Assembly: GCA_030145195.1 (NCBI GenBank)
Contig: JAQYVY010000008.1
Coordinates: forward strand, 1 to 64,000
DNA length: 64,000 nucleotides
Reading direction: 5' to 3'
Source: Desulfuromonadales bacterium
GTDB lineage: Bacteria > Desulfobacterota > Desulfuromonadia > Desulfuromonadales > BM103
The notes under the pieces were generated by a model, which made no database searches, was not told the DNA's origin, and worked only from the letters and a program-made list of their open reading frames with translations. The translations under genes were made by a program, and so were the position numbers. Within the stretch, counting starts at the first letter, position 1; the number at the start of each line of letters is the position of its first letter. This document shows positions 1 to 64,000 of this stretch, piece after piece.

Positions 1-3000
1 GCGGTCGTTGGCTCTGGAGCGGTGTAGAGAAGGGTCTCCCCTTCTGTGCTGCAGGGATCGTCACGATAGGCCCGGATACGGAAATCATAGTTGGTTTCGG
101 GAATGAGTTCCCCGGCAACATAGGTCATGGTGTGATTGTAGCGGAGCAGAGCCTCATCGGCCGACAGGGGTCGGGTGTAGACCGCCACTTCGTCGATGCT
201 CCCCGGGAAGTAGGTGTAGGTTTGTGTCGAATTGGCCTGATGACCAATAGTGACATTGTTGTCGCTGGTATCGAAGGTGATGGTAGGACTGGTCCAGGTC
301 TGCTGGTCGCCGTTTTTGTAAAGCTGTACCCCGCTGGCCGGATCAAACACCACCACAAGGTGCTGCCATGTGTTGAAATCGACCGATACACTGGCAGAGG
401 GTACTTGTTGAGTGGTCGAGCCGTTATTAATATACCAGTAGTTAGAATAGAAGCTGAGACCCCAGTCGTAGTTGCCGTTCTCGGTGCTGAGCACCCACTG
501 ATAGCTGTTATTGACGTCTATGATCGGATAGACCCAGGCCTCGAAGGTTGCACCGGGACCGGTAGCCGACTGGTCGATGTTGAGGTTGGTGGCTATGTAG
601 TCGTTACTGCCGTCGAACACACCGGCCCGGCCGTACTTGCCTTCGCTTGTCGTCGCCGCACCGTTGTAGGAGGTGCCGTTGTTGCCGCTGCCTGAAGCGT
701 CGATGACATCGGCCGTGCCATTGCTCCAGCTTGGCTCGTCCATGTGCAACTGCAAAACGTTGCCCTGCGGCAAGCCGTTGGTCGTGGCGAAGGTGAAATC
801 GCCATCAACGGCGCAGGCTCCAGCATTGTCACAGTAACCGACTTTGAATCCGGTGGCGGCGAAATGAGGATAGCTCCATTCGAGGGCCACGTGCGCCTCT
901 GTGATGGCCCCCGAAGCGGGGTTGGTCGGGGTCGCCAGAGCAGGAATGGCCGCCTCGACTACATTACTCGGATCGGTGCTCCCCCAGGAGCCCAAGGCGC
1001 TGACACGGTAGCGATATGTGACCCCGGTGCATACCGCATCATCGCTATAGGTGATTGCGTCAGCAGCGAGGGTTTCATCGAGGGTACTGTAGGTGCAGTC
1101 GCCAGCAACCGTGCAACGCTCGATCTTGAAACCCGTCTGGGTGGTGGTATTGGGAATCCAGTCGAGTTGCACCCTGCCGATATCTTTGACAGTGACACTT
1201 AAATCGGGCAACTGTGGTTCGGTAAAGCCTTCCAGCGCGACAGACCCTGCCGTGGGCCAGCCGCAGGCATCGCTCTTGGCGGCCTTCACCTGGTAGGTGT
1301 AGGTGGTATTCGCGCTAATGGTCACATCGTGGTAACGGTCCACGCCGTGTTGGTGCAAGGTAGTGATCTCCCCAACCTCCAGCGGTCGGTCGAACACCGT
1401 CACCTCGTCGATACCTCCGTCGAAGCTGCTCTTGATGTAGCGCTCTACCGCCTCCGCCTCACTCAAGGGCCGATTGTAAACCACCACCTCGTCAATTCTG
1501 CCACCAAAATAATCAGCATCAACGGTGCCCCTGCGACCGATGGTCACCGTGCCGTGGTCACCGGAATCGTAGATATTGGGATACGTATAGCTGTCCTCGG
1601 TGCCGTTTTTGTACAATTTGACCGACCCGGCGGCCGGATCGAACACCGCTACCAGATGGGTCCAGGTGTCCTTCGCCAGTGCCATGGAGGCATACGGGCG
1701 GTTGCCGCCGCTGTCGAAATAAACGTTTCCGTTGTTGACGCAAAACCCCCAGTCGTAGCCGCTGGCATCCCGACTGCTAATAATATAACGGTAGCTGCCG
1801 TCCTGGATGGTCGGATAGACCCAGGCCTCGAAGGTCGCCCCGGGACCGGCAAGGGTCTGGTCGAGGGACAAACCGGTCGAAATGTAGGCGTCACTGCCGT
1901 TGAACTCACCGCCCCAACCCGAGCGGCCCTCGGCAACGGAAGTGGCACTGCCCACAGCGGTGCCTGTGTTGCCGTTGCCCGAAGCATCAAGCACCTCGCC
2001 AGGGGTTCCATCCCACAGATCCTCATCCATGTGCAACTGCATCAAATCCCCATTGAGGTCATCGCTACGACCGAGCTGCAGCGTTCCACTGCTGTTGTCG
2101 AAGTCAATGGGCGGAGCGACTCCTGCGTCAATGCCGTTTTTGTAGAATTTTACAGTCCCGCCAGAAGGATCGAACACCGCCGCAACGTGCTGCCAGGAGC
2201 CTACATCAACCGAGATGCCAGTGGAGACAGAGGAGGCGTCGTCGCCGGTGGTCAGATACCAGGTGCCGCCATTGCGCAGCAGACCCCAGTCGTTGCCGCC
2301 GTCGTCAGTGTCAAACAGGTAATGGTCACCGCTGCTGGTGCTATTTGGCTTAACCCAGGCGGCGAAGGTCGCCCCCGATGAATCGGCGCTCTGGTCGAGG
2401 ATCAAGGGGGTGGTCACGTGGGCATAAGCGCTGGCAAAACTGCCGCTTCGGCCGTAACGTCCAAGATCAACGGTGCTGGCGCCGCCGGAGGTAGCGGCGT
2501 TGCCGTTGCCCGAAGCATCAAGCACCTCGCCTGCGGTGCCGTCCCAAGAGACCTCGTCCATACGATACAACGCCAGGTTGCCATAGATCCTGTCCAGGCT
2601 GAAGACGTCGGGAGTACCGCAGCCCATGCCGCTGCCCAGGCAGCGTTCAAGGATAAAACCAGTCTCATCACTATTGTTGTCGCTCCAGTGCAGATCAATG
2701 AAGGCTTCAGTGACCCGATCAGCTGTGAGATCCGTCGGCGCCACCGATACCGGCGTAGCGCTGTCAGCAGTCGCCTGTTCACTGTAGGCAGTTGTCCACT
2801 CGAGAATCTTGAAGGCCTTGACTCGGTACAGGTAACTGTTGCCAGGGCAGACATCAATGGGGTCATCGTCAACATAGCTCACCGCGCTGCCATCGAAGTT
2901 GACAGCGCTAGAAGCTACAGTAAAGGTGGAACAGGCCGCACCGATGCAGCGCTCGATTTCAAATTCATAATTTATAGCATTGGGGGTGTTGTCAATCCAA

Positions 3001-6000
3001 TCGAGGCGGACCTCGCTGCTGCTAAGGACCGTTGCAGTCAACCCGCTGGGTGCCTGAGGGGTTTCGGTGGTCACCTGCAGTTCGACCCAGCGCGATACGT
3101 CTTCACCTTGGTACGACTGTACCCGGTAACAGTAGGTCGAACCGATCGACAGCCCAGCGTCCGAATAGCTGGTACTGTGGGCTACGCTGGGCAACAACTC
3201 CCAGCTGCCAATTCCGCCGCAGACTCCGTTCTTGCGCTGCAGGCGAAAATCGTAGGAATCGCTGAGCAGAATCATCGAATTATCGGTCCAAGCAAGATCA
3301 ATTTGGGTGTAAACCATGGTTGCGGAAAAGGGTGCAGGGGTCTGCATCACCGCGTCGTCGGCTTTGAACATCAGATAGTCAGTGCCACTGGCGTTAGTCC
3401 CGACGAGGCCAACGACAAAGGCCTCGCCGAAGGCATTAGCCGCCACTGCGGCTGGCGCATCATCGAGGCCATCGGGCCCAGCATAAAGGTTAGCGCCAAC
3501 CACCATGCCAGTATAATCTAATTTAAGGGTGAGAATGTCGTCATCGCCATCCTCATTAGTGATGCCGGTGACCGTCACCACACCTGAGCGGTCGATGCTC
3601 ATCGCCACCGCGGCTTCGTCGCTGGCGGGCCGGTCCAGTTGCACGCCCCCCGTCCAAACGTCGTTGCCGTCGGCATCGTAGCGGAAAAGCTGAAAATCGT
3701 GGTTGCCGGAGCCGATGAAGCTGGTCCCAACCACCACCACCTCGCCGTTGAGAGGATCAATCTTCAGTGCCGTTGCGGCATCATAGCCGCCATTATCGTA
3801 AACTATCGGCCACCCGGCGACGATGCCACCATCTATGCCGCGGTAGCGGATGGTGACAAAATCGCTGTTGCCATCACCATTTATAGCTGTGCCAGTGACA
3901 TAGACATCACCATCTGGACCGACCGCCAAAGCCGCGACCTCATCGTTGCCATTGCCAGCGCCGTTGTACGTTCTCGGAGTTCCGCCCCAGAGCAGCGCGC
4001 CATTGCTGCCGTCGTACTTGGCAACGAAGAAATCTTTATTGGTGGCCGTGGTGGTGAATCCGCCGACAAACACGTCCCCGGCAGCATCAAAAGCCACCGC
4101 CCTCGCCTTATCGACGCCGTTCGCCGTGCCATCAAAGGGCTCGGCATCCCAGACACGGTCTCCAGCGACGTCAATTTTGAGCACGTAGATGTCGAAATCC
4201 CCGCTACCAGCCACCTTTTCGCCGTGGCCGACCACGACTGAGTTGTCAGAGTCATCGACCGCCGTGGCAACCCCCACAGAACGATCGTCACCATTTCCAG
4301 CTCCGTTATACTGGTCGTCCCACAAAGCAAGAGTGTTGCCATTTTCAACGGGCTGCCCGTCTGCAGCGTAGCCAAGAGTGTAGACATCATTGGTGTTGCC
4401 CTGCTCAAAGGTGTACTGAAGAGAATCGCCGGTTACGATCACCTGATTCGTCCCATCCACCGTGATCGCGTTCCCTGCGTCTGCACCGTGGTTGGCATCA
4501 TCATAGCGGGAACGCCACTTTTCGCTATGGTCATCCCGGTCAAGTTTGATGGTGAGGTAATCGGTGCCGGTAGGATTTTGCAAAGCATCCTCGCCGAAGC
4601 TATAACCAGTCACCACCGGATGGTTGTCGGGTCCAATGGCAATCGCCTCAGCAAAATCGTTGGCGTGAGCGGTCCCATCAACCTGGTAAAGCCAAGTGGG
4701 AACAGTTTCACTTATGACCGTGGTCTTGGCATTGGCCTCATTGCTGTAATGGGATTCATAAGTAGCGTTGACAACCTTGGCCCGGTAATAGTAGCGGGTA
4801 TCGACAGCGAGGCCGCTATCGTTGTCCCAAGTTAAAGTCCCGGGCCCAAGAGTGATGATGGGGCCGTAAGTGCCACCGAGACCCGTCTTCCTCTCGATTT
4901 CGACCCCGGTTTCGGTAGTCGAGTTAAGATCCCACGTCAGCCGGATCGAGCTATTGGTCAAAGTCTCAGCCTGTAGAGCGGTAGGGGCGTCGAGCGCCCC
5001 CGGATCGTAGATGACTCCGTAAAAGTTGTGGTCCGGCGACACGGCGGTACCGCGGTTCGACCAGCCGCCAACCAGCACCTTACCATCAGGCCCCAGACCG
5101 ATGCCCACAGCTTGATCGTTATAATCGTGACCAGCATCAGACATAACATCTTCCCAGAGCAAGACACCCTCTGGACCAGGCGCGTCCTTCTTGTATTTGA
5201 GGGTCAGAAAATCGTCGTAACCATTCACATGGTTGACATCATAACCGGTGACGAAGACATCCCCCTGATCATCGACGACGATGTCCCGACCATAGTCATT
5301 GTCGTCCGTATGGGAATTGTAAATGTGATGCCAAACCTCAGTACCGCTGGAACCATCATAGCGCGCAGTAAAGACATCCTCTTCGCTGCCATTAGCGCTG
5401 GTCCCGGTAATGAAAACATCCCCTGTATCGTCAATCCACAGAGCTCCCCCCTCATCGTTGTTAGCTCCGTTATACCCGGCAGGCCACAGCGCGGCACTAT
5501 CGCCGTTGCTGGGGTACTTGGCAGTAAAGATATCCCGACCGGTGCCAAGATGGGAGACATAGCCAGTTACCACCACGTTGCCAGCGGCATCCAAAGCCAC
5601 GTCCTGGCCGCGGCAGTTACCGACGCCGTCACCGGTGTAAAACCATTCGCCGACAAAGCTCTTGTCGAACCCAAACTTCGCCGTCAGCAATTTAAAAACC
5701 CCCGTCGTCCCCTCTTCACACTCGCCGGTCACCGCGATGCCATCAATCCCGTCGTCACGGGCGGCAATCGCAATGGCCCGGGCATGCCCCGTCGTCCCAC
5801 CATCGTAGGTCAACTCCCACAGTGGTGAGCCGTCCCCTTCAGCCCCTCCTGGACCGTACTTGATGATGAGAAAATCTTCCTTGCTGCCCGTGTTCATAGT
5901 TTGGCCAGCCACGTAAACGTTGTCGTTGTTATCGATGGCCAGGCTGTTAGCATAATCGTTGCCGCCAAGAGGCCCATCGTAACTGTGCTGCCAAAGAATG

Positions 6001-6452
6001 ACTGCATCTCGCAAGGCATCCGGATCAGGACCATCCTCGGCCCCGTCGCCGTCAAATTTAACCGTATAAAAGTCTGTTTCGAAACCATTCTTGACCGTAC
6101 CGGTAACCAACACGTGATCTTGGGAATCAATAGCTACCGCTGAAGGGATATCGGCTCCACCAGCAAAATCCAACGTCGCTGGTCCCCACGCCAGGCCACT
6201 GCCATCGGCCTTGATTTTGGCTACGAAATAATCTCGACTGTCATTCTCTCCGGTGGTTCCCACAATAATGATATTGCCCTGGTGGTCGACAGCCGAAGCC
6301 GTCGCGAAGTCCTTCACACCAAGGTTCACGACATCATTAAAGCTGGTGATATCCCCCCCCGCACCCCATACGGCAAAGGGTACGCTGAGAAACAGAACCA
6401 GACAGATCAAAAACCAACCACTTTGCCTTGTTCGCTTAAACGCCTCAGACAT
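1..6452 (-). CDS. Giant exported beta-propeller / FN3 / LamG surface protein (3' end outside window)
   Basis: One frame stays open from the ATG at 6452 to the left edge, giving at least 2150 residues with no stop in the window. GGAGG lies about 8 nt before the ATG. A signal peptide (basic start, then a hydrophobic stretch ending near VWGAGG) is followed by two arrays of SBBP-like propeller repeats, with recurring phrases such as D-F-V-A-K-Y-D and V-Y-V-T-G, at about residues 30-485 and 575-1035. A fibronectin III domain sits between them (487-569). Several FN3 domains follow (about 1035-1290), then two LamG domains in tandem (about 1296-1464 and 1469-1684), more FN3, and a third LamG (about 1900-2105). 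The LamG units share near-identical DNA, for example around 1973-2030 and 2505-2560, which indicates recent duplication. The gene starts 47 bp after the multiheme cytochrome and is probably cotranscribed with it. Adhesion or polysaccharide binding at the cell surface is inferred from the domains; the true function is unknown. Confidence 0.85.
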   Translation of the reverse strand, partial: MSEAFKRTRQSGWFLICLVLFLSVPFAVWGAGGDITSFNDVVNLGVKDFATASAVDHQGNIIIVGTTGENDSRDYFVAKIKADGSGLAWGPATLDFAGGADIPSAVAIDSQDHVLVTGTVKNGFETDFYTVKFDGDGAEDGPDPDALRDAVILWQHSYDGPLGGNDYANSLAIDNNDNVYVAGQTMNTGSKEDFLIIKYGPGGAEGDGSPLWELTYDGGTTGHARAIAIAARDDGIDGIAVTGECEEGTTGVFKLLTAKFGFDKSFVGEWFYTGDGVGNCRGQDVALDAAGNVVVTGYVSHLGTGRDIFTAKYPSNGDSAALWPAGYNGANNDEGGALWIDDTGDVFITGTSANGSEEDVFTARYDGSSGTEVWHHIYNSHTDDNDYGRDIVVDDQGDVFVTGYDVNHVNGYDDFLTLKYKKDAPGPEGVLLWEDVMSDAGHDYNDQAVGIGLGPDGKVLVGGWSNRGTAVSPDHNFYGVIYDPGALDAPTALQAETLTNSSIRLTWDLNSTTETGVEIERKTGLGGTYGPIITLGPGTLTWDNDSGLAVDTRYYYRAKVVNATYESHYSNEANAKTTVISETVPTWLYQVDGTAHANDFAEAIAIGPDNHPVVTGYSFGEDALQNPTGTDYLTIKLDRDDHSEKWRSRYDDANHGADAGNAITVDGTNQVIVTGDSLQYTFEQGNTNDVYTLGYAADGQPVENGNTLALWDDQYNGAGNGDDRSVGVATAVDDSDNSVVVGHGEKVAGSGDFDIYVLKIDVAGDRVWDAEPFDGTANGVDKARAVAFDAAGDVFVGGFTTTATNKDFFVAKYDGSNGALLWGGTPRTYNGAGNGNDEVAALAVGPDGDVYVTGTAINGDGNSDFVTIRYRGIDGGIVAGWPIVYDNGGYDAATALKIDPLNGEVVVVGTSFIGSGNHDFQLFRYDADGNDVWTGGVQLDRPASDEAAVAMSIDRSGVVTVTGITNEDGDDDILTLKLDYTGMVVGANLYAGPDGLDDAPAAVAANAFGEAFVVGLVGTNASGTDYLMFKADDAVMQTPAPFSATMVYTQIDLAWTDNSMILLSDSYDFRLQRKNGVCGGIGSWELLPSVAHSTSYSDAGLSIGSTYCYRVQSYQGEDVSRWVELQVTTETPQAPSGLTATVLSSSEVRLDWIDNTPNAINYEFEIERCIGAACSTFTVASSAVNFDGSAVSYVDDDPIDVCPGNSYLYRVKAFKILEWTTAYSEQATADSATPVSVAPTDLTADRVTEAFIDLHWSDNNSDETGFILERCLGSGMGCGTPDVFSLDRIYGNLALYRMDEVSWDGTAGEVLDASGNGNAATSGGASTVDLGRYGRSGSFASAYAHVTTPLILDQSADSSGATFAAWVKPNSTSSGDHYLFDTDDGGNDWGLLRNGGTWYLTTGDDASSVSTGISVDVGSWQHVAAVFDPSGGTVKFYKNGIDAGVAPPIDFDNSSGTLQLGRSDDLNGDLMQLHMDEDLWDGTPGEVLDASGNGNTGTAVGSATSVAEGRSGWGGEFNGSDAYISTGLSLDQTLAGPGATFEAWVYPTIQDGSYRYIISSRDASGYDWGFCVNNGNVYFDSGGNRPYASMALAKDTWTHLVAVFDPAAGSVKLYKNGTEDSYTYPNIYDSGDHGTVTIGRRGTVDADYFGGRIDEVVVYNRPLSEAEAVERYIKSSFDGGIDEVTVFDRPLEVGEITTLHQHGVDRYHDVTISANTTYTYQVKAAKSDACGWPTAGSVALEGFTEPQLPDLSVTVKDIGRVQLDWIPNTTTQTGFKIERCTVAGDCTYSTLDETLAADAITYSDDAVCTGVTYRYRVSALGSWGSTDPSNVVEAAIPALATPTNPASGAITEAHVALEWSYPHFAATGFKVGYCDNAGACAVDGDFTFATTNGLPQGNVLQLHMDEPSWSNGTADVIDASGSGNNGTSYNGAATTSEGKYGRAGVFDGSNDYIATNLNIDQSATGPGATFEAWVYPIIDVNNSYQWVLSTENGNYDWGLSFYSNYWYINNGSTTQQVPSASVSVDFNTWQHLVVVFDPASGVQLYKNGDQQTWTSPTITFDTSDNNVTIGHQANSTQTYTYFPGSIDEVAVYTRPLSADEALLRYNHTMTYVAGELIPETNYDFRIRAYRDDPCSTEGETLLYTAPEPTT

Positions 6453-6499
6453 CAGGGATCCTCCCGGGCATTGTATATTCGCACTGGCAGTCATTATAA

Positions 6500-9400
6500 T
6501 TATTCCCCTCCCCACGGCGTCACATCGTTCCATTGTTGGTTCAGGAAATTGCCACTGCTTTCGGTGCCGCCAGCGGCACCGGCCGACTGGTGGCAGGGCT
6601 GGTAGCGATTTCTCAACCGCGGATAATGCTCGGTATCATTGTGCCATCCAGGGACAACCCCACCAGACTCAAGGTTCCCGCGATGATTCCAGTCAAGACA
6701 GTTGGTGCGCATTAGCCGCTTCAGTCCGGAACTATGGGGCTGGTGACACTTGGAACAGGAGAACGAATGCTCGGCGTTGCTTCCCCAGCCCTTGACCGAC
6801 TCGTGAACCCGATCGATCCCCTCCCATGGCTCAGCACTGTTGAAAGGATAGTTCTTGTTGCTGCCGTCGGTGAGGCTCTCTTTAGGGTGGCAACGTAGGC
6901 ACAGGCCGGCGAACTGGGTGTCGTCCTCCGTGATGCGGGTGCGGCCGGTCAGATCATTGAAAGTCTTGCGGTCGATCTGCACGTTGCTGCTGGTGATATT
7001 CGGTTGTTGTGCTCTGGTTTTGACATTGGTCTGCGGGCTGTCCTCCTTGTAGGGAGATGTCAGCCAAGTCCCCTTGAGCAGCGGCACTGCATATTTCTGG
7101 TTGTCGCCGAGCGAGGGGCTGACCCCATGGGGATCGTGACAGCCACAGCAGAGGCTATTGATCTCCCTTTTGGCGGGCGTAAGGAGCGCCGTGGAATCCG
7201 TGTGGTAATGCCCGCTGATGCCGGTCTTGCCGGCACGGTAAGGGAACCGCTCTTTGACCCCATTGCCCTGACCGTCGAAACGCGGGGTATCGTAATAACC
7301 TCGTATCGGCGCGGTCGCACCAAAGGTCGAGAAGTATCCCCAAGGCAAGTCGTCACTGGGGTCTCCTGGAGTGCCATTGTCAGCATTAGCGGTTTCGTGA
7401 CAGTCGAAACACTGGGCCGCCCCGGCTCCCATGGTGTTGGTCGCGCTACTAATTGCTTTGGCATTGTAGAAGAAGGTGTAGCCGCCCAAACCTGGCTGCG
7501 CTTCCTTAAGGTTGCCACCGTTATTAGAGCCATTGAAAGTCAGGTAACTTGAGGTAACGCCCAAGGTGTTGGAGCCATGAGAACTGTGACAGTCGTAGCA
7601 CTGGACATTTACCGCGCCGCTGGTGTCGGGCAAAACGCCATCTCTGCCGGTAACCGGATCCCAGCCCTCTTGATTGACCGCTGCATTGCCGTGGGCAGAA
7701 TAGGCCTTGTCCTGGATCTTTTGGGCAGCATTTGGATAGCCTGGGTACTTGCCGAAAGCAGTCTTGTCCTCAGGTTCAAGCTGACTATAACGGGCTTCAA
7801 TACTGGTGCGATCCCAGGCGTACTGGCGGGGCGTCTTGCAGTCGCCGAAAACATCCTCATCATTGGCTTGATCGCTGTGACAACCAAGACAATGCTTAGT
7901 GACATTGGCAACATTCTGCCGCTCGTCTGGAGTACCGATGGTGGTGGCATTGAAGATTACCGCTGTGACACTCAGTTCGTATTCTGTTGGGCGCTCAGCC
8001 GAGACCCGAACAACCAGATCATTTTTGGCATCAGCCACTCCTGAGTGAGTCTTAAAGTTGTAACCGGCGTGGTATTCGTCGTTGATCAGTCCCTCTTTGG
8101 TCGCTTCCCAATGGCACTCATAACAATGTCTGTTGGTGACATCCACACCTTGCACATGATGGGAGGGGCTATTGAACTGGAGCATGATGTTCATGCGGTT
8201 CAAAATCCATCCGGTGTGACACTTGGTGCAATCGCGCGGCTGGCTGAACCCGGTATGGGTAGAAACCGGCTTGTCCTTGTGACACTCGTCGCACGATTGA
8301 TCCGAAGCATGACTGTCACCAAATCCGTGTTCATGACATTCGGTGCAGAGACGTTCGGACTGATGACTATCGCCGGTATCCCAGCGATAGTGCGCAGTGT
8401 TGGTATGACAGACATTGCATATACCTTTGATGTCTCCATCATCAACGGCGTAATCTCTGCCCTTGCCAGCGGTTTCGCTTTTATCGATAAAAACAACTTC
8501 AGCTCGGGTTATCGGGATACCGAAGGTGCCATCGGTTTCCGTCGCCACCTGATCCTGAATCATGTAGATGTTTGTGTCGCCGTGTGGGTCATGGCAATCC
8601 CAGCAGAACTTGCCGCCGCGCCACGTCCCCTCGCTCTGATAATCCTCAAAGTGCTTGAACCCGAAATGGGTCGAACTCGCCTTGCTTGAACCCGTGATGA
8701 AGCCGGGCCCAGGATCGTAGCCGAGCCGATAAGGGTTGCTCTCAACATTCCATTCGTCTTGCGGCGTCTCCGGGTCGTCTGCGTAGGCGCTGTGACAGGT
8801 TGCACAGCGCCCGTTGTCGTCGTTGTCGTGGCACTGCAAACAAACCCCCATCATCACGTACTGGTTTTTCATGTCAGCTTTCTGCACTGGGGTCCAGATG
8901 CCGGTACCAGTGTTGTGGATATGAACATCATCCATATGACATCCGGTCGGAGGCCATTGGGCTGGAGTTGCCATGCAGGACACGGTGTCATAACTACCGC
9001 CTGATGCGAATTCCAGATGAGAGACGGCATAAGGCTCCGCAACCATCCCCACCCGAGTCGTGCTATCACTCAATTGGCGTGCCCCGCTGGGATGTCCAGC
9101 ACTTTCGTGGCAGCTACCGCAGCTGTCAGCATCCTGAGGCAGATGGCAACCTGCGGTCATACACGCAGTGGCCCCGCCGACATAGGGCGCGTGGTCATCA
9201 GCATAAAGCTCCCCGTCTTCGGGGTTAGTTCCTGTAATTACAGCAAGTTGTGGAGCCAGAGCTTCGTCCGAATCATGGCAACTAAGACACTCATCCTCGG
9301 TCCTCTCCATGTGGCAGTAAACGCACTCTTTGTCAAAACGTGCCTCAAATTGGGGATGGCGCATCAAGCGTAGCGGGTTCGTCGTATCCTTATGCATCGA

Positions 9401-11827
9401 GTTTTTGTCGTGACAGTACCAGCAGGCGTTTCCGGGAAAATTGGCGGCCGGATTGCCAGATTTAGGGTAAGGGCCGTCGATGGCGGGCCGACCATGCCCG
9501 GTAGTAAACCACTCGGATTCATTGATCCTGCCCTGTATTTTGTCGTCGGCCACATAGTTGGTCACATCAGCTTCGCTGGAACGGTGACATTTCAGGCACC
9601 AAAGCGCCTCGTCGTCTCTAGACCCTCCCCACTGCGGAGGTTTGTCACCGACGTGACAGGCACTGCCCGAACACGTCTTTTCATTTGTAGCGGGGTCCCA
9701 GATTCCGCCGTCCTTCAGGATCACATCTGGCCACTTATTTTTAATATGGTTCTCCGCGTTGACATGCCCGACCTCGGTCTCGGTCATCTGTCCTGTGGGT
9801 TCCCCCCCAGTATGGCAAAGTTCGGTGACACATGAGCCTGGCACTGTGATGGAGTGGCAGTTTTGACAGGCGTAGTCGAGCGCCAGATGCCGAGCGTGGG
9901 AATTTGCACGTTCAGTGCCCGCCCCACCATTGACATACATTGGGGTCGCTTTTTTCCACTCGTCTCCAACAGGCCATCCCGTATAGCCTTGTTCCTCATG
10001 GCACCCAATGCAGTCCCCCGCATGACCATGGCAGGAATCACATTCGGCGTGCTGTTCCAAAGTCCACGGGTACTCTCGTACCTGCGGTGGATTTACCGTG
10101 CCGTCACTATGGCAATAAAGATTGTCGCAACTTTGGGTTGCGGCGTTGTAGCTTGCTGGCGGTCTTTCATCTATATTCCACGTAGATTTAAAAACCACAT
10201 CAACCTCGCCATTGACATGGGCCAGCCCGTTGAGAAGATTGCCGAGGTTGTCGACCGTAGCGGCATGACAGTATTCACAAGGATACTGACGAATCCATTC
10301 GTCTGTGGCCAACCGATCATGGGCATTAGACATCATCATCGAACCGTCGCCGATGCGCCCGTTGTGGCAACCGGTGCAATCGAGCGAGGTAGTATCCGAC
10401 CAGGCGACCGGGACATTTCCGTTACCGCCTCGGCCATCGCTATGACAGTAGGTAGCGTCGCAGCCCTTGGCGCTGTTGTAGCTGCCGGTAACACCATTGT
10501 AGGAGGCGAACACCACGTCTTTGCTGCCGTCAACATGAAGGCTGGCGTCGCTGACAACATCGCTGCCTGTCACCGTAGCCGCATGACACTTCTCACAAAC
10601 GAAGCCGTAGCTGGCAGCATCGGTGTGCTTACCATGACGGCCGCTCAGGGTTGTGGTGGCCCCACTTTCGGCGTGGCAGGAGACACAGTCTTGCGCGCCC
10701 CCACCCCAACTGGGAGTTTTATAGCTATTGACACCGTCGAAGGGAGCGGCGTTACTGTGGCAGTACAGGGTTTCGCAGCTGACATAGACCGGAGAATCAA
10801 CGTAGCCGCCTCCCTCGGTGTAACGGCTCGTTGGCTCACCATCATTGTAGACAGCACCACTCAGCCGCGTATCGCCGACTTCGAAGAGGACCTCGGAATC
10901 GTTGTTAAGGTGCGGCGCACCCTGGTGGCAGAGCTGACATTCCAAAGAGGACATCATCGCCGCCCCTTCGGTGTGGGCAGAATGGCTTCCCCACACTGGC
11001 GGGGTGGCGTGGCAACCACCACAGCTCGGCTGGAAAGCCTCACTATGCTGGTGACAGCCGATGCAGTCACCCTTGTTGTAATGACTCAAGTCACCAGGAT
11101 CCTGGCCGCTCGTGTCGTAACGATGATAACGGGTCTGGCTGTGGCAGCCTTCACAGATATTGGTCGAGGATGTCGCCGGGATGCGAGAATCATCGCCGAA
11201 ACTTGACGAGCCGCTTCTAGCATCAACAAAGGCAACCTGTTGGCCCCCGATCTGGATTGGGAACTGATCGCTGGCCGCAGTCAGGTTTGCCTTGACCCGT
11301 TTGATATTGGGCGACCGTTTGACATGACAGGTACCACAAGAGAACTCACCGTACTTACCACTGTCGATCCCCCAGCCACCTGCCCCCCACTTGCTGGAAC
11401 CTGTAGCCAGAGACGAATGTAACAGCCGGTTGCGCGGCACGAGTCCAGTTATCTCCATAGCAGGGCCGCTGCCATCGGCATCGAGCAAAGTCACCCGCAC
11501 CTGATAGGCCAAGCCATTACTCAAGCCATCGATACTGTACTGATAGGGACTGAGTTGATGATCCAGAGTCACGCTGTTGTCCCAGAGTCCGCCGTCTAAA
11601 TCCCATTCAACCTGCAACTGATTGTCAGTGTTGTCATCACCGCTGTAGTCAACCGTCAGCGCGATCCCGAGATTTTGCGGCAAAGCCTCCCACGCCCCCG
11701 GGACAGTATCGTTCGCGGCCATGGCATTTTGGCCACCGGCCAAAAAAATGCAACAGACCAACAGCAACAAGAAGGAACCACGCATCCCACCCACCCATCG
11801 AAAAAATTTACTAAACATAAGGATCAT
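6500..11827 (-). CDS. Giant multiheme c-type cytochrome (up to 38 heme sites)
   Basis: This is a 1775-residue exported cytochrome. An N-terminal signal peptide (hydrophobic core around residues 18-32, likely cut after AMA) is followed by an FN3-like segment at about 45-130. From about residue 165 onward I count 31 CXXCH motifs, 6 CX4CH motifs (near residues 350, 455, 566, 665, 718 and 888) and one CX11CH candidate near 950. The alternation of CX4CH with CXXCH in the first half matches the Geobacter-type CxxxxCH...CxxCH repeat family; the second half uses CXXCH only. A GGGAGA Shine-Dalgarno lies about 5 nt before the ATG at 11827. Such proteins usually carry electrons across or outside the outer membrane toward metals or electrodes. 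That role is inferred here from heme number and export signal. The downstream partner is the giant propeller/LamG protein. Confidence 0.95.
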   Translation of the reverse strand: MILMFSKFFRWVGGMRGSFLLLLVCCIFLAGGQNAMAANDTVPGAWEALPQNLGIALTVDYSGDDNTDNQLQVEWDLDGGLWDNSVTLDHQLSPYQYSIDGLSNGLAYQVRVTLLDADGSGPAMEITGLVPRNRLLHSSLATGSSKWGAGGWGIDSGKYGEFSCGTCHVKRSPNIKRVKANLTAASDQFPIQIGGQQVAFVDARSGSSSFGDDSRIPATSSTNICEGCHSQTRYHRYDTSGQDPGDLSHYNKGDCIGCHQHSEAFQPSCGGCHATPPVWGSHSAHTEGAAMMSSLECQLCHQGAPHLNNDSEVLFEVGDTRLSGAVYNDGEPTSRYTEGGGYVDSPVYVSCETLYCHSNAAPFDGVNSYKTPSWGGGAQDCVSCHAESGATTTLSGRHGKHTDAASYGFVCEKCHAATVTGSDVVSDASLHVDGSKDVVFASYNGVTGSYNSAKGCDATYCHSDGRGGNGNVPVAWSDTTSLDCTGCHNGRIGDGSMMMSNAHDRLATDEWIRQYPCEYCHAATVDNLGNLLNGLAHVNGEVDVVFKSTWNIDERPPASYNAATQSCDNLYCHSDGTVNPPQVREYPWTLEQHAECDSCHGHAGDCIGCHEEQGYTGWPVGDEWKKATPMYVNGGAGTERANSHARHLALDYACQNCHSITVPGSCVTELCHTGGEPTGQMTETEVGHVNAENHIKNKWPDVILKDGGIWDPATNEKTCSGSACHVGDKPPQWGGSRDDEALWCLKCHRSSEADVTNYVADDKIQGRINESEWFTTGHGRPAIDGPYPKSGNPAANFPGNACWYCHDKNSMHKDTTNPLRLMRHPQFEARFDKECVYCHMERTEDECLSCHDSDEALAPQLAVITGTNPEDGELYADDHAPYVGGATACMTAGCHLPQDADSCGSCHESAGHPSGARQLSDSTTRVGMVAEPYAVSHLEFASGGSYDTVSCMATPAQWPPTGCHMDDVHIHNTGTGIWTPVQKADMKNQYVMMGVCLQCHDNDDNGRCATCHSAYADDPETPQDEWNVESNPYRLGYDPGPGFITGSSKASSTHFGFKHFEDYQSEGTWRGGKFCWDCHDPHGDTNIYMIQDQVATETDGTFGIPITRAEVVFIDKSETAGKGRDYAVDDGDIKGICNVCHTNTAHYRWDTGDSHQSERLCTECHEHGFGDSHASDQSCDECHKDKPVSTHTGFSQPRDCTKCHTGWILNRMNIMLQFNSPSHHVQGVDVTNRHCYECHWEATKEGLINDEYHAGYNFKTHSGVADAKNDLVVRVSAERPTEYELSVTAVIFNATTIGTPDERQNVANVTKHCLGCHSDQANDEDVFGDCKTPRQYAWDRTSIEARYSQLEPEDKTAFGKYPGYPNAAQKIQDKAYSAHGNAAVNQEGWDPVTGRDGVLPDTSGAVNVQCYDCHSSHGSNTLGVTSSYLTFNGSNNGGNLKEAQPGLGGYTFFYNAKAISSATNTMGAGAAQCFDCHETANADNGTPGDPSDDLPWGYFSTFGATAPIRGYYDTPRFDGQGNGVKERFPYRAGKTGISGHYHTDSTALLTPAKREINSLCCGCHDPHGVSPSLGDNQKYAVPLLKGTWLTSPYKEDSPQTNVKTRAQQPNITSSNVQIDRKTFNDLTGRTRITEDDTQFAGLCLRCHPKESLTDGSNKNYPFNSAEPWEGIDRVHESVKGWGSNAEHSFSCSKCHQPHSSGLKRLMRTNCLDWNHRGNLESGGVVPGWHNDTEHYPRLRNRYQPCHQSAGAAGGTESSGNFLNQQWNDVTPWGGE

Positions 11828-12717
11828 CTCTTCTCCCTTTTATGGAAATCAAGGGTTGCTGGTTTTGTAAAAACTCTAAGGGTGTCAGAATCTTCTGCGC
11901 TTGAACAAAAACGGGTTTAACATTTGACCTGCATAAATATGTCAATTTCTTTGGGTGGAGGCGAAGTCTCTCTTCCCCTGGAAGAGTAATACTGCTTAAG
12001 CTCTTGGCTGATTACGATTCCAACAAATTGATTTCCGCTAAATCGCGAAAGCGACAGCACGGAGTAAACTGAGTTACAGCACAGACAGGCCCAACTCGAT
12101 TAAGACCACTCTCTCTAATTAAGGGAGGATCTCTAGCATGTAAGTGAAAAGGTCTTCACTGAGTTCGAATTAAAACAACCAAGGAGGTCAGCAAATAAGC
12201 TCAAAGCCGAAAAGTTTCCCTACTGGATTAATCGGTCCGCTTTATGCCTTTTGCAAGCTCCGTTCCTTTATTTGTGTACATTAATTTTATACGCCATTGA
12301 TTTTTTTTGGTATTTTGACTTTCAGAGGGGCGGAATCAACTAAATATCGCAGGTTATTTATCAACACATTCAAGAATTTAAGGCCAACTCAAGGTGAACG
12401 ATGGCATGCCAATGTATGCTTAAAATTAAGGCAGATCAGACAGATTAAAAAAACATTGACCCCTATTTTTGCTTGAGAAATAACTTTCAAAATAGAGAGG
12501 CGTTTTCTGTTCAGTCAAATAACGTAGCTTTGGGCTTAGGTCTTATTCCTGACCTTCACATGACATAGTTACCGCATCACATAGAGCACGGTTTGCCCTT
12601 CCCCACAGCAATTCTAGCCACAGTTTTATTCAACGACCGACCTAGAAGGTTGGACCAATTTCAGTGTCTCTACTTGTGTAATGGGAGGGGAGTGTTTAAA
12701 TAAATGCAGGAGTTCAA
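11828..12717. other. Long gene-free divergent intergenic region (890 bp)
   Basis: No open frame with coding character was found on either strand between the divergently transcribed cytochrome and EEP-hydrolase genes. The stretch is AT-richer than its surroundings. I looked for GEMM-type riboswitch cores (which precede many Geobacter cytochromes) and for a minus-strand sigma-54 box and saw neither. Two good Shine-Dalgarno-like strings are present, at 12122-12128 and 12182-12187. The first is followed by an ATG-TAA start-stop pair at 12138-12143. The promoters of both flanking genes presumably lie here. Confidence 0.5.
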
Positions 12718-13524
12718 ATGCGATTTCTACTCTACAATATTCGTTATGCGACCGGACCGAAGCTGCATAAGTCTGCCAGTTTTACGAGTAAAAACCTGGA
12801 ACGTATTTCGACTTTTATGCGCGAACTTGAGCCGGACCTGGTCGGTTTGATTGAAGTAGATCACGGTTCGTATCGAAGCGGTGGGAAGAACCAGGCCGAG
12901 TTGCTGGCAAAAGCACTGGGACACTATCATTCACATGAGATCAAGTACCAACACGGCTCTTTCTGGCGGCAGGTACCCGTGTTGAAAAAACAGGGGAACG
13001 CATTTTTGACGCGGGATCGCATCCGTGATGAGACATTTCATTTTTTCAAGCACGGCATGAAGCGGCTCGTCATCGAGCTGGAGCTTCAACATGTGGTGAT
13101 TTTCCTGGTTCATCTTGCAATGGGAGCACGGGCGCGACATCAGCAACTGGCGGCCCTGTACGACTTGGTGAAACAAACCAAGCTGCCCTGCGTGGTCGCG
13201 GGGGATTTCAACATGCTCTGGGGCGTACATGAAATTGACATGTTTCTGTCCGCGACGGGGCTACAAAATGCCAACGTCGAGAGGCTACCGACCTATCCGA
13301 GCACAAGGCCGCACAGGAATCTTGATTTTTTTCTCCACAGTAAAGACATTAAGGTCTGGAACTTTCAGATACCACAAGTAACATTTTCCGACCACCTGCC
13401 ACTGCTAGTGGACTTTGATGTCAAGATTGAGCAAGAACATCGCAAAAGCCGACGTCCGCAACACTGCTCCTGCCTTGAAAAAGCCTACAATTTATCCACC
13501 GAAGCCCACTCCCAGTATGGGTAA
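12718..13524 (+). CDS. Endonuclease/exonuclease/phosphatase (EEP) family hydrolase
   Basis: This 268-residue soluble protein has the EEP fold signature: Asn7 in the opening strand, the metal ligand Glu46 in LIEVD, His132 in FLVHL, the GDFN motif at residues 162-165 and the closing SDH triad at 224-226. All catalytic residues appear present, so a metal-dependent phosphodiesterase is expected. The substrate (DNA, sphingomyelin-like lipid or phosphoinositide) cannot be told from sequence. No signal peptide is evident. AGGAG precedes the ATG by about 6 nt. A GGGTAAA/TTTACCC inverted repeat at 13519-13540 overlaps the stop codon but has only a weak T-run. The gene stands alone. Confidence 0.85.
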   Translation: MRFLLYNIRYATGPKLHKSASFTSKNLERISTFMRELEPDLVGLIEVDHGSYRSGGKNQAELLAKALGHYHSHEIKYQHGSFWRQVPVLKKQGNAFLTRDRIRDETFHFFKHGMKRLVIELELQHVVIFLVHLAMGARARHQQLAALYDLVKQTKLPCVVAGDFNMLWGVHEIDMFLSATGLQNANVERLPTYPSTRPHRNLDFFLHSKDIKVWNFQIPQVTFSDHLPLLVDFDVKIEQEHRKSRRPQHCSCLEKAYNLSTEAHSQYG

Positions 13525-13951
13525 ATCATATTGTTTACCCTGTCATTCTTGCTGTCAGGCCATTGGTAGTCCGACAGGCTTCTAGCGTCAAAACCTGACC
13601 TGCAGCTCTTGCTTGCCAGCATTGATAGCGCGGAAGGCGCAGAAGGACAACCAGCTCGTCCCTTTAGTTCAAGAAATCAATTCTGCCTCTGTGAGATTAA
13701 GAACTTTGGTTTCATCTGTCTTCTTAGCTTAAATAAAACAGGTTTGATGTCAGCACTCAAGCTGCGATTCTGCTGCTGGGACAAGACAAACCTTAAACAA
13801 TAAATGGTACAATATCACACACATAGGGTTTCGGCAGAGCTTTTCTGCTGTTTTGTTGCAAACGCCTGAATTATCTGTTATTGAGGTAATATAAGTCGCC
13901 CCTCATGTTCTGAATGTAATAGCCCCGTTCATAATAATTAGGAGGACACGC
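13525..13951. other. Intergenic region with a degenerate repeat end
   Basis: No convincing gene is present. A 64-codon frame at 13609-13803 lacks a ribosome-binding site and any recognisable composition. The region contains a 22-bp match, with three mismatches, to the terminal repeat of the MITE-like element at 23215-23382, located at 13564-13585. The promoter of the following small gene presumably lies in 13800-13940. Confidence 0.45.
13564..13585 (+). repeat. Degenerate solo end of the MITE-like repeat
   Basis: The 22 bases resemble the right terminal repeat at 23361-23382 with three substitutions and again end in CTAG. No matching inverted partner was found nearby, so this is probably a decayed or solo end. 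Confidence 0.5.
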
Positions 13952-14365
13952 ATGGGACTTTTTAGCAAAAAAGTGAAATACCCGGAACTCACACCAGAGA
14001 ACCCCGCCACGAAACAGCTTCATGCCATCGAAGACTCCCTCAAACAACTGGCAGGTCAAATCACCGATCCTCTCGAAGTCATTCCTGCCGACGGTCACGC
14101 CTTTGTCTTCATCGGCAAACCACCCAAACGATTCGGCATGGCCATGGTCGATGACACAGTGCACAGCCTCGTTGCCGCGGCCAAGGAGCAGGGAATCGAC
14201 GCGGCTCAACTACAGCAGATCAACGCAAAGCTCCGCGACGCCTACCTGAACTTCCAGGACGTTCCTCGCTACAAAACCAGTGTCAATGGCAAAGCGGTTA
14301 TCGTGACCCCTAGCCAACAACTCGCGCAGGAAGTTAGCCAGATCACCAGCGGCATTTACTACTGA
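13952..14365 (+). CDS. Conserved-looking hypothetical protein, 137 aa
   Basis: I do not recognise this protein. It is soluble, begins MGLFSKK, has no membrane segment and no Cys or His cluster, and is predicted mostly helical in the middle (about residues 70-100). A strong AGGAGG lies 7-8 nt before the ATG and tandem terminators follow, so it is very likely expressed as a single gene. Composition matches its neighbours. No function can be assigned. Confidence 0.8.
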   Translation: MGLFSKKVKYPELTPENPATKQLHAIEDSLKQLAGQITDPLEVIPADGHAFVFIGKPPKRFGMAMVDDTVHSLVAAAKEQGIDAAQLQQINAKLRDAYLNFQDVPRYKTSVNGKAVIVTPSQQLAQEVSQITSGIYY

Positions 14366-14390
14366 AAGATCTCATAAACGGGGCGATAGC

Positions 14391-14434
14391 GGGGTCGAAG
14401 CCGGACAGAAAGAATGGCTTCGATCCCTTTTTTT
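14391..14434 (+). terminator. Rho-independent terminator
   Basis: A 12-bp stem with one wobble position (14391-14402 pairing with 14416-14427) is followed by seven or more T residues. It lies 26 bp after the stop of the 137-residue hypothetical gene. Confidence 0.9.
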
Positions 14435-14438
14435 CGAC

Positions 14439-14463
14439 TTCAGGTGAGCCTGAAAACTTTTTT
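14439..14463 (+). terminator. Second, weaker tandem terminator
   Basis: TTCAGG (14439-14444) pairs with CCTGAA (14449-14454) across a TGAG loop and is followed by AACTTTTTT. It sits directly behind the first terminator and insulates the downstream kinase gene. Confidence 0.6.
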
Positions 14464-14657
14464 AAGAAGGTTCATTCCAAAAAGCAGTCATATTCAAGCG
14501 CCCCCCTTTGGACCTTCCCCGACGATCAACACAGAGTCAACCAATTGACAAAACCTCCGCACTAAGGTAGAAAATTAAGATCATGCTGCCTACCGTGTAA
14601 CCTTTACCATTGACACAAAGCAGCCCTTGTCAACAGCCTCAGACTTAGGTTGCCGGC

Positions 14658-16688
14658 TTGTCTAATCCAACTTTCATTGGCTTGATTAACAACACCGCCC
14701 TGCTGCTTGCACTGGGCGTCATGTACGGCTATCTCCAAAATCGTAAAGAGACTCTTGGCTGGAAGCTTTTAAGCGGCACCGTCCTCGGGCTGATCAGTAT
14801 CGGGTTGATGATGAACCCGTGGCAACTCGGTCCGGGGGTTTTCTTTGACACCCGCACCATTTTGATGAGCGTCGGCGGCCTCTTTCTCGGCATCACATCG
14901 ATGCTTCCCGCCATGTCACTGGGGAGTCTCTACCGTTTATATGTCGGTGGTGAAGGTGCCCTGACCGGGGTCTTATGGATACTCGGTTCCGGTAGTCTGG
15001 GCCTCATCTGGGCCAAACTCCGCAAGGATCCAACCTACCAATTCTCCACGAGCGAATTCTACCTGTTCGGTGCTGGTGTTCACATTCTGATGCTCATGTT
15101 GATGCTGACCATGCCCAACAATATGGGGATACCAATTATCCAGCGAATCAGTCTGCCGGTGATGTTGATTTTCCCATTAGGCACCGTCCTGCTGGCCAAA
15201 CTTCTCGCAAATCAGGAACTGCAACAACACAACCGAACAATACTCGACGCCAGCGAACGCAAGTATCGGGAACTGGTCAACAACTCCCAAGCCATTATCC
15301 TGCGATTCGACCTTGAAGGACGAATCACCTTCTTCAACGAATACGCCCAAAAGTTTTTTGGCTACCGTGAAGACGAGATCATCGGTCAAAAGCTAACCGA
15401 CACGATCATTCCGGCCGAGAAACCGGTGCAACACGATTTTGAGACAATGCTTGCACAATTACGTCAAAACCCCGGTTCTCAAACGACCCATGAAAACGAC
15501 AACATCTGCCGTGACGCCCGACGAGTCACAATCCTCTGGAAGAACTCGCCGGTAATGGAAAGTGTTTGTGAAACCAGAGGCTTCCAAAGTGTTGGTCATG
15601 ACGTAACAGAACAACGCAAGGTCGAAGCGTCCTTGCAAGCTGCCGAACAGCAGTTCCGACAGTTGATCGATGTCTCGCCCATTCCTTTGGCAATCCTGCA
15701 GAACAACCAGACAATGGTTTACCTGAACCGACGCTTCACGGAAGTCTTCGGTTACACACTTGAAGATCTACCGACAGTAGAAGCCTGGTGGAACAAAGTT
15801 TACCCCGAGCAGAGCTACCGCCAAGAGATCCGGCAAAAATGGATAGAGGCAGCGACCAAGACGATTATTCATGGTGCCGAATTCGCCCCCCAAGAGGCCC
15901 AGGTGACCTGCAAAAACGGCACGGTCCTCGATGTGATCGCAAGCTTAGCTGCGATCGGCAACCAAGAGATCGTCGTGCTGACCGACATGTCCCGAGAACG
16001 TCAGCTCGACCGCCTGAAAAGCGAGTTCATCGCCACCGCCGCCCACGAGTTGAACACTCCTCTCTGCTCGGTCATGGGCTTTTCCGAACTACTCTTAAAC
16101 GATGATGACCTCGACCGGGCCTCCCAGAAGGAGTACCTCGCCATCGTCCTCGACAAAACCGAGGCCTTGGAACGAATCATTGATGACCTACTGGAACTCA
16201 GTCGCGCCGGGGACACCCAAAATGTCTCGATTGAGAAACAAACATGCGACCTCCATGAGTTAATCGACAATGCCCTGAACTCTTACCGAAAAGAGCATGC
16301 TGGCCGTCGCTTCGATCTGAACTGGCCTGACCCAGGCCCAGCGCCCTTCCCTTTTGACCGGTTTAAGATCGGCCAAGTCTTCGAGAATCTGCTCAGCAAT
16401 GCGATCAAGTTCTCTCTGGCTAATACCCCTGTTGAGATCAGCGTCACGAATACAAATCGTGAGGTGCGGGTCAGCGTCAGCGACAGAGGGTGTGGGATGA
16501 CCGCTGAACAAACAGCCAAGGTGTTTGAGCGATTTTACCGGGTCGATATGTCGGATACAGCGATCCCCGGCCTTGGTCTCGGCCTGTCGATTGTGAAGGG
16601 GATCATCGAGGCGCATGATGGCACTATTGATATTGACAGCAGCCAGGGTCTTGGAACGACAGTGAGCTTTACCCTCCCTCATTTATGA
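14658..16688 (+). CDS. Membrane sensor histidine kinase (5TM-LYT, PAS, PAS, HisKA, HATPase)
   Basis: This 676-residue kinase opens with about six hydrophobic segments (residues 5-180) of the 5TM-5TMR_LYT type, including the characteristic NPWQL-PGV-FD-RT stretch and an RLY-GG-GALTGV motif. Two PAS domains follow (about 195-310 and 325-440), then a HisKA domain with phospho-acceptor His463 in AAHELNTPL, and an HATPase domain ending in GLGLGLSIVKG. The start is a TTG at 14658. An in-frame stop at 14646 leaves no upstream choice, and the Shine-Dalgarno is weak. No response regulator is adjacent, so it is an orphan. The input signal is unknown; related LytS-type sensors respond to envelope or membrane-potential cues. 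Confidence 0.9.
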   Translation: MSNPTFIGLINNTALLLALGVMYGYLQNRKETLGWKLLSGTVLGLISIGLMMNPWQLGPGVFFDTRTILMSVGGLFLGITSMLPAMSLGSLYRLYVGGEGALTGVLWILGSGSLGLIWAKLRKDPTYQFSTSEFYLFGAGVHILMLMLMLTMPNNMGIPIIQRISLPVMLIFPLGTVLLAKLLANQELQQHNRTILDASERKYRELVNNSQAIILRFDLEGRITFFNEYAQKFFGYREDEIIGQKLTDTIIPAEKPVQHDFETMLAQLRQNPGSQTTHENDNICRDARRVTILWKNSPVMESVCETRGFQSVGHDVTEQRKVEASLQAAEQQFRQLIDVSPIPLAILQNNQTMVYLNRRFTEVFGYTLEDLPTVEAWWNKVYPEQSYRQEIRQKWIEAATKTIIHGAEFAPQEAQVTCKNGTVLDVIASLAAIGNQEIVVLTDMSRERQLDRLKSEFIATAAHELNTPLCSVMGFSELLLNDDDLDRASQKEYLAIVLDKTEALERIIDDLLELSRAGDTQNVSIEKQTCDLHELIDNALNSYRKEHAGRRFDLNWPDPGPAPFPFDRFKIGQVFENLLSNAIKFSLANTPVEISVTNTNREVRVSVSDRGCGMTAEQTAKVFERFYRVDMSDTAIPGLGLGLSIVKGIIEAHDGTIDIDSSQGLGTTVSFTLPHL

Positions 16689-16912
16689 AAAGCTGCTGAT
16701 AGCGCGAGGCTAAACCCGTCCAAGCCTTTTTGACTGGCCTTTATTGGCTTAAGAATAAACAACAGAATAATGGGCGGCCCCTTTCTTCAGTGAACGACCT
16801 TCGACTACAGCGATAAGCTAGCGTGCCGTTAGTTCGTGCGCTACCATTGTTCAAACCAATATTTTCAACGCACCAGATGCGCGCGCAGGATCTCTGCCGT
16901 CAGGAGCCGATT

Positions 16913-18529
16913 GTGGCCAGACAACAACAGCTAAAGCAATTAAAAGCTGGTCACCAATTTGACCTGCTCATCATCGGCGGGGGCGCATCCGGCTGTGGAG
17001 TCGCCCTTGATGCAGCAAGCCGCGGCTTGAAAGTCGCGTTGATCGAAAAGAATGACTTCTCAGAAGGAACAAGCAGCCGCAGCACCAAGTTGGTCCACGG
17101 CGGCGTTCGCTACCTGGAGATGGCGGTCAAAAAATTCGACCGGGGCCAGTATCAATTGGTCAGGGAGGGTCTCAAGGAACGCTACCTCTTGTTGCAAAAT
17201 GCACCGCATCTCTCCAATCGCCTGCCGTTGGTGACACCGCTCTACCGATGGCTCGACGTGCCCTACGTTTTTTCCGGTCTCAAACTCTACGATCTTCTCT
17301 CGGGAAAACGCCATATCGGTCACAGCCGCCTGTTAAGTCGCAAACAAGCCCTGCGCCGCTTTCCAATGCTGAAAGCGGAGGGACTTAAAGCTGGAGTCCT
17401 CTATTACGACGGTCAATTCCATGATGCCCGCATGGCTCTTTCTCTGGCTTTAACGGCCGAGCAACATGGCGCGACCATTATCAACCATGTCGCCGTAACC
17501 AACCTGATCAAAAAAGATGGCAAAATCGCCGGAGCGGAGTTGACGGATTCGTTAACCGGCGAAAGCTGGTCGGTGCAGGCCAAAGGGGTGATCAATGCGA
17601 CCGGGCCTTTTGCTGATCGAATCAGGGAGATGGACAACCCTGCGGCCCGCAAAATTATTTCTGCCAGCACAGGTATTCACATCGTGCTGGACAAGCATTT
17701 CGCCCCGCCCGACACCGGCCTGATGATTCCTGAAACCGAAGATGGCAGGGTCCTGTTTGTTCTGCCCTGGGAGAATCACGCCCTGATCGGCACCACTGAT
17801 GAACCCGCAGAAATCACCGAACATCCCCGGCCCCTTGAAGAGGAAATCGACTACCTGTTGCGCCATGTCAGCCGTTATTTCAATTTGAAGGTCGAGAGGT
17901 CAGATATCAAAGCCTCATGGTCTGGCCTGAGACCGCTAGTGCGCGATCCCGAGGCCGCCGACACCGCCAACGTGGCCCGTGATCATGTGATTGAGGTGAG
18001 TAGCGATGGTTTGCTGACGATTGCTGGCGGTAAATGGACGACCTACCGGAAAATGGCCATGGACACTGTCGACCAGGCATTAAAACGCTTTGAACTGTCC
18101 GCAGCGAAGCCAAAATGCCAAACGGAGCACCTGTCGATCCTCGGTGGTGCCAGCTACAAAGAACACGGTGATCTGGCTTTGATAGAAAAATATGGCTTTG
18201 CCGCAGACATCGCTACTTATCTGCATCGGACCTACGGTGATCAGGCGGAACAGGTCGCGCAACTAGCAGAGCCGCACAGCGGCATACGCCTGGTGGAGCA
18301 ACACCCGATTCTCGAAGCAGAAGTTGTCTATGCGGTGCGGCATGAAATGGCTGAAAGGGTCATGGATGTTCTGGCCCGGCGGATGCCTCTGGCCCGGCTG
18401 GATACAGCGGCCAGCAGACTGGCGGTTCCCAGAGTGCTGGAAATCATGGCAAAGGAATTGGGTTGGGATCAGCACCGCTGTGAAGAAGAAAAACTTCTGG
18501 CGGAGAAACGCTTAGCCGAAGGCCTTTAG
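16913..18529 (+). CDS. glpD: FAD-dependent glycerol-3-phosphate dehydrogenase
   Basis: This 538-residue enzyme oxidises sn-glycerol-3-phosphate to dihydroxyacetone phosphate and passes electrons to the quinone pool at the membrane. The FAD-binding motif GGGASGCG lies near residue 20, followed by the GlpD hallmarks SSRSTKLVHGG, GLRPLVRD and AGGKWTTYR, and the C-terminal helical DAO_C domain. The frame is open upstream to 16823, but the first 30 codons look non-native. A CAGGAG Shine-Dalgarno sits 7 nt before the GTG at 16913, which is my chosen start. No glycerol kinase or facilitator is adjacent. Confidence 0.92.
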   Translation: MARQQQLKQLKAGHQFDLLIIGGGASGCGVALDAASRGLKVALIEKNDFSEGTSSRSTKLVHGGVRYLEMAVKKFDRGQYQLVREGLKERYLLLQNAPHLSNRLPLVTPLYRWLDVPYVFSGLKLYDLLSGKRHIGHSRLLSRKQALRRFPMLKAEGLKAGVLYYDGQFHDARMALSLALTAEQHGATIINHVAVTNLIKKDGKIAGAELTDSLTGESWSVQAKGVINATGPFADRIREMDNPAARKIISASTGIHIVLDKHFAPPDTGLMIPETEDGRVLFVLPWENHALIGTTDEPAEITEHPRPLEEEIDYLLRHVSRYFNLKVERSDIKASWSGLRPLVRDPEAADTANVARDHVIEVSSDGLLTIAGGKWTTYRKMAMDTVDQALKRFELSAAKPKCQTEHLSILGGASYKEHGDLALIEKYGFAADIATYLHRTYGDQAEQVAQLAEPHSGIRLVEQHPILEAEVVYAVRHEMAERVMDVLARRMPLARLDTAASRLAVPRVLEIMAKELGWDQHRCEEEKLLAEKRLAEGL

Positions 18530-18556
18530 GTGAGACAAATCACGGGTTATATCTGG

Positions 18557-20521
18557 TCAAAGGCCTCCAGACTCTGCAAATTCAATCCAGAAAGTGCAGC
18601 CACCTCCCGGTGTTTCATCGACCCAGGCCCGTCCCCCGTAAGTCTGTGCCACCTTCTGCACAATAGCGAGGCCAAGGCCCGTACCTTTAACGTCCTTGCT
18701 GGTTGAACCCCGACAGAATACTCGGAAAATCCTTTCACGCTCCGTCTCTGGCACCCCCGGACCATGGTCGAGGACATAGAACTTAACTTTGTGTTCCGTT
18801 CTCTCGCCGCCGATTTCGATCGGGCCACCCTGCGGCCCTGCGTAATAGAGGGCATTGCTGATCAGGTTTGTAAAAACTTGAGAGAACAACAGTGCAGGGA
18901 CAGAGACTCCGGGCAGAGGATGAGCCCTCACCTCCACAGCAAATTCAGAGATCGGCTCCTTCAGTTCTACGAGGACCTCTCGCATCACTTCATTGGTGTC
19001 CATGGGTTCCGCAGGCCTATCAAGATATCCAACCTTGGCCAGAATCAAAAGATCCTCCATATGCGCGAGCATCTTGTACCCCTGGCCCTCAATCTCTGAC
19101 AGACAGTCAAGGGCTTGTTCATCGAGTTTGTCTTTGTACTCTTCCCTCAGGAAGTGGGCAAATCCGATAATCGGGGTCAAAGGAGCGCGCAGGTCGTGCG
19201 AGACGGTGCTAACAAACTCTTCCAACTCCCAGTTGGCCCCACGAAGCTCCTCTTCGGCCTTCCTCAGGGCAGCGACCATCTGCTCGAGAACCTGTCCAAG
19301 TTCCCGGGTCTCCGTGGTTCCGCTGATCGGAATGTTTGCCGCAGAAAGCCCCTTTTTCTCGATCAATTTTGCTGACTGCGCCAGCCTCCTAAGAGGTTTG
19401 CTCATGCTACGAGCCAGGGCGAGTGCGATCAGGAAAGAGGCAACCAAGAAGAAGAGCAAAAGGTAGACAACTCCCGTACGTAGCTGCTTGCTAGGCTGGG
19501 CAAGCTCGTCAGTATAAAGAGTCACTCCGATATACCAGTCCAATGGCTCGAAGTAGGTCGCAAAGGCTCGCTTTGTGAATTTATATTGTCCTTCAAAGCC
19601 GGGTTTGTCCCACAGATAATCGAGCGGCTGGTCTGGGTGTTTAGCCGCCTCTACGACATGATCGAAAAAGAGCTCGCCCGTTGCGGGATTCTTCAAAGAG
19701 GCAAACTCCACCCCCGAGATGTTGGGATGAACCAGCATTTCCTTCTTACCGTTGAACATAAACATATAGCCAGTTTCAGCGATCCTGACCTTGGCGAAAA
19801 TCTTTTTTAGCTCCTCAATGATGGCGGCAAGCCGCCTCTGAGATTCAGCCTCAAGGTCATCAATATAAACGCCGGTGCCGAGAATCCAGTTCCACGGTTT
19901 AAACAATTTGACATAGGATATCTTCGGCTGTTTCTTGGAGAGCCCTTGTTGGGTCGGCTTGGGCCAGAGATAATCCACATAACCCTCGCCATGCTCCAGA
20001 GAGAGATCGACCGCTGCGACAAAAAGGTTGTGCTCAATCCCCATCGCGGTATTGAAAGAAGAATCATCAAGCAGTTGACCATCCAGTTCAGGCAGAGTCG
20101 GGTGCATGATCATACGTGGGACAGGTTGTCCCATATCGTTAATCCAGAGATAACCGACACCGTCATCGTAACGCAGAGAGGTGATGGCTTGAAGGGCATT
20201 CCGCTGGGCCGCTTCAACTGACAAACGATCAGACAGGTAGAGTTGGTGGTTCTCGACGAGATGGGAGATGGCGAGATTGACAATGTTTCTCAGCTCTGCT
20301 TTACGCCGCACTAAGGTCGTCTCACGGTGGAAAATGAGGCTATCGTATTCGGTTTCCACACTTAGTCGAACGGCAGCCAGAAGGTCACGAGCATGCTGCT
20401 CCTCAACGCTCGTAAGAGCCCGCTCCATCTCTCTCTGAGCAAAGAAAAAGGTAGCGCTGGTTGTTACAAAAACAGCAACTCCGACAAGCAAAAGGATTCT
20501 TGATCGTAGCGACCGGTACAT
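18557..20521 (-). CDS. Sensor histidine kinase with double Cache sensor domain
   Basis: The 654 residues comprise an N-terminal membrane segment (about 8-28) and two extracytoplasmic Cache-type domains (about 75-225 and 235-345). The Cache domains carry the typical G-Y-L-W / DG-GY and W-ILGTGVYIDD phrases. A second membrane segment (about 350-375), a HAMP linker, a coiled coil, HisKA with His442 in TVSHDLRAPL, and an HATPase domain with GPGVPETERERIF and GTGLGLAI motifs follow. Cache sensors generally bind small organic ligands such as carboxylates or amino acids; the ligand here is unknown. No response regulator is adjacent. The stop lies 28 bp from the convergent glpD stop. Confidence 0.92.
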   Translation of the reverse strand: MYRSLRSRILLLVGVAVFVTTSATFFFAQREMERALTSVEEQHARDLLAAVRLSVETEYDSLIFHRETTLVRRKAELRNIVNLAISHLVENHQLYLSDRLSVEAAQRNALQAITSLRYDDGVGYLWINDMGQPVPRMIMHPTLPELDGQLLDDSSFNTAMGIEHNLFVAAVDLSLEHGEGYVDYLWPKPTQQGLSKKQPKISYVKLFKPWNWILGTGVYIDDLEAESQRRLAAIIEELKKIFAKVRIAETGYMFMFNGKKEMLVHPNISGVEFASLKNPATGELFFDHVVEAAKHPDQPLDYLWDKPGFEGQYKFTKRAFATYFEPLDWYIGVTLYTDELAQPSKQLRTGVVYLLLFFLVASFLIALALARSMSKPLRRLAQSAKLIEKKGLSAANIPISGTTETRELGQVLEQMVAALRKAEEELRGANWELEEFVSTVSHDLRAPLTPIIGFAHFLREEYKDKLDEQALDCLSEIEGQGYKMLAHMEDLLILAKVGYLDRPAEPMDTNEVMREVLVELKEPISEFAVEVRAHPLPGVSVPALLFSQVFTNLISNALYYAGPQGGPIEIGGERTEHKVKFYVLDHGPGVPETERERIFRVFCRGSTSKDVKGTGLGLAIVQKVAQTYGGRAWVDETPGGGCTFWIEFAESGGL

Positions 20522-20653
20522 TAGCCTGCCTTCAAAAGATCAAGTGCATATTCTTCTGTCAGTTTCAGGGAAATTTAGTACTTTTATACTCTATCAACAA
20601 TAGAACAAATTGCACGTATCCAGCGAGGTTGCGTTTGTTCTCCTCTGACAGAG

Positions 20654-21070
20654 TCAAACCGTTTGCCAATAGCGTTGCCAACGCTGCCTGCCCGTAGCCA
20701 GACTGTAGTCCTCAGGAACCCAACATAGACAACCCTTTTGTTGATCAAGAGTCTCCTTGACGGGAATCAGCGCCAGGCACTGGCAAGGCCTCTCAGCAAC
20801 CAACAAACGACAGCCATCAGCACCAAGAAACGAGCATCCAGAGACCAACGAGCGAGGGGCAGGAACTGGTACACCAGACTTCTCCCACAACACCAAGCCC
20901 AGTTCAGGCAATCGGCCGCGCAGCTGTTCAAGCGTCAAATGCTGCCCGAAAAAAAAGAGGGTAAAAAATCGTTCTGGATCAACCCAGATTCCGGGACTTC
21001 CCTGACAGCAACGCCCGCCACATTCTTGGCAGAGGGGTAAATTCAGAGCTTCACTTTCATTTAAAAACAT
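20654..21070 (-). CDS. YkgJ-family cysteine-cluster protein
   Basis: This 138-residue soluble protein carries the family signature CQECGGRCC at residues 14-22 plus further cysteines near 79, 87, 96, 98 and 113-115. Together these form the conserved Zn/Fe-chelating cluster. Cysteine spacing and length fit the YkgJ (UPF0153-like) family, whose biochemical role is not settled. The gene stands alone and is transcribed on the same strand as the Cache kinase. Confidence 0.75.
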   Translation of the reverse strand: MFLNESEALNLPLCQECGGRCCQGSPGIWVDPERFFTLFFFGQHLTLEQLRGRLPELGLVLWEKSGVPVPAPRSLVSGCSFLGADGCRLLVAERPCQCLALIPVKETLDQQKGCLCWVPEDYSLATGRQRWQRYWQTV

Positions 21071-21336
21071 CGGTAAAATTCTCGGTAAAGGCTCGTCACT
21101 CTTTTTGAACTATGGCGAACAACTTTAGTGTAACAGCAAATAGAACGCTAGCGTTGAAAAACACCCATCTTGCGGGTGCGTAAACATATAGAGGATCGAC
21201 CCTGCGCCCTTGACCGTAAAGCCATCGCCAAAAGCACAACCTTAACAGCAACACCTTCCAGCAGAGCATACTCCATATCGCCCTTGTCAAATCCTCTTTC
21301 GCCAATTAGGATAGCCGGTGCCAAGGAGTTTATGTC

Positions 21337-22503
21337 ATGAAAATATGTGTACTGGAACCATTTCATACCGGCTCTCACGCCACCTGGGCCGAGGAGTACG
21401 CGCGTTATAGCCGTCACCAGATCGAATTGCTGACCTTATCCGGGCGGCACTGGAAATGGCGCATGCATGGTGGGGCGGTGACTCTGGCGCGGCATTTTAT
21501 GGAGGTCGGTTACGATCCGGATCTTCTGCTCGCCACCGACATGCTCGATTTGACCACCTTTCTCGCCTTGACCCGCAAAAAAACGGCCGGGTTGCCGATC
21601 GCGCTCTATTGCCACGAAAACCAACTCAGCTACCCCTGGTCGCCAAACGATCAGGATCCAGTACAGAAGCGCGATGCCCACTACGCGTTCATAAATTACA
21701 CCAGCGCCCTGGCTGCCGATGCGGTGCTTTTTAACTCCCGCTATCATCTCGACGTCTTTAATGATCAACTGCCAGAGTTCCTCAAGGGTTTCCCCGACCA
21801 GAACGAACTCTGCAGTCTGGCGCAAATCAAAGCGAAAAGTGCGGTCCTGCCGTTGGGACTCGACCTGCACCGTTTAGATCAATACCGACCAGAGCAAACC
21901 ATAGAGCAATCAAAACCACCGTTGATCCTCTGGAACCACCGCTGGGAATATGACAAAAACCCGCAAGAGTTCTTCCAGGCGCTCTACCGATTGCAGGATG
22001 AGGGGCTCGCCTTCGAGGTCGCGGTTCTCGGCGAATCCTACCGCTCCTGCCCGCCAGTCTTCGCCGAAGCACAGCTGCGACTCGGTGAGCGGATCATCCA
22101 GTTCGGTTATGCCAAGGATTTCGCCGATTATGCCCGCTGGCTCTGGCGAGCCGACATCCTTCCGGTAAACTCTGACCACGATTTTTTCGGGGCCAGCGTC
22201 GTCCAGGCGATTTATTGCCACTGCTCGCCCTTGCTGCCGCGTCGCCTCGCTTATCCCGAGCACCTGCCGACAGCAATGCAAGACCGCTTCCTCTATGACA
22301 ACTTCGAGGACCTTCTGGGACGACTGCGCGTGCTGATTAAGAACCCGACCAAGATAACCGGGGAACTGCGCTCACATGTCAATCGCTACGACTGGAGGGA
22401 ATTGGTTGAAAGGTATGATGAAGAGTTTGAAAGGATGAATACAGCAACGGGCAGGAGGCACGAATGGGAACCGGGAAGGGGCAAGCCAAGGGAAATCAGC
22501 TAG
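21337..22503 (+). CDS. Probable tRNA-queuosine mannosyltransferase (QTMAN/GTDC1-like glycosyltransferase)
   Basis: The 388-residue protein begins with a DUF3524-type N-terminal domain: ICVLEPFHTGSHATWAEE, then LSGRHWKWRMHGGA, and a CHENQLSYPW motif near residue 103. A GT-B glycosyltransferase domain follows, with LILWNHRWEYDKNP near 206 and the donor-site stretch PVNSDHDFFGASVVQA near 285. This architecture is that of animal GTDC1/QTMAN, which adds mannose to queuosine-34 of tRNA-Asp. The same activity here is inferred from homology as I recognise it. AGGAG precedes the ATG by about 8 nt. The last 20 codons are low-complexity and charged. No queuosine genes are adjacent. Confidence 0.8.
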   Translation: MKICVLEPFHTGSHATWAEEYARYSRHQIELLTLSGRHWKWRMHGGAVTLARHFMEVGYDPDLLLATDMLDLTTFLALTRKKTAGLPIALYCHENQLSYPWSPNDQDPVQKRDAHYAFINYTSALAADAVLFNSRYHLDVFNDQLPEFLKGFPDQNELCSLAQIKAKSAVLPLGLDLHRLDQYRPEQTIEQSKPPLILWNHRWEYDKNPQEFFQALYRLQDEGLAFEVAVLGESYRSCPPVFAEAQLRLGERIIQFGYAKDFADYARWLWRADILPVNSDHDFFGASVVQAIYCHCSPLLPRRLAYPEHLPTAMQDRFLYDNFEDLLGRLRVLIKNPTKITGELRSHVNRYDWRELVERYDEEFERMNTATGRRHEWEPGRGKPREIS

Positions 22504-22530
22504 TAGCACAAGGAGATTCCCTTTGGTCTT

Positions 22531-22713
22531 TCACTTATAAGACGGAACAATTAAGGTTTGACCTTCAAGACAACTATCCGCTGCAGCGACAATTTTCACA
22601 CTGTTGCCACAGCCCGGGCAGACTCGTGACGAAACCCATTTGAGATCTTTTTTCATTTGCCGAATTTTTTGGCCACATTTAGAGCAAGAAAGAAAGATTG
22701 ATTCAACAAACAT
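22531..22713 (-). CDS. Small zinc-ribbon protein, 60 aa
   Basis: The 60 residues contain two CxxC knuckles, CSKCG (residues 10-14) and CPGCG (32-36), separated by a basic segment. This is the pattern of a single zinc ribbon. A modest AGGAT-type Shine-Dalgarno lies about 8 nt upstream of the ATG. Function is unknown; nucleic-acid or protein binding is plausible. The gene is convergent with the glycosyltransferase gene. Confidence 0.6.
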   Translation of the reverse strand: MFVESIFLSCSKCGQKIRQMKKDLKWVSSRVCPGCGNSVKIVAAADSCLEGQTLIVPSYK

Positions 22714-23214
22714 AACTGATCCTGAATTAAGTTATTAGCCATCAATAGCGCTGAAGGGCAGCCTGAAACAGTTAATTTATAGATGAGAAACGAACACTCA
22801 TGCTAGCGTAATGAATTGATGGGCAGATCAAGAACATCGCAAACATTGCAATGTTGGCAGGTAACAACCAATGAAGATCCGTGGATATTGCCCTCAAAAG
22901 ATGCCGTAAAATACTGAGCGGAAAGAGTATATACGCCACCACAAGCCCCTCACTTCGCATTAAATTAATCTAGTTTAGCCATCCTGTCTCTCACGTTAAC
23001 GTCAGTCAACTATCGTAGTTCTACAACCTCTATATGTAGTAGCACGCTGTAGAATCTAATGAAAGGGCTGCATCTTGTCAAGAAAAGAATATTTACGAGC
23101 ACCATCGGGTTTGTCTTCGGCACCTGACTAAAGAAAACGAAGGGCTTTGCCGGGCGGATACTATCTCATTGATACGCACGTCGCTCTTGCTTATAATTGA
23201 GCTTCAACTCTATC
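22714..23214. other. Intergenic region, possible gene remnant
   Basis: About 500 bp without a secure gene. A minus-strand 62-codon frame at 22772-22960 encodes two hydrophobic stretches but has no ribosome-binding site, so it is either a decayed membrane-protein fragment or chance. The region ends at the MITE-like element. Confidence 0.4.
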
Positions 23215-23382
23215 CTAGCAGTTTGTCGGACTATCAGGGCTGAAGCAAAAGCTTGAATGTTTGAGACCAGATTTTAGCTTATTTGAGAGTAATAGCCGTA
23301 GCTATTGGTCAAAAAGGAGCTGAGATATGGGCCAAACAGGTGAATTTGCAGCCAGTTCATTGATAGTCCGACAGACTGCTAG
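23215..23382. mobile_element. MITE-like element, 168 bp, with 22-bp inverted ends
   Basis: The left end (23215-23236) and right end (23361-23382) are inverted copies matching at 21 of 22 positions. Both ends finish in CTAG, so the structure can be read as 18-bp terminal repeats (CAGTYTGTCGGACTATCA) flanked by a 4-bp CTAG target duplication. The interior of about 120 bp has no transposase. CTAG duplications are typical of IS5- or IS1182-like elements, which is inference. The right end stops 16 bp before the cyclophilin ATG. Confidence 0.7.
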
Positions 23383-23398
23383 CACAAGGAATAAACTT

Positions 23399-23908
23399 AT
23401 GAGCAGTAAGCCCCTGATCCAGATCGAAACCTCCCATGGCGAAATCTTCCTGGAACTCGACTGCGACAAAGCTCCGGTCAGCGTCGAGAATTTTATTGCC
23501 TACGCCAAAGCGGGCCACTACGACGGCACCATCTTCCATCGCGTGATCAAAGGTTTCATGATTCAAGGCGGAGGTCTAACTCCAAACATGCAGGAGAAAC
23601 CAACCAGAGAGCCGATTGTCAACGAGGCGACCAACAAGCTGAAGAACAAGACCGGCAGCGTCGCCATGGGCCGCACCGGAGAAATCGACAGCGCCACGGC
23701 CCAGTTCTTCATCAACACCGAAGACAACAAAGACCTCGACCATGGCGGCCTTAAACCGGAGATGTATGGTTATGCGGTGTTCGGCCAGGTGGTTGATGGT
23801 ATGGATGTGGTCTACACCATTGAGCAGCAGGGAACGACCAGCGTTGCGGGATACGATGATGTACCGGAGGAACCAATAATAATCCAGACGGTGACCGTCC
23901 TCGATTAA
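23399..23908 (+). CDS. ppiB: Cyclophilin-type peptidyl-prolyl cis-trans isomerase
   Basis: This 169-residue cytoplasmic cyclophilin has the catalytic FHRVIKGFMIQGG segment near residues 48-60, the GSVAMGRTGEIDSATAQFFIN core near 90-110 and the GYAVFGQVVDG motif. It speeds proline isomerisation during protein folding. The frame extends upstream to 23327, but those 24 codons lie inside the MITE-like element. AAGGA is placed 8-9 nt before the ATG at 23399, which gives a normal N terminus. No signal peptide is present. The gene is convergent with the FKBP isomerase, with a terminator between them. Confidence 0.93.
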   Translation: MSSKPLIQIETSHGEIFLELDCDKAPVSVENFIAYAKAGHYDGTIFHRVIKGFMIQGGGLTPNMQEKPTREPIVNEATNKLKNKTGSVAMGRTGEIDSATAQFFINTEDNKDLDHGGLKPEMYGYAVFGQVVDGMDVVYTIEQQGTTSVAGYDDVPEEPIIIQTVTVLD

Positions 23909-24088
23909 CCCGAGTCGTGAGGAAAGTGCCCCAGGAATGACTGTCGTCACTCTAAAACATTTATTCGCCGAACAAACAACAGAGGAAATGCGATTACCAC
24001 CACACACTCCCCGCAACGTGACATCAATATCAAAGGCAAGATTGAGGCATGATCAAGAGTTCTAGTGCAAGATCGTGAACACAGTAAT

Positions 24089-24118
24089 GGGCCAGACGAT
24101 CAGATCGTCTGGCCCTTT
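24089..24118 (+). terminator. Rho-independent terminator between convergent isomerase genes
   Basis: A perfect 12-bp stem (24089-24100 with 24104-24115) and a 3-nt loop are followed by TTTGCTGTTT on the plus strand. The T-run is present only in the plus direction. Confidence 0.8.
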
Positions 24119-24142
24119 GCTGTTTCAGTTGTGTTGTAACCG

Positions 24143-24574
24143 TCAGGTCATTTCCAGGAGTTCAAGCTCGAAGGTCAGGTTCTTACCGGCCAACGGGTGG
24201 TTGGCGTCGAGAATTACCTTGTCGTCGGTAACCTCGGTCACCGTCACAACCATCGGTGGCTGACCTTCACCACCATCTGACTGCAATTGCAGACCAATTT
24301 CAGGGGTCACACCTTCAGCAAACTGGCTGTGTTCAACCTCTATGACCATCTCTTTATGATGTGGCCCATAGGCCTCTTCGGCAGGGATGGTCACAATCTT
24401 GGTTTCACCAATAGACATAGCAACGACTGCCTGGTCAAAGCCATTGATCACCTGCCCTGCCCCCACCACAAACTCAAAAGGTTCACTCTCACGCGAGGTA
24501 TCAAACACCGTTCCGTCATCCAACGTTCCGACATAGTGAACTTTGGCGGTTTTACAATTCTCAGTTTCAGACAT
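24143..24574 (-). CDS. FKBP-type peptidyl-prolyl isomerase (SlyD-like)
   Basis: The 143 residues begin with the FKBP core (VHYVGTLDDGTVFDTS near 9-24, then PFEFVVGAGQVINGFD). They continue with an inserted IF domain (AEEAYGPH...) and end with LAGKNLTFELELLEM, which is the SlyD-like architecture. There is no His-rich metal tail. The longest frame starts 14 codons earlier, but GGAGA lies 5 nt before the ATG at 24574, which also gives the family-typical start. The role is folding and chaperone activity in the cytoplasm. Confidence 0.9.
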   Translation of the reverse strand: MSETENCKTAKVHYVGTLDDGTVFDTSRESEPFEFVVGAGQVINGFDQAVVAMSIGETKIVTIPAEEAYGPHHKEMVIEVEHSQFAEGVTPEIGLQLQSDGGEGQPPMVVTVTEVTDDKVILDANHPLAGKNLTFELELLEMT

Positions 24575-24730
24575 GTCTTCTCCATTTTTCACAGATTTTT
24601 TATCTTTGACTAACATACCGTTGATCTGCTGTGAAGTAGATAAAGGCTATTTCCGTGTTTTTTAAAAATGATGGTGATCAGACGCTCCTTGTTTTGACCA
24701 AGAGGTTGTGCTGAAGATGCCACGCAGAAG

Positions 24731-24747
24731 TTTTTTTTGGGGGGGGG
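24731..24747. repeat. Homopolymer tract T8-G9
   Basis: Eight T residues are followed directly by nine G residues in the spacer between the citrate synthase terminator and the FKBP gene, about 155 bp upstream of the FKBP start codon. Long G runs are prone to slippage in replication and to sequencing error. Confidence 0.8.
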
Positions 24748-24774
24748 AGAGGACTCAAGAGTTCGCGTTTGAAC

Positions 24775-24808
24775 AAAAAAAGGGGCGCCCCAAGAGGCAC
24801 CCCTTTTT
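24775..24808 (-). terminator. gltA: Citrate synthase terminator
   Basis: On the minus strand a 9-bp GC-rich stem (24781-24789 with 24796-24804, one G-U wobble) is followed by a run of six or more T residues. It lies 23 bp downstream of the gltA stop. Confidence 0.85.
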
Positions 24809-24830
24809 ACTTGCATAGGAACTGTTGGAG

Positions 24831-26141
24831 TTAGATACCAGCAGCTTCTTCCAGCATTGCCGTGGTCACAGACTTCGGACGCTCAATGGCGTAACCGAGA
24901 GCACGGTCCCAAGTGATGTTGGCGAGGCAACCAAGGGCGCGGCCAATACCGAAAAGTACAGTATAGAATTCGTATTGGGTCACACCATAGTACCACTGGA
25001 TGACGCCAGACTGTGCGTCGACGTTTGGCCAGGGGTTTTTGGCTTTGCCATGCTCGGTGAGCACGCCAGGAGCAACTTCGAAGATCATCTTGACCAGCTT
25101 GAACAGCGGGTAATCTTTGAGACCTTCTGTCTTCATGCAGAACTCACGCTGTGAAGCATAGCGGGGGTCAGTCTTACGCAGAACGGCATGACCGTAACCT
25201 GGAATAACCTGACCACTGTTGAGAGTGTCCCACAGAGCTTTCTTGAGGCCGTCTTCGGTTGGCACTTCGCCGCCCAGTTTAGTCATGAATTCCTGAGTCC
25301 AACGGAGAACTTCTTCGTTAGCCAAACCGTGCAGAGGACCTGCCAGGCCGTTGAGGCCGGCGCTGTAGGAGTAGTAGGCATCGGAAAGAGCAGAAGCAAC
25401 CAGATGAGTGGTATGTGCGGACACGTTACCGGACTCATGGTCAGAATGCAGGATGAAGTACATACGTGCAACGTCATCATAAGGAGCTGCGATGCCCATC
25501 ATGCGAGCAAAGTTGCCGCCCATATCCAGAGCGGGATCAGCTTCGATATGGGTATCGCCCATGTACTTCATGCGATAGATGTATGCGCCAAGAGGACCGA
25601 GTTTGGCCATCATGTTGTCGCAATCATCGAACATGTCTTCCCAGCAAGTCATCTTGTTGAATTTGCCAGCCGCGTAGTTGGTAGAGAACACGGAGTCACG
25701 CTGCATGACAAGGACGCCAGTGGAGAACATTGTCATTGGATGGGTGTCACGAGGCATAGCACGCAGTACGTCGACAACGTAAGCAGGAAGCTGAGATTTC
25801 GCTTTCCAGGATTCAACAATTTCCAGGGTCTGCTCCATGGTCGGAACATCGCCGGTCATCAGCAGGTACCAGAAACCTTCCACGTAGGGATAATCACTGC
25901 CCGGAAATTTTGGCAAAGCTTCGAAAGTTTCAGGGATGGTCATGCCACGAAAGCGGATACCTTCAAAGGGATCCAGGTAAGAGATGTCCGTTACCAGGCT
26001 CTTGATGCCGCGGGCTCCCCCGATAGTCTGGGCAATAGTAACATCGCCGAGTTTAACATCGCCAAACTCTTTAACCAGACGGGTAGTCCGAGGACGATGC
26101 TCATCAATTTTCTTACGAAGAACTTCTTTCAGTGTCGACAT
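24831..26141 (-). CDS. gltA: Citrate synthase, eukaryote-like (Geobacteraceae) type
   Basis: The 436-residue enzyme condenses acetyl-CoA and oxaloacetate at the entry of the TCA cycle. Active-site histidines are seen in LHSDHESGNVSAH (near 230) and PGYGHAVLRKTDPR (near 315). The long N-terminal part with RFRGMTIPE and the overall alignment pattern resemble mitochondrial citrate synthases. Geobacteraceae are known to carry this eukaryote-like form, used for acetate oxidation. The gene stands alone with its own terminator, and a small hairpin (26172-26188) lies in its leader. A Shine-Dalgarno AGGAGA precedes the ATG. Confidence 0.95.
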   Translation of the reverse strand: MSTLKEVLRKKIDEHRPRTTRLVKEFGDVKLGDVTIAQTIGGARGIKSLVTDISYLDPFEGIRFRGMTIPETFEALPKFPGSDYPYVEGFWYLLMTGDVPTMEQTLEIVESWKAKSQLPAYVVDVLRAMPRDTHPMTMFSTGVLVMQRDSVFSTNYAAGKFNKMTCWEDMFDDCDNMMAKLGPLGAYIYRMKYMGDTHIEADPALDMGGNFARMMGIAAPYDDVARMYFILHSDHESGNVSAHTTHLVASALSDAYYSYSAGLNGLAGPLHGLANEEVLRWTQEFMTKLGGEVPTEDGLKKALWDTLNSGQVIPGYGHAVLRKTDPRYASQREFCMKTEGLKDYPLFKLVKMIFEVAPGVLTEHGKAKNPWPNVDAQSGVIQWYYGVTQYEFYTVLFGIGRALGCLANITWDRALGYAIERPKSVTTAMLEEAAGI

Positions 26142-26522
26142 ACGCTCTCTCCTTTAGTGGAATGGAATGGTGGTGGGGAAATCCCACCAGAGTTAACTGT
26201 CCCTTGCTCTCAACAAACAATTTCTACATGACAAATCATCTCGCCGACAAATCTGAGCCAGTACGTTAAATCCGCACCGGGCTACCGGATAAATGCGGCG
26301 GGATGGAATGGAAAGGGGATCAAAGCCTGTAGGACTCCGCAAACCTTTAACTATTCTCATTTTCCAAATAATGTTCTAACAACTCCCCCCTAACCTGTCA
26401 AGTCGATTTTGTATACAGTATGCGATTTCTTTTTTTCCTGAATGACACCTTTTCATTTGCTTTCGTAATTCACCATGGTAATATGCTTAAAAATTAAGCA
26501 TGATACAGGTTATGTCCCATCT
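26142..26522. other. Divergent promoter region between gltA and dusB
   Basis: No gene is seen here. On the gltA side there is a perfect 6-bp stem with 5-nt loop (26172-26177 with 26183-26188) in the expected leader. On the dusB side a sigma-70-like promoter is present at 26457-26484. The middle holds long T- and A-rich runs. Confidence 0.5.
26457..26484 (+). promoter_or_regulatory. Probable sigma-70 promoter of dusB operon
   Basis: TTGCTT (26457-26462) and TAATAT (26479-26484) are separated by 16 bp. Transcription would start near 26491. That is after the first in-frame ATG (26475), so it supports translation from 26523 instead. Confidence 0.45.
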
Positions 26523-27482
26523 ATGAATATTGGCTCCCTGAAACTGGAAAACCCTATAATATCAGCGCCCATGGCAGGCATTTCCGACTTGCCCTACAGG
26601 CTTATAATGAAGCGCCACGGCGCTTCGCTGGTCATGAGCGAAATGATCAGTGCTAACGGCCTCTTTTTCAACGGCAAGGCGACCCGTGCGCTACTGAGCT
26701 CCCGACCAGAGGAGCACCCAGTAGGGATTCAACTGTTCGGCGACGATGCGGAACGTCTCGCAGAGGCAACGACCATGGTCGAAGAAGCTGGCGAGATGAT
26801 TGATCTCAACCTCGGCTGTCCGGTGCGAAAAGTTATCAGAACAGGCGCTGGTGCGGCCTTACTCAAGGATCCCGTTAAAGTCGGCCGTATCATTGCCGCC
26901 GTGCGACGAGCGACATCTCGCCCCCTGACCGTCAAATTCCGTTCAGGCTGGGATCAAGATTCGATCAATTTTCTTGAAATTGGTCGAATCGCCGTCGCTG
27001 AAGGGGTAGATGCCGTCACCCTGCACCCACGCACTCGGGCCCAAATGTTTAGTGGAAAAGCGGATTGGGACCAAATTCGGCAGCTCAAAAAGGCTCTCCC
27101 TGTGCCGGTTATCGGCAGTGGCGATTTGTTCAGCGCCGAGACAGTCAAAACCATGTTTGATCAAACTGACTGCGATGCAGTAATGATCGGGCGCGGCGGC
27201 TACGGGAATCCATGGATCATTCGTCAGTCTCTAGAATTACTGGCAGGCCAGCCAATAACAAAGCCATCAATTGAAGAACGTTTCGCCACGGCGAGAATGC
27301 ACCTCAACCTCAGCCTAGAGATTTTTGGCCCACACAAAACGCTAGGCCAGATGCGGAAACATCTCTGCTGGTACGTTCGTGGCATGGAAAACTCCGCCGA
27401 CTTCAGATCCGGGATAAATCAAACACGAGACATTGCCGAAATGCGACAACACCTTGAGAACTTTTTCACCTATGCAAGCTGA
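26523..27482 (+). CDS. dusB: tRNA-dihydrouridine synthase (DusB-like)
   Basis: The 319-residue FMN enzyme reduces uridines in the tRNA D-loop. Family motifs are in order: APMAGISDLPYR near the start, MSEMISANG, GIQLFGDD, DLNLGCPVRKV with its catalytic cysteine, GAGAALLKDP, VTLHPRTRAQMFSGKADW and MIGRGGYGNPWI. An upstream ATG at 26475 exists, but it lies upstream of the predicted transcript start and the family normally begins near MNIGSLKL. It overlaps the following kinase gene by 11 bp, so the two are translationally linked. Confidence 0.92.
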   Translation: MNIGSLKLENPIISAPMAGISDLPYRLIMKRHGASLVMSEMISANGLFFNGKATRALLSSRPEEHPVGIQLFGDDAERLAEATTMVEEAGEMIDLNLGCPVRKVIRTGAGAALLKDPVKVGRIIAAVRRATSRPLTVKFRSGWDQDSINFLEIGRIAVAEGVDAVTLHPRTRAQMFSGKADWDQIRQLKKALPVPVIGSGDLFSAETVKTMFDQTDCDAVMIGRGGYGNPWIIRQSLELLAGQPITKPSIEERFATARMHLNLSLEIFGPHKTLGQMRKHLCWYVRGMENSADFRSGINQTRDIAEMRQHLENFFTYAS

Positions 27483-28608
27483 CCGGCACAACAAAACAAA
27501 AGAAGAGAAGGTTGAGGCATCGCCCCGCACCGACCCCAACCTTTACGCCATGATTCTGGAGAATATTGATCGGGCCGTGATCGCGTTCGACCAAGCAGGG
27601 CAGATTACGCTCTTCAACCCGGCAGCAGAAGCCTTTACCGGGCGCTCTTCCAAACAAGTTCTCGGCACCCATTTCCGCGATTTTTTTCATAATCAGGAGA
27701 CGCTTCTTTACCTGGCAAAAGTTGCCATGGAGGACGGCCGTTCAATTACTGATGATGAGGGACTACTTCTGCTTCGAGACAATGCCGAACCACTACCAGT
27801 GAATGCTTATTCGGCACCAATTTATACCAATAGGGGAAAGCAAGACGGCGCAGTGATGATTATTCGCGATCTATCACGAATTAGGGAACTGGAGGGGACT
27901 TTACGACGAGCAGACCGCTTGTCGCTGCTGGGCACCCTGGCCGCCGGATTGGCTCACGAGATCAAGAATCCGTTGGGCGGGATCAAGGGCGCAGCCCAAC
28001 TCCTTTCCAGGGAACTCGACGCAGAGCACGAGCTGGATGAATATACGCAGATCATGATCCGCGAGGTAGAGCGCATCAATACCATCATCAATGAGTTGAT
28101 GGACCTCGGTAGCCCTCACCCGCCAACAATTGGAGCGGTCAATCTGGCCAAAGTCCTCGGTGACATTATCCTCCTGCAGAAAGAAGCGGCACGCAGCAAA
28201 AACATCACCTTTTTATTGCAACTCGACCCAAGCATTCCACCGATTCAGGGCGACGAGAACCTTTTGACCAGACTTTTCCTCAATTTGATCAAAAATGCGC
28301 GTGAATCGATAGAACGCGATGGTCAAGTCGCCATCGAGACCAGGATATCACCAAACTATCACCTCACCAGCCCGGGACAAAAATCTTCACCAATGGTCGA
28401 CATCAAAGTCCGGGATACCGGTTGCGGGATTGCAGAAGAAGAGTTAGATCGTATTTTTACGCCCTATTTCACGACCAAGTCCAAAGGAAGCGGCCTGGGT
28501 CTTGCGATTTCACAAAAAATCGTCGAAGACCACAACGGCTTCCTTAAGATTGAAAGTCTTCCAGAAACGGGCACCACAGTCACAGTTTCGTTACCACTAC
28601 GACGTTAG
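27472..28608 (+). CDS. NtrB-like PAS sensor histidine kinase
   Basis: The 378-residue soluble kinase has a PAS domain (about residues 25-135) and a HisKA domain with His162 in GLAHEIKNPLGGIKGAAQLL, the NtrB-type H-box. An HATPase domain follows, with N-box NLIKNARES and G-boxes DTGCGIAEEELDRIF and GSGLGLAI. No membrane segment is present, so it senses a cytoplasmic signal. The longer frame to 27433 is rejected in favour of the ATG at 27472, which overlaps the dusB stop. The cognate regulator follows 26 bp downstream. Confidence 0.9.
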   Translation: MQADRHNKTKEEKVEASPRTDPNLYAMILENIDRAVIAFDQAGQITLFNPAAEAFTGRSSKQVLGTHFRDFFHNQETLLYLAKVAMEDGRSITDDEGLLLLRDNAEPLPVNAYSAPIYTNRGKQDGAVMIIRDLSRIRELEGTLRRADRLSLLGTLAAGLAHEIKNPLGGIKGAAQLLSRELDAEHELDEYTQIMIREVERINTIINELMDLGSPHPPTIGAVNLAKVLGDIILLQKEAARSKNITFLLQLDPSIPPIQGDENLLTRLFLNLIKNARESIERDGQVAIETRISPNYHLTSPGQKSSPMVDIKVRDTGCGIAEEELDRIFTPYFTTKSKGSGLGLAISQKIVEDHNGFLKIESLPETGTTVTVSLPLRR

Positions 28609-28634
28609 TTTTCGTTTTTCAAGGAGAAACAGGC

Positions 28635-30065
28635 ATGGCAATCAAGCGCATCCTCGTTGCCGATGACGAAGAAAGTATCCGTTGGGTTCTTTCTAAGGCT
28701 CTAACCAAACAAGGCTTCGAGGTCGACCTGGCGAGCAACGGTAAAGAAGCACTGCTTATGAGTCGGAAGCAGACCTACGATCTGGCTGTTCTTGACATCA
28801 AAATGCCCGGCCTGACGGGCCTGGAACTCCTGAGCAAGTTTCAGGAAGAGTGCCCCGCTGCGCTGGTAGTTATCATGACTGCAGAATCGTCAATGAAGAA
28901 CGCCGTCGAAGCGATGAAGCGCGGTGCCTACGACTATTTAACCAAGCCTTTCGACCTGGATGCTCTGGATGCCATCATTTACAAGGCCCAAAAAGCGGCT
29001 GATGTTTCCGCCGAGATGTCTTTACTTAAGCAGGAGGTCAAGGAACATTACCTTCTTGAACGAACCATCATCGGCCACAGCCAGCCCATGCAACAAATCT
29101 ATAAAGTTCTTGGCAAGGTCGCCCCTTCGAATGTCACGGTTCTGGTCACGGGAGAAAGCGGTACCGGCAAAGAACTGATTGCCCGTGCGATTCATTACAA
29201 CAGCGCGCGTCTCGGCAAACCATTTATTGCACTTAATTGCGCAGCCATTCCCGGAGAACTGTTGGAAAGCGAACTTTTCGGTCACGAAAAAGGAGCATTC
29301 ACCGGCGCCACGGAACGTAAAATCGGCAAGTTCGAACAAGCCAAAGACGGTACCCTCTTTCTCGACGAGATCGGCGACATGCCACTGGAGTTGCAAGCCA
29401 AAATGCTGCGAGTGCTGCAAGAGAAAGAAGTCACGCGCACCGGCGGTAGTGCCACTATCAAGGTCGATACCCGCATCGTTGCCGCAACCAACCAGGATCT
29501 GAAAGAAAAAGTTCAGAAACGAGAATTTCGCGAAGATCTCTACTATCGTCTCAACGTTGTCCCCATGGAACTGCCGCCGCTTCGTAAGCGGCGTGACGAC
29601 ATCCCTAAACTGGTTGACTACTTTTTGACCAAAGCCAACGAGGAGCACGGCACCCCTGCCACCGGAGTCACAAAAGAGGCCATGGAGCTGCTCTGCAACT
29701 ACCAATGGCCAGGAAATGTTCGTGAGCTGGAAAACATCATACAACGTGCTGTGCTGCTATCACCGGACATCTTGCTCAGCCCGTCAGACTTCCCTGATCT
29801 GACGACGGATCAGAATCAGAGCAATGGGGCCTCGCTGGAAGGTCTGATCAGCCACAAGCTGCAAAGTTCTCTGGCCCAGATCGATTTGCAGGACATGGAC
29901 AATCTTTACGAAATGGTTCTGCACCAGATGGAACGACCCTTGATCAACATTGTGCTGCAGAAAACCCGTGGCAATCAGGTGAAAGCCGCCGAAGTGCTGG
30001 GGATAAACCGCAACACTCTGCGCAAAAAAATCCAGACACTCAAGATCACCACCAAGCGCGACTGA
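28635..30065 (+). CDS. NtrC-family sigma-54-dependent response regulator
   Basis: The 476-residue regulator has a receiver domain (phospho-acceptor Asp54 in VLDIKMPG) and an AAA+ domain with Walker A GESGTGKE and the sigma-54 contact loop GAFTGA. It also has a Walker B LFLDEIGD segment, an R-finger region and a C-terminal Fis-type helix-turn-helix ([17 protein letters not shown]). AAGGAGA precedes the ATG. It forms a two-component pair with the kinase just upstream. Whether it controls nitrogen genes or something else is unknown; the one good sigma-54 promoter in this window is at 43512. Confidence 0.93.
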
Positions 30066-30088
30066 GCGAGTTCTTATTCACGGCAACT

Positions 30089-30592
30089 ATGAGTGATCAT
30101 CAGCCCCATAACATTTTACCCCGTCTGGCGATCATCGTCGCCATGACTCGCAACCGGGCGACCGGTAGCGAAAAAGGTCTGCCATGGGATATCCCGCAGG
30201 ACCTGCAACTCTTCAAACAGCTCACCCACGGCAGCACAGTTATTATGGGCAGAAGAACTTATGAATCAATCGGACACCCGCTGCCGAACCGGCACAACAT
30301 TGTCTTGAGTCGCCGACTGCAACGACTTCCAGACGTACAGGTCTGCAACGGGTTTATGACCGCACTGGGAGTCGCCTGGAGGCTTCAGAAGCCAATCTTC
30401 ATCCTCGGTGGCAGTGAGGTCTTCCTTAAAGCGTTACCTATTGCCAATGAATTGCATATTTCGTGGATCAAGCAAGCCTACTCTGGGGACTGCTTTTTCC
30501 CGCCCTTTGATCTCTCAGAATGGTGTGTCTGTGCAAAACAAGACTATCTTGAGTTTCAATATGTTCACTACCGTCGTTATGCACCGGAATGA
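30089..30592 (+). CDS. folA: Dihydrofolate reductase
   Basis: The 167-residue enzyme reduces dihydrofolate with NADPH. Typical motifs are IVAMTRNRATG near the N terminus, GLPWDIPQDLQLFKQLT with the substrate-binding acidic residue, IMGRRTYESIG, PNRHNIVLSR, and ILGGSEVF near residue 110. It starts 23 bp after the response regulator stop and may be the last gene of the dusB operon. A strong terminator follows. No thymidylate synthase is adjacent. Confidence 0.93.
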   Translation: MSDHQPHNILPRLAIIVAMTRNRATGSEKGLPWDIPQDLQLFKQLTHGSTVIMGRRTYESIGHPLPNRHNIVLSRRLQRLPDVQVCNGFMTALGVAWRLQKPIFILGGSEVFLKALPIANELHISWIKQAYSGDCFFPPFDLSEWCVCAKQDYLEFQYVHYRRYAPE

Positions 30593-30621
30593 ATCCTGAC
30601 CTGGAGAAAACTCATAGTGAC

Positions 30622-30666
30622 AAAACCAACAAAGGCGACCATTTTCAGGTCGCCTTTGTTGGTTTT
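30622..30666. terminator. Bidirectional terminator after folA
   Basis: A perfect 19-bp inverted repeat (30622-30640 with 30648-30666) starts in AAAA and ends in TTTT. It can end the folA transcript on the plus strand and the small membrane protein transcript on the minus strand. Confidence 0.9.
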
Positions 30667-30687
30667 AGCGTGTTCTGCAGCTTCAGA

Positions 30688-30789
30688 TCAATGTCCACCT
30701 AAGTTTAACAGGGCCAGCGCAGCAAAAACAGCTGCGACTGTGGTAAACACATAAACAACACGAGCCGTAGAAATTAAATATTTCTTCAT
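30688..30789 (-). CDS. Small single-span membrane protein, 33 aa
   Basis: A 34-codon frame begins with MKKYL and has a hydrophobic stretch of about 20 residues (10-29, rich in Val, Ala, Leu and Phe). It ends in LGGH. GGAGG lies about 10 nt before the ATG, and the bidirectional terminator at 30622-30666 follows 22 bp after the stop. The combination of ribosome site, clean transmembrane helix and terminator argues for a real gene. I do not recognise it; tiny one-helix proteins often serve as subunits of respiratory oxidases or transporters. Confidence 0.6.
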   Translation of the reverse strand: MKKYLISTARVVYVFTTVAAVFAALALLNLGGH

Positions 30790-31110
30790 TTTGAGAATAC
30801 CTCCAAGACGTTATATGAGCAAATGCTTGCAAACAGATCAAGGATAATATGCGACATATGTCAATACATGTCAACAATTAATTATATCAATTGCTGCATA
30901 TTTATCCGGTCATAACCTTTATATTTTAAAGTGACATGGCTACCAGTAAAAACTGTTTGCAGTATCAGAAACGATAGTCAAAGTCTTGGCAAGATGAGTC
31001 GAAGGAGACTTTAAATCTGCTCAAAAAATCATTAAGGGTAGCCAGATATGGCCACCCTCAATGATATTATTGACTGCAATAATTGCCGGGCAAATCAGGG
31101 GCTGACGCTA
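30790..31110. other. Intergenic region between small protein gene and rhlE
   Basis: No gene is seen. It holds the leader and presumed promoter of the 33-residue protein (AT-rich, 30800-30960) and, at 31023-31065, the terminator of rhlE. Confidence 0.5.
31023..31065 (-). terminator. rhlE: rhlE terminator
   Basis: On the minus strand a 16-bp stem with two imperfect pairs (31028-31043 with 31050-31065) and a 6-nt loop is followed by six T residues. It lies 45 bp past the rhlE stop. Confidence 0.9.
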
Positions 31111-32409
31111 TCAGGCCCCCGCAGAAGCGGCCGAGGGTTTGGCCGGCCGGCCGGAAAAGTTCCGACGACGGGTATTCTTAGATGAACCCGAACCCGCCTT
31201 ACCCGAGGAAGAAGTCCCCCGAGAAGGCTTGTTCGCCTGGGGACCCCGGTTGTTGCGGCGAGGTTGAACGTTCGTTGTTGGGCTTTCCGGGACAACCTCA
31301 AAACCTTCGATACAGCGGCGTTCGATCGAACGCCCGAGGGTCCGTTCGATAGCCCGTTCCATGGATCGATCCGCAGCGGTCACCAGAGTAAAAGCATCCC
31401 CGCTGCGAGCGGCGCGGCCAGTTCGGCCGATACGGTGAATATAGGCTTCAGTGGTATTCGGCATGTCAAAGTTAATGACGTGTGAGACTTTGCTGACATC
31501 TATGCCTCGGGCGGCAATATCGGTGGCGACCAGGATCTGAAAGCTACCATCACGAAAACCGTCAAGGGCGGCCTGTCGGCGATTTTGAGAAAGATTACCC
31601 TGTAGCGAAGCCGCCTTGAAACCGGTCTTGGAAAGTTTCTCCCCGAGCCGCTTGGCGCGGTGTTTGGTCCGGGTAAAGATCAACACCGACCCCGTCCCGG
31701 TCTGCGCCAGCAAAGCCAGCAGCAGATCAGTCTTGCGAGCTTCATTAACTGGGTAGAGCGCATGGCTGACAGTCTCTGCCGGTGCCACAAGGTCGATCTG
31801 AACAGTCTCAGGATCTCGTAGCACTTCTTTGGCTAGAGTACGGATTTCGACCGGCATAGTGGCAGAGAAGAGCAGCGTCTGGCGTTGTTGGGGCAGACTT
31901 TTAAGTAGGCGGCGAATGTCCGGTAGAAAGCCCATATCAAACATCTGATCAGCCTCATCAAGCACCAGCACGTCCAGACGGCTGAGGTCTATCGTCTTCT
32001 GCTTGATGTGGTCAAGCAATCGACCAGGACAGGCGACCACAATCTCGCTACCCCTTTTAAGACGAGCGATCTGCGGGTTGATACTGACCCCGCCGTAAAC
32101 GGTGAGACTACGCAGACCGGTCTGTTCCGCCAAGCTGCTGATAGCAGCATGGATTTGCTCGGCCAGTTCGCGGGTGGGGGCAACGATCAGCGCACGCACA
32201 TGACCACGACCGCCACTCATCAAGCGATGCAGGATTGGCAAAGCGAAAGCTGCGGTCTTACCGGTGCCGGTCTGAGCCAGGCCCATAACATCGCGCCCGG
32301 CCATAACCATCGGAATAGACTGGGCTTGAATCGGGGTCGGCTCAACATAGCCCGCAGCCGTAACTCCGGCGGCAACCTTCGGGTGAAAGTTAAATTTGGT
32401 GAACTCCAT
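31111..32409 (-). CDS. rhlE: DEAD-box RNA helicase, RhlE type
   Basis: The 432-residue ATP-dependent RNA helicase has all family motifs: the Q-motif region GYVEPTPIQAQ, Walker A AQTGTGKT near 45, PTRELAEQ, DEAD near 150, SAT near 180, ARGIDV and HRIGRTGRA. A basic, Ser/Gly/Arg-rich tail of about 60 residues likely binds RNA. AAGGAG is placed about 6 nt before the ATG at 32409; the longer frame to 32502 runs into the leader terminator and is rejected. Ribosome assembly or cold adaptation is the usual role. Its leader carries a promoter and an internal terminator. Confidence 0.93.
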   Translation of the reverse strand: MEFTKFNFHPKVAAGVTAAGYVEPTPIQAQSIPMVMAGRDVMGLAQTGTGKTAAFALPILHRLMSGGRGHVRALIVAPTRELAEQIHAAISSLAEQTGLRSLTVYGGVSINPQIARLKRGSEIVVACPGRLLDHIKQKTIDLSRLDVLVLDEADQMFDMGFLPDIRRLLKSLPQQRQTLLFSATMPVEIRTLAKEVLRDPETVQIDLVAPAETVSHALYPVNEARKTDLLLALLAQTGTGSVLIFTRTKHRAKRLGEKLSKTGFKAASLQGNLSQNRRQAALDGFRDGSFQILVATDIAARGIDVSKVSHVINFDMPNTTEAYIHRIGRTGRAARSGDAFTLVTAADRSMERAIERTLGRSIERRCIEGFEVVPESPTTNVQPRRNNRGPQANKPSRGTSSSGKAGSGSSKNTRRRNFSGRPAKPSAASAGA

Positions 32410-32505
32410 AAACTCCTTGATTTGAACACGTCTGAATTGAGGTGGGCCGTGGCAGGTAAGCGTGACATCGTCGACGGGCTCAGCGCTCTTTATCAGGCGC
32501 AAAAA

Positions 32506-32533
32506 AACGCCCCGAAACAGTCCGGGGCGTTAC
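32506..32533 (-). terminator. Terminator inside the rhlE leader (possible attenuator)
   Basis: On the minus strand AACGCCCCG and CGGGGCGTT form a 9-bp stem followed directly by seven T residues. It lies about 70 nt downstream of the predicted rhlE transcript start and about 100 nt before the rhlE ATG. It would also stop read-through from dnaB. Confidence 0.85.
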
Positions 32534-32608
32534 GATGGCTTCGTGTTGATCCTGGAACAGCATAAAGTTGCCAGGTGAATAAATCTAACCCTTAATGACA
32601 ACTTGGCC

Positions 32609-32638
32609 ATTATAGGTGCGTTGCCCGACCAATGTCAA
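32609..32638 (-). promoter_or_regulatory. Consensus sigma-70 promoter of rhlE
   Basis: On the minus strand a perfect TTGACA (32638-32633) and a perfect TATAAT (32614-32609) are separated by 18 bp. The start point would be near 32602, giving a leader of about 190 nt. Confidence 0.8.
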
Positions 32639-32719
32639 GCTGACGCAGACTTGACGGTCAAGAAACCTTCGAACTTTAAAGGAAAGAGACACAAAAAAGC
32701 CGCCCATTTCTGGCCAGCT

Positions 32720-34096
32720 TCAAGCAACGTAATCATCATTACGCCTGGATTTACTCTCGAAGCGCGTATACTCTCCAAGAAAGGTCAACTGCTCAATTCC
32801 AAGCGGGCCGTTACGTTGCTTGCCGATAATCACCTCAGCGTCACGTTCGTGCCCTTCGTTGCAACTGTTATCTCGCTTTCTGCAGGCGTCGCAATAAACC
32901 GATTCGCGGTAAAGGAACATGATAACGTCAGCGTCCTGCTCAATAGCACCAGATTCACGTAAATCAGCAAGAATGGGCCGCTTGTCAGTACGGCTCTCCA
33001 AAGAACGGTTAAGCTGCGACAGCGCAATCACCGGCACATTCAGTTCCTTGGCCAGGGCCTTGAGCGAGCGGGAGATTTCCGAGATCTCCTGCTGGCGACT
33101 TTCAGTATTAGCTCCCGTCATCAGCTGCAGGTAATCAACCACGATCAAGCCAAGATTCTTTTCTGCCTTAAGCCGGCGAGACTTAGCGCGCACTTCCAGC
33201 ACACTGATTGACGGAGTATCATCAATATAAATCGGCGCTTCGGCAATGATACCCGCAGCATTGACCAGGGTCGGGAATTCCGACTGAGCCAACTTGCCGG
33301 TACGAACCCGGCCAGCCTCAATGCGCGCCACCGAACATAGCAGACGTTGGACAAGCTGTTCTTTGCTCATCTCCAATGAAAAAACCGCGGCGGTAATCGG
33401 CTCGGAGGCATGCATCGCAGCATATTCGACCAGATTAAGGCAAAAGGCAGTTTTGCCCATGGAAGGGCGACCAGCAATAATAATCAGATCGCCGCCCTGC
33501 ATGCCAGACGTCATATTGTCGAGATCAGTAAAACCTGTCGGAACACCGGTGATCTGCTCCTTTCGATCATAAAGCTTCTCGATGGTCTTGATCGTGTCCT
33601 TAACAATGTCTTTGGTCGAGAAGAAAGACGGCCGGGACTTCATGTTGGCGATTTTGAAAATCTCGCCTTCAGCCCAATCGAGTGAGGCCTCAACCGCACC
33701 ACCCTCGTAACCCTTGGTGGCTATCTCCGTGGCGACCTTAATCAGCTCGCGAGAGATAGCCTTCTCTTTGACCAGTTTGCAGTAGTAGCTGATATTGGCT
33801 GCGGTTGGAACAAAGTCAACCAGAGTGGCAAGATAAGCGCTACCGCCAACCTCTTCCAGGGTACCATGTTCTTTCAGCATGGCAGTCAAGGTGACAAGAT
33901 CGGCGGGTTCATTGCGATCAGACAAAGTAATCAGTGCAGAGAAGATTTTACCATGAGCAGCACGGTAGAAGTGATCAGGACGCAACACTTCCAAAGCCCG
34001 GTTAAGGGCTTCATTTTCGAGAAGGACCCCCCCCAGAACTGACATTTCAGCTTCCAGATTCTGTGGCGGCAGGCGATGTTCGGTGCGATCTGGCAC
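32720..34096 (-). CDS. dnaB: Replicative DNA helicase DnaB
   Basis: The 458-residue hexameric helicase unwinds DNA at the replication fork. It has the DnaB N-terminal domain (LPPQNLEAEMSVLGG) and a RecA-like domain with Walker A GRPSMGKT, LEMSKEQL, VVDYLQLM and SQLNRSLE motifs. Near the C terminus, at about 32861-32905, a Cys-rich insert (CDAC-x7-CNEGH) could bind zinc and is absent from the E. coli enzyme. The longest frame starts at a TTG inside the rplI hairpin. The GTG at 34096, with a GAGGG Shine-Dalgarno, is preferred. It is the last gene of the rpsF-rpsR-DUF2232-rplI-dnaB operon. Confidence 0.93.
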   Translation of the reverse strand: MPDRTEHRLPPQNLEAEMSVLGGVLLENEALNRALEVLRPDHFYRAAHGKIFSALITLSDRNEPADLVTLTAMLKEHGTLEEVGGSAYLATLVDFVPTAANISYYCKLVKEKAISRELIKVATEIATKGYEGGAVEASLDWAEGEIFKIANMKSRPSFFSTKDIVKDTIKTIEKLYDRKEQITGVPTGFTDLDNMTSGMQGGDLIIIAGRPSMGKTAFCLNLVEYAAMHASEPITAAVFSLEMSKEQLVQRLLCSVARIEAGRVRTGKLAQSEFPTLVNAAGIIAEAPIYIDDTPSISVLEVRAKSRRLKAEKNLGLIVVDYLQLMTGANTESRQQEISEISRSLKALAKELNVPVIALSQLNRSLESRTDKRPILADLRESGAIEQDADVIMFLYRESVYCDACRKRDNSCNEGHERDAEVIIGKQRNGPLGIEQLTFLGEYTRFESKSRRNDDYVA

Positions 34097-34117
34097 GTTC
34101 GCCCTCAAAAGGCAGGC

Positions 34118-34144
34118 AGGGGCTTGTCCGACAGACAAGCCCCT
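34118..34144 (-). terminator. Hairpin between rplI and dnaB
   Basis: A perfect 11-bp stem (34118-34128 with 34134-34144) with a 5-nt loop lies between the rplI stop and the dnaB start. The downstream bases are only moderately T-rich, so it may be a weak terminator or an RNA-processing or stabilising element that sets the ratio of L9 to DnaB. Confidence 0.55.
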
Positions 34145-34166
34145 GGAGTATTAATTATTACGATGA

Positions 34167-34658
34167 CTATGCTTTCGCTTCTGCTGAAGAAGCAGCAGCA
34201 GCGGCAGCAGCGTCTTCTTCACTGATAACCGTCACTTTGATAATCGCGTTGACACCGGCGTTAAGCTTGATTTCGACATCATGCTCACCCAGAGTCTTGA
34301 TCGGCTGCTCAAGTAAGATCTTGCGACGATCAAGCTCAACCCCCTTAGCGGCCAGAGCATCAGCAATTTCCATAGAGGTGACTGAACCGAACAGTTTGCC
34401 GTCTTCGCTGACTTTGTGTACGAAAGTACACTGAACCGCCTCAATCCGAGCCTTGACATCAGCCGCTTCCTGACTCAGCTTTTCAGCCTTGCGAGTGAGC
34501 TGACGCTTATGGTGCTCAAGTTCGTTCAGATTACGGGCACTCGCTTCCACAGCCAGCCCCTGAGGGACCAGATAGTTGCGACCATAGCCAGGCTTAACTT
34601 TAACGACGTCGCCAATGGCTCCTAGACCTTTTACATTTTCCGACAGAATAACATCCAT
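34167..34658 (-). CDS. rplI: 50S ribosomal protein L9
   Basis: The 163-residue protein begins with the conserved L9 opening MDVILSENVKGLG and the KPGYGRNYLVPQGLA signature. A long helix and a C-terminal domain with GKLFGSVTSMEIADAL follow. It ends in an Ala-rich tail of about 18 residues. A GGAGG Shine-Dalgarno lies about 7 nt before the ATG at 34658. The longer frame starts at a TTG overlapping that site and is rejected. The protein binds 23S rRNA near the base of the L1 stalk. Confidence 0.96.
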   Translation of the reverse strand: MDVILSENVKGLGAIGDVVKVKPGYGRNYLVPQGLAVEASARNLNELEHHKRQLTRKAEKLSQEAADVKARIEAVQCTFVHKVSEDGKLFGSVTSMEIADALAAKGVELDRRKILLEQPIKTLGEHDVEIKLNAGVNAIIKVTVISEEDAAAAAAASSAEAKA

Positions 34659-34678
34659 CTTTTTATCCTCCAAAATCT

Positions 34679-35620
34679 TTATGATTCAGGTTCTTTTGGT
34701 TTGCGAAAATCAGCCCACAAGTCAAACACACCGACACCCGTGACCACCATGGGCAAAGGATTAACCAGCGTGACCAGCAGATAGCTGATCGCTCTGATGA
34801 TCGGCGAAAAAGCCTTGCGGCGTAAAAAACAATCAATCACAGCCAAGCCCTGCAGGAAATAAACCGGCAGCAGGACCACTAACAGATTCAAGGCAAAGAT
34901 TCCAAGCAAACCCTCGACAAATACAACCAGAAAGCCCGTTACAATCAACACCCAAACCAACGGCTCAGGAGCTTTCCATTCAGGGAAAGCCTTGCCAGGG
35001 ACAGTATACCTGCCACGCGCAAAGACTGACAGCAGAAAAACCAGCCCAAGGAGCATCACACCGCTGACTGTTATTGCAATGCCGGGATAAGCCTTTTGCA
35101 GGAAAGCCGCCATATGATCAACTGCCAGACGAACCTCCTGACTTTGGTCAGCTGGCATGTCAACACCTGCGAACATCTCCTGCATCGTTGCCGTGGTCAG
35201 GGCAATCTCCTTACCAATCAGATCACCAGCCATCGCAATGGGGGACTGACCAGCAACAGCAGAAACGACAAACAGACCACAAAGGCTGGCAGCGACCATT
35301 GCCCAGAGTACGAAAACTGTGGCTCTATCCCAGGCGACCTTTCGATTCAGGAGCCATGGCAGAGCTACTCCGGGGAGACCAAACTGGAGCAGGTACATAA
35401 GTGCTGGCGTCTGACCACCCATCAGCAGGACCAGCAGCGCTGTTATAACAACAGTAACACCACCAGACACAGACCCGAAACGCATACCGACAAAAGCTGA
35501 AGGCAAAGGCGTAAAGAGATTCAAAACGACGGCAGCGAAGCCTAATACAGCAAAGCTTGCGAACAACATATACCCGGCTAAAGCACCGAGCAAAACATAA
35601 AGGCCCCGCGACTGCATCAT
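34679..35620 (-). CDS. DUF2232 (YybS-like) membrane protein
   Basis: The 313-residue polytopic protein has about eight hydrophobic segments and the early GMRFGS and LQFGLPGVALPWLL stretches typical of DUF2232/YybS proteins. Its place between rpsR and rplI is also typical of deltaproteobacteria. Function is unknown; the link to ribosomal genes is positional only. It sits 16 bp after the rpsR stop and 20 bp before the rplI start. Confidence 0.8.
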   Translation of the reverse strand: MMQSRGLYVLLGALAGYMLFASFAVLGFAAVVLNLFTPLPSAFVGMRFGSVSGGVTVVITALLVLLMGGQTPALMYLLQFGLPGVALPWLLNRKVAWDRATVFVLWAMVAASLCGLFVVSAVAGQSPIAMAGDLIGKEIALTTATMQEMFAGVDMPADQSQEVRLAVDHMAAFLQKAYPGIAITVSGVMLLGLVFLLSVFARGRYTVPGKAFPEWKAPEPLVWVLIVTGFLVVFVEGLLGIFALNLLVVLLPVYFLQGLAVIDCFLRRKAFSPIIRAISYLLVTLVNPLPMVVTGVGVFDLWADFRKPKEPES

Positions 35621-35636
35621 TTTACGATCGCTATGA

Positions 35637-35906
35637 CTAGCCTCTCTCGAGAGAGTGGCTTGCCGTGAAAGGCATCAACGCAATATTGCGAGCGCGCTTG
35701 ATTGCTGCCGTCAGTTTACGCTGATGATCAGCACAGGTCCCGGAAATCCGCCGTGGGGTAATCTTGCCGCGCTCAGAAACAAAATAACGCAGGGAACGGA
35801 TATCTTTATAGTCAATATTAACTTTTTTATCAGCGCAGAAACGGCAAACTTTGCGACGGCCATAACGCCGACGAGGTGCTGCGGAACGACTTCCTTCATA
35901 TGCCAT
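35637..35906 (-). CDS. rpsR: 30S ribosomal protein S18
   Basis: The 89-residue protein carries the S18 core [29 protein letters not shown] and the [13 protein letters not shown] helix. The CxxC pair and a later cysteine (TCADH) fit the zinc-binding form of S18. It partners with S6 on the small subunit platform. It lies 41 bp downstream of rpsF, with no ssb gene in between. Confidence 0.96.
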
Positions 35907-35947
35907 GATTATTACTCCTTCTTCATCGTTGTAGGTTGGTACGGAAG

Positions 35948-36379
35948 TTAAGCTTCTTCCGTCTTCTCATCGGCCGTAGCCTCAGTTTCAGCCGGTGCCT
36001 CAGCAGGAGCCTCGGTGGCTTCAACAGCCTCCGCAGTCGCCTCTTCAGAAGCTTCTTCCGGAACAACTTCAACAACAGGAGGAGCTTCGTAGCCACCCTC
36101 CAGAACAACTGTCTGGAATTTGATTATCTTTTCATCGATGCGCATGCGGCGCTCGTACTCGGCGACAACTGTTGGCTCGGCATCAAACACCACCAGGACA
36201 AAGCAGCCCTTGGTCTGTTTCTTAACAATGTATGCCAAGGTGCGGGTGCCCCAGACATCAACATTAAGGATTTCCGCACCTTGATCAGTCAAGACCGTCT
36301 TGAACTTGTCAATGATCGCAGTCTGGTCGTCACCGACAACTTCCGGGTGTACGATGAAGATTGATTCGTATGTTCGCAT
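35948..36379 (-). CDS. rpsF: 30S ribosomal protein S6 with acidic tail
   Basis: The 143-residue protein begins [13 protein letters not shown] and has the S6 fold ([31 protein letters not shown]). The last 45 residues are almost only Glu, Ala, Pro and Thr, an acidic tail as in E. coli S6, where glutamates are added by RimK. GAGGAG precedes the ATG at 36379. The longer frame (start 36436) reads into the leader and is rejected. It is the first gene of the operon ending with dnaB. Confidence 0.95.
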
Positions 36380-36470
36380 TAATAAACTCCTCTTGAGTTG
36401 TGAGCCCCGCCTTGGCGGAGCAAGGAGCGAAAGCATCCTGTATGCTTCCGTCTAAAGAACTTTGTTTTCT
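36380..36470 (-). promoter_or_regulatory. Structured rpsF leader, possible S6:S18 autoregulatory site
   Basis: The leader contains nested inverted repeats around CTTGCTCCGCCAAGGCGGGGC (about 36402-36425). An exposed CCG is the base triplet bound by S6:S18 in the known rpsF leader motif. The match is by eye only. Weak -35/-10-like elements lie just upstream. Confidence 0.3.
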
Positions 36471-36575
36471 ACCACACCCCGTATCGCGAGGCAACGGATT
36501 TTTGACATCAGGAAGACCGAATCCAGTTTGAAACGAATATCCAGTCGCCAGCCCAGCAATCCTGTTTGCAGAGCC

Positions 36576-37670
36576 CTAGACATTAAAGCGGAAATGCATA
36601 ACATCGCCGTCTTTAACAGTGTATTCCTTACCCTCAAGGCGCATCAGTCCTTTTTCCTTGGCTCCTGACTCACCTTTGGCGGCAACGAAGTCTTCATAAC
36701 CAATGACTTCGGCTCGGATAAAACCTTTTTCAAAGTCAGTATGGATCACGCCAGCTGCTTGAGGCGCACGCGCACCAGCACTAACAGTCCAAGCCCGTAC
36801 TTCTTTCACTCCGGCAGTAAAATATGTAATCAAGCCGAGCAAAAGATAACCAGCATGAATCATCTGGGAGAGGCCTGACTCAGCAAGGCCAAGTTCGTTC
36901 AAAAACTCACCCTTTTCTTCCACGGGTAGTTCGGCAATCTCAGCTTCAATTTTACCGCAGATGATCACCAGCTCTGCACCCTCAACAGCGACATGTTCCT
37001 TGAGTCGAGCGACAAAAGGGTGCTCGCCATCAAGATCGTCCTCGGAGACGTTGGCGACGTATAGAACAGGCTTGGCGGTAATCAGACACAGTTCGCGCAG
37101 CAAATACCACTGATCATCAGTCAGATTGGTACTGCGCGCAGGTTGGCCACTATTAAGACATTCCTGGATCGTCTGAAGGAGAGCCAGCTCTTCCTGCATT
37201 TTCTTATCGCCACTTTTCGCCGGTTTACTGACACGATTGATGCGCTTCTCGACACTATCCATATCAGCCAGATTGAGCTCGGTCTGAATGACTTCAACAT
37301 CACGCAACGGGTCAATGCTGCCATCGACATGAACAACATTGTCGTCATCGAAACAACGGACGATATGAGCAATGGCATCAACCTGGCGAATATGGCCGAG
37401 AAACTGGTTACCTAAGCCTTCACCACGACTCGCCCCCTTGACCAGACCGGCGATATCAACAAACTCCATGGTGGTGGGCAGAACCCGTTGGGGGTTGACA
37501 ATACCAGAGAGAACATCGAGACGCTGGTCAGGAACTGAAACGATGCCAACATTCGGCTCAATGGTACAGAAGGGGTAGTTGGCAGCTTCCGCGCCAGCCG
37601 AGGTGATCGCATTAAAAATTGTCGACTTGCCAACATTGGGCAGGCCGACGATACCGCACTTGAATCCCAT
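36576..37670 (-). CDS. ychF: Redox-regulated ribosome-binding ATPase YchF (Obg family)
   Basis: The 364-residue P-loop protein begins [17 protein letters not shown] and has the [14 protein letters not shown] switch, [10 protein letters not shown] (G3), and the YchF-specific NVSEDD in place of the GTPase NKxD motif, which explains its ATP preference. It ends with a TGS domain ([15 protein letters not shown]). Length matches E. coli YchF (363). The longer frame to 37769 enters the hairpin upstream and is rejected. It lies just downstream of hppA. Confidence 0.95.
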
Positions 37671-37690
37671 ATTATCTCTATCCGCGTAAA

Positions 37691-37726
37691 TAACGATAGC
37701 CGGGGCAAAAGCCCCGGCTATCGTTA
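37691..37726 (-). terminator. Perfect 16-bp hairpin between hppA and ychF
   Basis: 37691-37706 and 37711-37726 are exact inverted copies around a 4-nt loop, followed on the minus strand by TTTA. It starts 24 bp after the hppA stop. Weak T-run, so termination may be partial. Confidence 0.65.
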
Positions 37727-37749
37727 CAATCGTATTATGTCCGCCAGAC

Positions 37750-39822
37750 CTAGGCCAGCAGAGGAGCAATCACCAGCGCAACAACACTCATCAACTTGAT
37801 AAGAATGTTCATGGCCGGACCAGAGGTGTCCTTGAAGGGGTCGCCGACGGTATCGCCGATGACAGCAGCCTCATGAGCAGTGCCGCCCTTCTTTTCACCT
37901 TCAATTTTGCCTTGTTCGATGTACTTCTTGGCATTGTCCCAGGCACCGCCACCATTGGACATCATCAGCGCCAGGAGCACACCAGCAAGAGTTGCACCAG
38001 CGAGCATGCCGCCGAGGGATTCCTTGCCAAGCACAAAACCAACCAGTACGGGAGCAACAACGGCTACCATACCAGGCAGGATCATTTCACGGAGTGCGGC
38101 TTTAGCCGAAATATCGATACATTTCTGGGAATCAGGCTTAACACCTTTTTTGCCTTCGAGCAGACCCGGGATCTCACGGAACTGACGGCGAATTTCATCG
38201 ACCATCGCGCCAGCAGCACGGCCAACGCTGGTCATAGTCAGTGCACCGATAAAGAAAGGCAGGGCACCACCGATAAAGAGACCGATAACAACCTTGGGGT
38301 CAATCAGATTGATTGTTTCGAGACCAACGGTTGTGGCATAAGCCGAGAAGAGCGCAAGAGCAGTCAAAGCGGCAGAACCGATGGCAAAGCCTTTACCAAT
38401 AGCAGCAGTAGTATTGCCGATAGCATCGAGGCCGTCCGTAATTTCACGAACATCGGGACCGAGACCGGCCATTTCCGAAATTCCGCCAGCATTGTCAGCA
38501 ATCGGGCCGTAAGCATCAACGGTCATAGTGACACCGACGGTGGCCAGCATACCAACAGCTGCGATACCGATACCGTAAAGTCCGGCAAAGTGATTAGCGA
38601 CAAAAATCGAAACACAGATAATCAGAATCGGAATCGCAGTGGACTCAAGACCAACCGCAAGACCATGAATAATATTAGTCGCCGCACCAGTTTTACTGGC
38701 CTCAGCAATCCGCATAACCGGAGCATGAGCAGTATAGTATTCTGTAACCTGACCGATTGCGACACCAGCCAGAGTGCCGGCCAGAATCGCCCAGAAGACA
38801 CCAGTGGTCAGACCAAGGTGGCCAATAAAGAAGAACGCAGCAATCAGGAAACCACCGGCAGCAACAAACGTGGTGTAGTGCAGGGCCTTGGCCGGATCCA
38901 TCGACTTGAGAACTTTCATCGAACCAATACCGATGAAGGAGAAGACCAGGCCGATCATAGCCAGGCCGAGAGGCAACAGCATAGCAGCAGACTGAATAGA
39001 TTTACCTGCTTCACTTAGCACCACTGCACCATTTTTGACTTCGCTGACAAGAGCAATGTCAGCACCACCCAAAGTCGCAATCAAAGAGGTGCTGGCTGCC
39101 GCTGAAATCGCGACAGTTGCGATAATCGAACCGACATAGGATTCAAAAATATCCGCACCCATGCCAGCAGTATCGCCAACACAGTCACCAACATTATCAG
39201 CAATAACACCTGGGTTACGAGGATCATCCTCAGGAATACCGGCTTCCAGTTTGCCGACCAAGTCAGAGCCGACGTCAGCAGCCTTGGTGTAGATACCACC
39301 ACCAACACGGGCAAAGAGAGCAATTGAGGAAGCGCCCATGGCGAAACCGTTGATGTACTTGGAAGTAGCAGGGTCGCCGCCAAACATGATGTAAGCAATG
39401 CCGACGCCAACCAGGCCGAGGGAAGCCACGGCGAGACCCATAACGGCTCCACCGTTAAAGGAAACCTCAAGAGCCTTAGCCTGACCTGATGCGCGGGCAG
39501 CTTCCGTGGTTCTCACGTTAGCGCGAGTTGCTGCCTTCATGCCAATAAAGCCGCAGGTCATCGAGCAAAGGGCACCACCCAAGAAAGCAAAGGCGGTCTG
39601 ATAGTTCATGCCCACTGCAATTAAGCAGAAGACAACAACAATGAAGATCGCCAGGACACGATACTCACGGCCAAGAAATGCCATCGCACCATTATAAATA
39701 TCATCGCCGATCTCTTTCATTCTGTCGTTGCCGACAGGTTCAGCTTTGACCACATGATACAAGACAATGGCGATCACAAAACCAACGACACCGAGTATCG
39801 GTGCAAACATCTGCAGTTCCAT
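37750..39822 (-). CDS. hppA: Membrane-bound cation-pumping pyrophosphatase, K+-dependent type
   Basis: The 690-residue protein with about 16 membrane spans hydrolyses pyrophosphate and pumps H+ and/or Na+. The catalytic loops are [22 protein letters not shown] followed by [19 protein letters not shown], and [13 protein letters not shown]. The [10 protein letters not shown] stretch has Ala where K+-independent enzymes have Lys, so this is a K+-dependent type. Sequence alone does not let me choose H+ from Na+ transport. It sits downstream of pth and recovers energy from biosynthetic pyrophosphate. Confidence 0.94.
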
Positions 39823-39866
39823 CTTTTAATTCCTCTCTGTTTTCCGTTAAATTTAAGCGATTATAC

Positions 39867-40442
39867 TTAGGTCAACACTTCCCGATTGTTATAATTGTTC
39901 ATGGCTTCCTGAGCCCCTTTTTGCAAGAGCAACTCCAGAGCGTCGGCCGCCGTTTCAACATATTTTTCCAACTGGGCACGTTCCATTGCATTGAAGCGAC
40001 TCAAGACGTGCCCGGAGACGTCGCCACCCATAGGCGGTCGGCCAACCCCCATTCGTAAACGGGCATAACCCGCTTCACCAAAGTCTTGGCAAATACTGCG
40101 AAGACCGTTGTGCCCGCCATGACCACCACCGAGCTTGATGCGCAGAAAACCAAAAGCCAAGTCAATCTCATCATGGACAACAATCAAATCCCCCGGCTCA
40201 ACACCGAGGGATTGACAAGCAGGAGCCACACTCGCTCCACTGCGATTCATGAATGTCTGGGGCAACAGGATAGCTGCCTCTTCACCGGCCACGCGACCAA
40301 CACCGTAAAAGCCCTGATAACCCTTGCGCTTCAGTGCTATACCAGCACGTTCTGCCAAACAGGTGGCGACAATAAAACCAATATTGTGACGTGTTTCAGC
40401 ATATTGAATGCCCGGGTTGCCCAACCCAACGATCAGTTTCAA
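39867..40442 (-). CDS. pth: Peptidyl-tRNA hydrolase
   Basis: The 191-residue enzyme recycles peptidyl-tRNA released from stalled ribosomes. It opens with the family signature KLIVGLGNPGIQYAETRHNIGF, which contains the catalytic His near residue 20. It continues with LLPQTFMNRSG (Asn) and DEIDLAFGFLRIKLGGGHGGHNGLRS. It lies 11 bp downstream of rplY, an order shared with many bacteria. Confidence 0.96.
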   Translation of the reverse strand: MKLIVGLGNPGIQYAETRHNIGFIVATCLAERAGIALKRKGYQGFYGVGRVAGEEAAILLPQTFMNRSGASVAPACQSLGVEPGDLIVVHDEIDLAFGFLRIKLGGGHGGHNGLRSICQDFGEAGYARLRMGVGRPPMGGDVSGHVLSRFNAMERAQLEKYVETAADALELLLQKGAQEAMNNYNNREVLT

Positions 40443-40453
40443 AAGCGCTCCAC

Positions 40454-41083
40454 CTACTCTTCTTCAGCGGGCCCTTCTGCGACCACAGTCTCTTCTTCCT
40501 CGGCACCTTCCTCAACCTCTTCAGCCTTACGGCCAACAACGGTCAAGACGGTGTAGTTGACATCATGCTGGGACTCAACACCTTCCGGAAGGTCGACTTC
40601 GTCAATATGAACAACATCACTGATATTCAACTTGGTCACGTCGATTTCTATCGAAGTCGGGATATTCGTCGGCAGACAATTAAGCTCCAATTCATGACGA
40701 ACCAACTGCAAAGAACCACCTTCGACTTCACCCTGAGACTTGCCAACTGGATGTACAGGCACCATGACAGAAAGGGTTTTCTTCAGGTCAATCGCCAGGA
40801 AGTCGACATGCTTGGGAGTACGACGGATCGCATCAATCTGCATATCCTTGAGGATAACGACCAAACCATCAAACGGGCCATCGCCCTTCAAGGTAATCAG
40901 AGTATTCCATCCCGCGTCAGTGGCAACGGACTGCTGCAGGGCCTTAGGATCCAGACGAAGGCTGAGCGGATCAATACCCTTGCCATAAACTACAGCCGGC
41001 ACCAAGCCCTCGCGACGGACCTTGCGCGAGCCGCCTTTTCCCATCCGGACTCGCGGTTCTACGTTAAGTACCGATTTGGCCAT
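40454..41083 (-). CDS. rplY: 50S ribosomal protein L25 / general stress protein Ctc
   Basis: The 209-residue long form of L25 has the 5S rRNA-binding N-terminal domain (GKGGSRKVRREGLVPAVVYG), the TL5/CTC C-terminal beta domain (DFLAIDLKKTLSVMVPVHPVG) and an acidic tail of Glu and Ala. It lies between prs and pth in a well-conserved order. Confidence 0.95.
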   Translation of the reverse strand: MAKSVLNVEPRVRMGKGGSRKVRREGLVPAVVYGKGIDPLSLRLDPKALQQSVATDAGWNTLITLKGDGPFDGLVVILKDMQIDAIRRTPKHVDFLAIDLKKTLSVMVPVHPVGKSQGEVEGGSLQLVRHELELNCLPTNIPTSIEIDVTKLNISDVVHIDEVDLPEGVESQHDVNYTVLTVVGRKAEEVEEGAEEEETVVAEGPAEEE

Positions 41084-41197
41084 TTATTCAATCCTCCATC
41101 TAAAGCTTTAAGGTTAATTAGTTTCCGTTTGGAAACCTCGTAGCATCCAACTTGTGGTTCAAGAGGAATACAAATTTTACTGTATAGTCCCAGCCGA

Positions 41198-42139
41198 TCA
41201 AACGAAGAGTGAGCTGACCGATTCGTCACCATGGATGCGGCGGATTGATTCCGCCAGCAACTCTGCGACTGAGATAATACGTAGTCGGGGACAAGCTTCA
41301 AGCTTCCCTTCCGACGGAACGGTATTACTTACCAGAACTTCCTTCAACTCACTGTTATTGATTCTTTCCAGAGCGGGCCCGGAGAGTACCGCGTGAGTCG
41401 CCGTGGCATAAATATCGCCAGCACCGTGCTTCTTCAAAGCAGCGGCCGCCTGGCAGAGAGTTCCAGCAGTATCGATCATGTCATCGACAATAATACAGGT
41501 CTGTCCATTAACGTCACCGATGATATGCATAACTTCGGATACGTTTGGACCGCTGCGACGTTTGTCAATAATGGCCAACCCAGCATCAAGCCTCTTGGCA
41601 AAAGCCCGAGCGCGCTCAGTACCACCGGCATCTGGAGAAACGACGACGAGTCGCTCCTGAAAACGCGCTTTAACATCCTCGAGGATAACCGGGGCTGCAT
41701 AAAGGTGGTCAACCGGGATATTGAAGAACCCCTGAATCTGCCCTGCATGCAAATCGACACAAAGAACCCGATGGGCACCTGCGGTAGTGATCAAGTCAGC
41801 GACCAGTTTGCTGGTGATCGGAGTTCGTGGCGCAACCTTGCGATCTTGACGAGCGTAACCAAAGTAAGGGATGACGGCGGTAATCCGTGCCGCCGAAGCT
41901 CGCTTCAAGGCATCAATCATCACCAGTAGCTCTATCAGGTTCTCGTTGGCGGGTTGACAGGTAGGCTGTACCACGAAAACGTCGCGACCGCGTACATTCT
42001 CGTCAATCTCCACCATGATTTCACCATCGGAGAAGGTCTTGACTATTGCTTTGGCCAAGGGAACGGAAAGGTGGCTACAAATCTCCTGAGCTAGGGCAGG
42101 ATTGGCGTTTCCGGTAAAGATCTTCAGTTCTTTGAGCAC
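41198..42139 (-). CDS. prs: Ribose-phosphate pyrophosphokinase (PRPP synthetase)
   Basis: The 313-residue enzyme makes PRPP from ribose-5-phosphate and ATP for nucleotide, His and Trp synthesis. Motifs present are [48 protein letters not shown] and the PRPP loop [10 protein letters not shown]. The start is GTG at 42139, with a poor Shine-Dalgarno. It follows tRNA-Gln and ispE in the usual deltaproteobacterial order. Confidence 0.95.
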
Positions 42140-42258
42140 AATTTCACACGCTGCCTGGAAATTTCAAGTCATGAAAATATGACCTGAGAATCAAAATAAC
42201 TATTCTTTTTAACGACCTTGCAACAGAACAACTCAGTGCAAAGCACCTTTACAAAAAG

Positions 42259-42333
42259 TGGCAGGGGCGACAGGGATCGAACCTGTGAATGCTGGAATCA
42301 AAATCCAGTGCCTTACCGCTTGGCGACGCCCCT
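42259..42333 (-). tRNA. tRNA-Gln (anticodon TTG)
   Basis: The minus strand folds as a 75-nt cloverleaf with a 7-bp acceptor (AGGGGCG/CGCCCCT), anticodon stem CTGGA/TCCAG, loop TTTTGAT giving anticodon TTG, T-loop TTCGATC and an encoded 3' CCA. Confidence 0.95.
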
Positions 42334-42359
42334 TTAAATCCATCTTGTGACTCATGATC

Positions 42360-43199
42360 CTACAGAGGGCTGGCAACCCTGACCCACCAGCCCGTTTCCC
42401 CGCCATATGATCGCGCTGCCTGTTCTGCGACGTGCCGTTCGGGAAACACACCGAACACCGTTGCTCCACTACCAGACATCAGAGCACAACAGGCTCCATC
42501 AGCAATCAGGCGCTCCTTGATTGAAGTGATCACAGGATAGCGTTGACAGGTCACGGCCTCAAGATCGTTATGTAGAAGACGCACGAGACCGTTCGTTCCC
42601 ACGGGAAACTCCGGGATTCTAGCGGTTGCCCCGGAGCGTGTCAACCCCAAATTTTGGAAGGCCCACGCCGTCGAAACGGCAATACCAGGATTGACGAGAA
42701 CAAACCAGACCGGGGGCAAACCGGGCCAAGGCTGCAAACGCTCTCCCACGCCGGTCGCCCAGGCGGTGCGGCCGAAAATAAAAAAGGGCACATCGGCACC
42801 AATACGCACACCAAGATCCATTAATTCGCTACGCGACAACCCCGTACTCAACATCTCGTTCAAAGCCAACAGCACCGCAGCTGCGTCAGATGAACCACCA
42901 CCCAAACCCGCAGCAACGGGGATCTTCTTGTCGATAGAAATTGACACAGCGGCTTCCGTACCAACATGTTTCAACAGCAATCGTGCCGCCCTACTGGCAA
43001 TATTCTCACCGTCTGCGGGCAGCTCCAGACTTGGGCAGCGTACAGTCACCCCATTGCCAATCGACAGCTCAATTTCGATCCGGTCACAAAGATCAACCCG
43101 CTGCATCAGCATAGCCAAATCGTGGTAACCATCAGAACGCTTACCTAGGACATGCAGACAAAAATTAATTTTTGCGGGCGCATAAATGCAACGCTTCAT
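42360..43199 (-). CDS. ispE: 4-diphosphocytidyl-2-C-methyl-D-erythritol kinase
   Basis: The 279-residue GHMP kinase phosphorylates CDP-methylerythritol in the non-mevalonate isoprenoid pathway. It has the N-terminal APAKINFCLHVLGKRSDGYH motif with the catalytic Lys, the ATP loop PVAAGLGGGSSDAA near residue 97, and the third GHMP motif LMSGSGATVFG near 245. It is 27 bp upstream of tRNA-Gln and probably cotranscribed with it. Confidence 0.95.
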   Translation of the reverse strand: MKRCIYAPAKINFCLHVLGKRSDGYHDLAMLMQRVDLCDRIEIELSIGNGVTVRCPSLELPADGENIASRAARLLLKHVGTEAAVSISIDKKIPVAAGLGGGSSDAAAVLLALNEMLSTGLSRSELMDLGVRIGADVPFFIFGRTAWATGVGERLQPWPGLPPVWFVLVNPGIAVSTAWAFQNLGLTRSGATARIPEFPVGTNGLVRLLHNDLEAVTCQRYPVITSIKERLIADGACCALMSGSGATVFGVFPERHVAEQAARSYGGETGWWVRVASPL

Positions 43200-43605
43200 A
43201 AATTAGACCTATCAAATCTATACATACAATCTTGGACAATTCTCAATTAGGCAACATCCTCCCGGTTGCGTCAAGTCCATTCTGTAACAAAACGAGCATA
43301 AGCGATAAAGCCCTACAATCCCGTTCAGCCAAAAACACCAAAAACCGTTCTATCGATCCATCCCCCCAGTGAGCAAGGTGGCCAAAATTCGCCAAATTAC
43401 ATCAATTCCCGCCATATTCTGACCAGGTATATTCCCTGAAAAGCAGTGAGTAACCTTGCAATTCCAGAGCTTTGTGCTTAAGTGTAACGTGACCAAACAG
43501 CTTTATAGGTATGGCACCTTCCTTGCTTAGATATGTATATTACCGCGTAAATCAAGCAGCATTCACCCCATAATCGGTAACCCCCAACAAAGGAGACAAC
43601 AAAAG
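43200..43605. other. Intergenic regulatory region of the TRAP operon
   Basis: No gene is seen in these 406 bp. It holds a near-palindrome TGGC-N8-GCCA at 43379-43394 that could bind a sigma-54 activator, and the sigma-54 promoter at 43512-43526, followed by about 80 nt of leader. The left end would contain the ispE promoter. Confidence 0.55.
43512..43526 (+). promoter_or_regulatory. Sigma-54 (RpoN) promoter of the TAXI-TRAP operon
   Basis: TGGCAC (43512-43517), a 5-bp spacer and TTGC (43523-43526) match the -24/-12 consensus exactly. GG and GC are 10 bp apart as required. It lies 80 bp upstream of the binding-protein start. Transcription by RpoN needs an activator of the NtrC class. Confidence 0.75.
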
Positions 43606-44601
43606 ATGAAAACAGCAACCCGTATCATTTCGATGGTCAGCGCTCTGGCCCTGGTCGCAGTTCTCGCCCTACCGAACATGGCCTCGGCTGAAAAAATCCG
43701 CCTCGGATTTGGCGGCGGTCCCGAAGGTGGAACTTTTCAGTACTTCTCCAACGGCATTGCTTCCCGTCTCTCCAAGATGCAGGCGAATCTTGAAGTTTCC
43801 AACATGGCTTCGGCTGGCTCAGTTGAAAACGCTCGCCGCGTCAACTCCGGTGAGATCGACTTTGGCATCTCCTACTCTGGTGACACCTACCTGGCACGCA
43901 ATGGTCGCCTGACAAACGATAACAACAAATATCCCAACATTTACGCCATGGCTTTCCTCTATGGTGCCCCAGCTCACCTGATCGTTCTTGAGAAGAGTGG
44001 TATCAACTCGGTTGCCGACCTTAAAGGCAAGCGCATCGCAGTTGGCGGCGCGGGCTCCGGTGCAGCAGCAGCAGCCCAGCGTTATTTCGGAGCTATCGGC
44101 CTCTGGGACAACATGAATGTTGAATTTATCGGCTACAGCAAAGCCGCTGCAGCTATCGGTGATGGCCTGATCGACGCGATGTGGGTTTTTGCAGGGTTCC
44201 CTAACAGCTCGGTTATTCAAGCTGCCGCCAGCAACAAGATCAAGATCCTGTCCACTTGGGATGCAGGTGAAAAAGGTGGTGCTTTCGAGCAATACCCCTT
44301 CTATGCCAAACTTACTATCCCGGCCGGCACCTACAGTGGCGTTGACTATGATGTCATGTCTTTCCAAGATTCTGCCCTTTGGGTCGCCAGTAAAGACGTT
44401 GCCCCAGAGCATGTCTACAACGCTCTGGCCAACATCTACACCAAAGAAGGACTTTCCTACATGGTCAAGGTTAAGAGCACAGCGAAATCCATGTCGGTTC
44501 AAAGTGCCCTTACAGGAATCGTGACTCCAGTTCATCCAGGCGCCCAGAAGTTCTGGAAAGAGCAAGGTCTCACCCTGACACCAGCCCAAGCAGGCATGTA
44601 A
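43606..44601 (+). CDS. TAXI-family TRAP transporter substrate-binding protein
   Basis: The 331-residue periplasmic protein has a signal peptide likely cut after ASA at residue 28. The TAXI hallmarks follow: LGFGGGPEGGTFQYFSNGIA, MASAGSVENARRVNSGEIDFGI, DLKGKRIAVGGAGSGAAAAA, and DAMWVFAGFP in the substrate cleft. TAXI proteins often bind glutamate, 2-oxoglutarate or other carboxylates; the ligand here is unknown. AAAGGAG precedes the ATG. It is first in a sigma-54-driven operon with the fused permease and a universal stress protein. Confidence 0.93.
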   Translation: MKTATRIISMVSALALVAVLALPNMASAEKIRLGFGGGPEGGTFQYFSNGIASRLSKMQANLEVSNMASAGSVENARRVNSGEIDFGISYSGDTYLARNGRLTNDNNKYPNIYAMAFLYGAPAHLIVLEKSGINSVADLKGKRIAVGGAGSGAAAAAQRYFGAIGLWDNMNVEFIGYSKAAAAIGDGLIDAMWVFAGFPNSSVIQAAASNKIKILSTWDAGEKGGAFEQYPFYAKLTIPAGTYSGVDYDVMSFQDSALWVASKDVAPEHVYNALANIYTKEGLSYMVKVKSTAKSMSVQSALTGIVTPVHPGAQKFWKEQGLTLTPAQAGM

Positions 44602-44621
44602 TCAACTCACCCTTACCTCTG

Positions 44622-44651
44622 GAGAAGCGGAGCCGAAAGGCTCCGCTTCTC
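44622..44651 (+). other. Strong stem-loop between TRAP binding protein and permease genes
   Basis: A perfect 13-bp stem with GAAA tetraloop and no T-run. Its position after the binding-protein gene suggests an mRNA stabiliser that allows more binding protein than permease. Confidence 0.7.
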
Positions 44652-44723
44652 TAACATTGGCCAAGCAAACAACCGCTGATAACGAGCATAACGCCCTTAC
44701 TCCATATCCAGGCAGGTACCAGT

Positions 44724-47303
44724 ATGGCTGAAGAACTTCAAGAAGACCTCAAGACCCTTTCTCCCGAGGAACAGGAAAAACTCAAAAAGTTGATGGAGAA
44801 GGATGCCAAGTCCTACCGCTCTCCATCCGGACTGTTCAAATGGCTGGTTGCCGCTCTCGGTGCGGGCATGGTCCTTTTCTATTTCTACACGGCTGGACTG
44901 GCCGCAGTTGCGACCCAGTATCATCGCGGGGTCTACGTCTTTGTGACTTTTGTTCTGGTCTTCCTGCTCTACCCGGCGGGCAAGATGTCTATGCGCATTC
45001 CGCTTTCAGTAATACTTGGTGGCATCCTGTCATGCGCCGCCAAAGGACTCATCTTTTCCGAATCGATCGACACCTTTCATACCGAGTTGACGAACGGTAA
45101 TCTCGCCGTCATTGGGCCAATCGTTCTGGGAGCACTCATTATCGGGGCCGCGCTAACCTTAGCCGACAACATGTTAATGAAAAAATGGCCGCAAAACCCA
45201 ACGCTCTCGGACATCCTGTACGCTCTGGTCTCGGTAGCAGTCGTTTACTACTGGATACACGAGTTCGAAGTCCTTAATTACCGGGCTGGCGCGGAAACCC
45301 ATCTTGACGCAATGGTCAGTATCGTTGGCATCATCATTTCCCTTGAAGTCTGTCGCCGAGTCCTCGGCTGGTCGATGACCTTTATCGGCATCGCCATGTT
45401 CCTTTACGGTTATCTTGGGCCGATGTTCCCAGAGGTTATTGCACATCGCGGCTTTGGCATTGAAAGACTTTGCACCGCACTTTACATTACAACCAACGGG
45501 GTTTTCGGGGTCATGGCCAACGTGCTGGCAACCTACGTTATCCTGTTTATCTTCTTTGGTGCCTTCCTGCACAAATCTGGTGCTGGAAAGTTTTTCATCG
45601 ACTTCCCTCTGGCCCTAGCTGGCCGAAGCACCGGCGGCCCGGCAAAAGTTGCCGTTATCGCTTCAGCCTTCTTCGGCTCGGTTTCCGGCAGCGCCATTGC
45701 CAACACGGTTTCCACCGGAGCCTTCACCATTCCACTCATGAAACGGGCCGGATTCAAACCCCATGTTGCCGGAGCCATTGAGCCTTCCGCTTCAATCGGT
45801 GGAATGTTCCTACCTCCGGTTATGGGCGCCGGTGGCTTCCTGATGGCCGAACTCACTGAAATGTCATATGCCTACATCATGATGATTGCCATCTTTCCGG
45901 CATTGCTCTACTTCTTCTCGGTGTTCTGCATGATTCATTTTGAAGCCAAGAAGCAAGGGATCAAAGGGATCGATGACGATGAATTTCCGCACTGGAAAGA
46001 AGTCTTAAAAAAACAGTGGTATTACTCCCTGCCGTTACTCATCATCACGGTCCTCATGATCATAGGAAAATCCCCTGGGATGGCTGCTTTCTGGTCTGCA
46101 TTGTCATGTATTGTCGTAAGCTGGGTGAGGCAGGACAGGAAAGTCTCGTTCAAGGACAGATTGATTTTTGCACCGATTACGATCCTGTTTATTATGGTTG
46201 TTATTCTAGGTTATATCGAGCTTCCAGTTAAAGAATTGTTCGGGTTTAAAATCCAATTTTTCATTACTTTACTGGCAACAATATGGTGCCTGTTGATAAG
46301 TGCTCTCCGTAAAGACATTGCAATGGATTTGAAAGGCATATGGGAGGCGATCCTGACCGGCGCCAACAACACCCTGATCATCGGCGCAACCCTCGGAGTC
46401 ATCGGCATCATTGTCGGCACCATCTCTCTGACCGGAGTCGGGCTCAAATTCTCTGACATCATCATCTCCCTGGCAAACGGCAATCTACTCGCAGCCATAT
46501 TTCTGGTCGCGCTTGCCTCGTTGGTCCTCGGCATGGGCGTTCCGGTCACTGCAGCCTACCTGATTACTGCCGTGCTGGCTGTCCCACCACTTATGGATAT
46601 GGGTGTGCCGTTGATCTGCGCCCACATGATCGTCTACTGGTTCAGCCAGGACTCAAACATCACGCCGCCGGTCTGTGTGGCGGCCTACGCCGGAGCTGCG
46701 ATCGCCGGTTCGGACCCGTGGAAGACCGGCTGGACCGCATTCAAGTTTGCTAAACTGCTATATGTCATGCCGATCCTCTTTGCGTTCACTCCGGCAATCC
46801 TGTTCCAGCCGCACACGGCGAATGTCAAGATTCCGACCCTTGCCGACGACTTGCCCTTTGCAACGGTCTTGTCAGTTGAAGTCAAAGAAGGGGAAAGTTT
46901 TATAGCAGGTGACGTCGTTGCAAAAATCATGGTCGGTGACGAGATTATTGATATCAAAGCGGAACGTGGTGGCAATATCAACGAAGTAAAAACCTTTGTT
47001 GGCGGCATGGTCAACCCTGGCGAAACCATCATTGAAGCTGTTGACCCTGCAACAGGGTGGCAGACAATCTCCTCTTTCTGGTCTGCATTCCTGGGCACTA
47101 TTGCTTTCTCGGCAACCACCATGATGTTCTGGTTCCGGCGCACCACCATTCCGGAGTGGTTACTTTTAGCCGGCGGCACACTGTTCCTTTACTGGCCGAC
47201 TTTGGTGTCAGATGGAATTGGCCTCGTTATGGTAGGCCTGGTAATTTTCATGCAAATCAAAAAGAACAAGAAAGAGTTCGGTTCGGCTATTGCACCAACA
47301 TAA
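44724..47303 (+). CDS. TAXI-TRAP transporter fused permease (4TM+12TM) with C-terminal hammerhead-like segment
   Basis: The 859-residue membrane protein fuses the small (DctQ-like, about residues 35-210) and large (DctM-like, about 215-690) TRAP permease units, as is usual for TAXI systems. Conserved stretches include GSVSGSAIANTVSTGAFTIPLMK, EPSASIGGMFLPPVMGAGGFLMAE and YWFSQDSNITPPVCVAAYAGA. It imports the substrate using an ion gradient. Residues about 703-774, between the last permease helices, look like a lipoyl/biotinyl hammerhead fold (VKEGESFIAGDVVAKI ... GGMVNPGETIIEAVD) without the usual modified Lys. This region may correspond to the DUF3394 extension of some TRAP permeases. A last pair of helices follows. 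Confidence 0.92.
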   Translation: MAEELQEDLKTLSPEEQEKLKKLMEKDAKSYRSPSGLFKWLVAALGAGMVLFYFYTAGLAAVATQYHRGVYVFVTFVLVFLLYPAGKMSMRIPLSVILGGILSCAAKGLIFSESIDTFHTELTNGNLAVIGPIVLGALIIGAALTLADNMLMKKWPQNPTLSDILYALVSVAVVYYWIHEFEVLNYRAGAETHLDAMVSIVGIIISLEVCRRVLGWSMTFIGIAMFLYGYLGPMFPEVIAHRGFGIERLCTALYITTNGVFGVMANVLATYVILFIFFGAFLHKSGAGKFFIDFPLALAGRSTGGPAKVAVIASAFFGSVSGSAIANTVSTGAFTIPLMKRAGFKPHVAGAIEPSASIGGMFLPPVMGAGGFLMAELTEMSYAYIMMIAIFPALLYFFSVFCMIHFEAKKQGIKGIDDDEFPHWKEVLKKQWYYSLPLLIITVLMIIGKSPGMAAFWSALSCIVVSWVRQDRKVSFKDRLIFAPITILFIMVVILGYIELPVKELFGFKIQFFITLLATIWCLLISALRKDIAMDLKGIWEAILTGANNTLIIGATLGVIGIIVGTISLTGVGLKFSDIIISLANGNLLAAIFLVALASLVLGMGVPVTAAYLITAVLAVPPLMDMGVPLICAHMIVYWFSQDSNITPPVCVAAYAGAAIAGSDPWKTGWTAFKFAKLLYVMPILFAFTPAILFQPHTANVKIPTLADDLPFATVLSVEVKEGESFIAGDVVAKIMVGDEIIDIKAERGGNINEVKTFVGGMVNPGETIIEAVDPATGWQTISSFWSAFLGTIAFSATTMMFWFRRTTIPEWLLLAGGTLFLYWPTLVSDGIGLVMVGLVIFMQIKKNKKEFGSAIAPT

Positions 47304-47322
47304 ACAAAAGAGAGCCAATACG

Positions 47323-47766
47323 ATGCTAAACATTACGAACATTCTGTTTGCGACCGACTTTTCTGACTCATCCCAGAAAGCTGCTGATTACGCCCTGATG
47401 CTGGCGAAGCTGACCGGGGCACACCTGCATGTACTGCACGTGATTAACGAACTGGACGAACATCAGCGCGTCATGATACCCAGGGAAGCGTTCCAAATTC
47501 TGGAAAAGGAAATTGAAGTGCAAGCGATCAAAGAGCTGGATCGTTTCTGCAAGGGACCAGCAGAGACTCTGACCACAACCTCTTATGCTGTGGTCGGGGC
47601 CGCTTTTAAGAAAATCATCGAAACCGGAGAGAAAGTAAAGGCCGACCTGATCGTTATGGGAACTCACGGTCGAACCGGAATGGAACACGTGATTGTTGGC
47701 AGTACCGCAGAGCGAGTGGTCCGGCGTTCAACAATTCCGGTGCTCACGGTTCGTAGCGAAGAGTAA
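47323..47766 (+). CDS. Universal stress protein (UspA family), TRAP-associated
   Basis: The 147-residue protein has the Usp fold with ATP-binding signature GTHGRTGMEHVIVGSTAERVVR near residues 112-133. It starts 19 bp after the permease stop; the ATG at 47323 has AGAGAG upstream and gives the usual N terminus, unlike the longer frame from 47290. UspA proteins encoded with TRAP systems, such as TeaD of Halomonas, regulate the transporter; a similar role is inferred. Confidence 0.9.
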   Translation: MLNITNILFATDFSDSSQKAADYALMLAKLTGAHLHVLHVINELDEHQRVMIPREAFQILEKEIEVQAIKELDRFCKGPAETLTTTSYAVVGAAFKKIIETGEKVKADLIVMGTHGRTGMEHVIVGSTAERVVRRSTIPVLTVRSEE

Positions 47767-47785
47767 AAGAGTGGGGCAACTCAAC

Positions 47786-47819
47786 AAAAAAGGCGGAGCC
47801 GATGGCTCCGCCTTTTTTG
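47786..47819. terminator. Bidirectional terminator between usp and E2-domain gene
   Basis: A perfect 15-bp stem that begins in AAAAAA and ends in TTTTTT around a 3-nt loop lies between two convergent genes and serves both. Confidence 0.95.
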
Positions 47820-47862
47820 TTTTCTGGTGAATCGTTCGTGATCCACAAACATACCCAAAACA

Positions 47863-48588
47863 TCAAGCTTCGTCAAAAGAGGTTCCGGCAATCAAAGTTA
47901 CAGGTGCTTCCAAATAACTTTTCAGTGAATCAAGAAATTCCGCGGCATCGGCACCGTCAAGGATGCGGTGGTCGGCAGAAAGGGTCAACCGGACCATCGG
48001 TGCGACCACCAGCTCCCCATGCTCATCAACGACAACCTCTCCTTTGACTGTCCCCACCGCAAGAGCAGCCGCCTGCGGCGGAGTAATAATCGCACTGAAG
48101 GATTCTACCCCGAGCATCCCCATATTAGAGATGGTAAAAGTTCCATCCTCTTGATCAGAATCGTCAAGTTTGCCAAGGTGAGCTTTCTCTGCAAGTTCAG
48201 CGGCTTTTCGGCTAAACTCCTTCAGTGACCACAATTTCACATCCTTAATAACCGGGTAATAAAGCCCGCCCTCGGTGGCGACTGCCATCGCCAGATTGAG
48301 TTGCGCTTGTTCCACGGCCTCACCATCGACCCAGTAACTGTTCACCCATGGATGCTCTTTGAGAGCGGCCGTGGTTGCGGCAAAAAGGAAATCGTTAATT
48401 GTCATCCCCAGATCCTTACGAAAGCGAATCACATCGGTCATATCAACAGCGACAGACACATAAAAATGGGGAATACTCTTCCAACTCGCAACCATCTTTC
48501 GTTCAATCAGTCTGCGGATTCTTACGTTCGGCTTAGCCTTCGTATTTGCCCCTGATACAAGCTCAACTCCAGTTATCTTCTCAGACAT
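47863..48588 (-). CDS. Stand-alone 2-oxoacid dehydrogenase E2 acyltransferase catalytic domain
   Basis: The 241-residue protein matches only the catalytic domain of dihydrolipoamide acyltransferases: RRLIERKMVASWKSIPHF, MTINDFLFAATTAAL, NLAMAVATEGGLYYPVI, GTFTISNMGMLGVESFSAI and the active-site DHRILDG. The lipoyl and peripheral-subunit-binding domains of a normal E2 are missing. The frame begins with a proper ATG, so this looks like a genuine short form and not a truncated gene. No E1 or E3 genes are adjacent. Possible roles are an acyltransferase of chloramphenicol-acetyltransferase type or a partner of a separately encoded lipoyl protein. Confidence 0.85.
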   Translation of the reverse strand: MSEKITGVELVSGANTKAKPNVRIRRLIERKMVASWKSIPHFYVSVAVDMTDVIRFRKDLGMTINDFLFAATTAALKEHPWVNSYWVDGEAVEQAQLNLAMAVATEGGLYYPVIKDVKLWSLKEFSRKAAELAEKAHLGKLDDSDQEDGTFTISNMGMLGVESFSAIITPPQAAALAVGTVKGEVVVDEHGELVVAPMVRLTLSADHRILDGADAAEFLDSLKSYLEAPVTLIAGTSFDEA

Positions 48589-48760
48589 AATTCACATCCT
48601 TTCAGGTCAACAAGCAGATGATCCTATCGAAATAGCTCCCACGGCGGGTGAGCATACAGGCCAAAGCATGGATAATCCAGCACCCACTCCGGTATTGTAC
48701 ACAAGTCACCCAGAAATTTCGACACATCAAAAGCTGACAACATGACCTTGCATTTAAAAC

Positions 48761-48790
48761 ACAAAGAGCCCAAGGTTAAACCCTGGGCCC
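48761..48790 (-). terminator. Terminator of the small zinc-ribbon gene
   Basis: On the minus strand GGGCCCAGGG pairs with CCTTGGGCTC (two wobble pairs), followed by TTTGTGTTTT. It lies about 35 bp past the stop at 48826. Confidence 0.7.
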
Positions 48791-48825
48791 TTTATCAGTA
48801 TATTTATAAATATACCCGTTAACGA

Positions 48826-48981
48826 CTAACCGAGAAATACGTTGTGATTACGGGCACGGTTGGCAAGAATCGTTGGATCGACCACTTCGCCACAAGAACA
48901 ACATTTCCAAGCATCAAAAGCACGGACAAAATCATAATACTTCTCAGCATACATACGGCCTCTACACTTGGGACACTTCAT
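48826..48981 (-). CDS. Small zinc-ribbon protein, 51 aa
   Basis: A 52-codon frame begins MKCPKCRGRMY and has a second knuckle CCSCGE near residues 27-32, giving a CxxC-x20-CxxC zinc ribbon. An AAGGAGG Shine-Dalgarno lies about 7 nt before the ATG and a terminator follows the stop. The gene is complete and very likely expressed. Function is unknown; nucleic-acid binding is plausible. Confidence 0.8.
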   Translation of the reverse strand: MKCPKCRGRMYAEKYYDFVRAFDAWKCCSCGEVVDPTILANRARNHNVFLG

Positions 48982-49147
48982 CTCTCTTCCTCCTTATGGC
49001 ATTTAAAAGATAGTCATCAGACCATTGTTTTTAACTGTATAAGTAGGTATTACACGAGACGTGCCAAAGTATAATCAATATTATGAAAACTTAGACGCGG
49101 CCAATCTTGCGTTAAAATAGTTTCGCAAAAACAGCTAAGTACAACCC

Positions 49148-49711
49148 TTAAAAAAACTCGGCCCAGGCTTTAATCCTTTTCGGGCCGATCCCCCGGACGC
49201 GCTCCATTGCTTTTAAATGTTCAAAATCGCCATTACTTTGACGGTTTTCTTCGATACGTTTGGCCAATACAGGGCCAATGCCCGGCAGGATCCGCCAATC
49301 AATAAGGGTCATCCGATCTGGATGCAGCTTAATCCCGAGTGTCAAGCGGTGGGATGCGGGCATCCAACTCCTTTGCACAGAGGCCTTTTCTGTGACTTTG
49401 CCCACGACTTTCAGTAATTCGCCAGAGCGTAAGGCCTCCCCACAAACCTTCTGATCAAGAATATCCACTGGCAGCGACATACCCGTCAATCTAATGACGT
49501 CCCGGAGGGACGCACCGTCAGATAATTGATACACCCCCGACGGTGCTGCGTCCCCAGCCAGTTCAACATAGAGAAAAGTCTGATCCTTTATCAAAAAAAA
49601 CGGGAGGTCTTCCTCAATGGAAGCCTCCCGGCTGAACAACATTCCGAGAAAAGCGACCATCATCAGAGCAAAGAGAACTGACGGTGGTCGCGAAAACGGA
49701 CTATTTTTCAT
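49148..49711 (-). CDS. ComEA-like helix-hairpin-helix protein
   Basis: The 187-residue protein has an N-terminal membrane anchor (about 10-27) and an SLBB-like segment ([16 protein letters not shown], near 48-75). A C-terminal double helix-hairpin-helix has [16 protein letters not shown] near 143 and [12 protein letters not shown] near 170. ComEA proteins hold DNA at the outer face of the membrane during uptake. The gene overlaps the cimA stop by 11 bp, so it is the last gene of that operon. Confidence 0.8.
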
Positions 49712-51275
49712 TATCCCGCATCAACTTGTACTGCAACGCATCAACCAGCGCATGATAAGAAGCGTCAATAATATTGTCGCTGACCCCCACTGTCCCCCAA
49801 CGGCCGTTGAGATCACCGGACTCTATCAACACCCTGGTGACTGAAGCCGTGCCCTTGCCTGCAGGCAGAACCCGCACTTTGTAGTCAAACAGCTTCATCT
49901 CTTTCAGTTGCGGGTAAAACTGCTCAAGGGCCTTACGGAGCGCATTATCCAGAGCATTGACCGGGCCACTCCCTTCTGCAGCTGTGTGCTCAATCTTGCC
50001 GCCGACCTTGACCCGAACCGTCGCCTCTGACGTCGGCATTTCATCTTCGTGCCGTTTAGTATCGATGACACGGAAGCCGATCACCGAAAAGAAATTTTTC
50101 AAGTCACCCAAGGCACGGCGCATCAGCAGCTCAAAAGAAGCTTCCGCACCCTCAAACTGAAAACCCTGATTTTCAAGATTCTTGATATCTTCAAGAATTT
50201 CCAAAGTGACGGGATCCTTGCTGTCCAGATTAACGTTAAATTGCTCAGCCTTGGCTAAGATATTAGAACGTCCGGACAAATCGGAGATAAGAATACGTGT
50301 CGTGTTGCCAACTTTTTCCGGCCGCAAATGTTCATAGGTTTCAGGATGACGCTGGATTGCCGAAACATGAACTCCGCCTTTGTGGGCAAAAGCCGAGTTA
50401 CCAACATAAGGCTGATGCTTATTTGGTACCAGGTTCGCAAGTTCATAGATATAGCGCGAAGTGATTCGTATACTCTGCAACTGCTCGTCGGAGACACACT
50501 CTCGAGCCATCTTCAACCTGAGAGCAGGAATGATGGAACAAAGGTTAGCGTTACCACAACGCTCGCCGAAACCGTTGATCGTGCCCTGAACATGCACAAC
50601 CCCATTTTCTACCGCAATCAGCGAGTTCGCCACCGCGCACTCGCTATCATTATGAGCATGGATACCGAGCGGGGTTTTGATGTGTTGTTTGACCACCTGA
50701 ATACTTGCGGCAACTTCATGTGGCAAGGTACCACCATTAGTGTCGCACAAAACGATGCAGTCCACTCCGGCCTTTTGCGCAGCTTCAAGAGTCTTGATGG
50801 CATATTCAGGATTCGCCTTGTAGCCATCAAAAAAATGTTCGGCATCGTAGATAACTTCGGGAACATTCTCCTTCAGATAAGCCAGTGAATCGTAAATTAA
50901 TTCGAGGTTCTCCTCCAGGCTGATGCGCAAGGCCTCACGCACATGAAAATCCCAACTTTTACCGAAGATTGTAACCGTATCAGGTTCGGCCTGAACCAGG
51001 GTCTGAATATTATTATCTTGGGCAGGGGTCGTTTTAGCCCGCCGGGTCGAACCAAAAGCAGCAATTTTGGCGTGGTTGAGGGTCACTTTCTTAATGTCTT
51101 GAAAGAAAGCAATATCCTTAGGGTTTGACCCCGGCCAACCGCCCTCAATGTAGTCGATGCCAAGCTCGTCAAGCTTCTGAGCGATACGGATTTTATCCGC
51201 AACCAGAAAGGAAACGTCTTCAGCCTGCGTACCATCACGTAAGGTTGTGTCGTATAGCCAGACTCTACTCATCAA
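49701..51275 (-). CDS. cimA: (R)-citramalate synthase
   Basis: The 524-residue enzyme condenses pyruvate with acetyl-CoA to start the threonine-independent route to isoleucine. The N-terminal HMGL-like TIM barrel opens [16 protein letters not shown] and carries the metal-binding [27 protein letters not shown] and [16 protein letters not shown]-terminal LeuA regulatory domain ([16 protein letters not shown]) gives feedback control. The overall form is that of Geobacter citramalate synthases, not 2-isopropylmalate synthase. It lies 32 bp downstream of aspartate kinase. Confidence 0.92.
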
Positions 51276-51307
51276 TCTTCTCCAAAGGCGGGTTATGGAA
51301 AAGGCGC

Positions 51308-52540
51308 TTACTCTTGAGTAAGCTGACCCTTATCAAGGCCGAAAGCCTCGTGCAGTACGCGTACGGCCAACTCGGTGTACTTATCGTCGATCACGCAGGA
51401 CACCTTGATTTCACTTGTCGAGATCATCTGAATATTGACCCCCTCCGTAGAAAGGGTTGTAAACATCTTGCTGGCCACACCGGAGTGGGAGCGCATGCCG
51501 ACGCCGACGATCGAGACTTTGGCGATCGACTCATTACTTTCAACCCCGGAAGCACCGACTTTGGACGCGGCCTCCTCGACAATCTTTAGGGCCTTTTTAA
51601 AATCGCTACGCGGCACAGTGAACGTCAGATCGGTAGACCCTTCATGAGAGACGTTCTGAATGATCATATCCACCGTGATATTCGCGTCAGAGAGGGGGGA
51701 AAAAAGTCGCGCCGCGATTCCAGGCTGATCAGGAACACGCAGCACGGAAATTTTTGCTTCGTCTTTATTGTATGTAACCCCTGAAACCAGGACTGTTTCC
51801 ATATCAGAATCCTCCTTCATCACCAACGTTCCTGGATTGTCGTTCAGACTGGAGCGCACGTGAACCACGACATCATATTTTTTGGCAAATTCAACAGAAC
51901 GAATCTGTAGTATCTTTGAACCGAGCGACGCCATTTCAAGCATCTCATCATAGGAAATCTTTTCCATCTTCGACGCTTCCGGCACGATTCTCGGATCCGT
52001 GGTGTAAACCCCATCGACATCTGTCAGAATTTCACAAACATCAGCTTTCAACGCCGCAGCTACGGCAACCGCCGAAGTATCGGAGCCACCGCGACCGAGC
52101 GTGGTAATATTGCCGTCGCGGTCGATGCCTTGAAACCCGGCAACGATTACAATCGTACCGCTGCGCAAATCTTCGTGGATATTGGCATCCTGAATTTCGT
52201 CGATACGAGCCTTTGTGTGCGCGTTGTCAGTATAAATCGGAATCTGCCAGCCAAGATAACTTTTGGCTTTATATCCCATCGACTGCAACACCATCGCCAG
52301 CAGAGCGACCGAAACCTGCTCTCCGGCAGCAACCAGAACGTCATATTCTCGTTCACTGGGGAACTCGCATATTTCTTCCGCCAAGGCCACCAATTTATTG
52401 GTCTCTCCGGCCATCGCAGAAACCACGACGACCATGTCATTGCCATCATCATAGGTACGAGCAACACGCCGGGCCACATTACGAATTTTCTCTATGGTTC
52501 CGACTGAAGTTCCACCGTATTTCTGTACAACCAGTGCCAT
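51308..52540 (-). CDS. lysC: Aspartate kinase
   Basis: The 410-residue enzyme makes aspartyl phosphate for Lys, Thr, Met and diaminopimelate synthesis. The catalytic domain starts [11 protein letters not shown] and contains [24 protein letters not shown]. Two ACT domains at the C terminus ([22 protein letters not shown] and [19 protein letters not shown]) give allosteric control. The frame starts at an ATG; AAAGGA is upstream. A 117-bp gap separates it from tsaE, too short for a lysine riboswitch. Confidence 0.95.
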
Positions 52541-52657
52541 CTAGGGTCGATCCTTTCTGACAGCCCCACCACATCGTAAAGCTGCCAACGCTGAGATATA
52601 GCTCATTAAAAACCAATTGTTCTTAATATCAGTATTCTTACTGCCCGTCAAAGGTTT

Positions 52658-53161
52658 TCACGGTGAAACAGGAGGGTTTTCTGAACCCTTACACCAGAAA
52701 GATTCGAGCTTCCCCAACAGTTCCCGTCCATGAAGATCAAATGCGGCAAAAGAGAATTTGCGACGAAACTCCGCATCGTACTTGATCGTGATCGACAGAG
52801 ACGCGTCCATCCCATCTAACATCCGGTCCGCCCACTCGACCAGAGTCAAGCCGTCACTTTCAGCAAACTCATCGTAACCAATATCCGCGAGATCATCAAC
52901 TATCGAGAGTCGATATAGATCAAAATGATAAAGAGGCATACGTCCCTGATGAACATTCAACAGGGTATAACTGGGGCTAGTCACCGGAGTCGAGGCAGAA
53001 ACCCCCACCCCTCTGGCAACACCCTGCGCAAAGCAGGTTTTACCTGCGCCAAGCTCGCCGTTAAGCAGCAAGACCATCCCCGGCACGCAATACTCGCCAA
53101 CCAATGTGCCCAAAGCAGCAGTTTGATCAGGCCCATCGGTTGTCACGTCCCAGGCTTTCAC
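52658..53161 (-). CDS. tsaE: tRNA threonylcarbamoyladenosine biosynthesis ATPase TsaE
   Basis: The 167-residue ATPase acts with TsaB and TsaD to form t6A37 in tRNAs reading ANN codons. It has Walker A NGELGAGKTCFAQG near residue 37, SPSYTLLNVHQG, HFDLYRLS and LTLVEWADRM. The tail is slightly longer than usual. It follows the CBS gene by 2 bp. Confidence 0.93.
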   Translation of the reverse strand: MKAWDVTTDGPDQTAALGTLVGEYCVPGMVLLLNGELGAGKTCFAQGVARGVGVSASTPVTSPSYTLLNVHQGRMPLYHFDLYRLSIVDDLADIGYDEFAESDGLTLVEWADRMLDGMDASLSITIKYDAEFRRKFSFAAFDLHGRELLGKLESFWCKGSENPPVSP

Positions 53162-53163
53162 AA

Positions 53164-53613
53164 CTAATCACCCATACTGCGGATAATATCAAGCCGAGCA
53201 ATCACGCCAACCATTTTTTCGTTCTCAATCACCGGCACCAGATGGGCCTTATTATCCACCATCATGCTAGCCACAGATGACACCGGAGTCTCTGGGGTGC
53301 AGGTTAAAATTTCACGGGAACAGATCTCGCCAACCTTACGCGCCGTGACCTTACGGACTTCTTCAATGAACTTTTTAGGACTTTCGAGATAAATAACCCA
53401 ATCAAAGAGGGAGATTACCGTGGGAATATGCAACGGCGTATCCTGTTCAACCAGATCCGTCTGGCTGACGATACCGATCAACTCTCCAGCGTCATCAACG
53501 ACCGGCATGGCATTCACCTTCCGTTCAACAAACAGTTTAGCCAAGTCCTTGATTTCCATATCCTGGGGCACGGTGTGAACCCCGGTTGTCATGATGTCTT
53601 TAGCAATCAACAT
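53164..53613 (-). CDS. Two-CBS-domain protein
   Basis: The 149-residue protein consists of two CBS motifs (residues about 7-60 and 90-148; MTTGVHTVPQDMEIKDLAKLF opens the first). A Bateman module of this kind usually binds adenine nucleotides. No catalytic domain is attached, so it may regulate a partner. It overlaps nnr by 7 bp. Confidence 0.9.
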   Translation of the reverse strand: MLIAKDIMTTGVHTVPQDMEIKDLAKLFVERKVNAMPVVDDAGELIGIVSQTDLVEQDTPLHIPTVISLFDWVIYLESPKKFIEEVRKVTARKVGEICSREILTCTPETPVSSVASMMVDNKAHLVPVIENEKMVGVIARLDIIRSMGD

Positions 53614-55172
53614 TCGACCCTCCTTACAGTCAGGGCCCGCCTTGCGGCAGGCAGTTCACGCATTATATCGGTAGCCATCAGACCAGCATCACCAGAGCAA
53701 GACAGCAGGCGATCAGCAGCCGAACCATGCAAATAAACCGCAAGGGTCGCTGCCGCTTCTGCGGTCAGTCCTTGAGCCAACAGACTGCCAATCAAACCCG
53801 TCAACACATCGCCCATGCCACCACTCGCCAACCCGGCATGACCACCAGCATTGACATGAACGCGTCCATCGGGACAGGCAATCAAGGTTCGGGCACCTTT
53901 AAGCACCAGAACGACCTGATGGCGAACAGCAAAATCTTTGGCGACAGAAAAGCGGTCAGACTGAATCTCTTCGATCGAAAGACCACACAGGCGGGCCATC
54001 TCGCCAGGATGGGGAGTCAATACAGTCTCTCGTCCTTGACGGTGCCGCAAGACCTCAAGATGACCGGACAGGGCTGTCAAGCCGTCGGCATCAATAACTA
54101 TCGGCAACTCAGCATCCTGCACCAAATGACAGACCAGCGCCTGGGCCTCTTCGCTGAGGCCAAGACCGGGGCCAAGCGCCAGTGCCTGTTTATCAGCGAG
54201 CAACGAGGAAACCTGTTCGCGGGCCTGAAGGCTGACCTCTCCATCAAAATCAGCCAGAGGCACTGTCATGACCTCAACCAAGCGGGTCGCAACCACCGAC
54301 TGAACACTTTTGGGGCAGGCCAAAGTCACAAGTCCGGCCCCCCCACGCAAACCAGACTCGGCGGCCATGATGGCCGCGCCACTTTTACCCAGCGACCCGG
54401 CCAGGACCAACAGATGACCAAACGTCCCCTTGTGTCCATCCTGATCACGATGCGGCACCAGAGCTTCGGCTTCGCAGCCATCAATCAGCAAGCAATCGGC
54501 CTGGGTCTGTTCAATGACAAACTGGGGGATACCTATATCGACTGTCACCAAGGCACCGACTTTCCCGGCGCCGGGGTAAGAGACCTGACCGATTTTTGGA
54601 AAAACGAACGAGACCGTTAAGTCTGCCGCAACACAATGGCCAAGAATCCTGCCATTAGATGCGTCAATGCCCGAGGGAATATCGACTGCAACCACAGGCA
54701 TCAACTGATCATTGATCCAGTCAATGGCCACAGCATAATGGCCCCCAACGGGCTTTGACAAACCGGTTCCGAAGAGCGCATCAACGAGCACTCCCGATAG
54801 TTGGTTTGTCGACAACAGCTCTTCCAGCGACGCTTGATCAGGGGCAAAAAAAATTGTTCCACGGCACTTCTCGAGCGCTGCCAGATTGACGGCTGCATCA
54901 CCCTTAACGGTATGGCGCTCTGCCAGCACCACCGTATTTACGAGCCAACCGTTGTCCAGCAGATGCCGAGCGATCACATAGCCGTCACCGCCATTATTGC
55001 CCCGACCCGCTAACACCAGTGCACCCAAAGGCTTCCGAGCGGCAAATCGTCGGGTAATTTCCTCAGCGACAGCGCGACCGGCGCTCTCCATCAAAACCAC
55101 CCCGGGAATACCGAGATCTTCAATGGTCTGGCGATCAACGGCCTGCATCTGCGCTGCAGACAAAACTTTCAT
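53607..55172 (-). CDS. nnr: Bifunctional NAD(P)H-hydrate epimerase / ADP-dependent dehydratase
   Basis: The 521-residue repair enzyme has an N-terminal YjeF_N epimerase domain (VLMESAGRAVAEEI, GRGNNGGDGYVIARHL, VDIPSGIDASNG). A C-terminal YjeF_C dehydratase/kinase-like domain has HKGTFGHLLVLAGSLGKSGAA, TPHPGEMARL and the NAGGHAGLASGGMGDVLTG signature. It restores damaged NAD(P)H. It overlaps acpS by 4 bp (ATGA), so the pair is translationally coupled. Confidence 0.95.
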   Translation of the reverse strand: MKVLSAAQMQAVDRQTIEDLGIPGVVLMESAGRAVAEEITRRFAARKPLGALVLAGRGNNGGDGYVIARHLLDNGWLVNTVVLAERHTVKGDAAVNLAALEKCRGTIFFAPDQASLEELLSTNQLSGVLVDALFGTGLSKPVGGHYAVAIDWINDQLMPVVAVDIPSGIDASNGRILGHCVAADLTVSFVFPKIGQVSYPGAGKVGALVTVDIGIPQFVIEQTQADCLLIDGCEAEALVPHRDQDGHKGTFGHLLVLAGSLGKSGAAIMAAESGLRGGAGLVTLACPKSVQSVVATRLVEVMTVPLADFDGEVSLQAREQVSSLLADKQALALGPGLGLSEEAQALVCHLVQDAELPIVIDADGLTALSGHLEVLRHRQGRETVLTPHPGEMARLCGLSIEEIQSDRFSVAKDFAVRHQVVLVLKGARTLIACPDGRVHVNAGGHAGLASGGMGDVLTGLIGSLLAQGLTAEAAATLAVYLHGSAADRLLSCSGDAGLMATDIMRELPAARRALTVRRVEC

Positions 55173-55552
55173 AGGCGCTCCATCACCACCGTAGCAACGG
55201 CATAGTCGCCTTCATGACTATAGGACAAGTGTACCACCTCCACCCCTTTTTCCTCAGCGAGTTCAGCGGCACGGCCACGCAGGATCAAATCAGGTCGTCC
55301 CAACTCGTCTCGAACCACCTCCATGTCCTGCCAGCTTAAACCTGCGCGCAAACCAAGGCCAAAAGCTTTCAGACACGCCTCCTTGGCAGCAAAACGTGCC
55401 GCAAGATAGGGTGATGGATCCTTTTTAGAAAAAGCATATTCGCGTTCGCCCGGAGTAAAAAGCCGCTCCAGAAGAGCGGCATTATTTTCCTCGACAAAGC
55501 GCCGGAATCGCCCAATTTTAGCTAAATCTGTTCCCAAACCGACAATTGACAC
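55169..55552 (-). CDS. acpS: Holo-[acyl-carrier-protein] synthase
   Basis: The 127-residue enzyme moves 4'-phosphopantetheine from CoA to acyl carrier protein. It opens IVGLGTDLAKIGRF (Mg-binding Asp8) and has the second motif AARFAAKEACLKAFG with Glu58 and Lys62. It lies 2 bp after pdxJ, as in many proteobacteria. Confidence 0.95.
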   Translation of the reverse strand: MSIVGLGTDLAKIGRFRRFVEENNAALLERLFTPGEREYAFSKKDPSPYLAARFAAKEACLKAFGLGLRAGLSWQDMEVVRDELGRPDLILRGRAAELAEEKGVEVVHLSYSHEGDYAVATVVMERL

Positions 55553-55554
55553 GC

Positions 55555-56271
55555 TCAGGCTCCGTGAACCAGTTGCGCCATCTCTCGCACCGCCCGGTCC
55601 AATCCCACCAGAACCGCACGCGAGATGATACTATGACCAATATTGTACTCTTCGACGCCACCAAGAGCGATTACCGGTCGAATATTTCGATAATCCAGAC
55701 CGTGACCAGCATTCACGCCCAAACCGAGCTTCTTACCGCCCCTAATCGCCTGTTCAAGCTTGTCCAGTTCAGCCGCCTGCTCCTTGCCAGTAGCATCACA
55801 ATAGGTTCCGGTGTGAATTTCGACAAAATCAGCTTTAACCCGAGCACTAGCCTTTAACTGCTCTAGATCTGGATCGATAAAGAGACTAACGATGATCCCG
55901 GCCTGATGAACAAGTTCTATCTGCCGCGCCAGAGCCTGCTGGTGTTTAACTACGTCCAGCCCACCCTCGGTCGTCAATTCTTGCCTTTTTTCCGGCACCA
56001 GCGTTACATAGTCTGGCACCACTTTCAGGGCAATGGCAACCATCTCGTCGGTTGCTGCCATCTCCAGGTTGAGGTGGGTCTGCACAGTCCGCCTTAGCAA
56101 CATAACATCGCGATCCTGGATATGTCGGCGATCTTCCCGCAGATGCACGGTAATACCGTCAGCGCCAGCCAATTCCGCCATAGCCGCAGCAGTCACCGGA
56201 TCAGGTTCGCGCCCCCCACGAGACTGACGCAAGGTTGCGATATGATCAACATTCACTCCCAACTTCGCCAT
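55555..56271 (-). CDS. pdxJ: Pyridoxine 5'-phosphate synthase
   Basis: The 238-residue TIM-barrel enzyme forms pyridoxine phosphate from 1-deoxyxylulose-5-phosphate and aminoacetone phosphate. Signature stretches are [51 protein letters not shown] and [13 protein letters not shown]. It lies between glmM and acpS in a conserved order. Confidence 0.96.
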
Positions 56272-56273
56272 GA

Positions 56274-57644
56274 TTATACTCCTGGCTCTTCTGCGCCAAG
56301 GTGTGACCGAACAGCATCGGCAATTTCATTGGCCATGAGCGTAATATCGTCCTGATCCTGTCCTTCGAGCATAATCCTCATTAACGGTTCGGTTCCAGAA
56401 TAACGGATCAACACCCGCCCGTTATCTCCAAGACGGCCTTCGACATCAGCAATCACCTTACCGACTGCAGGCAATTCTTCAATACTACGTCGTTCGCTGA
56501 CCCGCACATTAACCAGCACTTGGGGCAATGCGGTCATGACTGCAGCCAGTTCCGACAGCGGCTTACCACTCTTTTGCAGAATGGCCAAAACCTGCAGCGC
56601 CGAAATCATGCCATCTCCGGTCGTATTGTGTTCAAGAAAAATCATGTGGCCCGATTGCTCGCCACCAAACATATAGCCGTGACGTCGCATCTCCTCAACG
56701 ACGTAACGATCGCCCACATCGGTCTTGACCACACGACCGCCGAGCTGCCGCAGAGCAATATCGAGGCCCATATTCGACATGACTGTCGCCACAACAGTTT
56801 TGTCTGGCAGAGCACCTTTTGCCAGCAGATCCTTGGCACAGATCGCCATAATATGATCACCATCGACCTCATTGCCATGCTCATCGACAAAGATACAACG
56901 GTCAGCATCTCCGTCAAGAGCAATGCCAAGATCAGCCTTATGTTCTCGCACAGCAGCAGCTATCACCTCAGGATAAGTCGAACCGCAGCCAGCATTGATA
57001 TTGATTCCGTCAGGATGGACTCCATAAGCAATGACTTCAGCCCCGAGCTCCTCAAGTACGGCTGGCGCCACCCGATAAGCGGCGCCATGGGCACAATCGA
57101 TAACGACCTTGAGACCAGTCAGGTCAAGTTCGCGGGGGAAGGTGTGCTTAAGATAAACAATATAGCGACCCACCGCATCATCAACGCGGAACGCCTTGCC
57201 TACATCGTCAGCCGTCGGTCGCAACGAATCCATCCGATCTGAAAAAATCAAATCTTCAATTTTCAATTCCAACTCGTCCGGAAGCTTAAAGCCGTCACGG
57301 GCAAAAAACTTGATGCCGTTATCATGGTAGGGGTTGTGTGATGCCGAAATCACAACCCCGGCGTCAGCACGCATTGATGCAGTGATAAAAGCGATCCCCG
57401 GTGTCGGCAGGGGACCGACCAACAAAACATCCACGCCCATAGAACAGATCCCTGCGGCGAGTGCATTTTCAATCATATACCCGGAAAGCCGGGTGTCTTT
57501 ACCGATCACGATACGACTGCGACGATCTTTATGTTTAAACACATAGGCGGCTGCACGACCGAGCTGCATCGCCATTTCCGTCGTTATCGGATACATGTTA
57601 GCAATACCGCGTACGCCATCGGTGCCGAAAAGTTTCTTGGCCAT
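56274..57644 (-). CDS. glmM: Phosphoglucosamine mutase
   Basis: The 456-residue enzyme turns glucosamine-6-phosphate into glucosamine-1-phosphate for peptidoglycan and LPS. The opening [13 protein letters not shown], the catalytic phosphoserine loop [14 protein letters not shown] near 100, the metal loop [15 protein letters not shown] near 242 and the phosphate-binding [15 protein letters not shown] near 430 are present. It overlaps cdaR by one base. In other bacteria GlmM and CdaA interact, and the cdaA-cdaR-glmM order here fits that. Confidence 0.96.
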
Positions 57645-58330
57645 TACTTGGATTCTTCTCCTTCTGCCGGTGACGACACATAATCCGGGTCAGGCCTTAA
57701 AGCGACCTGAACATCCACTGTTTTGTTTTCCTTCAGGTCGGTATAGTTGCCGACATAGCTAATCGCGACAGTTTGCGAAAAACTTTCCTGAACCCCCGTC
57801 AGGTCAACCCCCTCAGTGAAAACCTCAGAGACACCTTTCAATTCACTTTCCGCACCGGAGACCTGAACTCTGTTAGGTGCCACTCTGACCTCCGTCACCA
57901 TGAAGCCAGGAGAAGGCTCACCGGCCAGAGCCACCCGCACAGGGACGTCCTTTTCACGAATATGCTCCAACTTGACGTCGACATAAGAAGGCGAAATCCG
58001 CGTAACCTTCAGGCCACTAGGGAGATTGAGGCTCTCATCCAAACGTTTAAAGGAGCTCACTCCGGCCTGAAGACCGAGTAGATCGACACTGAGGCTGATA
58101 TCACCGGGACTGATATTCATCTGCAAGGTGCGAGGCCCGCTGATTCTGACAGAAACCGAGCTAGGCACTTCATTGGCGATCATCAGACCTTCCGGCAGGT
58201 TCTCATATTCGAGCGGCAGGATATGAGCAACCTCCATCCGGCCCTCCCCCATAACGAAAAACCAGAGGACCAGCGCAAAGGCCAGAGAAATCAGTTTGAG
58301 CACCCAGTTTTCAAAAAATTTGGCAGGCAT
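57644..58330 (-). CDS. cdaR: YbbR-domain regulator of diadenylate cyclase
   Basis: The 228-residue protein has one N-terminal membrane helix (about residues 10-28) and then YbbR-like repeats outside the cytoplasm, e.g. [33 protein letters not shown] and [16 protein letters not shown]. CdaR proteins bind and tune CdaA. The ATG at 58330 lies 2 bp after the cdaA stop; the slightly longer frame starts at a TTG that overlaps that stop. Confidence 0.9.
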
Positions 58331-58332
58331 AA

Positions 58333-59112
58333 TCAAGTCTTCTTGCCACGCAGGCGACGCGGCTCGAGCAGGCGGCTGAGGACTTTCTTCAACGTTGTCA
58401 TTTCAAGGTCACGAGTCATCTTGCCGCCAACCACAACCGAAACCCGACCGGTCTCCTCGGAAACGACAATCACCACGGCGTCAACCATTTCAGTCAGGCC
58501 GATGGCGGCCCGATGTCTGGTTCCCAACCGAGGACTGAGATCAGGATTCTGAGTTAAGGGCAGAAAACATCCGGCGCAGGTAATCCGGCCACGCTGAATA
58601 ATCAGGGCACCATCGTGGATCGGCGAAGAGGTGTGAAAAATAGCATGGATCAGATCGCCGGAGGGTTTGGCATCAATCTCCACTCCGACCTCGAGAAAAT
58701 CGTTGATACCCGTCTCCCGTTCAATCACCAGTAAAGCGCCCATTCTTTTCTGCGCCAAGGCAACGCAACCACGGCACAACTCATCAATCACCTTGGTCTC
58801 TTCGCGAAAGGAAAGATCAGCAAAAAACGGATTACGGCCAACGTGAATGAGAGCTCGGCGAATATCATGCTGAAACAGAACAACGATGACCAGAATGATC
58901 GAGGAGAGAAAGTTATCGAGAATCCAGTTAAGGGTAAAAAGGCCGCCAATCTGAGAAGCGACATAGATGATAAGTAGAACCGCCAAACCAACCAGCATCT
59001 GCACTGCCCGCGTCCCCTGGATCAGGAGCAGGATACGGTAGATGATAAACGCGACCAGCAGGATGTCGAGCAGATCCAGTAGCCAGCGGAAATTTGTCCA
59101 CATCTCGAACAT
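58333..59112 (-). CDS. cdaA: Diadenylate cyclase (c-di-AMP synthase), CdaA type
   Basis: The 259-residue enzyme has three N-terminal membrane helices (about 10-85), then a DAC domain with the catalytic DGA in SSPIHDGALII and RHR in GTRHRAAIGL. It makes the second messenger c-di-AMP, which controls potassium and osmotic balance and cell-wall growth. The frame contains three closely spaced in-frame ATGs (59121, 59112, 59103). GAGGG abuts the first but lies 9 nt from the second, so 59112 is preferred. The operon continues into cdaR and glmM. Confidence 0.93.
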   Translation of the reverse strand: MFEMWTNFRWLLDLLDILLVAFIIYRILLLIQGTRAVQMLVGLAVLLIIYVASQIGGLFTLNWILDNFLSSIILVIVVLFQHDIRRALIHVGRNPFFADLSFREETKVIDELCRGCVALAQKRMGALLVIERETGINDFLEVGVEIDAKPSGDLIHAIFHTSSPIHDGALIIQRGRITCAGCFLPLTQNPDLSPRLGTRHRAAIGLTEMVDAVVIVVSEETGRVSVVVGGKMTRDLEMTTLKKVLSRLLEPRRLRGKKT

Positions 59113-59134
59113 CTCGAACATCCCTCAGAATGGA

Positions 59135-60025
59135 TCAGGTCGAGGCCCAATCTCGGCCCTGGCAGATTGCCCAGGACATCATCGCAGCATCACGTGCCGC
59201 AGCAACATCATGCACCCGGAACAGACGTGCACCGCTGGCAAACCCGAGAGCAACAGTCGCCAGAGTTCCGGCCAGCCGTTGACCGGGATCACCCTGACCA
59301 AGCACCTGCCCGATAAAACTTTTTCGCGAAGTCCCCAACAGTATGGGCCGTCCCAACGCTGACAACGCAGAGATTCGACGTAGCAGTTCAAGATTCCCGG
59401 CCACATCCTTACCGAAGCCAATCCCTGGATCAACCGCAACCTTGTCCGTCGAAATTCCGGCAGAAGCCGCAAGTTCGAGGCTTTGACGCAATGTAGAGCA
59501 AACCTCGGCAACGACATCGTCGTAAGCTGTGTCCTTCTGCATCTGATCCGGACGACCGCGGGTATGCATAACAACCAGACCAGCACCACTTGCGGCAACA
59601 GTCGCTGCCATCTCCGGATCGAAGTTGAGTCCGCTGATGTCGTTAACAAACTCTGCACCAGCAGAGACTGCAGACCGGGCGACAACACTCTTATTAGTAT
59701 CAATAGAGAGGGGAAGCTCAAGTTCGCATTGCAGGGCTTCGATGACCGGGAGAACGCGATCGATCTCTTCCTGAGCTGAAATCTGGAGGGCTCCAGGACG
59801 CGTACTCTCGCCGCCAACATCAATCAGATCGGCCCCTTCAGCAGCCATACGGCGGGCTTGCGCCAACGCATGCTCAACGGTGCTATAAAGGCCACCGTCG
59901 GTGAACGAATCGGGCGTAACGTTTAGAATACCGACAATACACGGGCCACGCAGATCAAGGCGAACCGAACGGCCGTCCAGAAATTCGGGGAGTTCAGTCG
60001 CTTGAACCGCTAACCCTTTGGTCAT
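59135..60025 (-). CDS. folP: Dihydropteroate synthase
   Basis: The 296-residue enzyme joins p-aminobenzoate to the pterin in folate synthesis. Motifs are [67 protein letters not shown] and [13 protein letters not shown]. It overlaps ftsH by 4 bp. A second folate gene, folA, is found far away at 30089. Confidence 0.95.
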
Positions 60026-61938
60026 TCTGCTTCGGTTACGGAAGGCGATTCAGCTGCTTTGGGCTCAGCGGCTTCTTCTGCCGGAACGTCTTCCGTACTG
60101 ACTGCTTTCACAGGGGGCTCATCTTCAGATGCGTAGGGAGCAGCCACCGGCGCATCACCAAAGATTATCGTCCTGATCTCACTACCGTCCATATTCTCAC
60201 GTTCCAACAAGGCTTCGCCGACATCGATCAGAGCCTCTTTATTTTTGGCAAGAATCTCGCGAGTCCGCGCATGGCAGGTTTCGACAATTTGACGGATTTC
60301 ATCATCGATCGCCATGGCCGTGGCTTCACTGTAATTTTTGACATGACCGTAATCGCGACCGAGGAAGACCTCGCCTTCTTTCTCTCCGTAAGCCAACGGC
60401 CCGAGCTTATCGCTCATGCCCCACTCACAAACCATCTTGCGGGCAATGACCGTCGCCCTCTCAAGATCGTTCGAAGCGCCGCTGGTCACACTGTCGAAAA
60501 CCAGTTCTTCAGCAACCCGGCCACCGAGCAAAGTACAGATTTTAATGTAAAGACCATCCTTGGTCTCATTGTATTTTTCTTCTGTGGGCAGGTACATGGT
60601 AACGCCCATGGCGCGACCGCGAGGGATAATCGAAACCTTATGTACCGGATCAGCACCGGGGATGTACATCGCCACCAAAGCATGGCCTGCCTCATGATAG
60701 GCGGTGACCTTCTTCTCTTCCTCTGTGATGACCATAGAGCGGCGTTCCGCGCCCATCATGACCTTATCCTTGGCTTTATCCAGGTCTCTCCCGGTCACAG
60801 AGTTCTTGTCGGCGCGTGCCGCCAGCAAGGCCGCCTCATTGACCAGATTCTCAAGATCGGCACCGGAGAACCCGGGCGTGCCCTTGGCCACCACCTCAAG
60901 ATCGACATCATCATTCAAGGGGACCTTACGGGCATGCACCTGCAAAATTTTCAGGCGACCGCGCACATCAGGACGCGGCACCACCACCTGGCGATCAAAA
61001 CGACCAGGACGCAGCAGCGCCGGATCGAGGACATCGGGACGGTTGGTCGCAGCAATCAGGATAACGCCCTCGTTCGACTCGAAGCCATCCATCTCGACCA
61101 GCAACTGGTTGAGAGTCTGCTCGCGTTCGTCATGGCCACCGCCCATACCGGCGCCGCGATGACGACCAACAGCATCGATTTCATCGATAAAGATAATACA
61201 AGGCGCGTTCTTCTTCCCCTGAACAAAAAGATCACGGACGCGACTGGCACCGACACCAACAAACATCTCGACGAAATCCGAACCGGAGATAGAAAAGAAA
61301 GGAACCCCGGCCTCACCCGCAATGGCCCGCCCCAGAAGCGTCTTACCAGTACCAGGAGCACCGACCAGCAAAACCCCCTTGGGAATACGCCCACCGAGAC
61401 GGGAGAATTTTTTGGGGTCTTTCAAAAACGAGACGACTTCTTCAAGCTCATCTTTAGCTTCATCGATACCAGCAACATCATTAAAGGTGATCTTCGTTGA
61501 GGATTCGCTTAACAGCTTGGCTCGGCTCTTGCCAAAGTTCATGGCCTTGCCGCCGCCGGATTGCATCTGGCGCATAAAGAAAATCCAGACTGCGATTAAG
61601 AGTAAAATCGGCCCCCAGGACACCAGCAGGCTCATCCAGAAGCTGTTGGTTTCATCAGGCTGAGCTTCGATCGCAACCCCTTGATCACGTAGCATCCCGA
61701 ACAGATCAGGATCATTCGGTGCATAGGTTTTGAATACTGAGCCGTCAGAATACTTGCCCTCAATATTCGACCCCTGAATCGTAACCTCAGTGACCGAGCC
61801 CTCTTCCAGAGCAGACAGGAAGGTGGTGTACGGCACCGGCTTCAGTTCACGGTTCTGCTGCGTCATCATATTGAACAGCATGATCATAACCAGTGAAATG
61901 ACCAGCCAGAGTGCAAGATTTTTATAAAACTGATTCAC
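60022..61938 (-). CDS. ftsH: ATP-dependent zinc metalloprotease FtsH
   Basis: The 638-residue membrane protease degrades misfolded membrane proteins and some regulators. Two membrane helices (about 7-25 and 105-125) flank an extracytoplasmic domain. The AAA+ domain has Walker A GAPGTGKT, Walker [16 protein letters not shown] and the SRH region. The zinc-protease site is HEAGHALV. The tail is acidic and Ala/Glu-rich. The longest frame starts at 61971, but AGGGGG lies 5-6 nt before the GTG at 61938, giving the usual NQFYKN start. Confidence 0.96.
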
Positions 61939-62044
61939 GTTACCCCCTAAAAAATTGTTGTCTGAAAACACCAGGGAAATACGGTGTTTGGCAGCAAAAA
62001 AGCATTGAGAACTTTAACATAACAGACCTGCTTTCACAAGCCGA

Positions 62045-63415
62045 TTATCGCGTTTCCAAAGGCTCGACCACCAAGCGCAGCACCGGGCTATCCAACCCGG
62101 CACGAGCCCCTTCGCAGCGACGCATCCCAATAACCCAAAGAACCACCTCATCCTTTATCAGCAGCAAGGAGGACTGTCGCTCTTCCCGGGACAGCTTGGC
62201 ATCGACAAAGAGATCCTGAAGCTTCTTAGAGCCGGTCATACCAGACGGATGCAGACGGTCGCCATGCTGACAACGCCGCAAGAACAACGGGAAGGTCACT
62301 TCCTCAGCAGAGAATTCCACCGCGAGCAAGTCCTCGCCAGATGGAGTATCTGCAAGAGAGAGTGTGAGCTGTCGTCCGTCCGGCAAAGCATAGACACCTG
62401 GCCCCGGCAACATCAGTTCAAAGGGCACCGCCAACCCTGGAGGTTGCCTGCGCACCCAGAGCCGATCATAGCGACCAGCAACCCAAGCCCCCGGCAGGCT
62501 GATTTCTCCCTGAGGCGGTCCCTTACGGGCCAGATTAACGACATCGGCAACATGCCCGGCGGTAATGCCCCGCAAGTCACCGCGCACCTCCCGCAAGGCC
62601 GCTCTCACCAGACGCCCGACCAGAGCCGACGCCAGAGTAATCAGAAGCTTCCGATCCAGATAATACTCACCCTGGCTCACCTCGGCGCAACGCTTCAGTT
62701 CCACCGCAACCAGTTCAGACCAACAGTCATCATCGGACTGCATCTGCTCACACATCCCCACCAGTTGATTTTTAATATTGGGGTTAAAGGACTGTAGCAA
62801 CGGCAACAGTTCATGGCGAATCCGGTTTCGAGTGAAGGCAACATCCAGGTTGGTTTCGTCTTCACGCCACGTCATCCCCTGCTCCCGCAAGTAGGCGTGG
62901 ATCTCAATCCGACTAAATGGCAGCAATGGTCGGACGAAAACACCGTCCGTCATGCGCATCCCAGCAAGGCCCGTCGTTCCGGCACCACGCAACAGCCGCT
63001 GCAGCACAGTTTCGGCCTGATCATCAAGATGATGACCAAGCGCAATCAGAGAACAACCAACCTCGCGGGCCGTTGTCTGAAAAAACTCACGGCGCAGTAC
63101 ACGGGCAACCTCTTCCAGATTACCCTTCTGCTCACGCGCAACTGTAGCGACATCTCGACGTTCGGTCGTCAAAGGAAGAGACAGGTCGGCACAGAGGTTT
63201 CGAACGAACGCTGCATCCGCGACACTCGACGAGCGCAAAGCATGATCGAAATGCGCAACCTCCAAGGTCAGCTCATGGGGTTCGATAAGGCTGTGGAGCA
63301 ATAACAGGAGGGCGACAGAATCAGCACCGCCGGAAACGGCGACCAAAAGGCAACAACCCGGGGCGATCGCCCCGGTTTCCAGAAGAGAGTTATGGAAACG
63401 ACTTTGCAAAGACAT
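62045..63415 (-). CDS. tilS: tRNA(Ile)-lysidine synthase
   Basis: The 456-residue enzyme converts C34 of tRNA-Ile(CAU) to lysidine. The PP-loop VAVSGGADSVAL near residue 27 and the conserved ALGHHLDDQAETVLQRLLRG near 125 mark the N-terminal domain; a TilS C-terminal domain (HGDRLHPSGMTGSKKLQDLFVDAKLSRE) follows. The frame is open to 63538, but that would overlap tRNA-Met; the ATG at 63415 with GGAAAG upstream is chosen. The upstream tRNA with anticodon CAT is compatible with being processed together. Confidence 0.93.
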   Translation of the reverse strand: MSLQSRFHNSLLETGAIAPGCCLLVAVSGGADSVALLLLLHSLIEPHELTLEVAHFDHALRSSSVADAAFVRNLCADLSLPLTTERRDVATVAREQKGNLEEVARVLRREFFQTTAREVGCSLIALGHHLDDQAETVLQRLLRGAGTTGLAGMRMTDGVFVRPLLPFSRIEIHAYLREQGMTWREDETNLDVAFTRNRIRHELLPLLQSFNPNIKNQLVGMCEQMQSDDDCWSELVAVELKRCAEVSQGEYYLDRKLLITLASALVGRLVRAALREVRGDLRGITAGHVADVVNLARKGPPQGEISLPGAWVAGRYDRLWVRRQPPGLAVPFELMLPGPGVYALPDGRQLTLSLADTPSGEDLLAVEFSAEEVTFPLFLRRCQHGDRLHPSGMTGSKKLQDLFVDAKLSREERQSSLLLIKDEVVLWVIGMRRCEGARAGLDSPVLRLVVEPLETR

Positions 63416-63476
63416 CGACTTTCCAGGCCGAAGTGCAAAACCCCCTTCCGAACGATGGAAGAGGGTTTTGTCAACA

Positions 63477-63553
63477 TGGTGGCGGTGCAGAGATTCGAAC
63501 TCCGGACACTGCGGATATGAGCCGCATGCTCTAACCAACTGAGCTACACCGCC
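63477..63553 (-). tRNA. tRNA-Met (anticodon CAT, elongator; Ile2 not excluded)
   Basis: A 77-nt cloverleaf on the minus strand has acceptor GGCGGTG/CACCGCC, D-arm TAGCTCAGTTGGTTAGAGC, anticodon stem TGCGG/CCGCA with loop CTCATAT, T-loop TTCGAAT and an encoded CCA. The anticodon CAT fits elongator Met. Since tilS is next, an Ile tRNA with lysidine was considered, but the sequence resembles elongator Met more closely. Confidence 0.85.
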
Positions 63554-63594
63554 GAAAACCAGCAGGCCGCCAACAGGCGGCCACGTAATAATTT

Positions 63595-63671
<77 letters not shown>

Positions 63672-63727
63672 ACACGGATTTGGAATCTACCCGCAGACCC
63701 TCATCATGTCAAGGAAAAACGACCTTT

Positions 63728-64000
63728 TTAACGCTGCCTGACAAGAGACGACAAACGCTCTTTTTCCTTCAACAGGCCAGCCGCCTGATCAGCCGTCTGA
63801 CGACTAGCGAATGGCCCCGCCAAAACTCGGTGCCAGACCCCCTTCTCACCGAGGTCAGCTCGCTCAGTAAAGGTCGTCAACTTATACTTTTTGAGTCGTT
63901 GTGCCAGTTTATTGGCATCTTCGTCCGTGCGAAAAGAAGCGATCTGCACCACGTAAGCTCCGGCAGGATCAGCTGGGAGCGCCACCGTTGGCTGAGGCAA
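63728..64000 (-). CDS. SPOR-domain protein (5' end outside window)
   Basis: The visible 90 residues are the C-terminal end of a protein that continues past the right edge. They hold a complete SPOR domain (YVVQIASFRTDEDANKLAQRL ... WHRVLAGPFASRQTADQAAG), which binds denuded glycan strands of septal peptidoglycan. The Pro/Ala-rich segment before it is a typical linker. The apparent start at 64000 is only the window edge. It is probably a cell-division or envelope protein. Confidence 0.85.
   Translation of the reverse strand: MPQPTVALPADPAGAYVVQIASFRTDEDANKLAQRLKKYKLTTFTERADLGEKGVWHRVLAGPFASRQTADQAAGLLKEKERLSSLVRQR

Follow-up and report, generated by a model that had tools for sequence, protein, structure and literature searches.

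Results

The exclusive pair

We found that a giant multiheme c-type cytochrome of a Desulfuromonadales bacterium is encoded together with a second giant exported protein, here called the partner, and that the cytochrome gene lay immediately upstream of the partner gene, on the same strand, in all 27 genomes of the class in which the partner was found. Since the cytochrome was always beside the partner, the two proteins very probably work together. The stretch of DNA analyzed here, called the window, is the 64 000 nucleotides at positions 1–64000 of contig C37 in a 3.40-Mb assembly, with both genes on its minus strand; an earlier note on this DNA had given both open reading frames, their strands and the 47-bp gap between them (6453–6499) correctly.

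The multiheme cytochrome

The cytochrome (6500–11827, minus strand) has 1775 residues and a signal peptide, and matched the Pfam families Cytochrome_C7 and GSu_C4xC__C2xCH, its place in the latter being given by scores of 93.1 bits for TIGR01904 (cut-off 27) and 59.2 bits for PF09698 (cut-off 21.7). Counting of motifs gave 31 CXXCH, 6 CX4CH and 1 CX11CH, i.e. 38 candidate heme sites, whereas shuffled versions of the sequence held a mean of 0.2 and a maximum of 3 CXXCH. When relatives were aligned, the CX11CH motif recurred in those of genomes G015 and G011 (CM[AS]T...W.P.GCH), and nearly every heme motif was kept among seven homologues having 54–60% protein identity; the previously given figure of about 38 hemes was therefore right. 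As defined by the motif positions and by their conservation in the seven homologues, the heme-binding region extended over residues 164–1698 (6734–11338, minus strand).

At about residues 40–133 (11429–11710, minus strand), an AlphaFold model displayed an N-terminal module of seven strands with pLDDT of about 80–90, which in structure comparison gave Z 11.2 to a fibronectin FN3 domain and by profile matched FN3 of Dscam (E 1.7e-5). As modeled, this module is a genuine FN3 fold, in agreement with the FN3-like start noted earlier, and it was common to other, otherwise different giant cytochromes, including one in genome G033. No PDB chain matched the cytochrome at E ≤ 0.01, a sequence tie to nanowires of the OmcS/OmcE/OmcZ type thus not being found, and an Rfam scan upstream of the gene gave no riboswitch or other element, with its sole match (E 0.84) attributable to chance. 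Both genes of the pair are giant, as the earlier note had said in placing them among the largest of the genome, but the cytochrome is not the largest one, as contig C98 encodes a cytochrome of 4066 residues (L056:4177–16377) with 50 CXXCH and 8 CX4CH motifs. Five stretches of that C98 protein resembled domain II/IV of MtrC/MtrF.

The propeller/FN3/LamG partner

The partner gene (3–6452, minus strand) encodes at least 2150 residues, and the earlier description of an exported protein made from propeller, FN3 and LamG domains held, with the amendment that the open reading frame is truncated as it runs off the start of C37. Profile scans of the 2150 residues in the window found three Laminin_G_3 domains, fn3 and SBBP/delta-60 propeller repeats. 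An AlphaFold model of residues 28–1135 (m0adb19ab8143; alignment of 11 relatives, mean pLDDT 82.6) had a first beta-propeller at about residues 30–485 (4998–6365, minus strand; 4lg9, Z 36.1, 2.6 Å over 329 residues) and a second one at about residues 576–1033 (3354–4727, minus strand; 4zoz_A, Z 32.7, 2.7 Å over 339 residues), with an FN3 domain matched by Pfam fn3 between them (residues 488–574; 4731–4991, minus strand). Both propellers best matched chains of the WD40/BamB type, e.g. TBL1XR1 and BamB, which we take to be eight-bladed propellers, and the partner is modeled as carrying two propellers of eight blades each. The three LamG domains were found at 2046–2426 (E 9.2e-19), 1452–1898 (E 7.5e-23) and 153–614 (E 9.3e-20), all on the minus strand, with Laminin_G_3 scoring 193.8 bits against a curated cut-off of 27.6, and FN3 domains occurred beyond the second propeller too.

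Full-length relatives of the same architecture comprised 3337–3358 residues and ended with DUF2341 and FN3. Contig C18 opens with an open reading frame of 499 residues that contains DUF2341, FN3 and a tail and is 38% and 35% identical to the last approximately 500 residues of such relatives, and because of this same ending and the 38% identity it is very probably the missing C-terminus of the partner. If so, the whole partner would probably have about 3350 residues, like its relatives. The approximately 700 residues between the C37 and C18 parts were sought in the genome assembly and not found. Neither the cytochrome nor the partner, the latter scanned minus these residues, matched any S-layer family in Pfam at E ≤ 0.01.

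The junction between the two genes

The partner open reading frame begins 47 bp downstream of the cytochrome, its ATG at 6452 being preceded by a Shine–Dalgarno-like sequence, GGGAGGA (6459–6465, minus strand), and nothing resembling a terminator was found in the gap on the minus strand. Across the region, consensus promoters and terminators were no commoner than in shuffles. The spacing was operon-like elsewhere too, with gaps of about 3–91 bp at the ten cytochrome–partner junctions that were read. One pair of genome G490 had a strong inverted repeat (GTGTCCATCCGG...CCGGATGGGACAC) in its approximately 90-bp gap (L130, about 8918–9006), which is possibly an attenuator.

Conservation of the pair across genomes

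In a survey of the order, the partner was found in 7 of 136 genomes and the cytochrome lay directly upstream in all seven, so that the conserved adjacency in Desulfuromonadales, which the earlier note had proposed to look for, was indeed present; an eighth partner match, in G011, was dropped as a small unrelated propeller protein. Extending the survey to the class, with pairing judged by comparing coordinates and by reading the loci, we found the partner in 27 and the cytochrome in 29 of 277 genomes. Partner matches in G212 and G427 were left uncounted, as they covered part of the model only and had no heme protein adjoining. A cytochrome without the partner was seen in three genomes (G011, G542 and G592), in which the contigs stop in or just after the cytochrome, and wherever the class survey could resolve the locus, neither gene stood by itself. 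Chance adjacency was rejected, since the pairing was seen in every genome with a partner, and we found neither of the two things that the earlier note had named as speaking against its proposal, i.e. independent occurrence of the genes or a strong terminator between them. With the outlying G376 of another class added, there were 46 paired loci in 28 genomes, several of which had two or three copies; in this count those of G530 and G567:C284 were assigned from coordinates alone, and two in G568 from broken frames. Named carriers were Geothermobacter hydrogeniphilus HR-1 and three metagenome-assembled genomes of Desulfuromonadaceae or deltaproteobacteria.

The flanking genes were mostly unrelated between paired loci, and the pair has therefore been kept while its neighbourhood changes. 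Comparing flanks among the loci, we saw no conservation of a larger cluster at the window's pair, and by this comparison of neighbours no specific flanking gene was common to the window and the loci set beside it. Some pairs had a beta-helix protein nearby, mostly with CarboxypepD_reg (L130:16030–18150, L133:15282–17405, L132:16084–18120, L207:14631–17108 and L098:4191–5999); this is an optional third gene, not seen at the window's pair. The gene trees of cytochrome and partner agreed on the main clade and not in detail, and a claim of co-inheritance was dropped because the trees were too weakly supported.

Twin propellers and FN3 were common to all partners examined. LamG and DUF2341 were found in partners of the window's order, whereas LamG was not found in four scanned partners of other families, which had propellers and FN3, and in one case Ig/cadherin-like domains. 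The term 'lectin-like', as used for the partner in the earlier note, hence fits some lineages only and does not describe the core, as LamG is not in every partner. On the cytochrome side, Geobacterales-like members aligned only from about model position 250 onwards and had no N-terminal module, and the Geobacterales members of the family mostly had 26–29 CXXCH. With LamG variable and that module missing, the shared core is therefore the twin propellers together with the rest of the cytochrome, the arm of the partner being variable.

Fusions, shared end domains and a common tail

The heme module of the window's cytochrome ends in the motif WNDVTPW (6512–6532, minus strand). Tails of this WNxxTPW type were present in 14 of 32 heme-rich open reading frames (the 32 including some repeated or partial ones) versus 1 of 199 others, and in many giant cytochromes that are not orthologous (loci L016, L054, L062, L068 and L144–L146) they mark where the heme module ends. 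The tail may act as a signal for sorting or docking.

In homologues of the C-terminal half of the cytochrome, on contig C6 of the same genome and in G160, G418, G013 and G046, the chain runs past WNxxTPW into FN3/Ig-like or other domains. The C-terminal approximately 500 residues of the G574 partner showed 42% identity with the end of the cytochrome fusion in G046 and 32% with that in G013, the same end domain thus being carried by the cytochrome in some genomes and by the partner in another. In other cytochromes the heme-bearing chain itself included SBBP propellers or LamG. By gene-fusion logic, these fusions and the shared end domain point to deployment of the two proteins in the same place.

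Some further arrangements were noted. Tandem 17- to 22-heme cytochromes of G005:C150 (L065 and L066) were fused to SBBP propeller, TSP3, PKD or LamG domains. On contig C2 of the window's genome (L062:10298–13556), a 10-heme cytochrome adjoins an NHL propeller protein, as a smaller version of the pair theme, with a selenocysteine tRNA nearby. A group II intron match was located just upstream of the paralogous cytochrome fusion of contig C6 (L054:8159–8240). On the 3017-bp contig G005:C76 (L057), the middle part of the cytochrome abuts the C-terminal tail of the partner; this was set aside, as it may be an assembly collapse or a fusion remnant.

Discussion

We consider it probable that the pair is a dedicated two-gene module for extracellular electron transfer, in which the cytochrome conducts and the partner is its dedicated scaffold or adhesin. 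The cytochrome would be exported, fold around about 38 hemes and carry electrons along its length, and the partner would be a non-heme exported scaffold or adhesin. The twin propellers, which are conserved at the N-terminus of the partner, would most likely dock the cytochrome, or the cell surface beside it, and a long FN3/LamG/Ig arm that varies among lineages would reach outward to bind matrix, mineral or another cell. Of the joint extracellular complex proposed in the earlier note, the joint unit is strongly supported by adjacency that is conserved across families, changing flanks, fusions and the shared C-terminal domain, and we infer the physical complex, its secretion beyond the outer membrane to the surface, the docking part, the ligand and the electron donor or acceptor. 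No surface anchor or secretion signal other than signal peptides was identified in either protein. Tentatively, the pair could be a two-subunit conductive adhesin, in which the partner would recognise a solid acceptor or a partner cell and hold a wire of 27–38 hemes against that target, with the swappable C-terminal arm deciding which target each lineage uses.

A conserved operon of cytochrome and partner can also reflect co-expression only, and it is conceivable, though we think it rather unlikely, that the partner acts as an independent adhesin, expressed from the same operon and under the same conditions as the cytochrome but never binding it, the link being regulatory only. FN3, LamG and Ig arms are indeed typical of bacterial surface adhesion proteins and the operon structure alone would look the same, but the two genes stay exclusively paired at about 46 loci whose flanks change, and this, like the fusions and terminal domains shared between the two protein types, argues against such a reading. 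We regard it as improbable that the partner instead serves in maturation or export, its twin eight-bladed propellers acting as does BamB in the form of a periplasmic platform for folding or export of the cytochrome. Such giant cytochromes must need export help, and superposition of each propeller on BamB gives Z of about 27–31; however, the eight-bladed propeller is a common fold whose likeness shows no function, a protein of about 3350 residues with FN3/LamG arms fits an extracellular location better, and the other giant cytochromes of the genome (C98 and C6) had no such adjoining partner in the stretches read. Slightly less probable still is that, through carbohydrate-binding LamG, the partner directs the cytochrome to a polysaccharide or organic electron donor and not to a mineral or partner cell, for although Laminin_G_3 falls within the concanavalin A-like superfamily, one LamG contains a weak Sialidase N-terminal match and some pairs have the beta-helix/CarboxypepD_reg protein nearby, no partner scanned had a catalytic domain and the four other-family partners gave no LamG.

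Propeller proteins of six and seven blades have been described beside multiheme cytochromes, some of them in extracellular fractions (PMC8322314, PMC9769857), as have an operon of 26- and 16-heme cytochromes with a PPIase and a propeller protein (PMC12246660) and the FN3-containing cytochrome OetF (PMC10553843), and the general kind of system is therefore known. The OetABI-type/SEEP-SRB clusters (PMC12246660, PMC10553843) resemble the pair in combining large multiheme cytochromes with a neighbouring protein of propeller fold, and in the FN3 of OetF, but include an outer-membrane porin conduit or PPIase. Here only two genes were seen to be conserved in the loci compared, and the partner joins a very long FN3/LamG arm to its two large propellers. 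In the D. ferrophilus island DFE_0448-0465 (PMC8322314, PMC9769857), compared here by description, the propeller proteins DFE_0451, 0452 and 0463 likewise occur among cytochromes, but the gene set there is larger and the propellers are separate proteins of NHL or lipoprotein type, for which no FN3/LamG arm is reported. Multiheme cytochromes of Geobacter and Geoalkalibacter, tied to mineral reduction (PMC6199725, PMC12016550), share FN3 modules with the pair but bear the beta domains on the cytochrome chain itself, with no dedicated second gene described. OmcO/Gmet_0558, which has 27 hemes and is required for Fe(III) oxide reduction (PMC10989804), is similar by description to the present cytochrome family in heme number and lineage, although no propeller partner is reported in that paper. 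A strict two-gene unit of such size and exclusivity was not found described in the open-access full texts searched, a part of the literature within which the earlier note's view that exactly this pairing is undescribed also holds.

It is not yet settled how giant cytochromes outside the cell are anchored and directed to minerals, electrodes or other cells, and the partner, never found without the cytochrome, is a concrete gene for deletion, also in cultured carriers. Among these, Geothermobacter HR-1 is an Fe(III)-reducing isolate in the genome report of which no mtrABC was found (PMC5968728), and the pair may bear on its Fe(III) reduction. If the pair were truly a conductive adhesin, it would be an undescribed and widespread docking device in the class.
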